Below are positions 1 through 64,000 of a stretch of 64,000 nucleotides of DNA, piece by piece. Positions within the stretch are counted from its first letter, which is position 1; every line of letters begins with the position of its first letter. The translations under genes and the position numbers were made by a program. The notes beneath the pieces were generated by a model. The model ran no database searches and was not told the origin of the DNA. It saw only the letters and a list, made by a program, of their open reading frames with translations. The DNA comes from Microthyrium microscopicum (lineage: Eukaryota > Ascomycota > Dothideomycetes > Microthyriales > Microthyriaceae), in assembly GCA_010405405.1 (NCBI GenBank), contig MU004245.1, positions 499,256-563,255 of the forward strand, in the 5' to 3' direction.

Positions 1-2
1 GG

Positions 3-80
3 GTGCAAGCTGTGCTGGATGCCGTCAATCGGAAGTACTTTACACCGAAGAGGGACTACATGATCACTTCGAGAAGTTAG
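3..80 (+). CDS. 3' end of a gene cut by the window edge
   Basis: The first 78 bases read open as 25 residues ending ...YMITSRS and stop with TAG at 78-80. Codon use looks coding (VNRKYFTPKRDYM), and the other two frames are less protein-like, but no motif is recognisable in so short a tail. It would be the last exon of a plus-strand gene that begins left of the window. I cannot name a family. Confidence 0.35.
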   Translation: MQAVLDAVNRKYFTPKRDYMITSRS

Positions 81-656
81 GCCCAGTTGGCCGGGGAACT
101 AACAACTGGCCCTGCCATATCTCGCCCACGGTTCAAGAATGAAAAGAACATATGGGGCGAAAGCAAGGCCCACCGTCCGACTCTTGACTAACTAGTCAGG
201 CAACACTCGCCAGATTATATGCTGTCTATATCCTCCCAGCGATATACCTACTGTTAGTTTCTCGTGTGCGCCTGGACAACTTGTGAATTATCTCGTCATG
301 GGAACATTTTAGTTTGGCAATGACCCTTTACCGAAAGAGAGCTGCAACATGAAGTCAGTAACAAGAAATGAGAACTTCAACTCTATATGGACCAGACAGA
401 AAAGTCGGGTTGTGTGGCAACAGGCTGAGATATGCGTGCTTGCATTTTCTTTGGGGGTAGGCTTTTCCATTCATGGTCAGTTTGGGAATCAGAATACATT
501 TGCTCAAGACTCGACCTCTATGAATCTTTTCCTCATGATGCCAGTGGTAAAATTCTACCGATGCGCCAATTTTACTCTCAATACCATACCGCACAGCGCG
601 TTGTAAGTACAAACTTCGATGCAACTTCCCTGGGCGATGTTCTGCCATTTTTGCAA
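81..656. other. Intergenic, tail-to-tail region
   Basis: This lies between the truncated plus-strand gene and the 3' end of the minus-strand SANT-like gene. Small overlapping reading frames on both strands have no recognisable protein character. It probably holds 3' UTRs; I see nothing else in it. Confidence 0.4.
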
Positions 657-3028
657 TCACTGCAATAGCACCATCGCTTTTGCAATCAGAATCCCGTTTT
701 TCTTCTCTTCTTGGGAGATCGAGGAAGGAAAACTTTGCAGCAAAACCAAGGCTTTCTCCAGTGGCAGACCGTCTGGACGGTCACCTTCCTTCGTCGACAA
801 CATCGCCTCTTGCAATGACGAATCTGGGCTATAGTAGTACAGAGCTGGGAACAAACATAGACTGACTTTGCCATTCCGAAGCGCCTCGGATTGTAAATCT
901 TCAAGATGATCTCCCTCAACATTCTGGGCCATCATACAAGTTGCATCGAACGGGGTATCGATCGGGAACAACCGGAGTTCACACTGCCACCGGTTGAGAT
1001 TGAGCTCGCCTTTAAATGACAAACACTTCTTATAAAGTGCTTGACAGTGTTCAAAATCAATTTCGCAAGATTGAAGCATTGCCGAGGTGGAGAATATGCC
1101 GTCGATTAGCTTGATAAAGGAAGCCTCTACCCCTTGCGCTTTGCTTGGTATAACTCTGTCTCTGAAGTCCTGGCTCTTTAGGATATGTTCGTGATAGAAA
1201 GAGTCCGCATGGAAAACCGAAGCAAATCCGTCTATATTAGACAGTTAGTGTCGAACAAAGCTTAAATGAAATGGAGAGGCTCACACTTGTTGGAGAATAA
1301 TGACTGAAAGTGCATCATAGACTCGTTGGATCTTGTTTGGCCAGGGCTTGGAAATGGTGTCTCAAATATCTCCTTTTTCAACACTTGACTCATGATGACG
1401 CACAAAATGTGAGCCGGCTTTGCAATGTCAATCAATTGCATGACTTGACTCCGAGAATTCCGGTCTGTAGCAAGACCAGTTCGAAAGAGAAAGTCAGACA
1501 TGGCGTGGAGCACTCCAATTGACAACTGATTCTGCGAATTCTGAGAAGTACGGCGACTTTTGAATGCTTTGCTTTGTGCGTCTTGAAGACTCTCAAACTC
1601 TTGCTGAATGTCCGTTCTAGTCATAGAAGGGTTGTATGTTCTGTTCAATAAAGGACAAACTCGAGAGTGCTCATTTTGTTGCTCGTCTTTAGCCATCGCT
1701 TGCCGATAATATTCCTTTGCAGCCTTAGCCGGGTCCGAGAGCTGGCTTGCAAAATCTGTGCTTTTCCGAAACAATTTCAGTTCATGTTCGTATCCTTGAT
1801 TCTTTCTTTCCAGTCTGAAGATTTGCATTTGGGCTTCTGCCATGTTTGCCTCCAGACTTTCAATGCGTGCTTGCTGTTCTTTACAGAGATCGACAAGGTT
1901 GCTTACTGAAGACTGGGCCATATGATGTAGGAAGGTTGAGCTAGCTGCGGTTGGTGGATTGATATTCGTGACGGCTGGTCGTGTGGAATTGAACAGAGTC
2001 CGCTGTTGGCTTTCGCTGCTAGCACGCTCTCCTTGCTTTGCGGTGCCAGTGGGCAGCACACGGCTTTCGAAAGTTGACGTCCCAGTTCGTGCACGTTTTT
2101 GGGCGTGCAGCTGTATTGAGGATCGTATTAGCGTAAGTTATCCAGAAATCAGACGTTTTAATTTGCTTACATTCAGGGAGCCATCTTCTGAATCCGAGAC
2201 ATGTATCCTACGCTTCGATGAACCGGTGATACTCGTGCTTGCTGCTGTTTGAACAGGCTCTTCAACTGTCCGTGAGACATTTCCAGGAACAGATGGTGGT
2301 AAGGCCTTCCCGTGTATAGACGACGAAGCATTGTCGTGAACGAACCCCGTCGTTGCCTCATGGACAGACTGTAAGCCTTCTCTTTGGATTGTCTGTGAGC
2401 TTTCTTTCTGCACAGGCCGTGATAAAACCTCGTAGAAGCCCTGTGAATCTTCCTGCGGGTTGACCTGGGAGCTATCTTGCCGTAATTGTTGTGACTTTTC
2501 TTGGTGGACAGGAGTCGAAGAACTGGGAAGAATAATGTGCGGATAAACTCCTTCGTCATTGGCGCGATGAATTGACTTTCCTGAAGAACTATCTCGCGTG
2601 TCGTCTTGCCATATACCCAGCGACGGCGTGATTCGAGAAGATTGAGATTGAGCTTGGGATTGAGCTTGAGATTGAGGCAGCGCTTGTCGTGCGGCTTCGA
2701 GCGCTTTATATTCCGCTGGATAGAGCTTACTAAACAAGGTCCAATTCATCCAGTCGGTGGTGCCTTTGGCGAAACCCATCCCACTTTTAGAAGGCTTACC
2801 CGCCTTTCTATAGATCTTGTCGAATTTGTTTTTGATTTTCGAAAGATCAAACGGTCTTCCTGGAAACTTTGCTTGTAGCTGCTGCAAAACTGTTGCCTCA
2901 AAGTTCTTTCCATTAGTTTGGCATTGTTCTGCCCATAGAAAGATATGCGCCGTTTCTGCTGGCTCCCATTTGATGATCATCTTGATGTTGACAATGTCTT
3001 GGATGGTTTCGAAGGGAGTTCGGAACAC
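657..3028 (-). CDS. Myb/SANT-like domain nuclear protein
   Basis: Three exons on the minus strand, 3028-2171, 2110-1285 and 1231-657, give about 752 aa; both introns (60 and 53 nt) have GTAAGC/GTGAGC donors and keep the frame. Residues about 20-100 (WEPAETAHIFLWAEQ ... KNKFDKIYRK ... DWMNW) resemble the fungal Myb/SANT-like DNA-binding fold. A glutamine/serine repeat (SQAQSQAQSQ), a long polar disordered stretch and a coiled coil near residue 330 (KEQQARIESLEANMAEAQMQ) follow. The C-terminal third has no known domain. An in-frame ATG at 2980 (MIIKWEPAE) is a plausible alternative start and would give 736 aa. It is probably a nuclear DNA-binding or chromatin protein; the exact role is unknown. 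Confidence 0.7.
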
Positions 3029-3516
3029 TGATCTGTTTTAGGCGGCACTAAACTCCTCGTGGTTTTATTTATGAGATAGCGAAGGGGATAGCAAAGATGA
3101 ATAGCAGAAGCAAACTGCGCAAGTTTTGTGTTTGTTGTCTCAAACTGCTGAACAAGGTAGGTAGGCACAGGTCTTGCTCAAACAACATGAATGAAGTCTG
3201 GCGGGTAGTGATGCAAGTCAACTGCAGCTCCTTCATTGTTGTCTCGCAGTTTCCCAATTGCCTGATCGCACTTTCCAAATTGGGCATCGGACTGAAACAT
3301 GCGCCTTCCAAAGCAACCTCACCTGAGGTGCTGAATGACCAACACCTTCCATTGGCAACGGTTGCCTATGCAGTCACACTCGTCGGTCATCGCACCATCT
3401 TTTTGAAATTTTTGCACACCATCTCTCTTCCAACCCTCCTCCATCTAGTACAAGCATTTCGATTATTGTTTTCACATTCGCTGGTCTTGCTGTACTAATC
3501 TTTGAGGCCCAATAGC
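3029..3516. promoter_or_regulatory. Divergent promoter region
   Basis: This 488-bp gap separates the starts of the SANT-like gene (minus) and the Hsp70-like gene (plus), so it should hold both promoters. The last 150 bases before 3517 are pyrimidine-rich (cttccaaccctcctccatct), as is usual just upstream of fungal start codons. A 133-codon plus-strand frame crosses it but does not look like protein. Confidence 0.4.
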
Positions 3517-6288
3517 ATGGCTTCTTCGTCTCAATATCTGCTACGATCAACGCCGTATCGTGCGCAGTTTCAGCGTCAAGTAAGTTCCATCCTTTGAGAG
3601 TTAGGCTGTCAATTTCTCCTACTGCCCCATACTACCACATCACTCAAGCAACCCATGACACTCATAGCATTCTATGGCTGCCATCAAGCGCAATGGAGAT
3701 TCGTCGCTTGGAGAGTTCCTTGCGGACTTGTCACTGCCTGTTGCCAGCGCCACATTAAAAAGACATATACTGATGATTTTAGGCTGTTGCTGCATCAAAC
3801 ACTCCCTCCCAGTCACGTTTGAATGCGACTCCGAGAAACGAGGTCGAGCCTAATTCTCTTTTCTCTCCGCGTGTACATGGAGGTCGCTCAGAAACGCCCA
3901 CCGAGGGCTACCAAGTATTCTACGTTGGCATGGACTTCGGCACCGGTCGTTCTAGTGCATGTGTTCTAGGCCTTCGCAAAGACGAAGATCCCACCACAAT
4001 TGACCCTCGACGCCTCAATAACCGAATCATAGAGGTGGCCAATTACCCTGGGGATCCTCAATCAGACCATCTCGAGAGAACTGTGAAGGAAGTTCCTACT
4101 GCGCTGCTTTACACCCTTATTGAAGATGGAAACTCTGGATATGCGCAGTGGAAGATTCTTTGGGGATGGGAAGTTCCGAAAGCACTCAGCGAAGCCAAAA
4201 ACCGTGAGTCGCTTTCCGAGATGGAAAAAGGCGAGATCAAGTACTTCAAGCTGCTACTAGACAATAGTGAATATACAGAGGACGTTCGCAAGGACATTCA
4301 GCGTCGCTTGTCACATATCTCTGCGATGTCTGCCAAGACAGCAGACCGACAAGAACGAGATGTGATTGTGGATTTTCTTGAAAAGTTCACTAAGCATATC
4401 ATTGAGCAGCTGGGGAGTGAGCATGGATATACCCGTGAACACAAAGTGTATTTCAGTATTGCCGTCCCTCCTTTGTGGGGGCACAAGGCATTGAAAAGAA
4501 TGCATGATGCCTTGGCACTGGCATTGTTCAGAAACAACTTTCCCAGCATCGTTCAGCAGGCAGGAAATTGCTCTTTACAGGTTGATCAGCTTATTCTGGC
4601 GTCTGAGCCCGAGGCTCATGCTTTCACGATCCTTGCAGAGCCAAAAAATCGGCATTTCTTCGAGGTATGGATGACCGGTTTGTCACAAGAACATGTAGCT
4701 AATCAAACAAGGACTTGAATCGTATGCTTCTGTTAGATATAGGTAGTGGTACGGTGGATGCCATTGTCTTTGTTATTCAAGGCCTAGTTGGCCAAATGCA
4801 GTTGGCGCAGGAAACAGCTGCTGGCGAGGGTAAGATACGAACCGCTAGATGTGTTTTCGATGCAGTTGCTTATGTTTTGTTCAGGTAGACTTTGCGGTTC
4901 TCATTATATCAATCGTCAATTCAAGCAACTTGGCCTCCACCGATTGCGCCCCGAGGTTGCCGATTTCTACGCCCCTACGTCTCTGGCTAAGATTGAATTG
5001 CTGTTTCAAACCGAAATCATGGATAAGTTTGAGAACGTATCCAAGCGAAAATTCGACTTTCATATGAGCGACACTGATCCGATGAATGAGTTTGCTGAGC
5101 AACGCATCAACGGCTACACTGTGCCAAACCTTGTCGGTAACACGGCAAAGCATTTTCAGGGTTCTCGAATACTTTATACTTTGTATGTGTCTTTCCAATA
5201 TAACGTTGAAGCCTGCCACACTGACATCTGCCAGAGCGCATATGCAGGATATATTCCGTCTTACTTGCGAGGGCACTTGGGAACTTGCTGAGAAGAAGCT
5301 GCTTGACACAAAGGATGATTCTGGCAATCCAACTATCGATGTAAGATGTCACCTATATTTGTTATTTTGCATGAACTAACAGTTCACAAGCGACTAGTAC
5401 TCGCTGGTGGTGGCGCGCAATCTGCCGTTGTTCAGAATTATATTCAAGATAAGTTGAATGAACGTGGCTGGTCGCAAGTCAAAGTTGTCATGCCTCTGAT
5501 CAAGTAAGCTCTCTTTCGGCAGTTACTAGAAAGTCAGCTAACGCAGCCGTAGGGGGGGACCTGGAGTGGCAGCATCGCGAGGCACAATCATTGCTGCACT
5601 GCATGGTCCACATGGGCCAACCCGAATAATGCACTGTAGCTATGGGTTGAGATGTAGCGAGCCGTTCCAGGAGCGTCCTGGCCATTATGCGGCTAAGTGC
5701 GAACTGGACGAGCGCGATGGCAGATATTACGCTGAAAATATGATGCGTTGGATTCTCAAGAAGGTATATTGTCTTTTGCCTTCCATTTTGCAAGGCGTTT
5801 TCGATTACTAACCAGTGTGCTACTTTTAGGGACAAGAAATTAGCTCCAACAATCGGTGCTTTACAGAGAAGTTTGATCGCATCATCGCTGTCGATGATGC
5901 TGACGATGATGAGGAGTGGATTTGGGAAGAGGAGCTTTACGCTTCAGACACTTGTATGGAGGATCACTATCCCATCGACCATGAAAAGAATGGTAGTAAG
6001 CATGTTTGGCCCAGATAACGGGATTGTATCACTAATACTTCTCTATACAATTGTCAGCTCATCAGCAAGATGCGTTTTGACCTCCGAAATCTACGACACC
6101 CATCGAATATCACGACAGATCCTGAAGGATACGAATATTACTTTCTGGAGTTTGCGATAGTTTTCGAGATCATTGGCTGGAATCTATACTACAAGGCACA
6201 TGCTCTGGATGAAAACAAAACTCCTCTGGCTGGCGCGGAAGAAGGTTGGTTCAGCGTCGCAGCAGCATTTACTCCGGGAGCGAAATGA
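3517..6288 (+). CDS. HSPA12-like Hsp70-family ATPase
   Basis: Nine exons fit: 3517-3579, 3783-4664, 4712-4829, 4885-5182, 5235-5340, 5391-5503, 5547-5763, 5830-6003 and 6058-6288, about 733 aa. The actin/Hsp70 ATPase fold is clear: phosphate-1 motif MDFGTGRSSACV near residue 71, phosphate-2 motif DIGSGTVDAIVF near 324, LCGSHYINRQF after it, and the adenosine motif LVLAGGGAQSAVVQNY near 500. There is no DnaK-type substrate-binding domain. The C-terminal beta-rich part (MRFDLRNLR ... YYKAHALDE) matches fungal HSPA12-type proteins, ATP-binding chaperone-like proteins of unknown substrate. The start is inferred: exon 1 (MASSSQYLLRST) ends at a consensus GTAAGT. One weak point is the 5830-6003/6058 junction, where the best-looking donors break the frame and only a weak GTTTGG donor at 6004 keeps it. 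Confidence 0.8.
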
Positions 6289-6732
6289 TTCTCCTTGTTG
6301 TTTAAGATGATCCTGATTTCTTGAAGGCCATCGTTAGGTTCGTAATGCAAGGCACAGGCTCTGGATATACGAACGCTGGCACATCTATCAGCAGGCTAGT
6401 GTAATTCCAGCAGCATGAGTTTTGGCCAAGGCACAATATCCCTAGGACTTCTCATAGATCACGAAAATGTAAAGTTGTTACTATAACACTACGATCACAA
6501 CCGAAACACATGAATTGGTGTTTTTCGTAGAGATGAGCTTCGGCGCGAGGTTCGTACCAGACTTATATCTAAATAGTGAGTCGAGGCTGAAGAAACATTT
6601 GCAGAGCAGGCAAAGCAAATTCCAAGCAACCCATGATTCAGTAAGCAGATGATAGATGGAACATAGACCAAGTAGCAAGCATGAACTTGCCGTATCGTAC
6701 TTTTAGCTAATGAGCAAGCTACGTGGGTTCTC
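6289..6732. other. Intergenic, convergent 3' regions
   Basis: Tail-to-tail gap between the Hsp70-like gene and the minus-strand F-box-like gene. Only short frames without protein character; probably 3' UTRs. Nothing else seen. Confidence 0.4.
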
Positions 6733-8673
6733 TTAGTCGTTGTCATCCGGATGGTCAACTTCCTGATCTAATGGCTCCCACCGTGATAAGTGGCCATAAG
6801 CTCCAACTACTTCACAAAGAACCATATCCTGCTTCTTCGACTCATTTTTACGCCTAGTCCATGATAGCGACACTTGTGGCTCGGGCACTGTATAGAGATG
6901 TGTTTCTATCTTTAGCTTCCAGCTCCATCTGCGTATTGTTAGTAAATGCTTGATGTACAATATTCAAAGTAAGTTGGGAACGTTGCGAGCCAACCAGAGT
7001 ATACCCGTATAAGAAGTGCTATATACCCCTGGGACTGCGCAGCAGCATCCGCTTTCTCACGCGTCCGTTGGGATTCGGGGTGTGTTTCCGCCATAAAGTA
7101 CATTGAAAATAGCGTAATGGTCGGACTTACCTAGTATCGTCAGGCATGAATGGAGCCGTTGTGCGAATTCGATTCATGTAGTAACGGGATAGATCAAAGT
7201 CTTCGGGCACCATAGGAAGGCGAAGTTGTTTGGGCTCTGAATGGGCCGCCTCCTGCTCTTCCACGGCAAGAGCTCCGAGTTCGCCAAGCGGATTTGATCC
7301 GCTAGCAGTATCTTGAATTTCTGCTGCTGTGAAGCTTGCTTTATGGACTGCAAGGGCAACCCGCATCGATTGGATCGAAGCGTCTCCTTGGGTAATCTGT
7401 TGTTGTAGCTCAGGCCAGGTGGCCTGAACTGATGGACCAATGACCATAAAACCTGCCACTTTGAGCGTAGACACCACTTCGTCCGTAGATACTGACTTGG
7501 AATCTTCGGCTGTTCGAGCTGCCAAAGCGGTCAAACGTTCTTGAATTCCAAGGTTATAACCGCTTTTGTCGTCAAGCGACAACAGCTTGAAGCCCATCTG
7601 TCGTACTAGATGTATTATGTTCCTCATGCTGGCAATGGAAGCCACAGCTGTAGCCGCAGACACAATAGTGAACTTTGTTTTTGTGGCAGTGTAGGCCTGT
7701 TGCTGGGCTCGTTGATACCACCAATTATATTCCCGCGGAGATCTGTATAATGGACTGACTGGACTGACCCGAGACCTGACGAGAACCCAATCTTCGTAGC
7801 AGAATTTGATGGCTAGCCGCCTTAACGCTGGTAGCGCTCCTACTAAATGTTGTGTTGATATCCAAAACATCTCTGTTTTCGACTTATCGAGTGGAGAGAA
7901 GGCGGCGCCTCCCCGGCGATCTTCCAAATCAGTGAAATCTATGATGAAATCAAGTTCTTTCAGGGCTGGGAACTCGCGTGCCAATAAATCCTCGTGGTAT
8001 TTCACTTCGACCCATCTCGCACTGAGCTTTGTGATTTGGCTGCTATATTTGGGGGAGATCTGGCGTGTAAAGCTAGGAGCCGAATCCAATTTAGCGCGAT
8101 ATGACCAGCGACGAAAAGTTTTGTTGAACTCCATATGAAGATGGAAGGAGTTCTTTCCATACAAGTACCAATACGCTTCGTCGTGGATTTGTCTACAAGA
8201 TGCGAGAATCTGTGTGTTTGGTGGAGGACTGCCATTTGTAAGCTTTTGTTTGTTCTAAGAGAGGACGTAACCATATTTCTCTAGGTCAATTCTCAAGGCA
8301 TTTTCTTCAGGGCAGTAACAACTCCTCCAGCTCATACAAAGTTAACAAAGCAAAACAATTAAAATAAGCAGTACCTTCGACATTTGGTGAATATTCTAAT
8401 CTAGAGGAACAGACTGGGAACTTACGAAGCGAGATTCGTGACTTTCATGACAAGTTTGCCCTTTTCCACAGGACTTATACAACAGGACTCGTAGACGATG
8501 CCTGGTTCCCTGATAGGTTTGGTCTTTTCTGTAGAGTTTACACAATAGAGGTCGTAGGTGATAGCCAGGTCCGATGGCTCGAGAAGGTTTGCGTATACCA
8601 TTTCTCGAAGCTCGAGAGGAAGCTTTCGCAGAAGAGAGCAAGTGCTGCTTTGGAAAGCGTATGGCCGATCCAT
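6733..8673 (-). CDS. F-box-like / 2EXR-type fungal protein
   Basis: Exons 8673-8426, 8228-7131 and 6928-6733 join in frame to about 513 aa; the introns are long for this window (197 and 202 nt). The N-terminus (LLRKLPLELREMVYANLLEP, residues about 14-33) is the typical first helix of fungal F-box-like/2EXR proteins. ILASCRQIHDEAYWYLYGKN around residue 90 is their second hallmark (the LLxxCRQIxxEA motif), followed by the usual YxxNxFxF-like strand. The remaining 400 residues are lineage-specific, with an alanine-rich middle part. F-box proteins recruit substrates to SCF ubiquitin ligases; whether this diverged form binds Skp1 cannot be told from sequence. The acceptor at 8228 was chosen because it alone restores the family motif in frame. 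Confidence 0.7.
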
Positions 8674-9737
8674 GATGAAAAGATGGTGCAGCAGGGACAG
8701 TATAGTGATAAACAGTACCCAATGTGCTTATAATGCTGTGCAGAATCTGGTGTCGAAGTTGTAGAAGATTTTGGTGATCAGGTTGTGGAAAGGCTGCAGA
8801 TAAGAAGGATTTGCAAACTCAGCACAACGCTGGGTAAACTCGTAGGATTTATGTGAAGATGTGAGCCAGACGGAGAACAGGTAACGAATTTGCCTGGACC
8901 GTGGTTCGGAGAATTTTAGCTTGAATTAGTAGATCGGCGGTTTGGTCCATCAAAGTAGTGGTAGACTATAAGTTTTACGTCCCTGCTCTTGAATCCTTCG
9001 AAGTGTTCTCTGCTGTCATTTTGAGAGAAATGCTGAAGAGAATAGGACTTGGCTTTCTGTTTGAAAGGCTACAAGCAAAGAGAAGTGGAGATGTATTTAG
9101 CCCAGCCATGACATCTAATATGTCAAGCGACACGACAGAAGCAACATCACCATTCTGTTGAGAAGAGACATATTGGATAAGTTTACCTTCGATTGCATAT
9201 TGCGACTGCGATAATCTACTGCATTAGACCTAGATCACTCGTTTGATCTTTCAGGTCAGGAGGTAGATTGAATCTTCAATAAAGCTCAAAAGATCAAGAT
9301 GGGATACATGTCGCGTCTGGAGGTAAATCTCCAAGATTGTGGGCTGGAACGGTCCTGTAGGTACCCACCCTAAATAGTTCCCGCTGTGCTAATCGTTAGT
9401 AGACTAGAGTCAGGCTCGCATTATGGCACATGAGATAGAATTGTTTGAGGTTTCCACGAAGGTTGAAAGTTGAAGCAGTGAAGTTTGTCGCAGAAAGGAT
9501 GGCATGTAGTTGGAAGAGGAACGCGGGCTCGACCAGGGATCCTTGCACTAAAGCGCCACCATCCAGACGCTTTGATCCATGTCGCGCTCGCTTGTACACA
9601 CTCCCCGCCGTGCCGCCAATGTTCTCATGAAAGCAGCGCGCGCTGTGCCCATTCATCTCTTCAACGTCTCTCTATCTTGCGTGTATATACTGGCCTGCTT
9701 TACTGGACGAGCGGGTGGCTAGCGCAAACTCTCCGCA
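8674..9737. other. Intergenic, divergent promoters
   Basis: A gap of about 1.06 kb between divergently transcribed genes (F-box-like on minus, RFTS on plus). Several short frames (longest about 110 codons) lack domain or codon signals. It should hold both promoters; no tRNA or repeat seen. Confidence 0.4.
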
Positions 9738-11697
9738 ATGGCCGACATACTAAAGGAGGTCGACCTCTTGCGCCCTCTCGATTCCTCACTTACATCGGAA
9801 GAACACGAGAATGACTGGCCTGTCTTCATCATGGAAAACGCTCTGGTCACGGACAAAGCAGGCAATCTTGTCAGCCTGTTTGAAGCGGCCGCCGACAACC
9901 TTTTGAGCGTATCTGGCGAGCTACAAAAGGACAAGGAGCAGCTGAGATACTGTGGGTTTTTATCATAGTGCATATTCGCGGTCATCATCTTCATTTACTG
10001 ACAATTGTATTACATAGATGTTTCGGGACGCGCCAAGAAGACGAATTACATCGAAGTGAACCCTGTTGGTCGCTATGCCTTTGGCGCTGATGGGTCAGGG
10101 GACAATGTATCGCTGTGGGCTGCTGGTAGAGCAGGGTGGTTCGAACTTCAGCCTGCCTTGGACTATAAGCAATTCTTTGATGAAATGGCATCCGGTGTGA
10201 CCGCGTGGTATTTCTTGATGGACAATCCTAAGTTACATAAGGCACCGTCCAAGGAAGTCTTTGCAGCATATGGCAAGAAAAAAAAAGTTACTCCCGAGGT
10301 TGCTGAAGGCACATTCGTCGGGCATGGTAAATTTTTGCTGGGGAACATGAAGAAAGCAGAAGGAAGATCATGGTCACAGAAGCCGATCTATCAGTACTTG
10401 AAAAAGCACTCTGGCCAGGTACGAGCCAGCATGAAATAGGCATCTACGTCACTAATTCATTATCTAGGCAAGCCAGTCTCAGCCAACACCTGATCGAATC
10501 GACTCTAAGCAGCCCAAAAGACGTGGTAGGAAACCCAGGTCATTTTATGAAAATGAAGTCGCTACACCTGAGCTCTCTAAGGAAGAAGCCAACACGAAGT
10601 CACTCCCTGCAATATTGGACCTGAAACGAGTAGAAGCCGATGCAGCCGTGCTTTGGAAGTTCATCCAGCGAGCCAGCGAAGAAACTGCTCGGCCTCGAAA
10701 GCTAAAGATGGAAATTCTGGCAAAGTCTCTTGTCAATGAGTTTGTGTTCGATAGCAACGAGCAAGCCACCAGTTACATACGCTTTCAAGGGACGTATCTT
10801 GTCAAGTACATGCAAGAACGAAGACGGCGGAAAGACTGGATGAATTCGCCTCTGTATGAGGACCTCCAGACTCATGTAATCCCTCCTAAAACTCGATCGC
10901 GAGTCGCGCGTATTCAACTTCAAGTCCGGGATTATCGCCTGGCCGACAAGATCGCCGTCGGTGGCCTAGAAATGTACTCCTCTTCTGATGAAGAAATTGC
11001 AACCCCTTATCACACCAAATCAGGGCTACGACCGAAGAGTGCTGGCAAGAAGCGCAAATCCTACACCGCTCAGGACGCAACACCAGCTCCTAATTCGGAC
11101 GATGGTGCAAACATGGGGTCGCCCGTTGCAGGAAAGAGGAAGAACATGGAAGATAGATCCGATCAGCGGAAGCGACGTGCACTATCGAATCAAGACTCTG
11201 ATGATTCATCGCAACGAGCTCAAAGTGCCGATCCCGTCACTGAAGGTGATAAGTCTCTCCCACTGCGCTGGAAGAGCGAACCATCTCGCTCTGGCGACAC
11301 CCCTCGAATTATTCGCGGAGTGAATTTGGACCCTCAACCAAACTCTCCAGGCGATATCTGGCAATGTTCTGCTCCTGATTGCTTGAAGCGCATATATGGT
11401 GCAAGTGGCGAATTGGGTCAAGAATTGATTAATGAGCATATTGAAAATCATCGGGAAGCAGAATTCCAGCAGCCACAAATTGATATTGCAATGCAAGAGA
11501 TGAAGAAGACAAATCTGCCAGTCGCGTAAGTCCTTGGTTCACTCTTTGACCGTGCGTGCTAACATAGATCCAGCAACTTGATTAAACGAATTCGTGAATT
11601 TGCTGCTGCTCAAGAGTTGGCAGATACAATCGCTGGCGCTTCTATGACCGACTCGGACACAAATGAAGTGAAACCGATCGATAGGTTATTTGCGTAA
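9738..11697 (+). CDS. RFTS-domain and C2H2 zinc-finger protein (Raf2-like)
   Basis: Exons 9738-9951, 10018-10418, 10468-11525 and 11574-11697 give about 598 aa with consistent phases; introns are 66, 49 and 48 nt with clear branch points. Residues about 20-165 (DWPVFIMENALVTDKAGNLV ... YVSGRAKKTNYIEV ... WFELQPALDYKQFFDEM) have the layout of the replication-foci-targeting (RFTS) domain of DNMT1. A basic, disordered middle follows, and near the C-terminus a C2H2-like finger, C505-x4-C510-x18-H529-x3-H533. No methyltransferase motifs are present. RFTS without methyltransferase is known from fission yeast Raf2, a subunit of the Cul4-Rik1 H3K9 methylation complex, which also carries a zinc finger. 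A nuclear heterochromatin role is therefore inferred, not shown; a generic DNA-replication or chromatin protein is the alternative. Confidence 0.65.
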
Positions 11698-11965
11698 AGT
11701 TTTGCGCTCCGCAAATTACATGGATGACATTTCACGTCTTACGAAAAGATGAGTTCTAGGAAGTGAGGCATTGCATATCAAGGGCGTAAAGGATTGGGAC
11801 TAAAATCATTATTATCTTTTACATATGAACGGCGCAAGGGAATGATCAGAGACGCCTCATTTTGATACCCTGCGCTGGAGCTTCCAGCCAAATACATTTT
11901 TCAACCCAAGTACACTTGTACAGAATTAAATTGAGCTCGTGCTATTTCATAATACTACAGTCCGT

Positions 11966-13161
11966 TCACTTCGCACTTGCTCGTCTTGCTTTACCCGGTC
12001 GCTTTCTTCCGCCGGTGAATGGCTTACTCTTCATACCCTTTGCGGAAAAGTCGCGCATATCTGAAGTACTCTGGGCATCGCCACTCTTGGCATGTCGTTT
12101 CTTTCCGCCAAAACCATACTTCTCGTTCTTCTTTTGGCGCTTGTGATTCGTCTTTCCTTGATCTTTATCGCCTGATCTACTTGGCTTCTTCGACTCGGTA
12201 TCTAATTGAACATCGAACATGTCGTTCTCGTTCTCGCGCTCTGGGAGAGCATTTGATCGCTCTAAACACATCGATTAGTCTCTATGTCTTCAACTCTGAG
12301 GATTGGGTACTCACTGCGCTTCATGCTGCCGATCTTCTCCATCGTTTCTCTCTTCTGCTTGTCCCGCTCTTGCAGCTTCGCCACCTGTACCGCCTTTCCG
12401 AATTTCTTCAAATCGCGCTGTCTCCGTGCCTCTGCTGCACTCTTCTTGTTCGCCGCATCCTCCACCAGTCGTGCTCGCACACGGCCCATGTGCTCTTCAC
12501 TCTTCACCATCTCTGCAAAGTAGTCCGCCGGCCGCGCAAATGGTGAGCCTTCTTTTGTCAGTGCCGCGCGTGCTGCTAGCACTGCTGCCTGGCTTTGTGC
12601 GTAGAAAGCGAGTTCGCGTGTGAGATCGTCCTCCTCATCTTTGATTTCGATGGGTGCTGCGGATGTGATGGTCTGGTGGGCGGAGAAGGGTAGCGAGGTG
12701 AGTGGAAGAGCGATGCGCGCGAGAGAGGCGGTGAGGGCGGCGTGATTGTTGATAGTAAGGCGTTGATAGGGAACTACGTCGCCGCGGTCGTCTGAGGAGA
12801 GGGAAGCAATGTCGGAGTAGGGGATATCTTCTGCTTCTTCATCTTCCTCATCCTCATCGTCTTGTTCGGCTCCACCATTGGTGTGAGCAGCACCGTTTTG
12901 TTTAGCATTCAGGCTCACTCCATTGGCGTCTGCAGGATCTTCTGGCTCGTCGGCTTCAGAGTCAAAATCATTCTTCTCGTCTGCTGAGGTATCTGTGTCG
13001 TCGATGCGGGAAATGTCCAGCTCGTCCAGCTGCGGGGCGTCTTCGTTCTTTGAAGCGGCAGTTCTTTTGCGCTTTGCGGCTTGTTTTCGTAGCTTTTTCT
13101 GTTTTTCTAGCTTGTGATCGACACCTTTGTTATTTTCGAGAGCCGCCTTGAGTTTTCCCAT
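11966..13161 (-). CDS. EBP2: rRNA-processing protein EBP2
   Basis: Two exons, 13161-12315 and 12261-11966, give 380 aa; the 53-nt intron has a GTGAGT donor. The N-terminus is a lysine-rich coiled coil (KLEKQKKLRKQAAKRKR), followed by a long acidic stretch (DDEDEEDEEAED). Residues 130-300 form the conserved EBP2 core (RELAFYAQSQAAVLAAR, RPADYFAEMVKSEEHM, KKFGKAVQ...). The C-terminus is the basic tail with KYGFGGKKRHAKS typical of the family. EBP2 is a nucleolar assembly factor needed for 27S pre-rRNA processing and 60S subunit formation. It is slightly shorter than the yeast protein. Longer frames extend upstream of 13161, but MGKLKAALE is the family start. It is divergent from HSBP1. Confidence 0.93.
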
Positions 13162-13399
13162 GTTTACGGTGTTGTGGTGGTTGTGAAGTAATTTGCGATG
13201 GCTGGCGCAAAAAAGTTCGAAGTTGCTAATATTTTTTTCGATCCCCACGTTTTGGAGAAGCGCGCGCTTAACATCACCCTTGCTTGATCTATCGTGCATC
13301 TTAAGCGCCTCGCCTTCATTGACCTTCTTACAACCTCCTGAGTTTCTGCATTTCCCCTTCTCACAATAGATTAAACACGATAACAAACGGTCGATCAGT
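13162..13399. promoter_or_regulatory. Shared EBP2/HSBP1 divergent promoter
   Basis: Only 238 bp separate the EBP2 start (minus) and the HSBP1 start (plus), so the two genes probably share a compact bidirectional promoter. A pyrimidine-rich stretch lies before the HSBP1 start. I see no named operator. Confidence 0.5.
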
Positions 13400-13788
13400 A
13401 TGAGTGCCCTAGACACCGAGAAGAAAACAAAAGGGGCTAGTGTAGAGGTAGAAACACTCGAACTATCCGACTTTCGCAGGACGCTTACATATCTCACAGG
13501 CCGACGGACAAGCAGAGCTATCCGAAGCCATTGAGACGCTTCTCAAGACTGTGGGCGACAAATTCCAGAACATGAGCAAAGATATCTTGACTCAAAGTAT
13601 GTGATCATATCATTCAAAGCTATCCATAGCTACTACTACATGTTCCGGAAACCATTACCCTCCATGATATACATTGAGATCATATGCTGACGTTATTTTT
13701 TGTCGTAGTGGATGCCATGGCTAAACGTCTTGACGAGCTCGAAGCCCAGATAAAATCAAACTCCACTTCCGATTCAACCAACCAATAG
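13400..13788 (+). CDS. Heat shock factor-binding protein 1 homologue
   Basis: A small spliced gene with exons 13400-13441 (or to 13447), 13500-13596 and 13709-13788, giving 72 or 74 aa. Exons 2 and 3 encode the entire HSBP1 coiled coil: ELSEAIETLLKTVGDKFQNM, then SKDILTQMDAMAKRLDELE. This heptad pattern and length are diagnostic of the HSBP1 family, a small trimeric coiled-coil protein that in animals binds the HSF1 trimerisation region. In fungi the role is less clear. The exon 1 boundary is uncertain because GTAGAG and GTAGAA donors, 6 nt apart, both keep the frame. Its stop lies 5 bp from the convergent neighbour's stop. Confidence 0.88.
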
Positions 13789-13793
13789 ACCGA

Positions 13794-14223
13794 TCACCCC
13801 ATCATCATGAATAACACCATCAATGCCATAATTATCCCGGCGCTGAGTGCCAAGGCCGAGTGTATTTGTCTGTTTGACGCAGCGGAGATCATGGGCGCAG
13901 GAAGAACAGCAGGCAATGCAGTGATCTGAGGAGGATTGAGTGGAATCGGTGTGGCGTGTGCCGGGAACGTTTGTGTGAAGGTGACCGGAAGAAAGGTTGT
14001 TATGGTACCGAGAGTTGTTGGAAACCAGTATGTTGTTACGCTTGGATATTGAGTTACCGGTGTAGAATGTGTGGTTGTAACCGCGACTCCCTTTGCTCTA
14101 TACACAAGTCAGATTGTTGAGCTTGTTCATGTCACAAGTTAGCTCCTGAAAGACCTACGCGAATGGCTCTGGGGTCTTTGTAACGAGTGGAACGAAGAGT
14201 AGGACGACTGATAGACCTGTCAT
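13794..14223 (-). CDS. Small Thr/Pro-rich secreted or GPI-anchored protein
   Basis: Exons 14223-14159 and 14097-13794 give 122 aa with a 61-nt intron. The N-terminus MTGLSVVLLFVPLV is a short hydrophobic signal-like segment. The middle is rich in Thr, Pro and Val (VTTTHSTPVTQYPSVTTYWF), as in O-glycosylated cell-wall proteins. The C-terminus is a small-residue site (SAASN) followed by a hydrophobic tail (ALALSAGIIMALMVLFMMMG) that fits a GPI-attachment signal or a membrane anchor. No family recognised. The gene is nearly end-to-end with HSBP1. Confidence 0.65.
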
Positions 14224-14829
14224 GATGTATGCGTAAACGAACGAGTGTAATGGTTGATATTGTATGATATGCGGTAGAATTATTGCTTGATCTCAATGTC
14301 GCAGTCAAAAAAGCATGTAGTCAAAGATTGTTCGGAATGGTTGCTGGATTACTGGCATGGTTTTCATCAGAGAACCATCATCAGCCCACGGGTTGACAAA
14401 GGTGCCAGGCGCAGTCAACGTAAAGGAAGCAATATCGCAGGTCTGCAAGCAAGAGCAGCATATGTTTGTGTATCGACTGCAACACTGCACGGTTGCTACT
14501 CCTTGTTAATATCGAGCTCCAGGAATTTGAATGAAAAAAGGATGTTTTTCATCAATGTTCTTTTCGAGTACTCAAAACCACTATCGATGTGGTCTCTGTC
14601 CTGGAAAGCGTAAGTATAAGATTACGGTTAGAGCTAATACGTTTAAAAAGACCACATGCTCTTTTTCGGAGAAGATGTGAAACACCTATCGCATTCGACG
14701 GGCTCCATGGCGCCCGATCAGAAACGCATGTTATGGTCGTCATCAAGTGCGATGGGAAATCCGATCTTTGGCTTCGCCGCATGTCGTCAAGAAATGCAAT
14801 TTGGCACGGGGAATCTTACCTTCCGACAT
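14224..14829. other. Intergenic region left of the BTB cluster
   Basis: About 600 bp between the small secreted-protein gene's promoter and the 3' end of the first BTB gene. A 108-codon plus-strand frame has no protein character. Nothing else seen. Confidence 0.4.
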
Positions 14830-15834
14830 TCAATCGTCATGGGTTTCTGGAGTAAGACAACCCTCCGACTCACTGCCTACCGTCACATCTTCATCTCCAT
14901 CCTCATGACTCTCGTCCGTGGGACTTTTGTATGAAAGGAGCTCACGTCTCATTGACTCCGCCATGGCTTCAACACCAACTTTGCACTGGGTGCAGTAATA
15001 AGCAGATCCCACTATTGATCCGTACTCTGCTAAATGCTTATCGCCGTCGATCTTGTCCAGATCGACGAAGCTATACCAACGGCAGTTCCAGCAGGCAGCC
15101 TTTATGTTTGCACGAGTCGGTATAGCAGGCATATCTGATAGGAGCATCGCTGTGAAAATTCGAGATCCGAAATCCATTGTGTCCTTGTGGCAAACCATTC
15201 TCAAGAAACATTTCGACACACTTAATACCGGCAGCAGCCTGATGCATTCTTCATCAAGTAGCTTGAATAGCAGGCTATGGGTTCCTCTGTCAAACTGAGA
15301 GCATAAGTGCTTGATGCAATCCACGAATTTCTGGATCTGCGGGGGGTCGAATTCGTTGGCGGTACTTGGATAATCCCATCCGGGTAGTAGGGCTGCAAAT
15401 AGGCAGACAAGTTCTTCCAAGATGGCTTTGACTAGTCCATCTGCTTCAAAAAAGTGTGCAATTCGATACTGTTCGAGAGCAGCAATGAAGTGATTGTCGT
15501 ATCCCCCAAGCTGGCCTATTTTTGGTAGAGCTGAGCCTCCGTACATCCAGCGCAAAGCAAAGTCGATTAGCAGCGGATTTTCCTTTTCGAATGTCAGCTC
15601 GGGCGCTCTTGCTGGCTAGTATAGATGAGTTAGCACGATATACCTAGCGTTTGCGTTGGATAGACTTACAGCTTGTGGGTAATCGTAAGAGCAAAATATT
15701 CTGAACCAGTTTGACTGACAGCAAACGATCACTTTATGGATTTTCCAAGTTCTTTCTCCGCAGGCGACCGTGAGGTCGCTGAATTCTACGTCGTCGAATC
15801 TCTTGCTAATACTGGACAGAGTCTGAGAATCCAT
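14830..15834 (-). CDS. BTB/POZ protein with CWxC-CxxC tail, paralogue 1
   Basis: Exons 15834-15670 and 15615-14830 give 316 aa. The BTB core opens at about residue 18 (FSDLTVACGERTWKIHKVIV). Second-half BTB and BACK-like helices follow (ALRWMYGG, YRIAHFFEADGLVKAILEEL). The tail has C230-W-x-C233 and C263-x2-C266, which I read as a small zinc-binding unit, and an acidic C-terminus (DESHEDGDEDVTVGSESEG). BTB proteins dimerise and many are Cul3 substrate adaptors. It is the most diverged of the five local paralogues, but the intron sits at the same place as in the others. Earlier in-frame ATGs at 15885 and 15942 exist; 15834 matches the family start. Confidence 0.8.
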
Positions 15835-16568
15835 TCTCACAGCTTCTGTATTTTGTATGCCGGTAAAAAGATTTGGCCAACTCATGCAAGCTATTAGTAC
15901 TACTAAAGCTGAGTCAATCGGTCTGACAGCTCGAGCTTTCAAACCTGTGGCTGATGAAGGGAGCAGATAAAAGCCTCTTCAGGTGCTATGTACAAGTAGG
16001 TTTGTAAATTCACTCGAACTGTTGGTTGCTTACGTGTCAGGATCCTCAGAAATCCTTGGTACCGGTGCCTAGCAAGGCGCCATGGTGTACCGTTACCATT
16101 GAAGCTACAGCTATCGTAGCCTTGAAACGAATCACATTAACGCTTCAATGCGCAGAGTATGATCATTTTTCAAAGGACAGAATTAGACCACTGGATTCTG
16201 TGACAACAATTGCTACTCCTGCAGGCGCAATTACGAGCACCCGACCCGGTCTCTGCACCTTTTTTCTAGCATTTGATGCACAGGTTGAAATACCTAAAAG
16301 GGCAAGCGGTGCACACAGTCCAAGAACACTTGGGGCAGCTGCGATGTGAGCTCTTAATCAGTCGGTGGACCGTAAATTGCTCGTCAGGCAACTGCGGAGG
16401 GACCTTCTATCGCACCATATATTCTCCAGTCTTGTGCACACGCTCGACGCCCCTCCTCTACTTTCACCAAACAACAAATTCGGCATCATTATCCTGAAGC
16501 GTCCCAATATCAGAGCACCAAAATTGGCCTACTGCTCACCGCTTTTCGAAGTCGAACCAAGGTCAGAC
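15835..16568. promoter_or_regulatory. Divergent promoter between BTB paralogues 1 and 2
   Basis: About 730 bp between head-to-head BTB genes. The frame of paralogue 2 stays open upstream to 16365, but the extra residues do not look like the family, so this is probably 5' UTR and promoter sequence. Confidence 0.45.
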
Positions 16569-17624
16569 ATGGCAACTCGTCGGAATGAACAAGTCAGAAC
16601 ATACAGCGAAAATCTGGTCAACGTTTTTGACGATAGGACATTCAGTGACGTAAGAGTGACTTGTGGGGCAAAGTTGTGGCATCTTCATCGTGTCTTGCTC
16701 AGCGCTCACTCGCCGTGGTTCGCAGCAGCCTGTGGTGGCAGTTTCAAGGTATTCCCCATGAATTATAAAACGATCAATGAGGCCTCTCTGATAGATCGAA
16801 AACAGGAATCTCACACTGGCGAAATCGAAATCCATCAGCAGAACCCGGCCATAGTCGAGGTCGTGCTTCACACAATATACGCTGGCCCTTCAACCTGGAT
16901 TCCATGTGCAAGACTGGCAATGAACAGAAGCGATAATGACGGCTTGACTTTCTTGATCGATCTCTACCGCACCGCGAACTATTTTCAGGTGCATTGGCTA
17001 GAAAAGGAAATCGTGGCTAAATTCTCTGACCTCTTTCAAACTGCCTTTGTGGCCGCCGGAACTACGAAACCTGGTTGTGACGTAGTGTACCCTTCTCTCT
17101 CCCTCGTCAAGACCGACCATACAACAGTTGTGGATGGAACAGACGGGCCTTTCGTCGTTCACTTTGTAGAGGCTGTGAAGTACGCTTGCTCCGTGTTCGG
17201 CACTGACTCAAACAACGAACTGCTGGTATGCCTTCGTGATCTTTGCGTGGCCTCCCTTGAGATTTTGATATCTTCGAGATGTTGGGCAGTCATGGGAAGC
17301 GCCGAAAAAACATCAATCTTCGTCAATCGGGTTCTTCTAGCTTCCAGCTGGGGCTTGAAGCAACACAATACGGTTCGAAAATTCTCGTACAAAGGCACCT
17401 GCTGGATATGTGAGGAAACTTTAGAGTGGAATCCATCTCGACGTGATGTGTCTCAGGCACAAGTGCCTAAAGGCACTCACTGTGACGAATGCTGGGAATT
17501 GGCACGATCTTGGTTCTTCGATCCGCCATCCAATGCAGTTGTCACATTTCAGGAAGGAAACAACAAGGTCATGCACAATGAGAACATGGACAATGCGAAG
17601 GACAGAGATATACTTCCACATTGA
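16569..17624 (+). CDS. BTB/POZ protein with CWxC-CxxC tail, paralogue 2
   Basis: Exons 16569-16748 and 16806-17624 give 332 aa. The 57-nt intron contains no stop and keeps the frame, so an unspliced reading is also open. I removed it because the border (GTATTC...AACAG) sits exactly where the paralogues have their intron and the removed residues have no counterpart. The BTB core is FSDVRVTCGAKLWHLHRVLL followed by SAHSPWFAAACGG. The middle has LYRTANYFQVHWLEKEI and HFVEAVKYACSVFG. The tail has C259-W-x-C262 and C286-x2-C289. It is the only plus-strand member of the cluster. The function is inferred as a Cul3-type adaptor or other dimeric scaffold. Confidence 0.82.
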   Translation: MATRRNEQVRTYSENLVNVFDDRTFSDVRVTCGAKLWHLHRVLLSAHSPWFAAACGGSFKVFPMNYKTINEASLIDRKQESHTGEIEIHQQNPAIVEVVLHTIYAGPSTWIPCARLAMNRSDNDGLTFLIDLYRTANYFQVHWLEKEIVAKFSDLFQTAFVAAGTTKPGCDVVYPSLSLVKTDHTTVVDGTDGPFVVHFVEAVKYACSVFGTDSNNELLVCLRDLCVASLEILISSRCWAVMGSAEKTSIFVNRVLLASSWGLKQHNTVRKFSYKGTCWICEETLEWNPSRRDVSQAQVPKGTHCDECWELARSWFFDPPSNAVVTFQEGNNKVMHNENMDNAKDRDILPH

Positions 17625-18231
17625 GCCAGCAAATCGTTCTCTCAATCAAGGAATTGCTGCAAGCACTAAGGAATTCCGGGATTGTAAAGTGTAGATACCC
17701 ACCTGTGTTAGGTACAATCGGCACAGAGTGAAACCTCATGGTATGGCAGGCTTTCATGTGAATGCATCTTTCAAACAAAGCTTTGTAAATCTGTGAGCTG
17801 GCTATCTTGCAACTTATGAGATAAAACATAATGGGTCGTCGCCCCAGCGAGCTTTCCCTAGGAAGCGATAATTGTATAGAGTATTCAAAGAGCTTCTTAT
17901 TACATGATATAATATCAATCTATAGTGGACTAGTGGCTCTGCCACCATTTCCACTCCTGTCAATTTGCCTCCACGCCAGCTAAGGTACTGGCATTGCAAC
18001 GCGCAAATAATGGACTTGCTTATCCTGTTTGCCGTCGATTGCGTCCTAGGCCATCTCTAGAGTTGCATTATTCACGATGTGTAACTTCGCACTTCAGGGG
18101 CAAAGGAAAATGCATTTCATTTTCAGGGGCACGCGATGAGGCGTCAAGTTCTGTTGCTCCTAGAAAAAACAGAGCACAAGCTACAGGCTTAGCGAAGGCT
18201 TCATATCGCTTTTGAGAGAATGACGTGTCGC
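17625..18231. other. Intergenic, convergent BTB paralogues 2 and 3
   Basis: About 600 bp between the 3' ends of a plus-strand and a minus-strand BTB gene. Short frames only; probably 3' UTRs. Nothing else seen. Confidence 0.4.
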
Positions 18232-19158
18232 CTATGAATGAAGCCACTCTCGCAAGATTGGCCAGCATGTGTTGCAGTAGTAGCGGGCTGGATCGGTCGG
18301 TGTGCGAGCTGATATCTCTGTCAAGACATGATCACAGCCCCAACAGCCTTCGGGTAGCTCCAGTATCTCCAAATCTTGACAGGCGTATGTCTCTCCACAG
18401 AAGTGTAGAGAAAAGACACGGCTGGTAAAGAGGGCTGTCTCTGCATCTTGACACAACTTCTTCCAGCACTTCGACACCATGAGAATTGGCAATTCGGGAG
18501 CGCAAAAATATAACAGTCTCTCAAATCGACGAATTACGCTGTCAGCACCAAATATGCCAATTGCATATCGAATACCCTCGACAAAATCTGCAACTTCTTT
18601 GGCATCACGAGGTCCGCCTTGATCTTGCAAGTTGGGTACAACGTACTCCAAACGCGACGCTCCAGTAGAGTACAACGGGTTGAGGTTTTGTTCTGCATAT
18701 TCAAGCATTACCTCTTCGATATAGCTTAGTAACCATTCGATCTGGAAGAAGTCTGCGCATTTGTAAAGATCTACCCAGATCGTGTACGGGTTGGAGATTC
18801 CCTCGGTAGCCAGGTTTTCGAATAAGTCGCGGAAGAGTCGATGGCTGTCATGCGCCTTATACATCATCTTGAGCACGACTTCAGCGATTCGAGGATCTTG
18901 TTCCTGAATAATGAACAATCCGGTATGGGCTTCCTGCGCTGATGTTAGTACCGGGGAAATATTCGTTTTGTGTTGTATAGATACCTTAAAGTCTTGACTA
19001 CACGCAGCCTCAAACACTGGCGAATGTGCGCTGAGAATGACTCGATGTAAGCGCCACGATTTGTCTCCGCATTTTACTGTCAAGTCGCTGAATTTCTCGG
19101 TGTCGAAGGTTGGACCGAGAGAGTGATCGAATCCGCTAGGCCGCTTTCTGAAAGGCAT
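18232..19158 (-). CDS. BTB/POZ protein with CWxC-CxxC tail, paralogue 3
   Basis: Exons 19158-18985 and 18933-18232 give 291 aa; the 51-nt intron has a clear branch point (TACTAAC) and no stop in frame. The BTB core is FSDLTVKCGDKSWRLHRVIL, then SAHSPVFEAACSQDFK, with the intron immediately after. The second exon starts EAHTGLFIIQEQDPRIAEVV and continues with LYKCADFFQIEWL, DFVEGIRYAIGIFGAD and MVSKCWKKLCQDAETALF. The tail has C255-W-G-C258 and C278-x2-C281, followed by WPILREWL. It is closest to paralogues 4 and 5. Probably a homodimeric adaptor; partner and substrate unknown. Confidence 0.85.
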   Translation of the reverse strand: MPFRKRPSGFDHSLGPTFDTEKFSDLTVKCGDKSWRLHRVILSAHSPVFEAACSQDFKVSIQHKTNISPVLTSAQEAHTGLFIIQEQDPRIAEVVLKMMYKAHDSHRLFRDLFENLATEGISNPYTIWVDLYKCADFFQIEWLLSYIEEVMLEYAEQNLNPLYSTGASRLEYVVPNLQDQGGPRDAKEVADFVEGIRYAIGIFGADSVIRRFERLLYFCAPELPILMVSKCWKKLCQDAETALFTSRVFSLHFCGETYACQDLEILELPEGCWGCDHVLTEISARTPTDPARYYCNTCWPILREWLHS

Positions 19159-20127
19159 GTGGGCGTTGTTTCAGAGTTGGATATAGTTGAATAGGATTGC
19201 GCTTGGGGGAAGGGAGATGCGAAGTGCTGGAGTTGTGGTGTGAGCTAAAGAATACAAGAGGGGACAGCGTCAAGAGAATTTTATATGGAGGGACTCTTGA
19301 GATCAAAGTAACAAATTGATAGTGAAAGGACTGGAGTGGAGACAAGAAATAGCTCCATCATTATGAGGGTGGAGTTCACTACCTCGAATCGCGAAGTGAA
19401 AGATGTTATATAGGCGCTTATGAAAGCATGAGCAGGCGATGTCTCAAATTTACCGCCTCGTGTTGCAGAGCGAAAGCTGCTTTATAGAGGACTTGCGGCA
19501 CAAGACACGATACACGAGAGGAAAGAGGAAAGAGATCGGATTCACGAAGCCTTCATTATAAGATAGAAAATTCAAGAGGGTTGAAGAAAGCAGTCCATAT
19601 CTTACTCCCATTAGCGGGCTTTGCCAGCTGCCGCGCTGCTACACTCTAACATATGCTCCTTTGTGTCTGAGAAGAAAGCGTGATCCGTTCAGCATAGCGG
19701 AAACAAAGAGGTTGCTGCTCGAAAGTAATGATGGCAAATGACTTGCTGCTACCTATGGCAATAGTTTATCGTCGGACTTGTCTACCAGTAGTTGACAGTC
19801 AACTTTGGTGTTGTCAATCTTAATATAAATGCAAAATCAATCGCAAAATCAGCGGGATATCGAATGTTATCAACTAAATCAATAGATAGCACAGTACCTG
19901 CTCAGTTCTAAAGGCAGAATCACGGATAGTAGGTTCGAGTCACTAAATACTTGAATTGGAGTATCAATAGTTTGTAGCACAGACGTATTCAATTTTTTTG
20001 ACAATCCTGGCACGTTAAACCATGGAAGCAGCTCATAGGCTGTTCGAAGCGATTCTCCGTTATCTTCTCCCACATTAACTTGATATTGCAGGGTCCATTC
20101 CGCTGCCAACATCGTGGCATCGATGCC
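19159..20127. other. Intergenic between BTB paralogues 3 and 4
   Basis: About 970 bp holding the promoter of paralogue 3. A 77-codon minus-strand frame (20112-19879) begins 15 nt after the stop of paralogue 4 but has no recognisable motif. A pentad similar to the upstream element of paralogues 4 and 5 (CCTCGAA) lies near 19383. Confidence 0.4.
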
Positions 20128-21116
20128 TTAGTGTCCATCATCCATTGAAAGATTGCTCATGTCGTCAGAAACCTCGTCCGTAGCAATTTCAGCAGGTGCT
20201 GGAGCGGCCAACCATTGCTGAATGATGGGCAGACAGAAGGAACAATAACGTTGTACGATCTTTGAATCTTGGCCCACTCTGAAATCTGGCGCCTGCTGCA
20301 CCGCAAGCTGGCAGCTACAACCCCAGCACGCGTGCATGATTTGGAGTTGCTTGGATAACAAGGGCGTTGTGCTGCCCCAGAAGTATAGTGAGATCACGCG
20401 AGTGGTGAATAAGTGTGCTTCGACATCTTTCTGGAGATCATTCCAGCATCTTGACACCATCAGATATGGAAGATGAATCGCACAGATACCCGCGAGACTC
20501 TCGAGAAGATCTGTCTTCGTGTCTGCGCCATATACATTGATAGCGTGTTTCACACCCTCAACAAAGGACTGAACAGTGCGACCCTCACAAGGTCCTTCTG
20601 GAGCGGTTAAAGAGGGTAAAATGTGCTTCCAAGAGTAATCCTGGGGACTGAGTGCGGCCTCTGCATAGGCCTGGAGATCGTCGATGATTCCCTTCCCCAT
20701 CCATCCAATTTGGAAGTAGTTAGCGCATTTATGCACCTCAATCCATGTGATGAAAGGGTTGCGAGCAGGATGTAGATTGAGTAGCATATCAACAAGGATT
20801 CGGAGGTCGCTGGGTCCATGATACATGATCTTGAGCACACACTCGACAACTTCCGGGGCTTTGTCTTTGATGACGACTTTTTGGTTCTTGGCTTCCTAAC
20901 ATAAATGTTAGCTTATGATGCAGGGGGAATAAAGCCATTCAAACTTACCTCAAAATTGCCTGTGCATAGTGCTTTGAAGTATGGAGAGTGGATTTTCAAG
21001 GTGGACCGATGTAAGTGCCAGGTCTTGGGACCACATTCTACCACAAAGTCGCTGAATGTATTGTCCTCGAACAACTGGCCTAAAGCATCCTGGAATTGCT
21101 GGGAGGCGGTGGCCAT
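20128..21116 (-). CDS. BTB/POZ protein with CWxC-CxxC tail, paralogue 4
   Basis: Exons 21116-20949 and 20895-20128 give 311 aa with a 53-nt intron (GTAAGT donor) at the cluster's conserved position after the BTB core. The core reads FSDFVVECGPKTWHLHRSTL then KIHSPYFKALCTGNFE. Exon 2 has VVECVLKIMYHGPSD, VHKCANYFQIGWMGKGIIDD, SFVEGVKHAINVYGAD and LMVSRCWNDLQKDVEAHLF. The tail is C246-W-G-C249 and C274-x2-C277, then PIIQQWL and an acidic end (DEVSDDMSNLSMDDGH). It is similar enough to paralogue 5 to suggest a recent local duplication, and the two share a 20-bp upstream element. Confidence 0.86.
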
Positions 21117-22019
21117 TTCGCGCAGTGATCCGGAGGAGAATCTAGGCGGAAGATGACCGACTGGAAGACCCGTAGAATACGGCAGCTAGATGAAAGCAGA
21201 GCAGCCAGCAGGTTGCTGTTTGCTGCGCAATGAAGAGGTTGTTAAACAGCAAGCGGAAAGATGAAGATGTGATTTAAGCTGGCTAATCGGATGCGTAAGC
21301 AAAGACAAGGTTGGTAGTTTTGGACTGGTATATATGATCGGTGGAGGAGAGGAAGGGAACAAGTTTTGGATTTAAAGCAAGGTATTGGAGTGAAGGACTA
21401 CAGACTAGTGTGGTGTTATAGGTGAATATCAGCGAGATTTAACCGCTTCACCTCGCGAAATAGTTAAGGCGGCTTTTGATATCTCGAATGATCACCTCAT
21501 ACCGAATTCGGTAACAGTGCCGCTGAACCGTGGGAAGCAGGACATTCAGTAAACCGCCGACCTATCATGCTATCCGCAACACCGCTACTGGTAAGATGAG
21601 ACTTTGATGCCGTCGTAAAATCATCTAAACGGCAGTGATGGGGCTTTATTGTAATGGATGTCGTATCTTGGCGCTATAATCCAGTGCTGCGCCCATACAG
21701 TCTACAAACACCTGATAACCGAGAGGCTAGTTACAGTTTTACTATAGCCTGGCTATGAAACGAAGGAAAATGAGAGCTTGATTAACTCTAGATTTGAGAC
21801 ATAGTATCGACCTGATTGCGATCATTCTTCCCAGTAATTCGTGAACCTGATCTCAGGTTCAAATTTGACGTTGCACAAGGTACAGTGAAGTCGCCATCAG
21901 TAATTGATGTAAGCCTAGAAGAGACTTGAAAAACGCGACGTAAGACGTCGTAATCGCTGGTAAACCACTCGAGTACTTGTTGTCAACCCTCTCTACTAGT
22001 CCGTGATCCCATTCCAGCA
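21117..22019. promoter_or_regulatory. Promoter region of BTB paralogue 4
   Basis: About 900 bp between paralogue 4 and the 3' end of paralogue 5, with no credible coding frame. It contains the 20-bp element described separately at 21478-21497. Confidence 0.45.
21478..21497 (+). promoter_or_regulatory. Shared BTB upstream element, copy A
   Basis: GATATCTCGAATGATCACCT, 362 bp upstream of the paralogue 4 start. It matches 23309-23328 at 18 of 20 positions, both differences being C/T. It could be a regulatory site or a relic of duplicated promoter DNA. Confidence 0.45.
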
Positions 22020-22991
22020 TTACACGGTCAGATTCGCCAAAGAAGAAGAAATATCTTTGGCTGAAGCTCCACCAAGCCATTGCCGAAGAATCGGCTGACA
22101 AGTGTTGCAGAAAAGATAACGAATCTTAACATCTTCATCTCTTCTCTTCGAACTGAAGAACTGATATGCTTCTGAAGAACGTCCACCATCGCAACCCCAA
22201 CAACGGTCATAAATTGACAGAGTCTTTTTGGAGAGTTGATTGGGGGTGCGCCCCCACAGATGTTGAGTCATTACCAAATTGGCCCATGCGAATGTCTCCT
22301 TATCACTACTGAATAGTTGCCAGCACCGAGAAGTCATCAGGTATGGAAGGTGAAGGACGCATGAGTCCACAATTCTCGCAAACAACTCAACCTGTAAGTC
22401 CGGGTTGAGACTTTGAAAGGCATATTGTATAGCCTCGACGAAGTGATAAATGGTGGGCCCATCGGAGGGTCCTCCAGACGATCGCAGAGATGGTAGTATA
22501 GACTTCCAACACAGACCGCCTGCAACTGATTGTGGAGCAAGTTTAGCATCAACGAAGCTTGTAAAGTGGCGCAAGATCTCCTTTTCTATCCAGGGGACTT
22601 GGAAGTAGTTGGCACGTTGGTAGAATCCTACCCAGAGTATGAATGGGTTTGCGTTAGGTCTTGACTTTAGGACAATTTCGAACTGAGGCAGGATGTCGTT
22701 TGGACCGCGGTACAGAACTTTTAAGATAGCTCCGACAATTTCTGGGTCCTGGTCTTGAAGAACAATCTCGTTGTTGATATCTTCCTACTCCAGATTAGCT
22801 TACGGTTGGGTTGATACTGTGAGAAGAAATACCTTCATTTTGCTCCGACATGTCGCATTGAAATATGCTGACTGTGGAGTAAGGATGGAACGATGAAGTC
22901 GCCAGCTTTTGGGGCCACACTTTACGGTGACGTCGCTATATGTGCCGTTGTCGAACAGAGGACCAAATGCGTGTTCAAAAGAGTCCGCCAT
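22020..22991 (-). CDS. BTB/POZ protein with CWxC-CxxC tail, paralogue 5
   Basis: Exons 22991-22833 and 22784-22020 give 307 aa. The BTB core reads YSDVTVKCGPKSWRLHRSIL then TPQSAYFNATCRSKMK, followed by the conserved phase-0 intron (48 nt). Exon 2 begins EDINNEIVLQDQDPEIVGAI and has VLYRGPND, FYQRANYFQVPWIEKEIL, HFVEAIQYAFQSL and LPYLMTSRCWQLFSSDKETF. The tail is C248-W-G-C251 and C279-x2-C282, then PILRQWL. Same family as its four neighbours; a dimerising adaptor role is inferred. Confidence 0.86.
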
Positions 22992-24047
22992 CTTGAGGTA
23001 CTAAAGGAAAAGTCGAAGGGAATAGCTGTGTTGGCGGGAATGGCTTGATCAGCTAAGAGTTGGGAAGTAGGGTGGGAGGCAGCAGTAAAAACCCCGAAGA
23101 GGAATTCACTACGTCAATTGCTGATGAAGAGCTTTTGCTTTGGATGACAGCTATATACTGCGAGACGGCGGTTGATGGAAACTTGAAGGGTGTACGTTTT
23201 GAAGGAAGGTGGTGTGATAAAAAAGTACAAACTTGTGTGGAGGCAACGGTTGTAGACCAGCAAGGCTTAGCTGTTTCAAAGCACCTCAATCACTAGGACA
23301 TAGCGTCTGATACCTCGAACGATCACCTGGTATAGTATCTGTTTATAGCAACCCATAGATCAAAAGAGACAAGCCAGGCGCTGGTAATATATACCGCGAG
23401 ACCCGCCACCACGCTTCTCGTGTAAACTGGATGTTCCCTTTCATCGTAACACTAAGCAGACAGACAATGGAGTGGCGGCAGAGTAGATAATGATGGCTCC
23501 ATCCTGATCAGTGACTGGTGATGTCCACAGAAGCCAGCGCCATGAACATATTGAACTTAACGAGCGGAGTTCATTACCACTTCTTTCAAGATGAAAAGAG
23601 TACATGGCTGATAGATTTTATAGATCTAGAAATTAGAAATGGCTACGTGACTACAACCATCCTCTCTTGTAAGCATGGTATCACTGCCAAATATCTCCAC
23701 AGATAATGATCCTAAAGCCGTAGCACACATGACAATTGATACAGAAAACTTATCAGATCTAAGGTAAAAGTACGACTGGGTTAAAACATGAATCGTAACA
23801 TGATTGTATTTGAGAGTAGAGTAACGATTACTCATATAGTCATCTTGACTTGCCATTTTCAAAGAACATATTTGTCAATCAGCAACGTAGAATCATGCGT
23901 CATATCGCATTTGCTATAATTATATCAAAGAACGAATACCGTGAACAAACAATGCCCACATGCCCTTGGAATCCAGAAAACCATCCAGCAACCCCGTCCA
24001 GCTTGTGGAAACTTCACGCGCCCAATCATACCACAATCTCTATCGCA
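22992..24047. other. Intergenic, promoter of BTB paralogue 5
   Basis: About 1.06 kb between paralogue 5 and the 3' end of the isoaspartate methyltransferase gene. It contains the second copy of the shared upstream element (23309-23328). Remaining frames are short and unconvincing. Confidence 0.4.
23309..23328 (+). promoter_or_regulatory. Shared BTB upstream element, copy B
   Basis: GATACCTCGAACGATCACCT, 318 bp upstream of the paralogue 5 start and in the same relative orientation as copy A at 21478. Confidence 0.45.
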
Positions 24048-24974
24048 TCATTCCCCTTGGCCACTAGACAGGGGTAACGGTGAGACAGGAGCATCAGTCA
24101 ACGGCACATATTGAACCCCAAACATCTTTTTTCTCTCCACCTGTCCATCCTCATCCTTGTCGACAATCCAAATATTCTGCTCGCCATTCTTCTCCTCTAT
24201 TGGAATGAACATCCTCCCACCATTCTTTAGCTGCTCCACCAACTCCTCTGGCCAACCCTTTGCCTAGAATATGTGAGCTTATTACTAGTAAAACTACGAA
24301 AAGACCAAATAATCCTGCTGTCCAGAACGTTTTATGCTAGCCATCGAGCACGATGGGAGATGTGAATGCCATTGTTCCACCAAACATCGTCAAGAAAATG
24401 TGAGTTTGAATGAGGGATTCTTACCGCAGCACCAACATGTATCGCATCATACCCATCACCATGCCTATCAGCCTCCCTGAACCCCTCCCGTCCATCCCGA
24501 CAAATAAACCTCACTCGTTTACTGCGCATTAGTTCTCTTCCAGCGTCACTTTTCCCCATGTTCAATTTCGCCTCGCGGGCGAGTTCCTCAATGTGCTCAA
24601 TGCCAATGACTTCGCCGTCCGGCTCAACGAGATTCGCAAGTACATGTGTTAGATAGCCCGATCCAGATCCAACGTCCAGAACGCGCCCATTGGGCTTGAG
24701 GACGGATAGCAGGGCTTCACAGGCGTGGGCATGCATGTGTGGAGCGGAGATTGTTGCGTGGTGGCCGACGTATTGGGGGGTGTCGGCGTATGGTTCCCGA
24801 GGAGCGTAATGGCCTCTGTCAACCTGCAAGGCTCGTCAGCAAGGAGGAAGAGGAAGGGCAGGAGAAGGGTACGTTGAGCATGGCATCTTTGACGCGGATG
24901 CTTTTGATGAGACCGTTGGAAAAGAGGTTTTCGATGAGGGCGGTGTTGGTGGCGCCGGATGATCGCCAGGCCAT
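24048..24974 (-). CDS. Protein-L-isoaspartate O-methyltransferase
   Basis: Exons 24974-24873, 24823-24425 and 24263-24048 give 238 aa, the usual PIMT length. The start MAWRSSGATNTALIENL is the standard eukaryotic PIMT N-terminus, and ATCACCATGG is a good start context. The pre-SAM motif DRGHYAPREPYADTP, SAM motif I (VLDVGSGSGYLTHVLA, residues about 80-95), post-I EVIGIEHIEEL, and the C-terminal KGWPEELVEQLKNGGRMFIP are all present. The enzyme transfers a methyl group from SAM to isoaspartyl residues in damaged proteins and so starts their repair, in the cytosol. The frame is open upstream to an ATG at 25172 (66 more residues), so a longer, possibly organelle-targeted form cannot be excluded. 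The second intron is 161 nt. Confidence 0.93.
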
Positions 24975-26340
24975 GGTGATACGGCGAGTGGAGAGAGGCC
25001 TGGAAAGGCGGATGAGATTCGAGATGGTCAGATTGGTGGTTTTGGGAGAATATAATGCTGTGATTGGGGAGCTATCAGTCGATTTGGAGCGCTTTTGAAG
25101 CACTTTATGCGTATCCGAGATAGAGTTCTGAGATTCGTCACTTCGGATCATTCCAGTAGATCTAGATGACATGAGATAAAACTAGAAGAAGACATGACGG
25201 CTGCCAAATAGAACGACTGAAGTTAGGAGCAATCGACCAATAGGAAGCAAGTGCAAAACGTCAGAGCCATGTGGCGACTGCCAAGCTGATCAACCCCGCA
25301 AAAAACGCGTCGCGAACGCGAAAAGTCGCGTCTTCTTTAATTCCGGTAACGCAGAGCAAAAGAGCTTGTGGTCCCCTCAACTTCCATGGTTCCCACGAGC
25401 GCTATTGATCAAGACGGTTATATTTTCCATTGCATTCGATGAATTGGGCAGGTCTAAACATCGTTCATGGCACTGAACGCACTCGATCGCGGAGTGTGTT
25501 GTGTAAGAGCCATCGAAGTCAGTGGGGACACGCGATTTATTTTGTCTAGTATCGACCGTCAAGAAAAATTCAATGCGATGTAAGAAAAATCTGCATGATA
25601 ATGTATATTCGCGTGATTTACCAACTACTCTTCAGCACTGTGCATTCATAGGGCCCAATCAGTCCATAATAGAACTCAAACCTTGGTGTTTCCCCATTTT
25701 CCATGCCTATCCTGTCCCGTTCCGTCCCAACCACCCGTTATTCCCAATCATCCAATCCATCACACATACATTTCAGCTTCCTTGACTCGTCCCACATCCC
25801 AACTAGTAACATCTGCCAATCCGTGGCGCAATGCATGAAACCTAGCCAGCCCAATAACTTTCAGGGCGCAAAAAAGGCGAGTAAGTGTAAAAAACAAAGA
25901 GTCATTAAACGGTGCGGAGCGTGCCCACTCGCAGGGACATTTGAAGGAGAAACAAGAGGTTCGGCGCAAACAAAAGAAGAGGTACTGTAGGTAAAGCGCG
26001 GGTGATATGGTTGGGGCGAAAAGGAAGAAGAGTGTGCGATAATTCCGTGCGGGCAATGCAAAGATTGCGGGATGATCAGCGATTCAGGAAATAGCTTGAA
26101 TACATGCCCCACAATCACTGAGCAGCTGAAAGGAAACAATGCCATGATTACAAATGCTAGAAAAACAGGAGTATTTCTGATCAAAGGAGTGACTAAGATG
26201 ACTCGCTAGAAGGTGTTGCGAGTGTTGCGTGGCCATCCGACGGGTCTGGGGTCGGTTAGCTGCATTGCATGCTCAAGGGCACGATGTCGTAAATTGGTGA
26301 AAGGTTCGTGAATTGCTGCTTTGAACGGCGGTGATGGCTA
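24975..26340. other. Intergenic 5' of the PIMT gene
   Basis: About 1.37 kb between the PIMT promoter and the 3' end of the Whi5/Nrm1-like gene. It has many short overlapping frames without domain signal. The only notable content is the CGCG cluster at 25305-25330. Confidence 0.4.
25305..25330. promoter_or_regulatory. MCB-like CGCG cluster
   Basis: Four CGCG cores lie within 26 bp, including a perfect MluI cell-cycle box (ACGCGT at 25305-25310) and CGCGAAAA. They are about 330 bp upstream of the PIMT start. In yeasts such sites bind MBF/SBF. Function here is inferred only. Confidence 0.4.
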
Positions 26341-27535
26341 TCATTGGGAAGAGACTAGCTCACCACCTAATTCCATACCGAGGCCCTTGACATCTGAGGT
26401 TGGACCTTGTGAAAGCTCGGGTGTGTTGCCATTAGAAGGCGGCATCATGTCAAAGTTGAGCCGGCGGCGAGCTTCTCGGGCAGCCAGCGGAGTCTTATTA
26501 GGACCCGGTGTGCGCCAGGCAGCTTGTGCAGGACTGGGAGTGACATTGAGGTAATCGGCAAAGTTGAAACCCATGCCAGGGGTTGTGGTGCCAAAGCCAA
26601 TATAGTTGCTTCCACCGCCCGGAGTCGAGAGCATGGAGGAAGGAAGCGGAGTCTTTTGAGGCGGCGTTGATGGAGGATTCATAACAACATTATTGCGGGA
26701 TTTGTTATTGCCCGGTACGGCGGGAGATGGAGAAGCGGCAAGAAACATTAGGAGGTCGGCGGCATCGTCATTTCGTGAGTTGTTGAATGGCTTATTTCTC
26801 ATTCTTGCTGAGCGAGCGACATCCGGAGAAGGAGTACGCGGAATTCTCGGCGGCGATGAGCGTATATGTCTTGTATTAGCTTGGAACGAGTGTAGTGGTA
26901 GATCTGAATCGTCGTCTTCTGAGTGTGATAAGGAGAGATTGTCATCGGGTACGGTTGCCTCTGTTACAAATGACAAAGGGGGTCCTTTTGAAAACGGGCC
27001 TGAATGTCCATGAAAGCCTGGTGATGACTCTGGAAGTCTATGGTTCTTCTTCCATGACCCTCTTGTCATCATTTTGCCCCTTTCATGTGTGCTTGATAGT
27101 GGCTGATTGAAGCTTGACCGGTGCTTTGACCTTTTTGAACTCCGACTGCTGCCGGAGCGAGGAAAATCGTCGGAGAACAGGGGAGCAGTCAATGGTGAAG
27201 AATCAATTCTTCTACCGTGATATAGTGCATCTCCAATGCTAGAGGAAGTGTCTGAAAGGGCATCGTTGCTCGAGCTTGTGGGTCGTTTTCGCTTCAATTC
27301 CTGCTCGATTCGGGGCTCGATGGTCTCGAGGGGTAAAGTACCCCAGCCGTTTTGTATTTTGACAGTTGCCAAAGCCAGACGATTTTGTAGTGTTCTCGTC
27401 ATCTGTTTCACGGAATAGATCAGTAAGGGTGCTCGAACTGCTGCAAGATCTGCTTACCTTGGATACGGCAGCCCGTCTGAGAACCTTGCTGGCCGCAACC
27501 TCTGCAGGTCGCTCCTGCAAGTCGGAGGAAGCCAT
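26341..27535 (-). CDS. Whi5/Nrm1-family G1/S transcriptional repressor
   Basis: Exons 27535-27458 and 27402-26341 give 379 aa. The join produces LRRAAVSK then MTRTLQNRLALATVKIQNGW (about residues 27-46). That is the conserved Whi5-like motif by which Nrm1 and Whi5 bind MBF or SBF. The rest is low-complexity and rich in Ser-Pro and Thr-Pro sites (SSPPRIPRTPSPDVAR, STPPQKTPLPSS, NVTPSPAQAAWRTPGPNKTP), as expected for a CDK-regulated repressor, with DAADLLMFLAASPSPA near residue 240 also typical of filamentous homologues. It acts in the nucleus to shut off G1/S genes. Whether it is the Whi5 or Nrm1 type cannot be decided from the sequence. Confidence 0.82.
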
Positions 27536-28886
27536 GTTCTGTAAGGAGCGTATTCCAGAGTGAGTTGAACGACGTCTGGTAAGGCAAAAGAAGGACAGAA
27601 GCAGCAGAAGAAGCTGAACAGGGCTGAGACTGAGCGAAGAGGTTGGAGGAAGCAATCTGGGCCGATGAATAATAGCACGGACCTTTGTCGTCGTTGGCTG
27701 TCTGGGTGTTGGCAAGGGTGCGATCAACCAAGGAATGAATTGGCGCCACCGGTGAATGAGTCGGGTTTCCAGGTCAATGTGTTGCAAGCTGCAACTCGGA
27801 GGGCAAACTCGAGAATAAATGATTGTAGGCAACTACTTGGAGAAAAGGAGCTGAATTGGCATAAATTGCCAGTTATCGCATTTGCAACTGGGAAAATCAA
27901 GGCCATGCACCAAAAGAGCGGCTACTGATGGTGGAGTTGGGGCTTGATTGGCTCTCGTTGTCTGCCTTAGCAACGACTTAAGCTTCCTGAACTGGTTAGT
28001 TCTGAGATTGCGCAACCTTGAAAGTACGAGCCGATGGGAATGAATGGCACCAGCATAAGTCGAAACACTTTGAAAGCTGCACAATGACTAGGCGATTCGT
28101 CTGGTGAGGAGTTGTATCGTCAAGTCCATCCGTCGTAGTCTTGGAGAATAGTCGAAGTAAAAAGCGGCAAGCGGCGTTCAAAGGCCATGCGCTGCACAGG
28201 GCAAATGCAGACCAATTTGTTAATTCGACCAATCAGAATTTGAACTAATTGCGGAAAGAAGCAAAACCATCATGAATCAGTGATTGACAAGATGGAGACG
28301 ATATCAAAGCAGCTGAAGTAAGATCTGATGGAATTAAGAGATAAGAGGGTTTGGATTGATCTAGCAATGAGTTTGGAAGGTACGATGCTCGGTAAGAGCA
28401 GCGCCTTCCTCCAGTCTCAACAGGAAGCAGCGACCATCTTGCTATCCCCTACTGCAATGGGCATCTATGTACTACCCATTGCAATTTGCGCCCGCTCAGG
28501 TTGCCATTGCTAATGTTTACGCCTAACTGGTATTGACAAGTCCTCTTGATGGCGCATACAGTCGGTGATGATAGCAACACGTCTCCGCGGTTTTTGTCCT
28601 ACAGCGAACCAGCAATTACAAGCAACTGGGCTATGAGCATAGTATTCTCCCTCTTCTGTACTCATTCTTATAGCCTAATGACGGTCTTCCAGTCTTTGCG
28701 ACCTATGGAGCCACCTATGCTCTGTCCTGTCTGACTTCCGACCATTGCAGCAACTAGCAGCTCATACAGCAATACCATGCCAAGTTTTCTGCCAGTGTCT
28801 TGACGGGATGAAGATTTGCCGAAGGTTGATTACAGCTTTCGTTGAAATATACTGCAGCTCTGAGTACAGCGTAAGAGCGACGGCGT
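27536..28886. other. Intergenic 5' of the Whi5/Nrm1-like gene
   Basis: About 1.35 kb containing the promoter and 5' UTR of the Whi5/Nrm1-like gene and the 3' end of BUD20. A 197-codon minus frame overlaps exon 1 and is just its upstream extension. No other feature seen. Confidence 0.4.
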
Positions 28887-29288
28887 TCAGGTTTCCATTT
28901 CCATGGCGGTTTGTTGGGCCATTCGCTTGCCATTGTCTACTCCTAGACCAATAGCTGCCTCGGCCTCCTTCTGTGTATGTGGTTCCTCTTTAAGTTGCTT
29001 CACCCTAACTTGTTGTTAGTTGTCATCTTCTACAGAAGAAGAGTCTCAAACATACCGTCTCTTGTGGTTTGAACCTTTCTTATGGCCTTCGAAATTGGAT
29101 TCCATATCGAACCACTTGGAGCATTCGGTGCAATACCACTTTCCAAGTCCTGGCAAATCTTCAGAGTTCTTGGTGTCGGTGTATCGCTCTAGATGGCGGG
29201 GAGAGTCGAGGTCTGCATGGATTTGATCGAGATCGCGAGTATGGCGACGAGTCTTTTTCTTTGACTTTGCTCCTCTAATGGCCGGCAT
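28887..29288 (-). CDS. Bud20/ZNF593-type zinc finger protein
   Basis: Exons 29288-29056 and 29004-28887 give 116 aa. The N-terminus MPAIRGAKSKKKTRRHTRDL is the basic family start. A U1-like C2H2 finger (WYCTECSKWFDMESNFEGH, continuing to the second His in GSNHKRR) spans about residues 50-76. The second exon gives VKQLKEEPHTQKEAEAAIGL, the conserved tail. Bud20 is a shuttling factor that binds pre-60S ribosomes and helps their nuclear export. The acceptor (TTAG at 29005) was chosen because it alone restores HKRRVKQLKEE. An upstream in-frame ATG at 29375 is unlikely to be used. Confidence 0.92.
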
Positions 29289-29939
29289 GATGAATGGTCG
29301 CAATGGATGAAGACGGAGCGATAACGGCGGAGGAAGAGAATGCGATGGTAGTCTGACAGTATTTTGGCACCGCAATATACGCGGGTTGACAATTCCTAGT
29401 GGAGTTTCGATGAAAATATTTAGAGTGGAGGCACTTTTTTTATTTAGGCCTAGTGGGGACTGCCAAGACCTACATAGCCAATCAACGTGCAGATAACTCT
29501 AATGCATTGTGATTGCATAAGTATTTTACCACGGGTTTCGGCAAGCGTTGGCCAGCATGTGTGTCGTATTTTGTCGTCACCCCCAGAAATAGAGTCATAA
29601 AGTGGTCTGGAGACATGCTCCAAGCTCCAACATATACCTGTATTTGGTCTGGAGATGCTGTAAATATGGTCTGCAGGCTCAAAAAAATTGAAAACCGAGG
29701 TTTGGAGAGAGGGAATAAACCCGGAAAAAGTAGCCATTTGCTCCATCGGCTCGCTCCCTTTAGCCGAATGTAGAACCCAGTACCCTGGCCCACTCTGTTT
29801 CCCGCCAGCCAATGCAAGCTTAGTCTTCTGATAACCCTCACGGCCTCGTCTTGCTCTTAATCTGCTTTTCCCCAAAACAACCCTCTCCTCCCAAACAAAA
29901 AATCTCCACTCTCTCCTCTCACCATAGTCTGCCCCGATC
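29289..29939. promoter_or_regulatory. Divergent BUD20/aconitase promoter
   Basis: About 650 bp between BUD20 (minus) and aconitase (plus). The last 90 bases before 29940 are a strong pyrimidine tract (ccctctcctcccaaacaaaa...), typical of highly expressed fungal genes. A 200-codon minus frame crossing into the aconitase 5' end looks fortuitous. Confidence 0.5.
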
Positions 29940-32776
<2,837 letters not shown>

Positions 32777-33464
32777 ATTGTTTATGCAAAGTTATTCCCC
32801 TAGTCTCGTGTTTGCATGATGAGCGTAGATGGTAGATTGGCAACTGAAGCCCCGAAGATGATGTTCAGCAAAGAGTATTGGTGGTCTACGAGGGGCCGGA
32901 GGTAGGTCTTTTCGTTGCTGGGATCTTGGTTGCTTTTTATAGGGTTGTAGGTTGTTTCAATATGAGCTTATCTTCTTTAAAACCATCTGTTAATTTGTTC
33001 ATATGATGAGTGCTTTGATATCTGGCAAATCATCCGCTGCTATGCTCCCTACACTCCCGTGCTTATGTTGTTATTTACACACCTAACAAGCATCGACTTG
33101 ATATAAGCATGTATTCTAGATGAGAAACTGCAATGTTGGGTATATCATTTCGACTATTCCTGCTCTTGATGCTTCAAACTAGTATACAAAATAGAAGCTA
33201 CGCTTGCTCACAATTGCTAAAAGGTGGAAAATATACATGATAGGTAAACTTTCCTGATTTCAACCTGAGAACAACACTATAAACGCCGTCGCCAAAAACA
33301 AGGATTCGATCACGGGGGTATGATACTTTCTGAAGAAACACAAAGAACAAAATTCAAAACTGCGCGTCAGCCGGCCTTTCCCTTCCATATCCTCTTTCAA
33401 TGGACATAGTCTTTCTTTTTCACGGACCTTGTGTGTAGATATTCATTTGATCTGAAGAGATTTC
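32777..33464. other. Intergenic, convergent 3' regions
   Basis: Tail-to-tail gap of about 690 bp between aconitase and the Ras-like gene; presumably both 3' UTRs. Nothing else seen. Confidence 0.4.
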
Positions 33465-34330
33465 CTACCAGCACTTGAGCCGTCGCCACCAACTGGGCTG
33501 ATTCGCGCGCGACCGTGCTGCCAGCTTGGCGGCTGTGATCGAGGTTACCGGCTTCTCTGTGAGTGGTGGTAGGGGTTGTGTATGCGTTGCCTGGGCCATT
33601 GATGCATCGCCGCCGGCGTGGATGCGGCGAGCTTCTACGACGCGGCGTACTAGAACTAATCATCTCATCAATTTCATTATTCCAAAAACGAAGGCTGGTT
33701 CCTCAGTTCCCTCGGGAGCAACTTACGAGCAAATGTCTCCTCAATATTCACCATATCCCTCGCACTAGTCTCCATAAACCCACACCCTCTCGCCCTTGCC
33801 CACTCCAACCCCTGCACACTCCTTACCACCCGCTGACTCTGCAAATCACACTTGTTGCCCGCGACGAGCTTGACGGGCGCGACGGCGGATGCGTCGGCGC
33901 GTGTATCTTCTTCCATGGCGATCATGTCGTGGAAGTATGTGAGGGCGTCCAGGGAGGCGGAGTTGGTAATGTCGTAGACGAGGAGGAAGGCATCGGAGCG
34001 GAGGTTTGAGGCGGCCCAGAGGGAGCGGTATTCTTCTTGGCCGGCGGTGTCGGTTAGTTGCAGGTGGTAGGCTTGGCCGTCGATGGTGCGGGTTACGGAG
34101 TAGGAGTCTTCGATTGTTGGGTCATATCTGGGGATTGTTAGGTCATTGTGGTGGGTGGGAAGGGTGGATGGCTTACTCGGAGGTCCATTGACTGCGGACT
34201 AGACGGAGTGTGATGGATGATTTACCTGTAGTATTTTAGCATGAGTTTGGTGGTGTTTAGGGGGAGGTCATGTCTTACCGCAGCCGCCGTCACCGCATAC
34301 TGTTATAGATATTCTGTTGTCGAGATCCAT
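33465..34330 (-). CDS. Ras-like small GTPase without a CAAX box
   Basis: Exons 34330-34279, 34225-34177, 34127-33727 and 33655-33465 give 230 aa with matching phases. All G motifs are present: P-loop GDGGCGKSS (13-21), switch I YDPTIED (35-41), DTAGQEEYR, NKCDL and ETSAR. The Ras effector-like switch I and overall similarity place it in the Ras/Rap branch rather than Rab or Rho. There is a six-residue insertion-like stretch after the alpha-3 region (EEDTRADASAVAP). The C-terminal tail is long, basic and proline-rich and ends RRLKCW, so a single cysteine sits two residues from the end and no CAAX motif is encoded. How it reaches a membrane is therefore unclear. Confidence 0.85.
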
Positions 34331-35910
34331 TGCGAGCGTTTAGGTATTCGCGGGGTATGTGAGTATTGTCTGAGTGTTGTGTCTTTCCAGAACAGTTACT
34401 TCAAGACTTGTGTCACCCCGGACGGACTGAATCAGAATAGTGGTGTTTTGAAGGGATAGCAGTAAAGGGGGGAGTTGCTCGAGCTATAATAGGTAGTACA
34501 GGGTTGCCGGTTTCAGTCAGGCAATGCGAGATCTGTTTTAGGAAACAGAAAACGGTGTAACGGGCAGCAGACTGGGTGTGGTTGGGTTGTTTCTCGTCGG
34601 CCAACAGAGGAGCAAATCTGTGCCAAGAATGAGATCGGGGGCGTGTGGTTGGTGTGGGGAAGGATTCAAGGGTCCAATGCGCCGGTTTGTATGGAGGAGA
34701 TCTGATCAATTATACAGATGAAGGAAAGAGGTAGACAATGTAATGCAGTGGTTATGATAGGATGGCAAAAAAGAAGGGATAATGGTGGAAGAGAAGGAGA
34801 AGGTGTTATATCACGCCTCTTCGGCCCGTTTGTGCTTTGTATACCTTTTCCCCGTTACGTCCGTGTGAATTGTGACGATCACGGTGAACATGTTCAAAGA
34901 AAGAATTAGCGGCTAAAGTAACTAAATATTTCTCACTTGTTTAACATCGGGAACTACAGTGATCGTAAAAATTCCGTTGCTAGTATTCAATTGTTTCAAG
35001 TCGGCTATTCACGCCTTCCTCTTGACCTTTCATTTTGATGCCTTCGTCCCTCTCATTTCTCCCAAAACAGCTCACGTTAGGCCCCGCAGATCATCGGGAA
35101 CAGGAAAAGGCAAGGATTCCGCTTGATAATCTTGGAAAATAGCTCCTAGAGCCACCCCCCTTTTCTCACTCTTTTCAACTGCAGAAGATGCACATTGTGA
35201 TGCTTCTGGCCATTCACAACCCAAGCTTTTACGCCAGTGCTTGTTTGGGACAAGTAGCCGGTAATATGACAGGGAGTATCCGCCATCCCGGAATCCGGAT
35301 ATCTTCTCCTACTTCTTATCATCTTCATCTTTGAGCTTGATATCTTTACCTATCATCTTTTTAGTCATCGATTCCTTGTGTAGAATGTGTTCGTGTTGGC
35401 GTTCGAGGAGGTTTTCATGAATCATACCCAATCCATCCTCCATCTCCACTTGCAATACATGCATAATCCAAACCTTAAACTAACCTCAACCAACAGTCGC
35501 TGGAGAGTTTACGACAGCTGTCACGGCACTTGATGGAATTGTATATGGACTCTAGATCATTTTTGACAGCCTTTCAACACTCGGATTAACAGATGAAAGA
35601 GCTTGATCCCGAGACGAAGCTTTATTTTCTCACCAAATCCGGACATCATGCTCAGAATAGCCAACCAAGATAAGGCCGCCAGACTATGACCTCTCGACCA
35701 CTAGTCCTTTCGATAGCGATTTATGTACCCGCACTCTGGTCAAGAGTCTTCAACCTCAATTGCAGTTCCCCAAGCGAGTACGAAGATGACATCCCCTGCT
35801 TCATGTCTATATGATGAATCTTTCATAAACGTAAACAAACATTATGTTCGCACGAGATAATACATGTTTGGAAAGGGACTTGTTTTGCACTTTCATGATA
35901 TTGAGAACTA
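34331..35910. other. Intergenic 5' of the Ras-like gene
   Basis: About 1.58 kb between the Ras-like gene and the 3' end of the secreted-protein gene. It should hold the Ras promoter. Scattered frames of 60-98 codons show no protein character. No RNA gene or repeat recognised. Confidence 0.4.
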
Positions 35911-36900
35911 CTAATCTGGACTAAAAGCTTGTCCCTCCAGCATCGGAAGAATAGCAATCTCCCTGATAACCCACGTCCTCCCACCATCCGCCGTCGTCAT
36001 ATTATCAACATGTACATTCCCCTTCTTCACCAATGTTGCGGCAAGCTTCGGCTCCTCAGTAGCCATGGTCATAGTAATATTCAGATAATTCTGAATGTCT
36101 GCTGATCCTCTTACTCCCCCATCAGTCTCCGTCCGGATCGAGAGCCTTTGAAGGTTAGCAACTGACTATCAATACATCTATTGTCAACATACAATTTCGT
36201 TGGCGCGTTGCCTTTGGTAAACTTCCAGAGCTCCTTCTTGTCAACGCCCTTTGGTCCAAGATTCCACAGTGATTGCGTCCACATTCCGCCTAGTCCATCG
36301 GCTTTTTCGTACTCTATTAGTACTTGATCATCATGGTTGATTATTGCGCTGTCCGGTGACGCTTGGAATAGACAGCAACCATGAATTGCGTGCGAGCGTA
36401 TGCACCTTTTCGAGTCAGTCGGAGAGGTTCTCTAAATCTTCAAAGACTTCTGCACCTACCATTGACCAGGATAGGCTCTACATGTTCTCCATAATTTAGC
36501 AGATCCATATCCCTCTATCACCGTCTATTTTCACTCAGTCAGCTGACCAACCAATAACTTGAGATACAAAGCCTCAGCTTACTTGTATAGTATCACCCTG
36601 TGAGCTATTCGTCCCATAAAACAGGCCCCCGAATAAGTTTATCTGACCATTTATCGGTATATCTTTCGGTGGGTAGCCTGCGATCTGTACCATGGATATC
36701 TTGATAAACTCGGAAGCCGCTTTGCCAATACTTATCGTCGGTCTCGACACCGTGGTTTGCGGAGAAGATTGTCTTTTGACCAGTGAGTTGTCATGCTGGT
36801 GCGCTAGCGGAGATTTTGATGTGATGTCTGGTACGTTAGCAGAGGCGACGAATTTGTTTTGGCTGATGAATGCTAGGGCGACCAGTAAAAGAATTATCAT
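35911..36900 (-). CDS. Secreted protein with Kex2-type site, unknown family
   Basis: A four-exon model fits: 36900-36583, 36514-36482, 36431-36193 and 36145-35911, 274 aa. The N-terminus MIILLLVALAFISQNKFVAS is a good signal peptide. A dibasic site (SLVKR, about residue 46) suggests Kex2 cleavage and a propeptide. The mature part has GYPPKDIPINGQINLFGGLF, a GCCLF segment, LIEYEKADGLGGMWTQSLWN and a beta-rich C-terminal half (LSIRTETDGG, TMATEEPKLAATLVKKGNVH). Exon 2 is only 33 nt. This model was chosen because it keeps the frame throughout; alternatives around 36432-36482 hit stops. I do not recognise the family. It may be an effector or wall-associated protein. Confidence 0.6.
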
Positions 36901-37214
36901 ATCCGTACCTTGGCAGGCAACGATATTGCACAGGGAGCAAAAGTTATGGGATGTCAAGAAGGATTTAGAAGTAATCACTGGCATTGCTGATGTTCAAAAG
37001 TAATTTCAGCTTGTCTCATATACATTGGATTACAAAATCCACTTCAAAACATTAGGGCCAACGCAAAATCAGCATCAAACACCACCCACGGTACGATAGG
37101 GCTGCTACAAAATCCAAAAATCGAGCCCCAAATAACCTCAAATTATTCTCCCATCAGCTGCGTTGCCACCCATCTACGACGCTATTTATCAAGTGCGATG
37201 GCAGCCACCGCCCT
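36901..37214. other. Short intergenic region
   Basis: About 310 bp, promoter of the secreted-protein gene and 3' side of the RING gene. An upstream in-frame ATG at 36984 would lengthen the secreted protein but would bury its signal peptide. Nothing else seen. Confidence 0.4.
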
Positions 37215-38604
37215 TCATGGAATGGCGTCCAATTCTCCCAGTGTAAGATTGGCCAGCGCATACAACGAAGCATGGCTCGGAAGATGCGGTCCCTTGCTCT
37301 GCGTCCTCCGACCATGCTTCCTTACTTCCCGATCTTGCGCATGCACCTCCTCCGGCAGGTCATGGTGGCATCCAGATGCCCACTTCTTCCGGCAAGTCGG
37401 ACAGCCATTTTCGCTCCACGCATCTGGGTTCGTGGTTCCTATCCACGAGTTGATGCACTGTCTGTGGAAGTTTTGTCCACAGCCGTCTTTGCACCACCGC
37501 AGGTCGTTGTAGTTTGGTGAGGCTGCGGCGGGCTCCCATAGCCTGGATAGACAGATGGCGCAGACTTGGTCTTGCGCGATTGGACGGCGTGGGGAGTGCG
37601 TTTCGCCGCTGCAGTGCCACGAGTAGGTGTGGGCGGAGGGCCGTGGTAGCCAGTCATCGGCGGTAGTAGGAGCTGGATCTGGATAGTCGTCCCAGCCTAC
37701 AAATGTAGTTCCCCAGGCAGCTCGCCAGGCAGCGTCCCCTACGGTGTACAGTGTAGCTGGACTGGACTGTTCCGCAAGTGGTTCACGAGTACGCAAGAAC
37801 CTGCTTGAGCCACCCGAAGTTCCACTAGCCTGCGAGGAGGTCCCAGTAGAGGGCCTGTTGCTATTTCTGGATATAGCTACACGAACTCGACTATACTGCT
37901 GGCCCCCTAGGTGTCTTTGTGGCTCTGGACCAGACCAGCGTGACTGCTGTTGGCGTCGACGATGCTGAAGTTCTTGTTGGATACTAGGCCGTGAGCCTCT
38001 CGCGCCAAAAGCAGGGCGAGAATTTTGTTCTCTTTCGGCTTCTCTGGCAGAGTAGGCATCCAAATACATGTTATGCCAATTCGCGAAGACTTCGCGAACG
38101 TAAGATTGATGTAGCCGACATACAGCTTGCTGGGCCAATCTGGAATACGTTAGTAGGAATCAACTATATTGGGTCTCTGCACGGGTGGAGCCATAAGATA
38201 TTCTATGGCAGTCATCGCATCCGTTACCAATCAGCGAAGCCGATCAGAAACGGAAACAAGGGAGTCATGTAACCAAAATATGGCTTGCAAATGTGTTCTG
38301 ACGAGGGGAAAACTTACGCTGCCAAAGTATGATGCATTTGGGGCCAGTTTGGAGTCTGCCTGTCGCACAGTTGGTAAAGCGAGTCAAAAATCCGGTCGGC
38401 CTGGCGTTCCGCCAGGTCATTAGGACATCGAACCAAGATGCCGGGTCCTACAAGGTTATTAGCACGCAGTTTTGCAACGCATTTGTGATGCGCGAAGGTG
38501 TTTTCAGTGAGACTCTTACCTAGTGATGGTCCATGACAGGTAATGCGGCCAGTTTGAACATTATAGATCTCGAACACCTTGATCAAATCTAGGTGAGGCG
38601 CCAT
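37215..38604 (-). CDS. RING-finger protein, putative E3 ligase
   Basis: Exons 38604-38520, 38447-38318 and 38139-37215 give 379 aa. The N-terminal 110 residues (MAPHLDLIKVFEIYNVQ, CPNDLAERQADRIFDSLYQL) form a conserved-looking helical part. A disordered Arg/Gln/Ser-rich linker follows. The RING domain is at about 265-321: CAIC, then RWCKDGCGQNFHRQCINSWI, then CPTC. The ligand order is C-x2-C ... C-x3-C-G-x2-F-H-x2-C ... C-x2-C, a slightly unusual RING with C-x3-C-G before the histidine. A related RING with the same C-G-x2-F-H-x2-C-I-N core is encoded at 46089-46346. It is likely a ubiquitin ligase; substrate unknown. The middle intron is long (178 nt). Confidence 0.8.
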
Positions 38605-39693
38605 TTTGTTCTGGTTGTATGATATGGGTCTGTTAAAATAGTTTCTTGGGGTGGAAATATGGCACAAAAAGGTTGTTTGTAAGAACGTGAAGTTAGTGAT
38701 GGAAGTGAACTGGGAGAAAGGAAATCAGCAAAATCTGGACAAGTCTATCGCCTTAAATACAATGAAGGTCGTTTGTCGCAGTCAAAAAATTCTGCTCTGC
38801 GGTCCAGAGCGCGTGGCTCTACCATTCAGCTAGTAAGTCGCTATAGCACTAAAGTTATGTAAACTCTGGTTGACTTTATGATACTTCACTAAGCTGTGGT
38901 CGAGCACCAAACTTTCAGTATGCTTCTCTAGTGCGTCTATCATGTTTAGTAACTCGCACTAAGTCAGTTCGCGCAGCTTGCTCCTTATCGCAGTCATGAA
39001 TCCTTTTTCCCCAAGACTGACAAACTCCAGAATGGGTGCTTACAGCGGACGCATTCTGCTGGATGATGTGCTCCTAATGCGAGTTTGATAGCTATATAAG
39101 AGGAATATAACTTCCATCGAGTCCATGGAAGTATGTAAAAGGTTCCATTTGCAATGATTGGTTATATTCGAATGCAAAGACCATCGTTACTGAAAGGTAT
39201 CAGACAGCTCAAATCGGCTTGATGACTGTTCACTACCACGTTTGACATATACGTCTGAGGATCATTTTGGTGTCTAAGGACCATGGTTCTTAGAGAATTT
39301 AGGCTTCCAAGAAACAAAACAAATGTGATATCAAGAAAATTACCAACAATCAAGGCTACATAGTCATATTTAGGGAGGCATTAAGGGCTCTTGCACAGCT
39401 TACAGGAGTCACGTAATCGACAGGCACAATGTCTTAGAAATAACCTTAAGAAATCACAGTAGATTCTCTTCGCACATAATACGATATTGATTCGGATCCT
39501 TGCGTACCAAGAGCACTACGACTATCAAAACTATTCCTACCGAATGCAAACTGTGTCAGTACCAGAACACGAGAGTCCAAGGAAATTGTAATCAACAGCA
39601 TGTTATAAGGTTGGAATGCAGAAAGGGGACGCCAAATGAAACAAGTGAAGTCGCCAACTTTGATCATGGGCTTTGATCTATCACGACGCACGA
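38605..39693. other. Intergenic 5' of the RING gene
   Basis: About 1.09 kb between the RING gene and the 3' end of the F-box-like gene at 39694. It includes a tRNA-like fragment (38795-38832). Otherwise only short frames. Confidence 0.4.
38795..38832 (-). pseudogene. tRNA 5'-half fragment
   Basis: On the minus strand this reads as the first half of a tRNA: a perfect A-box (TAGCTGAATGGTAGAGCC, D-arm) followed by an imperfect anticodon-like hairpin (GCG CTCTGGAC CGC). The T-arm and B-box (GGTTCGAATCC-like) are missing, and a run of six T follows instead. I therefore call it a truncated tRNA or tRNA-derived relic; the anticodon cannot be assigned. Confidence 0.4.
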
Positions 39694-41546
39694 TTAGTAT
39701 TCCCATAAGGAAGCGACACAGTCTCCAAATCTTGCAGGATGATCGTCAGGCTCTTTGCCAGCGATCTTCAATCCCCTGTGTTGCAAGTACGAAACAACGT
39801 CAATCCATTTGTTCATTCCTTGACGAGGAGCTCGACGACGAGGCCTCGCCTCAGTCGTTGGATCCATATTGCCCTCAGTGCTGTCGTTCTCAGCAATTCT
39901 TTCATCCAAGGGCCTGATGATCTTCGTAGGCTCGCCTCCGATCACAATGAACTTCAGTGATGGAAAGACACTCTGAATGAAGCCAACTGTCAAGCCCACA
40001 TCGGCCACAGGCGAGCCTCTCGGTGCTAGTGCTTTGATGCTAGGGAACTTGTATTCGGGTTCTGATGGAAGATCCACAGACATACGCATATTTATCCCGA
40101 AAACCTCCAGGAACGATAGCTGCTGCAGAGCTGTCATCATTCCGTGTAAAGAGGTGGACACATAATACTCATAGCCAGCAATGTCCAGAATCCGTAGACG
40201 CGGAAACGCATGGCAAAGTTGATGAAAAGTGTCATCGTCAAGGGAGGTGAAATCCTGGTTAAGTATAATGATCAAAGTTTCCAGATTCTTGAAGGTGAAG
40301 AGTGGCGTTAGAATCTGGCAAGGAAATATTGGCACTGCTTCGTTGCGTAGAGAATCATCTCGACATTGAATGTCAAAATGTAGCAGAGTTTCCGAATTAA
40401 GATGATCCTCGACATCAGTCACGAAGCCAGAAAAGTCCTCACTGGGGTTATATTGAATGTCAATGTGCAGACTTTTGAGAGATCCGGACGATAGGCATCG
40501 AATGAAGACTCCGCATTCTTGGAGACTAGCGGCTTGTAAATTCAAGTCCTCTAGTGCTGGAAAGAAAGGGCCAGTATGATGTTCGGGGGTACCAATCAGA
40601 GAATTGTACAAGCTCAGGTTGAGCTTTGTGACATTGCAGAAAGGGGCTATGTGGAGTAGTCCTCCGGCAGCCATGTATTGAATTTCAGACAACCCCCAAT
40701 AGGTCCCGAAAGACTTCAGGTGCGGAATCTGAGAGAGCTCTTGCACTGGTAGCAAGCCAACCAAGTCGACTGATTCCTCTCCTGGCTCATCAGTATCATC
40801 ATCGTATATCGAGGCGACGCGGAGATGAGCGAGTTTTTGGCAGGCGGGTTTAATGATTTGTAGGAACCGAACTACCTGTGGCGTGTTCGTGTGGTTCAGC
40901 GGTGTCTCTATACAGAATGACTTGAGAGAGGGCGGAAATAATGACGAGAGGTAATTTTCAAATTGGTAGTCATCCAGATCCATGTGTATATGGAAGTTGT
41001 CAAGACGCGGGAGTATGTACTCGTCTTTAAGCAAGGACTTCAACTGACTGAAGACACTGTGGTCGTATTGATAATATTTTTGAGCAACACCCCTGATATC
41101 GGGACCTGTCCGCCGTAGCCAGCGATCATGTTGTATTAAGGTTCGCACTCGTGCTGCATAGAACTTGAATCGTACAATGTGTTCTTCCGCTATCGTCTCA
41201 CTGAGAGTCTAGCCTCATGTCAGCGCAAAATAAATAGACCTAATCTCCGGCAAACTCCTACAAACAAAGTTGTGACACTGAAGTCTTCTGGTTCTTGCTC
41301 ATGAGAAGTCCATATTTCAGGTGATAGCACACGTACAAGTTCCAACAGCGAGTATATAACTCGCCAACGGCAGTCCAAGGCGTAAGGGAGGAAAGTCTTG
41401 CACGTAAGAGCGACTGAGAGTAAATCATGTCTTCCCTTGCAAGGCTCTACCTCGTCTTTGTGAAGCTCATCGACAGTGCGTTCGACATCCCCGACGAAGT
41501 CTATTATGCTGGCTTGAAGTTCAGGTATGAGGAGTGCTCGATGCAT
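39694..41546 (-). CDS. F-box-like protein with leucine-rich repeats
   Basis: Exons 41546-41262 and 41208-39694 give 599 aa with a 53-nt intron. The N-terminus (LLIPELQASIIDFVGDVERT ... DLLSVALTCKTFLPYALD) is a typical fungal F-box-like start: an L-x-x-P-E-L/I helix, then the A-L-T-C-K-x-F helix. The body contains irregular leucine-rich repeats (LKSFCIET, LAHLRVASI, VTKLNLSLY, LEDLNLQAASL, LKSLHIDI, LETLIIIL, LRILDIAG), which usually form the substrate-binding face. The C-terminus is basic (RPRRRAPRQG). It is probably an SCF substrate receptor. An upstream in-frame ATG at 41669 would add 41 residues that do not fit the family. It is the last intact gene before the AT-rich block. Confidence 0.78.
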
Positions 41547-42264
41547 TGTGCACTGGTGTACTCGCTCAAAACAAACAGATTTCTTGCGAATTGATCGTTG
41601 TAAGACCAAACAGTGAAGTGATTCAGAGGGTGCTGTGAGAGAGTAGAGTGTAGTGGACTTGGGGGACATACATTAGGTACACGATGCACGGCGGGGCATT
41701 TGGGAAATTGGAGAGCTTCAGATTACAACATCAGCGTACCTGGGCAGGTACGTTAGTATATTGAATAGGCAGGCGTTATAAGCTGCCTGGCAGGGATTCA
41801 GATCCATGTGGTACAGTACGAAACAAAGCTGTCGCTGCACTTCTGGTTGGGTGCATCAGCTCTCAGCCTCTCGATAATCGGGTATAAGGCTGGAATCTCA
41901 CAACGAAATGACCCAAAGCATTCCCATAGATTCCTGAAATATCATACGGTCGTGTTCATTGAAGTTTCTTAACCTTTCATTAGGTGTCTTATATTAGATT
42001 GGCAAACTCTTCAGACTCTTGATTACAATGCCTGATGCGCTAGATAGCACTGCTGATCTGCCGTTTTGTGAATCAGTATTTGAGGTAGCCTTGAAAGATC
42101 GAAAATAGACTCTGGAGACGTTTCAGACTGTCATCATCCATGGCTACGAGATCAAGGATTGGTATTCGAACCGTCGAAGCGTACCGAAACATAGATATAT
42201 GCTGTAATGAAGGCCCGAAGGGCGTTGAATTTGGTGAGAAAGAAGCAAGCATACCCATCGGTTA
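41547..42264. other. Promoter region running into the transposon edge
   Basis: About 720 bp between the F-box-like gene and the DNA transposon. A 61-codon minus frame (42258-42073, MGMLASFSPNSTPFG...) ends at the transposon boundary and might be the end of a gene broken by the insertion, but it shows no domain. Base composition is still normal up to 42260. Confidence 0.4.
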
Positions 42265-42335
42265 AGAACACGATCGCCGAAGGCGATTGGGGACAGCTTA
42301 ACGCTAAGGACAGCTTAACGCTAGATCTATTACTA
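42265..42335 (+). repeat. Left terminal inverted repeat of the DNA transposon
   Basis: It begins AGAACACGATCGCCGAAGGC and contains a tandem 17-bp sub-repeat (GACAGCTTAACGCTAAG, then GACAGCTTAACGCTAG). It matches the reverse complement of 45499-45569 with only a few C/T-type differences. Confidence 0.85.
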
Positions 42336-45300
42336 TTATTTAGTTACTTACTAGCCATTCATTCATTATACAATATTTGAAGCTGAAATTAAAGAGGCAT
42401 ATAATTTAGGTTTAGTTCTAAATCCTGTATTAATTTTAGCTTTATAACTTATTAAATAAGTCTTTACTGTTAATCTCTAGTTAGGTAGTTTTAGACTTAA
42501 TTAGACTAAAATGTATAGAATTTTAAGTATTTCTTTAGACTACTTACTAACTTTACTAGTTATACTTTTTAAAATTTAACTAGAGCATAAATAGATATAA
42601 TAGAATACTCTATCTAATTTTTATATAATATAATTAATAAGAGAGTTTATTATTATAATAACTAGAAATTCTTAGATATTCTTAAGCTTTAGCCCTCTTA
42701 ATAGCCTCTTAGCATCTTAACTACTCTTCTATTGATTTACTACTTCTACTATTAACTACTACTTACTTAATAATTTCTATCTCTACTATTATAGCTCTAA
42801 AATCGTAATTAAAAAAGCAAAAATACTCTAAATTTCTAGCTAAAGAAGCCTTACTTAAAGACGCTATTAAATTTTATTAAAAATACCCTAAAATAATATA
42901 AACTTAACTTGTAGAGAAATTTACGTCCCTAAGGCTTAATTAGATATACTATCGCTATCTATAGATATAAATATCGTGCTCTAAGCGTACCTTTACTAAT
43001 TAAAAGCTCTCTAATGACTAGGAGGTATTCCTTATAAAATATCTTAATTTAATAGTAAAGATTAGCGTATTGCTTTATATTAAACTTATTTAGGGTGCTG
43101 CTAATGAGATCCTATAATGAGATATTAAAGATTTAGATATAATTTCTCTTAAAGAATAACCTTATATTAGATCTAAATAGGCTACTCGCTAGCTTAAACG
43201 TAGTTAATTTGCTTTGTGCTTTTAACTTGCTATTAAAGCTATAAGAAAGCAAGCTATAGAAAGAGATGCTATTAAGCACTTCTATAGAGAGTATAAAGAT
43301 ATTACTACTACTTATGGCATCTAAATTGAGGACTAGTGAAATATAGATAAAATAGGCGTTTAAATTAGTATTAGAAGAGGCTAAATAGTAGTTATGCCTA
43401 ATAATTGTGAGTTCTTTAGCTACTACTACAACTATATTAAATCTCTTAGTAATTAAGAATTACTTACGTCTGTTGAAGCCTGTTCTGCTACTAGAAGAAC
43501 TATTAATCTCTTACTTATTACTAAAGGGAAGATTATATAGCAATTTTAGTTCGATGGTATTAAATTAGGAAATCTTGCGATTAGTAAGTTAATAGGCCTA
43601 AAACTAGTAAATCTAAAGTACTAATCTTACTATAGCGGTATCTAATACTAGCTATTTAAATAATTATTTAGGATTTATTTAGATATAGTATTTTTAACAT
43701 CTTTTAAAGTAACATTAGCTAAAGGATTACCTACGCTAGAAGGCTCGCTAGTAACTCTTAATAATTAATAAATATATAAGCTATTTTACTATATAGTTTA
43801 TATTATATTATAAGCTTTATAAGATAAAGATATTACTTCTTTTACCGCATTTAACGCACTTCTTATAACTATTAGATATTAGTATCTTTTAACCTTAGAA
43901 ATACTAGCATATAGAAGAAATTAACGTATATACGCGTTAAGGAATTATTAATTTTAATAGGCTATATCTTCTTAAAATAATTAAGTATATTAGATTAAAA
44001 GCTTTTACTAAAAATAATATTAGATTAGCGTAGAGGCGTATAGAAATAGTTCCCTTTAATTTAGAGTTAGTACTAAGTTAAATTCTTATTATAGATCCTT
44101 TAAAAGGGCTTAATCTATATAAAGATTAAGATCCTACTACTAGGCAATTTAGGAAGCGCCCTTAAATACTTAAAGATAAGGAATTACCTATAGTATAGAC
44201 TACTCTAGAATATTTAAAGTGATTTAAATAGTAAACTAGATAAATTGAGTATTATCTTTAATCGTTAGTATCTCTAGCGCCTCCTATAGTTTATAAGTAA
44301 CGATGAGCTAATCTTAAGGTCTTCTTAGATTATGTTACTACGTATAATAATCTTACTATAATGCTAATTAATTACTACTTTAATTCTTATTTAGTAAGAC
44401 TTTATAATAAGTCGTTAAAGGATAAATCTCGTAAATAGGTTTAAAAGGAAGGATTTGTTTACGCTAGTAATATTAGAGGTTATAATATTATTGGTTTAGT
44501 AGATATCCTATAGCACTAGCGCTAAATTAGGCTTTACTTTAATAATAAATAGCTTCTTTATTAACTCTATCTTTATGACTTTACCTTTCCTTAGTTCTTC
44601 CTATATTCTATAATCTAAATAATTACTAAAATCGTAAATACTAAGGCTACTATATACTTATAGAAGTTTACTAAATATAAGAATGCTACCCTTTAAAAGG
44701 CCTCTTAATAGACTATTACTAATAATAAGATTTAGGTTATTAAAGCTATAGTAGCAGAGTAATCTTAGCTTATAGTAGTAAAGGGCTCTTAACCTAAAAA
44801 GAGGCGTATAAGAGTAAAGAAGGAAGTAATTCTTAATATTCTAAGGTAGGCTAAATATAATATTTATGTTATATAGAAATGGAATGAAGAACTGCTTTAT
44901 CTTAAAGGGTCCTAAAGAAGACTATAGTAAGATTACTAGGAGAACTATACTAACGCTACTAAATTCCCTTACCTTAAGTATAATTACGAGTAAAATATAG
45001 CTCTATAGTACTTAGAAATATACCTATCGTAGTCTAAATTTATACTTATTAACTTATAGATCTTTACTACTAATCCTCTACTAGTATATATATTATATAC
45101 TAATAACGATAGTAAAGATACTATTAATAAGCCTGCTAATAGTAAAGATGTATTGAAAGATAAAGAACTACTAATAATAGAGGAGCAGATTACTAAAGTA
45201 GCTACCTAGACTACTAAGATTCGTAAAGCTAAAGCTTGCGCGCTTTAAATACAAGAATTTTAGTAAAATTTAAAGTCCGTTTAATATAGATATTCCTATT

Positions 45301-45498
45301 TTAGTATTGAAATATAGAGATTTAACTATTTTATAGTATTTAACTTATAATTATAACTATAAAAGATTACCCCCCAAAACATAATATTAATTACTAAAAA
45401 TAATACTATAGGTACATTAATACTATTAAAACACTTCGTAGAAGTTACATTAAATTATATTAACTAGTTGTTAAGATATTAATTAATTACTAGTTAAG

Positions 45499-45569
45499 TA
45501 GTAATAGATCTAGCGTTGAGCTGTCCTTAGCGTTGAGCTGTCCCTAATCGCCTTCAGCGATCGTGTTCT
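45499..45569 (-). repeat. Right terminal inverted repeat of the DNA transposon
   Basis: Reverse complement of the left TIR, with the same duplicated GACAGCT(C/T)AACGCTA unit. The outer end is GTTCT followed by TA. Confidence 0.85.
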
Positions 45570-45661
45570 TAACTAATAGGTAAGGAAAAGACCACTCGTT
45601 GCCTACTTCCGTGTTTAAAGACTAAGAAAAGCTTAATATGAAAGTCGCTGCCGTGTGCTTA

Positions 45662-45883
45662 CCATAGCGCGCGAGGGGGACTTATACAAATGATCATAGG
45701 AGAATCTTAGGCAAGAACGAATTACTTTAGCATGTTATAATCGTTTTTATTCTTCTCAATTATGCTTTCATTATCGTAACAATAATTTCTACATAGCTTT
45801 AATCAGCAAAGGGTGAGAATTAGTAAATTTGTATACTAAATCCTCATACGATGATTTCTATAACTCCCCCCTCCACGCTATGG
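45662..45883. mobile_element. 222-bp MITE with TA target duplication
   Basis: The left end CCATAGCGCGCGAGGGGG and the right end (reverse complement CCATAGCGTGGAGGGGGG) form inverted repeats that extend about 40 bp (ACTTATACAAATGAT.ATA versus AGTTATAGAAATCATCGTA). TA lies directly outside both ends (45660-45661, 45884-45885). At 222 bp it has no coding capacity. It is a Tc1/mariner-type MITE by structure. A related end occurs at 46655. Confidence 0.7.
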
Positions 45884-46088
45884 TAGCTATTGATATACCC
45901 AAGATTTAAGGACAAACAATGTTGGACTCCCAAATTTGAGGCAGCTAGTATATAATGAAGCCATATACGAACATTTGTACTTGCCACGCTAGAGATCATG
46001 AGCTAGATCTGAAATCATCTTACCTCTACATCGATTCTAATCAGTCTCGTTCCCTGAGTGAGTTAGCAACGATGTTTCTTTGTCCGGT

Positions 46089-46346
46089 TCATATACAGCT
46101 CACAGGCCTTTGATAATGCTCCGAGGTCAGACTTTTCCATTCAGTCCGACACAAAGGACAAGACTTGAGGTCATAATCCTCATTTTGAAGCCATTGATTA
46201 ATACACTCTTCGTGGAAGTTGTTTCCGCACTCGTATCTACAATGAACGAGCTGCTCTCCTTCCTCTACAGGCAGTAATTCAAGCCGGCATATGCCACAGA
46301 TATCGTCAGGGCCAATTGGCTGAGGGACTGCCTCGTCCTGAATCAC
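46089..46346 (-). CDS. RING-domain exon in an island between transposons
   Basis: An open frame with an intact RING: CGIC, HCRYECGNNFHEECINQWL and CPLC, ending in TAG at 46089-46091. It has the same C-x3-C-G-x2-F-H-x2-C-I-N core as the RING protein at 37215-38604, so the two are related. No good ATG precedes it. Coding-looking stretches lie further upstream near 46500-46580 (reading SVSEITDYVRRCFEQHF), but I could not find splice sites that join them cleanly. It is probably the last exon of a small RING gene, possibly damaged by the flanking elements. Composition is normal, so it has escaped RIP although it lies between heavily mutated blocks. Confidence 0.55.
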   Translation of the reverse strand: MIQDEAVPQPIGPDDICGICRLELLPVEEGEQLVHCRYECGNNFHEECINQWLQNEDYDLKSCPLCRTEWKSLTSEHYQRPVSCI

Positions 46347-46654
46347 TTCTTCCCATTAAATGCTATCCACCATCGAATTGCTTTGATAAAGGCCTGTCTA
46401 CCTCCTTCTCTGCAGGCATCATTTTGGCAGTATATGTTTCTACAGAATTGGTGAAGATAAATGTAGCGAAACGCATATTCAGGTATTATTTGTGTGGGAA
46501 GTGCTGCTCAAAGCAACGTCTCACGTAGTCCGTAATCTCAGAAACAGAGTTGTTTCTTCCGGGTAGATTTTCGCAAGCTGGATCATCTGCAGAGGCAGGC
46601 CCCTAGCATAAAAGATGCCCATCGGAGTCATATGCAGGACTGAGATCCAACATA
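46347..46654. other. Rest of the non-AT-rich island
   Basis: About 300 bp of normal composition that probably contain upstream exons of the RING gene on the minus strand (see above). It ends exactly where a transposon-type terminus begins at 46655. Confidence 0.4.
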
Positions 46655-46700
46655 CCATAGCGCGCGAGGGGGGGTTATGCAAATGATGATATAATAATCT
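46655..46700 (+). repeat. Second copy of the MITE-type terminus
   Basis: CCATAGCGCGCGAGGGGGGG followed by TTATGCAAATGATGATATAA, preceded by TA, matches the left end of the 222-bp MITE over about 45 bp. It marks the sharp change from normal to AT-rich sequence. It is probably the left end of a longer element of the same family; its right end was not found in the window. Confidence 0.6.
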
Positions 46701-47758
46701 TCTAATAGTTTTGAATAGTATTATTAAGAAATATATTACTTATTAAGAGAGGGAGAGAAATTATAGATTTATTTAGACTTCTATTTTAATAAGTAGATAG
46801 CTTTATATAACTTTAAAGATATTATGTAAAGGTACTATTCTTATAGAAGATCTTAGTATTACAAAATATTAGCTTCTTATTACCTTTATTTTAAAGCGGA
46901 AAATAAATTATATATAAGGTATAGTAGGAAAGTAAGCTAGCTTATTATATAATCGTTTTAAGTATAGTAGGTTTTAAATTTAACTTTATTTTAAGAATAA
47001 CCTTATTTTATAATACTTATATTTTTATTTCCCTATTACCTTTTTATAAATATAGGTTATATAATATATTTATTTATATTAGTATAGACGTATCTAAAAG
47101 CTAGCTTCTTCTAATATTAATTTTATTAAAAATACTAGTTTATATAAATCGTAGGTCTTTATACTTCTATCTACGTTAGCCTATAAATATATTAACCTAG
47201 CCTTTTCTATATATATTCTCTTTTATAGAAAATATTTACGCTATTTAGTAGTAGTTTTATATATATTATTATATACTTAAAATTATCTTATTTAAAGATT
47301 ATATACGTTAAAAATAAATCTTATAGGTTATTAGTATTAGGGGTTAAACCCCCTAAAGCTATGCTCGTTTAGGCTACCCCTATTATATATAAATACCTTA
47401 ATTAAAGAGTCTTTTAACTCTTCTTTCTCTCTAAGTTACCTTCCTATTTAGTAGGCTTATAATATAACTTATCTCTTTGTTATCTAACCTATAATATTAG
47501 GTAACTTTAAACTAACCCCTCTTTTTACTTACTTCCTCTCTATCTATTAATAAATAGCTAGAATAGTAGACTAAGATCCCTCTTATCTAATAACTACTAA
47601 ATAAGATAGAGAAACATCCTTTAAGGGCTTTACTTATAAGAACATAGAAGCATACTTTACGTATATTAACTAATAATAAATAGAGCTATAGAACTACTTA
47701 GACGTATCTTAGGAGGTAACTAATAATAGCTTATAATAAGTAACGAATAGTATTTTAC
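46701..47758. mobile_element. AT-rich degraded DNA left of the LTR element
   Basis: About 1.06 kb of strongly RIP-like, stop-dense sequence. A TATA-like stretch with a following leader (about 47390-47480) and short gag-like traces near 47.6-47.75 suggest the 5' part of an older element that was split by the insertion at 47759. The assignment is inferred from position. Confidence 0.35.
47754..47758 (+). repeat. Target-site duplication, left
   Basis: TTTAC immediately before the left LTR; the same five bases follow the right LTR at 55411-55415. Confidence 0.75.
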
Positions 47759-47985
47759 TATAATGATTCCTCTTTATAGGCTTTATAGTAGTATTGTAAG
47801 AGAGATCTTGTTACAAGATTACGCGCTAGACCCAAGGGGGTTAGCGCGCCCAAGGATCTACTAAGCGGACTTACTTCCCTTATAGATCTATAGCTCTTTT
47901 AGATCTTTTTCTCTCTCTCTCCTATTTATAGATTCTAGAATATAATCTAATTATTTACTTACTCTAAGTTCTATAGCTTATTATA
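47759..47985 (+). repeat. 5' LTR of the Gypsy fossil
   Basis: 227 bp, alignable end to end with 55184-55410. The differences I can see between the two are all transitions, as expected if RIP rather than ageing separated them. Confidence 0.85.
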
Positions 47986-50900
47986 TAATCTATAAATTAT
48001 TTAACTACCTACGTACTTATACTACGCACCCTAGAATTTACTTCTAAAGAAGCATCTATATAAATTAATATCCTATACGCGTAGTCTTAGGCCTTATTAA
48101 AGATCCTTTATAGATTTACTAAATCTATTAACTCTACTAACCTCTTATCTAATTAGAGCGTTAGGATTTTCTAATACTCTTTAATTTATTAATAGTCTAA
48201 GTATTAATTACTCTTTATCCTTAGTTCTATAGAATACTAAAGTTTATCTTCTATACTACTACTAAATATCTATAATTATACTTAATATACTTACTATTAA
48301 AACGCGCTAAATAAATAAGCGTTCCTCCCTAATACCCTTCTTTATTATTTATAACTATAGCTAATAAAACTCCTAACTAATAGACCTAAGTTAATAACTA
48401 TATAGCCTACTTGCTATTTCTAATTACTTATACTTAGCCTAATAATTAGCGCTTATCTCTATCTTCTATATACTTATATTACTTATCTCTATTACGTTAC
48501 CTCTCTATAATATATACTAAGTATTAAAGTAGACCTAATACCTAAGATATAATATAACTAAATACTACCTAGAAAGTAGTAGATTTAGTAGAGAGCGTCT
48601 TAAGACTATTAAAACTACTAGAACTAGACTTAAGAGCGTTATTAAAAGATAAAGATAAGTTAGAAGATAATTATCTATTAGAATAAGGCTATAAAGGTAA
48701 AGAAACTAAAGCGTTAAAAAATGCTCCTTAAAATACTAGTTAAATAACTTTACTAAACTAAATAAATATAGGAGATAACTAGTTGCTAGCTCCTTTCTAA
48801 CCTAATAATAATACTAGACTTTTTTTTAGAATATATAAATAGCTAATAGAACTATACTAGTAAGCTAAAGACTCTAAAATACTATTTATATTAATATCTT
48901 ACTACCCTATAGTAGTAGACCTTAATTAACTAGTTACTTTAACTATTAATAAGAACCCTCTAATCTTCTAAGCTACTTAAGTATAAAAAATGCTTAATAA
49001 AGAAAGCAATAAGCTAAAAGACGTAAAAGTATACCTTTATTATAAAGAAAAGTAATTAGACCTCTATTACTATTCTTACTACTTAATTAAATTAGATACT
49101 AACTTAGAATATCTATTAAAAAAAGAAATTATACTAAATAACTTAATTATATAGCTCTACGCTTTATTATTAGCCTCTTAAACTATAGTCTACCTCTTTA
49201 AAATTAAGCAAAATATAAATACTTATAATATAGACTTAATCTATACTTTCTAAGAAAAAGCTTTAGAAGCTTAAGGAGAGATATAAGACTTAGCTAAAAC
49301 TAATAATAAACGCGTAAAGTAGATTACTTACCTTAAAGCGTAAGTTTAAGATAATACTATTACCTTTAAGGAAGTAGTAACTACCTACTAAAAGGTATAG
49401 GAATTATAATATAATAATAATTTACTTAAGGAAGTACTTACTACCTATATTAATAAGATTAGTAAATACTATAAGGCTCTATAGAAAAAGGTAAATAAAG
49501 CTACTATCCTTTAAGCCTAAGTAAACGCCCTCTAAAAGAAATCCTTAGCTACTAAGGTAACTAATCCTTATTTTAATTACGATAAGTTAGTAGATAATAA
49601 TTTATTCTACTAGACTTTCCTTACTTAGGATATAGACTAACCTAACTTAAATATACCTCTAGGGGTACTAGACTTATATTAAACTACTCTCTTCTCTAAC
49701 CTTAACTTAGTAAGTAGCACTTTTCTCCTTAAAGTATAAGGTAATAAGCCCTTACTTTTCTCTAGAAAGAATAAGTAGAAGTATTATATTTAAAAAGGCA
49801 AAATACTAGACTACTTAGATAATAATACTTAAGTCTATTTTACTAAGGCTTCTAAGATCTAAGTTATTTAAAGAGTAATAAAGAACTAGGTATTTAGTAC
49901 TATTAATAAGTAAAGTAACTATAAGTTAACTAACCTATATTTATTTATTATAGAAATATAGTCTAATTTAGATTATAAATATAGTATTAAGGATAGTTAT
50001 ATTACTACTAAGACCTAGCTTAAGAGCTAAGAAGCTATAATAAAGCCTACTAAGAAACTTAAAGAGTTCTTAGTCTACTTCTTAGAGAATTTACGTAAAG
50101 CTAAGTTAAGTAATTAAGATAAGATTATTAAAATGCAACTTTTTTTACTTCTAAAGTTTATAGAGAGAGTACTCTTTATAGAATTAAAGACCTTTACTAA
50201 CTTCTTAGAAAGCCTATATACTATAGCTCGTTATATTAAATACGTCTCCTCTATAAATCTATGTAGCTATGATAATAATAATTATTCTATAGCTAAAGGT
50301 AGTAGACGAAAGCCTAAATATAACTATTCTTTAGAAATTTATAATATATTAAAGGTAGATAATTACTATATAAAATATAGCAAAAAAGGTTATAGTTACT
50401 AGCAAAATAAAGTACTATATAAAGATAGAGACATTTTATTAGATGCTAAAATATAGCTAAAGGTTATAGCTATTATTATAGAGTTTACTACTATCTATAA
50501 TTAAATTGCTACTTAATCTCCTTAGTCCTTAACTATAGAGAATAATTATAATAAGTATAATTATAGTAATAAGGCAAAAAACTAAAAGCTTTTCTATAAA
50601 GATACGCAAAGGAGCTAAATAAGTAAGAAGCGTATAACTAGTAATAAAAGAAGGATGAACCTAATCCTAAGCTAGTTCTTATAGAAGAATAAATCTAATA
50701 TAAGGTTAATAAGACTATTTAGCGCCTAGAAGTTAACCTCTAATAAGTATTATCCTTAAAGCCTATTATATTTAATAATACTAAGTTAGCTATTATTAAG
50801 ATATTCCTTACCTTTATAGTATATAATTTCTACCTTTAAGAAGTAGCTACTATACTTATAGTAAATAATTAGTAGACTACTTATAGTACTATATTTTCTC

Positions 50901-53900
50901 TAAAATAAGGCTACTACTTAAAGATTAATATCTTTATAGATACTAAGAGTAGAGTAATAAGAATTATTTACCCTAACTTTATTAAATAATATAGGATCCT
51001 TACTATTAATCTCTCTACCCCCTAAATTATATAATTAGCTAATAATAAGACTATTATAAAAGTTAATAAAGCTACTATAATTAATATCTATTTAGAAAGA
51101 TATATTAAATAAATCTACTACTTTATTATAGATATAGCTAGCTATAATATTATCCTTAGCAACCTATAGATTAACCTCTATAAGGTTACCTTTAAAGAAG
51201 AAAAGAAGTAAATCCTTTTTAATTTAGACTACTACTTAGTATATTACTTACTAGCTAGTTACCTAATCTCTATAGATTACAAAAGCTATTTAGTTAACTT
51301 AATAGACCCTTACTTTAAGAATGTTATTATAGTTAGCGCTACTACCTTTATTAAACTACTAGAATAAGGCTAGTAATTTAGCAAAATCTAGCCTAACGAT
51401 TTTAAAGATAAAAAAGATAAGAAACCTCTAAATCTAGATTCTATACTAAAAGAAGATATTATTATTAACTTAAGCAAAATCTTACCTAAAGACTTTAAAA
51501 AATAGCGAAAGAAATATAATAAACTTTCTTTCTTATAAGAAGAGATTCTTAAACGCTTACTAAAAGAATATTATTATTATATAGATATCTTTAACCTAAA
51601 ATTAGGTAATAAACTTATACTATATTATAGTGAATAGGATTACTCTATTAACATTATCCTAGACGCTATAATCCCTAAACGCTACTATAATAGCCTAAGT
51701 TACTAAGAATCCTTTATTATTAAATAATATATTAATTAGATACTTAGTTAAGATTAAGTTTAAGCTAGTAAATTATATTATGCTATACTAATACTATATA
51801 TATATAAACTAAGAGAAAGAATTTAAATTTATATTAATTACTATAGACTTAATAAGATTATATAAAAGAATTATAATGTTCTTTTATAATTACTAAAAAT
51901 ACTTACCTATATCTACTATATAAAATACTTCTCTAAATTTAACGTTATTGCTACTTTTACTTATATCTATATTAAACCTAGCAATAAATATAAAACTATA
52001 TTCTTAACTTACTATAGATTATATAAATTTAAAGTTATACTTTTTAGCCTTACTAGAGCCCTAAGAACCTTTTAGGCTTATTTTAACTATATCTTAATTA
52101 ATTACCTAGATAACTTTATTATAGACTATATAGATAATCTATTAATCTTTAGTAATACTAAAGCTAGCTATACTACTTATACCTACTTAGTCTTAAAAGT
52201 AATAGGTAAAGTAAGATTATACTTAGATATCTAGAAGTATAAATTTAATACTTAATAAGTTAAATACCTTAGCCTAATTATTACTACTAAAGGCATTAAG
52301 ATAGACTTAGAAAAGGTTTAAAGCGTAGTTAACTAGCAACGTCTCTCTTTAGTAAAAGACGTTTAAGCTTTTCTTAACTTTACTAACTTCTATTACTAAT
52401 TTATTCTTAAATATTTAAAAACTATAGCACTACTAATAGTACTTATAAAGAAAGACGCTATAGCAATCTTTCCTTAAGACCTTAATAGGCTAAAGGAACG
52501 TACGTTTAAGAAGCTAAAGTAAGACTTTACGTCTACTAAGATATTATATTACTTTAACTATATAAAAGAAATATAACTAGAGATAGACGCCTTAGATTAG
52601 GTTTATACTATAGTCTTTTCTTAAAAAGGTAATAATAGAAAGCTTTACTTAGTTATATACTTCTTAAAGAAAATAATCCTAGCTAAATATAATTATAATA
52701 TTTATAATAAAGAGCTTCTAGCTATTATCTATATATTTAAAGAATAAGAACTAGAGCTATTTAGCTCTATTAACTCTATTTAAGTATTCTTTAATTACTA
52801 TAACCTTTAGACGTTTATAATAATAAAATATCTCTCTTAATAATAAGCTAAATAGGCTAAGTTCCTTTTCTAGTTTTATTTTAAGATAAAGTACTACCTA
52901 AGTATAGCTAATAAAAAGGTAGATACTTTTACTTATTAGTTATAAAATATTCTATAAAGTAATAACAATCCTTACGTCTCTTAATAAGTCTACTCTTTAT
53001 TATTCTTATACTAATTTAATATAAAGTACGTAGTAAAGCTAGCTATATTACTTATTAAACCTACTTATCTCTTAATACTATACTTAGCTACTATTACCTA
53101 AAATAAGTTAAATATTTCTAATCTTATAAGTAAGCTACTTAATCCTATAGGAGAGTCTCTTAGTAATAATAAGACGCTTAAGAGTAAGCTACTTAATTCT
53201 TTAAGAGATAATCTATCCCTAGATTTTAATAGTAACTAGTTCTTATAGAATATTATAAATATAATAGAGCATAACTAAATAATAATTATTATTTACTATG
53301 CTAAAACTAACTATTAGCTCTTCTTACCTTTTAGCACTCTAGAATGAGAGTAAATTAAGCTTAGGAACTATATAATAGCTACTAATAAAATAATCTTCTA
53401 CTATAACTAAATCTTTATCCCTTAAGGCAAACTTTAGTATTACGCTATATAGAATACGTATAGCTATAAAGCTATAAACTATAGCAAAGTAGCAATAATT
53501 TATTACTACTTATAAAAAGATTACTAATAGCCTAAGATATTACAAAACGTTAAGAACTTTATTAAAGGCTATAAATATATATTTACTAAACCTATTTACT
53601 AAAAAAAGTAAAGTTTCTTATACTAATTCTTTCTTTCTAAACGTATGTAGTCTAATATTTCTATTAACTTTACTATCTTACTACCTTGCTATTTATACTA
53701 AAGCATAATCTACTAATACATTATAATAGTTATTAATTAATATATATAAACCTAACGCTTTATTCTACTACTAGACCTATCTATAGACTTAATAATACTA
53801 GCCTTTATTAACTATATATAAAAGCTTATTAACTAGCTATTAATAATTCTTTTAGATTATAATAGCTAATTTACTTCTATATTCTAGAAGCGCTTATATA

Positions 53901-55061
53901 AATATATCAGCATAATACTCTATCTTAGTATAATATTTTACCCTAAAACTAATAATATAACAAAAATCTTAGTTACTATACTTAAGTAGTTCTTACGTGT
54001 ATTTATTAACTAGGATTAAGATAACTAGGTAGCTTTTCTACCCTTTACTAAATTTATAGTTAATTCTACTATAAATACTACTATAAGAGTTATACCTTTT
54101 AAAGCTTAAAATAGATTTAACCCTTAATTAGGCCTTAAGTCCTTATATTGCCTCCTAAAACCTATAAATGCCTCTATAGCTACTAATAAGGAAGCTATTA
54201 ATATAGATATAATATAGAAGGATTATACTAAAATATATAATTATTTAATAGAGTAATTAATCTAAGCATAAGCTTAGTAGATAGAATATACTAACTACTA
54301 CTACTATATAGCTCTAAACCTATTACTAGGCAACTAGGTTTACTTAGATATATAGAACTATCCTACTTTGCGTCCTTTAAAGACTCTAAATAATAAGAAT
54401 ATAAGCCCCTTCTATATAATTAAGAAGATTAATACTATTATCTATAAACTTAATCTCTCTACTTTTATAAAGATATATAATATCTTCTATACCTAGGTCC
54501 TTTACTACATTATAGATAATACTAAGCTACTTAAATACACTAATCTATTACTAGTAGTTATTAGAAAAACTATAGATAATAATAAATAGTCTATTAACGC
54601 TATTATTAATAGCTACTTTGCTAGTTAATATAAGAAGCTATAATATAAGATTAAGTATACTAGTTATAATAAAGCTAAATAGTATAATTAAATAGCTACT
54701 AAGAATGTACTAAAGCTTATTACTAAGTTTTATACTTAGTACCTTAGTAAGCTAGGCTTATATCCTACCTAGATACTACTAATATTAAAACCTACTAGCA
54801 ATAGTATTAATTATAACTCTAATAGCGTTCTTACTAATTAGGAAGCATAAATAATTATACTACTAATTCCTTTATATTAATAGGATTACTAACTACTAGA
54901 CTACTAAGACTTAAGAACCAAAGTATTCTAAGGACATTTTAAAGTTTATTAATACTTCTTAATAGTTGCCTTAGTAGGCTAGAGGTTAAGATACTCTAAA
55001 TGACTAGTAATTAGTATTATACTATAAAAGGATTAAAATATCATTTATTACTAAAAGTTTA

Positions 55062-55125
55062 TTAGACTAGACTAAACTAGACTAGACTAGACCAAACTAG
55101 ACTAGATTAGAATAGAATAGATTAG
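55062..55125 (+). repeat. GACTA-type microsatellite
   Basis: About 64 bp of imperfect 5-bp units (TAGAC/TAAAC/TAGAT) inside the Gypsy fossil, a little upstream of its polypurine tract. Confidence 0.7.
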
Positions 55126-55183
55126 GAAAGTAGATATAATTAGTAGTCTATAGCCTAGAAAACTATACTAAAGGGGAGGGTTA

Positions 55184-55410
55184 TATAATAATTCCTCTTT
55201 ATAAGCTTTATAACAATATTATAAGAAAGATCTTATTATAAGATCATACGCTAGACCTAAGGGAGTTAGCGCGCCTAAGGATCTACTAAGTAGACTTACT
55301 TCCTTCGTAGATCTGTAGCTCTTCTAGATCTTCTTCTCTCTCTCTCCTATTCGTAGATTCTAGAATATAATCTAATTATCTGCTTACTCTAAGTTCCGTA
55401 GCTCGTTATA
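55184..55410 (+). repeat. 3' LTR of the Gypsy fossil
   Basis: 227-bp partner of 47759-47985, with the polypurine tract just upstream and the target duplication TTTAC just downstream (55411-55415). Confidence 0.85.
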
Positions 55411-58400
55411 TTTACTACTTAATAATATACTTAATTTATCTATCTTATAATTACGTATAATTATTACTAGTTATAAATAAGCCTTATAATAACTAAATAG
55501 GTTAACTAGCAAAATTTATATATAATTAAATAAGAATATATAATAGATTATAGTAGTTTATACTAAACTCTAAGTTTAAATTAATAGCTAAAATAAATAG
55601 CTTACTAATATCTATACTAGTAGTAAGATTCTTATATAATAAGTAAATAATATTACTTATAAAATACTAACCTAGTAATAGTAATAGAAATAGGAATAAC
55701 TCTAAAGGAAATTTATAATACTTAGTATAACTTTTTCTTTAATATTAGCTATACTCTTTATTAGAAAAACCTTTAATTATAGCTATTATCCTTCTCTAAT
55801 TCTATAAGCTAATTCTCTTTAGACTTTAATTATAATAGCTAAACTAGTAGCTTCTTCTCTACCTCCTCTAATAAATCTTTTAGCTACCTAATATAAGCTA
55901 CTTTAACTACTATTATAAAACCTCTAACTAGCTCTCTTAAACCTAGAATAATACTTATATAAGGACTTAATCCTTTATCTTAATTTTTACTAAATAATTA
56001 AAGTAAAATTATATATTAATAGATAGATTTATATAGATAATTATGCCTAAATTTACTATATATTTAGCTAGCTTATAAAAGACGCTACCTAATAAATTCT
56101 TCCTTAGATCTAGAATCCTATTAGCTATAATATTATAAGTTTTAGTAAGTTTATAGAATAGATAAATCTTCTCTTTTATAACTTATATAAAGAAATAAGA
56201 GCTTTAGTAAACCTTTAAGAGATTTAGTAAGAAAGTAAAGAATAAAGAATCTTTTAGGCTAAGTTTTAGTAGTATCTTATCTATATTAAAGTATAATTTT
56301 AGGCTACCTTTATCTAAATATAGTTCTTAGAAAATACTATAGATTCTAGTCTTAAAATAGCTCTAATTACTTATTCCTAGCTTAATAACTTAGATACCTT
56401 TACTTAAGAGGCTTTAAAAACCTAGGATTAAATAGTTTAAGCCTATATAAGCTATTATAGCCTAAGAAGCCTAAGTACTAAAATAAGTACTTAGTAAACT
56501 TAGCTATTTAAGAATTAGGACCTAAACGTAATAAAAGGTATTTAGGTTAGAGCTAGCTAAGCCTAGTATAATTACTATAAGTAAAATAACCTTTATTTTT
56601 ACTATAGCTTAGCTAATTATAGAATTTAGGACTATAAATAAGTACTCTAAGTATTATCTAGAAATTAGAATTCCTCCTATAGCTAGGTTAGCTATAAATA
56701 TAGATAAGGTAAAGAAGGCTCTATTAGAAATAAATATCTATAGAATAATATTAGTAAATTCTAAGCTAGTATTATTAATACTCTAGATACTTCTTAGGAT
56801 AGTTAGCTAATAAGAACTACTACTACTTAGCTAAGAAATAATAATCCTTATAATAATTTATATAACGTTATTAATATAGAATTAGAAAACTAGTAAGCTT
56901 AAATTAAAGATATAATACTAAGCTAGAAAATTATAAAAATATTATTTCAAAATAGCGTTAGAAGTTCTTTATTTAGAATATAGTTATAGAGCCCTTTTTA
57001 ATACTTTTAATAGTAAATTAACTTTCTTTATATATAGGCTTTATTAATAGTAGCTACTTAACTTATTCCTTTATAAATCTTTACTTTACTTAAAGATATA
57101 AACTTAAATATATACTACTACCTTAAGTAATTTTTATTAAAGGAATAAATAATAAGGCTAAAAAAATCTATAAGATAGTAATTATAAAGATTAATATTAA
57201 AGGCTATAAAGAAACTATTTAAGCCTTTATAGTAAAAGAAACCTTAGGCTATAATATAATCTTTAGCCTACTTTAAATAAAGAAATATAATATTATTCTC
57301 TATATAAAACTTAAGAAGTTAGTCTTTAATAAAATAGATTATATAGTTATAAGTCTAAAGACTCTTTAGAAGAAATATAACTATATAATAATTAGGACTA
57401 TAGTATTTAAGATACTTACTTAATAAGTTAGAAAGTAGGTAAAATAGTCTTAAGAAGGCTTAATACTAATTATATAAGTCTTTACTATAAGTCTTTATAA
57501 TCTATAGAAAGCCCTTACTTCTAAGAAGTATATTAATCTTTATAGAAAGCTTTTTAAATAGTATTTAGATTACCTTAACCTCTTTTAAAAAGAGCTAGCT
57601 AATAAATAGCTACTTATTTAAGGGCCTTCTATAGACTATAAGATTAACTTAATCCTAAATACTAATAAAAAGAAACCTTAGCTACCTTAGTAGATATTAT
57701 ACTCTATAAATTAAGATAAGTTACGAGTCCTTAGAAGAATCCTTAATAATCTACTAGAAAGTAGATTTATTTAAGTAAGTAACTTATCTACTAAAGTACT
57801 AATTCTCTTTATTTATAAAGTAAATAAATTAATTTTATTTTATTATAACTACTACGCGTTAAATAAGTTAATTATAAAGAACTATTACTCCTTACTACTT
57901 ATTTATAAGATACTAAATACTTTAGAAAAGGTATAATAGTTTACTAAACTAGACATATCTTAAGTATTCTATAAAATTTAAATATATAAGAATAATAAAT
58001 AGAAGATAGCTTTTTAGATATAATATAGCTTATTTAAATAGATAATAATATTATTTAGGTTATTAAATACTTTAAGTAGTACTTTTTAGAAGTTTATTAA
58101 TTTTGCTTTTTAGGATATCTTAAATAACTACGTTTTTATATACTTAAATAACGTCTTAATCTTTAGCTTAGGTACTAAGAAGTAATATAAAACTTACGTT
58201 TATAAAGTCTTTAAGTAGCTATAAAAAGTAGAACTCTACTTTAATATCTAAAAGTATAAATTTATAACTACTTAAATAATATACCTAGGTTATATTATTA
58301 AGGTTAGATAAAGAATCTTAATAGACTTAGCTAAAGTTAAAGTAATTTAAGAATAAAAGGCTCTTAAGAACGTTTATAGAGTTTAAGCTTTCTTTAGTTT

Positions 58401-61400
58401 TATTAATTTCTATTATAGGTTTATACTAAACTTTTAAATAATTATAAAACCTCTTATTTAACTTACTTAGAAGAATATTCTCTTCTTATTTAAAAACTTA
58501 AAGAGAACTATATTTAAGGAGCTAAAATAGCTTTTTATTACTAACTAGATACTAGCCTTATTTAACTATAATAAAGAGACTTTTATCTATACTAACTCCT
58601 TTAGTTACTTTTTAAGAACTATACTAGTATAAAAGAATAAGATAAATAAGTTTTAACTAGTAGCCTATTTCTTTAAAAAGTATAACTTTACTTAAAGTAA
58701 TTACTTAATCTATAATAAAGAGATATTTATAATTATACTTACTCTAGAAGAATAAGACTTAAAGCTATAAGTAATAGAGAAGTTTAAAGTAATATCTAAT
58801 TATAAGAACTTAGAGTATTTTATAAAACTATAGAAGCTTATAAAAAAGTACGTCTAATAGTTTATTAAACTTATAAAGTATAATATAATAATTAAGTACT
58901 ATTTAGGCTTATAAAATAGTATAGTAGATAGTTTCTCTTATTATAAATAAAATATACCTTAAAATATAGCTAATAAAAGGATCTAGGCTAGAACTTTCTA
59001 ACTACTTTATACCTAAAAAAATTAATTACTTAAATTACTATAAGCCTTACCTATTTATATTACTACTCTTTTTATAGTAATTAAAGATAAATTAGTAAAG
59101 ACTCTACTAGCTAATAAAGCTTTAATTCCTAGCTTACTACTACTAATATTAAATATTTCTAAACTATTAGTAACTTAGTAAGATAAGGTAGTATAAGCTA
59201 ATAATATATATTAAGTAGCTTATTAAATAATTAAAGCTAGTAAATAAAAGTTTCTTTTATTAATTATAGGTATTAAAATCTTTATTCTTAACTACTTAAT
59301 TAATAATAAAGATTACTTTTACTAGAAAGGATAACTATAAATTTTAAACCTAGAACCTCTATAAATAGTAATACTATAAGTAGCTTATATATCTTTAACT
59401 TAAGGCTATCTTAGCTATAAAGGAACTTATTAAGCTCTATAGCTATACTTTTTTTAGCTTAGAATTATAACTAATATAAAATATTTTATAAAAAATTATA
59501 GTATATATAGCTAATTAAAGGTTAGTTATAAGCAAAAAAGAGGCTTTCTAAAGCCTTTACTTATCTTAAGCTAATAATAATAAGAACTATTTATAGATTT
59601 TATAATAAACCTTTCTTTATTAAATAGATATATAATCTTAATAGTTATTACTAATTAGCTAAGTAAAGAAGTAATCTTAATTCTTTTTACTTAAAAAGAA
59701 GCTAAAGACGTTATAACTATTTTCTTATAACGTGTCTATTTCCTTTATAGTATCCTTAACGTAATTATTTATAATTATAACCTAGTATTTATAAAAGACT
59801 TTTAAATAAGGTTCTATATACTACTATAAATAAAGCTATAGCTATTAACTATATTTTACTCTTAGATAAATAGCTCTATAGAATAGTAAAACTTAGATAT
59901 TAAAGCTAAAGTATAAATATATATAAATTATATATAATTAAATTAGTTTTTACTAATACTAATACTTTAACTTATACTTAACTTATAACGCTTATTTATA
60001 ATAAAACTCTTACTCTTCTTTTTATTCTATAGTTTTAAAAACTCTACCTTCTTAGATTTTTTTAAGTAAGCTTCCTTATCTAAATAGAAGAATACTTTAA
60101 AAAAAAGAAGAGAAGAAGCTACTTATATAATTTTAAAAGCTACGAAATAGGCTTAAGATATTATAACTCTTACTTAAGAAAAAATATAAGAATAAGCTAA
60201 CTAAATAAGAATCTAAACGCCTAAGTATAAAGTTAGTAATTAGGTCTAGCTAGACCTAAAGAATACTAAGACTAAATAAGTAAAGAAAAAGTTTAATTAT
60301 TATTACTCTAAGTTCTAAGTTATAAAGGTAGTAAGCTTATATATAATTATATTAAATATATTATAAAGAACTAAGAAATTCTACGTTAACCTACTTAGAT
60401 TAGTAATAAATAACTTATTCTTAAGTTAAGACGTTAATAATTCTTATTTACTACTAATCTTAGTTAAAGACTTAGATAAAGAAGAATAAGAGGAGTAGCT
60501 AGTAAAGAAGATTATAGCTAAAAAATATAAAAAAATAATAAAGGGCAAACTCTATATAGTTTATATTATTAAATAAATAGATTATTTAAATATAATAAAA
60601 GAACTAATTAACTTTATTAAATAGTTAAAAGTCTATATAAAGTAGATAGAGAAGATAAAGTATATATAAGATAATTATAAAAGATTAATACTAAACTAGT
60701 TTATTCTTTAAGTATAACTAAGATTAAAAACTAGCCTTTTTATTATAATAATTAACTTTATAAAGATATAATTAGAGGTATTATTTATAATCTATATATA
60801 GAAATACTTTTTTTTTATTTATATTAAGACCTTCTTTCTTATTAAATAAAACTAGAAAATTATAAAAATATAAGAAAACTAAAGAAATAAGATATACTTA
60901 ATAAACCTTTACTATTAAGGAAGAAAAACCTAAGTAGTACTTTAAGGCATAGGAGAACTAAAGTAGATAATTAATAGTAGAGAATTCTTATTCTTCTTAG
61001 TAACCTCCTTCTTATTATTATAAGAATACTTCTTAGCTAAGCTAATATTATTATTATAGACGTAGTTTAAATATATATTATTATAAAATCCTAAAAGCTA
61101 AATATAACCTATATATTATAGCTAATTCTTTAAATTAAAATAGCTAATATAATAAGTATAACGCTACTCTTTATAAGTCTTATTCTACTTATTTTTAGTA
61201 GAGAATTATAAGATACCTATATAATAAATACCTAAGGCTTTAAGATAACTAGCTTAGCTACTAGTTAACTAAATTATATTAAGGAAGCTCTAATAAATTA
61301 TAATACTATAAACGTTAGGCTACGAATTATTAGTAAACCTCTTAAAAGAGGCATTTAATAAGTTAAGACGCTTATTAAAAGAGTTAGAAGAATAATTAGC

Positions 61401-61926
61401 TATAATATAAAGGGCCTTACTCTATAAATATATTAGTATAAATTAAGAAAGGCTAAAGAAGTACGTATAGTCTAGTTAATATAAAGTGCCTTAAATAAAG
61501 TATAGTTTTATAGATTATAGTAGTTAATAACTATATATACTTTTTTATATTAAAGAGTAGTTAGTAAATAAGGATAAGGGTTATAAATAATATTATTCTA
61601 GTAACGAAGTAGAACTTAGTTAAGAAGGCAAAGACCCTTATTTATATTATTTTAGTAGACCTTATATATAGCTACCTTATGCATAGTAAGTAGATAAAGT
61701 AGAGAAGTATTATAGTTAATAATAAATATATAAGTAGAAGTAATAGCAATAAGGATATAACTATTAAAGCTAATAGTATTATTAAAAGTATTAATAATTA
61801 GGGTAGCTATCTCTATATAGTTAGTAAGGTTATAGCTATTATAACGAATAACTTACTTAATTAATTAATTAGGTAAGGAAGAAGAAACTTAATAAGAACT
61901 AATTAAAAAAGAAGAAGCTTATTTAA
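55411..61926 (+). mobile_element. Older Gypsy fossil interrupted by the LTR element
   Basis: RIP-degraded, AT-rich DNA with the traces of a second plus-strand Ty3/Gypsy pol: reverse transcriptase about 57.7-58.2 kb, RNase H about 58.5-58.9 kb, integrase about 59.4-60.2 kb and a chromodomain-like end about 60.5-60.7 kb, so it belongs to the chromovirus branch. It is broken many dozens of times. I found no LTR pair for it. The 47759-55410 element inserted at its left edge, so part of its 5' end may be the DNA at 46.7-47.76 kb. The part from 60.7 to 61.9 kb could not be assigned. Confidence 0.65.
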
Positions 61927-64000
61927 TGTTAGGGACCTACGAGCACAAGGGTGTAAGCTAACGGTAGATATAATTCAAGAAAACTAATACGAAGAATCTA
62001 AGAGAGAGAGTAGGAAACGGTCATAGGTAAGCTACACTAGATAATCCTTAGGCGCTAAGCCCTTAGCATTACGTAACAAGGAATACTAATAATGTTATAA
62101 TAGGATTAATAGTAGTAGATTTATAACAATACTCCCCCCTCCAAAATTAGCGCTCCTAAGCTAAAAACTTATAAAAGGATAAGATCTATAATTAAGTCGT
62201 ATAGTTTTATAATTCTAACGCTTTTAAGGTATAAAACATAAAATATAAAAAGTAAAGATAATATTCTTTCTTTATATATAATTACTACACGTACCTATTT
62301 CTTATGCTACCCTCTAGCCTACTAAAGTAACTATTAAGAAGTATTAATAAACCTTAAGATATCTTTAGAATACTCTAATTTATAGACTAAGTATTAAGGT
62401 ACGCGTAGTAGTATCCTTTACTATTCTAGGGGAAGTCTATCTAAATTATACTCCTCTTCTTTCTTCTTTTAAGGATCTATAAACGTAGGATATAGCTCTA
62501 GTTTATTAGGGTTCTAGTCGTAGTACTTAGCAACAAGTTCTAAATAAAAGTTAAGATCTAACTATAGTTACTAATTAGGGTCATAGTTCTAGTCGTCTTA
62601 TTTTATAAACTAGACTTTATACTATAAAACCTTCTTCTTACTAAAGCCTTTTATAATGCCTATTTTGCTATTAATAACGTAATTAACTACTTACTCCTGT
62701 TCTATATTATTATCTATATTTATAATTATAGGGAAGTTATCTAGTTCTTAAAGTATAGTAGTATATTTAAGAATAAGGTAAAGTAACTAAGTATAGAAGA
62801 TAGGGTAAATCTTTATCTTCTTTAGTAGTTCTAGCTTATAAGTAAGGGTGTTAATCTTCTTAATAATCTTAAAGAGTCCTATAGATTTATTATTAAGGAA
62901 TTTTAATAGTTAGAGAGATTTATAATAACAAGCGTTAAGGCGTACTTAATCGCCTAGTTTAAGGTCTAGTGCTAATTAATAAGTCTTATTAGCCTACTCT
63001 TCTATAAGAATAGTAGACTATAAAATCTATTCTTAAAAATACTTACAAAGGTTAGTATAAGTATAAAGATATTAATTAATAAGTTGTTATTTAGTTTAGG
63101 TTAGCTTAGTTCCTAAGCAAGCCTTTAGAGGCATTAGTTCTAATCCTAATTAAGAAAGATAACTATTAAGTACGTAGAAGGGACTTATCTTAGTAGAGAC
63201 GTAGATGGCGTAGTTAGCTTTAAACTTAGTAAATAGTAGTAGTCCTACCTAGTCGTTTTATTACTAGTTAATAAAGCATCTAAGGTAAGCTTTTAGTACT
63301 ATAACTAATATTTCTATAATGCTATTACCCTATAGGTACTAAGTAGTAGTTAGGCGAATAATAATATTAATACGTTTGTAAAGACGTTACTAAAATGTAG
63401 ACGTGAATTATGAACTATAGTTAGAGAAGATAAAGTTAGGCTATTTAGTATATTTTTAGATTTAGTTAAGGAACGCAAGAACTATTATCTATATACTTAA
63501 GTTAAGAAGGAGTATAAATTATTAGGTACGTATTAGCCTATCTATAATGACTATAACATAATAGTAGATAGTTCTAAAGTAAATATAGAGCAGTAGAGCA
63601 ACTATAAAGTTAATAGAGATATTAGACTAGGTATAGTTAGGCGATAGGAACGACTAAAGAAGACCCTACTTCTTTTATTTAACTAGCTTAGAGAACGCGC
63701 ACTTATATACTTTTATATAGTACTTTACGTCTTTAGCTATATAGAGCTAATAGTAGAATTAATAGAGGCGCTAGTATATAGAAGCTATACTACTATAACT
63801 TATTATCTTATAATTATGCATATATTTAATAGCGTAATATTAAAGACGTCTTATAGGAATAAGAAGTTATTATCTATACTAAATAGTGCTATTAGTAAGT
63901 ACTTAGCAATTACTAAGTTTAATTAGATCTTTTTCTAGGGTGCTATATAGTAGGTAATATAATTATATAGCTTTAGAGTCGTAGATTACTTAGACAAGCT
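61927..64000 (-). mobile_element. Third Gypsy fossil on the minus strand, cut by window edge
   Basis: A 202-bp 3' LTR (61927-62128, starting TG and ending CA) is followed on its inner side by a polypurine tract seen as CTCCCCCCTCC-like pyrimidines on the plus strand (62131-62142). Beyond it the minus strand carries, in the expected order, a chromodomain-like tail (about 62.4-62.7 kb) and an integrase core (about 63.1-63.7 kb). It is a Ty3/Gypsy chromovirus whose 5' part lies right of the window. It is broken, with many stops, but somewhat less AT-rich than the other two. Confidence 0.7.

What the first reader, a model, noticed from the sequence alone, without database searches (positions are those of the whole stretch)
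14830..22991. Five-gene BTB cluster with a conserved C-terminal CWxC...CxxC unit
Five BTB paralogues lie within 8.2 kb. All have one phase-0 intron directly after the BTB core, the same central motifs (YFQ.xW, FVE.x.xYA, SRCW/SKCW) and a tail of pattern C-W-x-C-x(19-29)-C-x2-C, followed in four of them by a W/P-x-L-x-x-W segment. The four cysteines are invariant while the sequence between them is free, which suggests a small zinc-binding unit. BTB domains and their Cul3 adaptor role are established; I do not know this tail as a named domain. The cluster may be a lineage-specific, fast-evolving set of ubiquitin-ligase adaptors.
Basis: partly seen in the sequence, partly recalled or inferred. 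Interest (0 to 1): 0.75.

Follow-up and report, generated by a model that had tools for sequence, protein, structure and literature searches.

The report
Fungal BTB gene cluster, four-cysteine tail
A fungus carries a cluster of strongly diverged BTB genes, probably ubiquitin-ligase adaptors, whose last segment keeps only four cysteines unchanged, which points to a small metal-binding unit that the searched domain catalogues do not name.

Summary
The cluster is real: five intact two-exon BTB genes at 14830-22991, between EBP2 and PCMT frames. Database hits name the organism Microthyrium microscopicum, Dothideomycetes. All five carry C-x2-C-x(19-29)-C-x2-C near the C-terminus. The subfamily is larger: two more genes lie about 20 kb left of B1 and two on another contig, all with the tail. 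Across nine tails the only invariant columns are the four cysteines. No Pfam or NCBIfam model matched the tail over its cut-off. The rest is predicted as BTB plus BACK-like helices, nearest to Cul3 adaptors such as SPOP and KBTBD4, and the genome has a Cul3. Best reading: Cul3 substrate receptors with a C4 zinc-knuckle tail, an expansion of a known kind. Zinc and Cul3 binding are inferred; occurrence outside this species is undecided because the homologue searches were weak.

The parts
14830..15834 (-). B1: BTB gene, exon 1 15834-15670, intron 15669-15616, exon 2 15615-14830, 316 aa (database name BT63DRAFT_430412); divergent member without phi-x-E and without the central motifs
   Evidence: splice model; P0002, 316 aa, named and matching this place on the genome; motif table
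16569..17624 (+). B2: BTB gene, exon 1 16569-16748, intron 16749-16805, exon 2 16806-17624, 332 aa
   Evidence: Pfam BTB
18232..19158 (-). B3: BTB gene, exon 1 19158-18985, intron 18984-18934, exon 2 18933-18232, 291 aa
   Evidence: Pfam BTB
20128..21116 (-). B4: BTB gene, exon 1 21116-20949, intron 20948-20896, exon 2 20895-20128, 311 aa
   Evidence: Pfam BTB
22020..22991 (-). B5: BTB gene, exon 1 22991-22833, intron 22832-22785, exon 2 22784-22020, 307 aa (database name BT63DRAFT_461317, 100% identical over 307 aa)
   Evidence: P0001
14833..15273 (-). B1: last 147 codons, 60 residues before the first tail cysteine to the C-terminus (CWNC-x29-CTQC)
17220..17621 (+). B2: last 134 codons, including the tail (CWIC-x23-CDEC)
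18235..18525 (-). B3: last 97 codons, including the tail (CWGC-x19-CNTC); the segment folded alone
20131..20508 (-). B4: last 126 codons, including the tail (CWGC-x24-CSFC)
22023..22382 (-). B5: last 120 codons, including the tail (CWGC-x27-CNTC)

Best explanation
The genes are diverged members of a fungal BTB-BACK subfamily that works as substrate receptors of Cul3-RING ubiquitin ligases; B2-B5 are probably local duplicates. The N-terminal BTB domain dimerises and docks on Cul3 through the alpha3/phi-x-E region, helped by the following helices; the C-terminal C4 unit binds one zinc ion, forming a knuckle (first C-x2-C) clamped to the start of a terminal helix (second C-x2-C). The clamp holds the end of the protein against the helical domain, while the unconstrained 19-29-residue loop between the pairs varies and probably contacts the substrate. 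Shown: gene structures, BTB identity, invariant cysteines, presence of Cul3. Inferred from sequence and predicted fold: BACK-like domain, Cul3 docking, zinc binding. Conjecture: the loop as the substrate-reading part; B1 may have lost Cul3 docking.
Confidence: 0.55

Rival explanations
1. The proteins bind zinc through the tail but are not Cul3 receptors: like BTB transcription or scaffold proteins they use BTB for self-association, and the tail binds nucleic acid or another protein.
Against: Those rows cover only the BTB; rows that go beyond it are BTB-BACK proteins (A55, KEAP1, KBTBD2, NPR1). Seven of nine keep phi-x-E, aligned to a Cul3 adaptor. Pfam finds no zinc-finger array.
Confidence: 0.24
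2. The tail is not a zinc site: the cysteines form disulfides or merely pack, and their conservation reflects common descent of few genes.
For: Tail confidence is low to middling and no known zinc domain or fold is matched significantly.
Against: The tails are 16-41% identical to the first row, yet the four cysteines are the only invariant columns of nine; end branches are long (median 1.32 changes per column), so recency does not explain it; paired C-x2-C with a knuckle-and-helix layout is a usual zinc pattern (recalled).
Confidence: 0.14
3. The genes are an ordinary fungal BTB family whose cysteine tail is already widespread in Dothideomycetes, so nothing here is specific to this lineage or locus. 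This is compatible with the best explanation and changes the novelty only.
For: Other BTB genes of the same genome carry variant tails: CPHC-x14-C-x4-C on contig C4, CSAC-x13-C-x-C with the same phi-x|E intron on C9, CAVC...CVVC on C14. The homologue tool needs shared exact words, and even own-genome members were missed in some searches (P0002 and P0005 absent).
Against: Three searches of the 5.8-billion-protein set found no relative outside this species at E 0.001; the two run up to E 10 added one BTB protein of unnamed origin at E 0.17.
Confidence: 0.5

Closest known systems
SPOP and other MATH-BTB Cul3 receptors
   Same: among the closest BTB chains by sequence and the first by Foldseek; phi-x-E was first identified in SPOP-Cul3 (PMC3616122, passages); MATH-BTB has a lineage-specific expansion in C. 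elegans (PMC1257465, passages)
   Different: no MATH domain matched; BTB is at the N-terminus; a four-cysteine tail is present instead
BTB-BACK-Kelch proteins (KBTBD4, KBTBD2, KLHL11, KLHL3) and vaccinia A55
   Same: BTB followed by BACK-like helices in the predicted fold; phi-x-E aligned to KBTBD4
   Different: no Kelch repeats matched; total length 291-332 aa; short C4 tail after the helices; Pfam BACK not matched
BTB-zinc finger (BTB-ZF) proteins
   Same: BTB with C-terminal cysteines that may bind zinc; top VIA-align rows, over the BTB only
   Different: BTB-ZF proteins have C2H2 finger arrays (recalled); here a single C4 unit with a variable loop and no zinc-finger match over a Pfam cut-off
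Neurospora crassa BTB1 / Cul3-BTB ligases
   Same: filamentous-ascomycete BTB protein shown to bind Cul3 (PMC2996332, passages)
   Different: that paper reports eight conserved BTB proteins in N. crassa; this genome gives 38 exon-level BTB matches, which is not a gene count; whether BTB1 has a cysteine tail was not examined
Pfam zf_Tbcl (probable treble clef)
   Same: two of nine tails match weakly, best E 0.02; knuckle-and-helix layout
   Different: not significant; not filed as a member

Membership tests
BTB/POZ domain (PF00651) | profile match over the curated cut-off | tested here: met
   5 of 5 genes, 30-52 bits against a cut-off of 20.5
BTB-BACK proteins | BACK helical domain after BTB | tested here: inconclusive
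Cul3 substrate receptors (B2-B5) | phi-x-E motif in the BTB alpha3/beta4 region | tested here: met
   4 of 4 (FKE, FKE, FEE, MKE), also C9a, C9b and U1; position aligned to KBTBD4; motif described in PMC3616122 (passages)
Cul3 substrate receptors (B1) | phi-x-E motif in the BTB alpha3/beta4 region | tested here: not met
   B1 reads PQA at this place, and U2 outside the window AAN; B1 is not filed as a Cul3 receptor
Cul3 substrate receptors | a Cul3 partner in the same genome | tested here: met
   four cullin matches; the one on C4 is closest to Cullin-3 in both pieces
Cul3 substrate receptors | physical binding to Cul3 and ubiquitination of a substrate | not testable with these tools
   needs biochemistry
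C4 zinc-binding tail | four invariant cysteines in two C-x2-C pairs | tested here: met
   9 of 9 tails, the only invariant columns
C4 zinc-binding tail | four sulphurs at zinc distance | tested here: inconclusive
   tail-only model shows a knuckle bridge and a helix start at the right places, low confidence in the full-length model, no coordinates returned
C4 zinc-binding tail | bound zinc | not testable with these tools
   needs metal analysis
Any named zinc domain in Pfam or NCBIfam | match over the curated cut-off | tested here: not met
   no tail match over a cut-off; best zf_Tbcl E 0.02 in 2 of 9 and DUF1272 E 0.042 in 1 of 9; NCBIfam none in 8 of 8
Any solved zinc fold | significant structural match of the tail | tested here: inconclusive

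The most novel reading that the evidence does not exclude
A class of Cul3 receptors, expanded in this fungal lineage, in which a zinc-clamped, hypervariable C-terminal loop is the substrate-reading element, so that new ligase specificities arise by changing a 19-29-residue loop between fixed cysteines, a compact analogue of the MATH or Kelch module.
Probability: 0.15. Interest if true: 0.65.

Novelty: new variant of a known kind. Interest (0 to 1): 0.36.

Why it matters
The passages read give few BTB proteins in the fungi they cover: eight conserved ones in Neurospora, five and six in the two yeasts. A subfamily with a fixed four-cysteine clamp and a free loop would give a simple handle on how fungal Cul3 ligases acquire targets, and the tail is a candidate for a new domain entry. 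If the tail proves widespread in Dothideomycetes, the finding is useful annotation rather than a surprise.

Tried and rejected
Intron 'after the BTB core': rejected; it lies within the domain. 'CWxC invariant': rejected; CVEC and CQSC in U1 and U2. Plasmid collection search with the cluster DNA: no match, uninformative for a fungus. Three homologue searches (A1, A2, U1): only proteins of the same species at E 0.001; candidates 3605, 5434 and 815; P0004 (E 0.17) is a BTB protein of unnamed origin and was not pursued. The search misses even known own-genome members (P0002 and P0005 absent), so absence elsewhere is not claimed. Tail profile against PDB sequences up to E 10: 17 sequences, none significant; 15 of 17 bear names I know as zinc proteins (L33, S26, ZMYM5, LIM, ClpE, ZNF183-like; recalled), but a profile dominated by cysteines would tend to do this anyway, and I ran no control. 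Tail fold search: the best rows are the MSL1-MSL2 complex at E 1.2, chance level. Tree of the nine plus one outgroup BTB: B2-B5 group 91/96 and B3-B5 98/94, but B1 is unplaced and branches are long, so local duplication is supported only for B2-B5 (C9a entered it with its out-of-frame end). C9a's second intron: my first choice put the tail out of frame; 13 other GT-AG choices keep it in frame and I did not choose one, so C9a is counted by its tail frame only. Repeat search over 14000-24000: no tandem repeats, and one direct-repeat family of 65 nt that lies in exon 1 of B1, B3, B4 and B5. Papers: no title or abstract start in the listings of the nine answered searches was about a four-cysteine tail in fungal BTB proteins; two searches returned no paper. 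This is not proof of absence from print. PMC6652019 was searched for BTB and POZ and holds no relevant passage; of PMC11074293 I saw passages.

Full report
What is there. The window is C16:499256-563255 of a 36.9-Mb, 20-contig genome. Database proteins identical to B5 (P0001) and matching B1, U2 and U1 (P0002, P0003, P0005) are named Microthyrium microscopicum, an ascomycete of the Dothideomycetes. Five BTB genes fill 14830-22991 exactly. Each has one 48-57-nt GT-AG intron in phase 0 and an intact frame of 291-332 residues; pairwise identity is 23-39%. On either side lie an EBP2 frame (12262-13542) and a PCMT frame (24332-24835).

Corrections. The intron is inside the BTB domain: the Pfam match spans it in 5 of 5, and the junction is at x|E of the phi-x-E motif in B2-B5 (FK|E, FK|E, FE|E, MK|E); B1 has QA|P, within a residue of the same place. 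A phase-0 junction at the same place is found in C9a, C9b, U1 and U2, and a GT-AG junction FK|E in a further BTB gene on C9 near 683 kb, while two BTB genes in which I could align the place, C15 and C14, run through it without an intron. So the intron marks a group wider than the five genes. B1 lacks the central motifs and phi-x-E.

The subfamily beyond the window. Host-genome searches with B4 and B1 and reading of the fetched stretches gave four more members: U1 (C16:492569-491537) and U2 (C16:494820-493708), about 22 and 19 kb left of B1, and C9a and C9b, starting at C9:2122421 and C9:2124192. B1-B5, C9b, U1 and U2 carry C-x2-C-x(19-29)-C-x2-C near the C-terminus; C9a carries it in a frame whose joining intron is unresolved. 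In the nine-tail alignment the invariant columns are the four cysteines and nothing else. The Trp of CWxC is in seven of nine. Mean identity among the five is 34.2% in the BTB, 30.2% in the middle, 22.8% in the tail and 10.6% between the pairs. The chance of such a cysteine pattern in shuffled versions is 0.06-1.7% per protein.

Other BTB tails in the genome. Pfam BTB has 38 exon-level matches, a lower bound. Eleven frames in the BTB loci that I read carry C-x-Y-H-x-H near the C-terminus, six of them with a further Cys soon after; nine of the eleven lie in two arrays on C8. Others have CPHC-x14-C-x4-C (C4), CSAC-x13-C-x-C (C9:683) and CAVC...CVVC plus CAYHEH (C14). Cysteine or histidine tails are therefore a recurring feature of BTB proteins in this fungus.

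Cul3. Four cullin matches are in the genome. The C4 one is closest to Cullin-3 (E 6e-116), and its N-terminal piece aligns with solved Cullin-3 including SFEELYR-AY; by my reading this holds the helix-H2 residues F54, Y58 and Y62 that contact BTB proteins (residues named in PMC3616122, passages; their placement in this stretch is mine). Phi-x-E is kept in seven of nine members, aligned to LKE in KBTBD4. In Neurospora eight BTB proteins were tested and one, BTB1, is reported to bind Cul3 in the passages seen (PMC2996332). Binding here is inferred, not shown.

What is known. No Pfam or NCBIfam model matched the tail over its cut-off. BTB families with lineage-specific expansions are well described: MATH-BTB in worm, BTB-NPH3 in plant, BTB-ZF and BTB-BACK-Kelch in vertebrates (PMC1257465, passages). 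This cluster probably works like those and is best filed as a BTB subfamily with an unnamed C4 tail. It is not filed under any named zinc domain, and B1 is not filed as a Cul3 receptor.

Verdict. Real, well delimited, mostly as described, with corrections to the intron place, to B1 and to the size of the subfamily. A new variant of a known kind; interest moderate, because its distribution outside this species is unknown and the searches here were too weak to decide it.

Noticed in passing
window 42001-64000: AT-rich block, 20-32% GC per 2 kb, with a strong repeat-induced point mutation signature: TpA/ApT 1.68 and (CpA+TpG)/(ApC+GpT) 0.22, against 0.68 and 1.32 for 1-40000.
   Followed up: partly
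L056, L058, L059, L060 (C8:2072-2099 kb and 2318-2328 kb), L067, L053: A second, larger set of clustered BTB-locus genes carries C-x-Y-H-x-H near the C-terminus; eleven such frames were read, six with a further Cys soon after. Over its cut-offs Pfam names only the BTB, in five of six scanned; the sixth (L060:2698-3672) matched nothing. A possible second zinc-type tail.
   Followed up: partly
L006:1003-1836 (-) (same gene as in L053), contig C14 near 988 kb: One BTB protein carries both a multi-cysteine stretch (CAVC...CVVC...CCLC) and the CAYHEH tail.
   Followed up: no
window 16569-21116: Proteins identical to B2, B3 and B4 did not appear among homologue hits although B1 and B5 did; they may be missing or modelled differently in public annotation. 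The search is lossy, so this is only a hint.
   Followed up: no
L048, C16:493.7-494.8 kb, left of the window: The public protein for U2 is a 167-aa piece (P0003) that lacks the BTB part modelled here upstream.
   Followed up: partly
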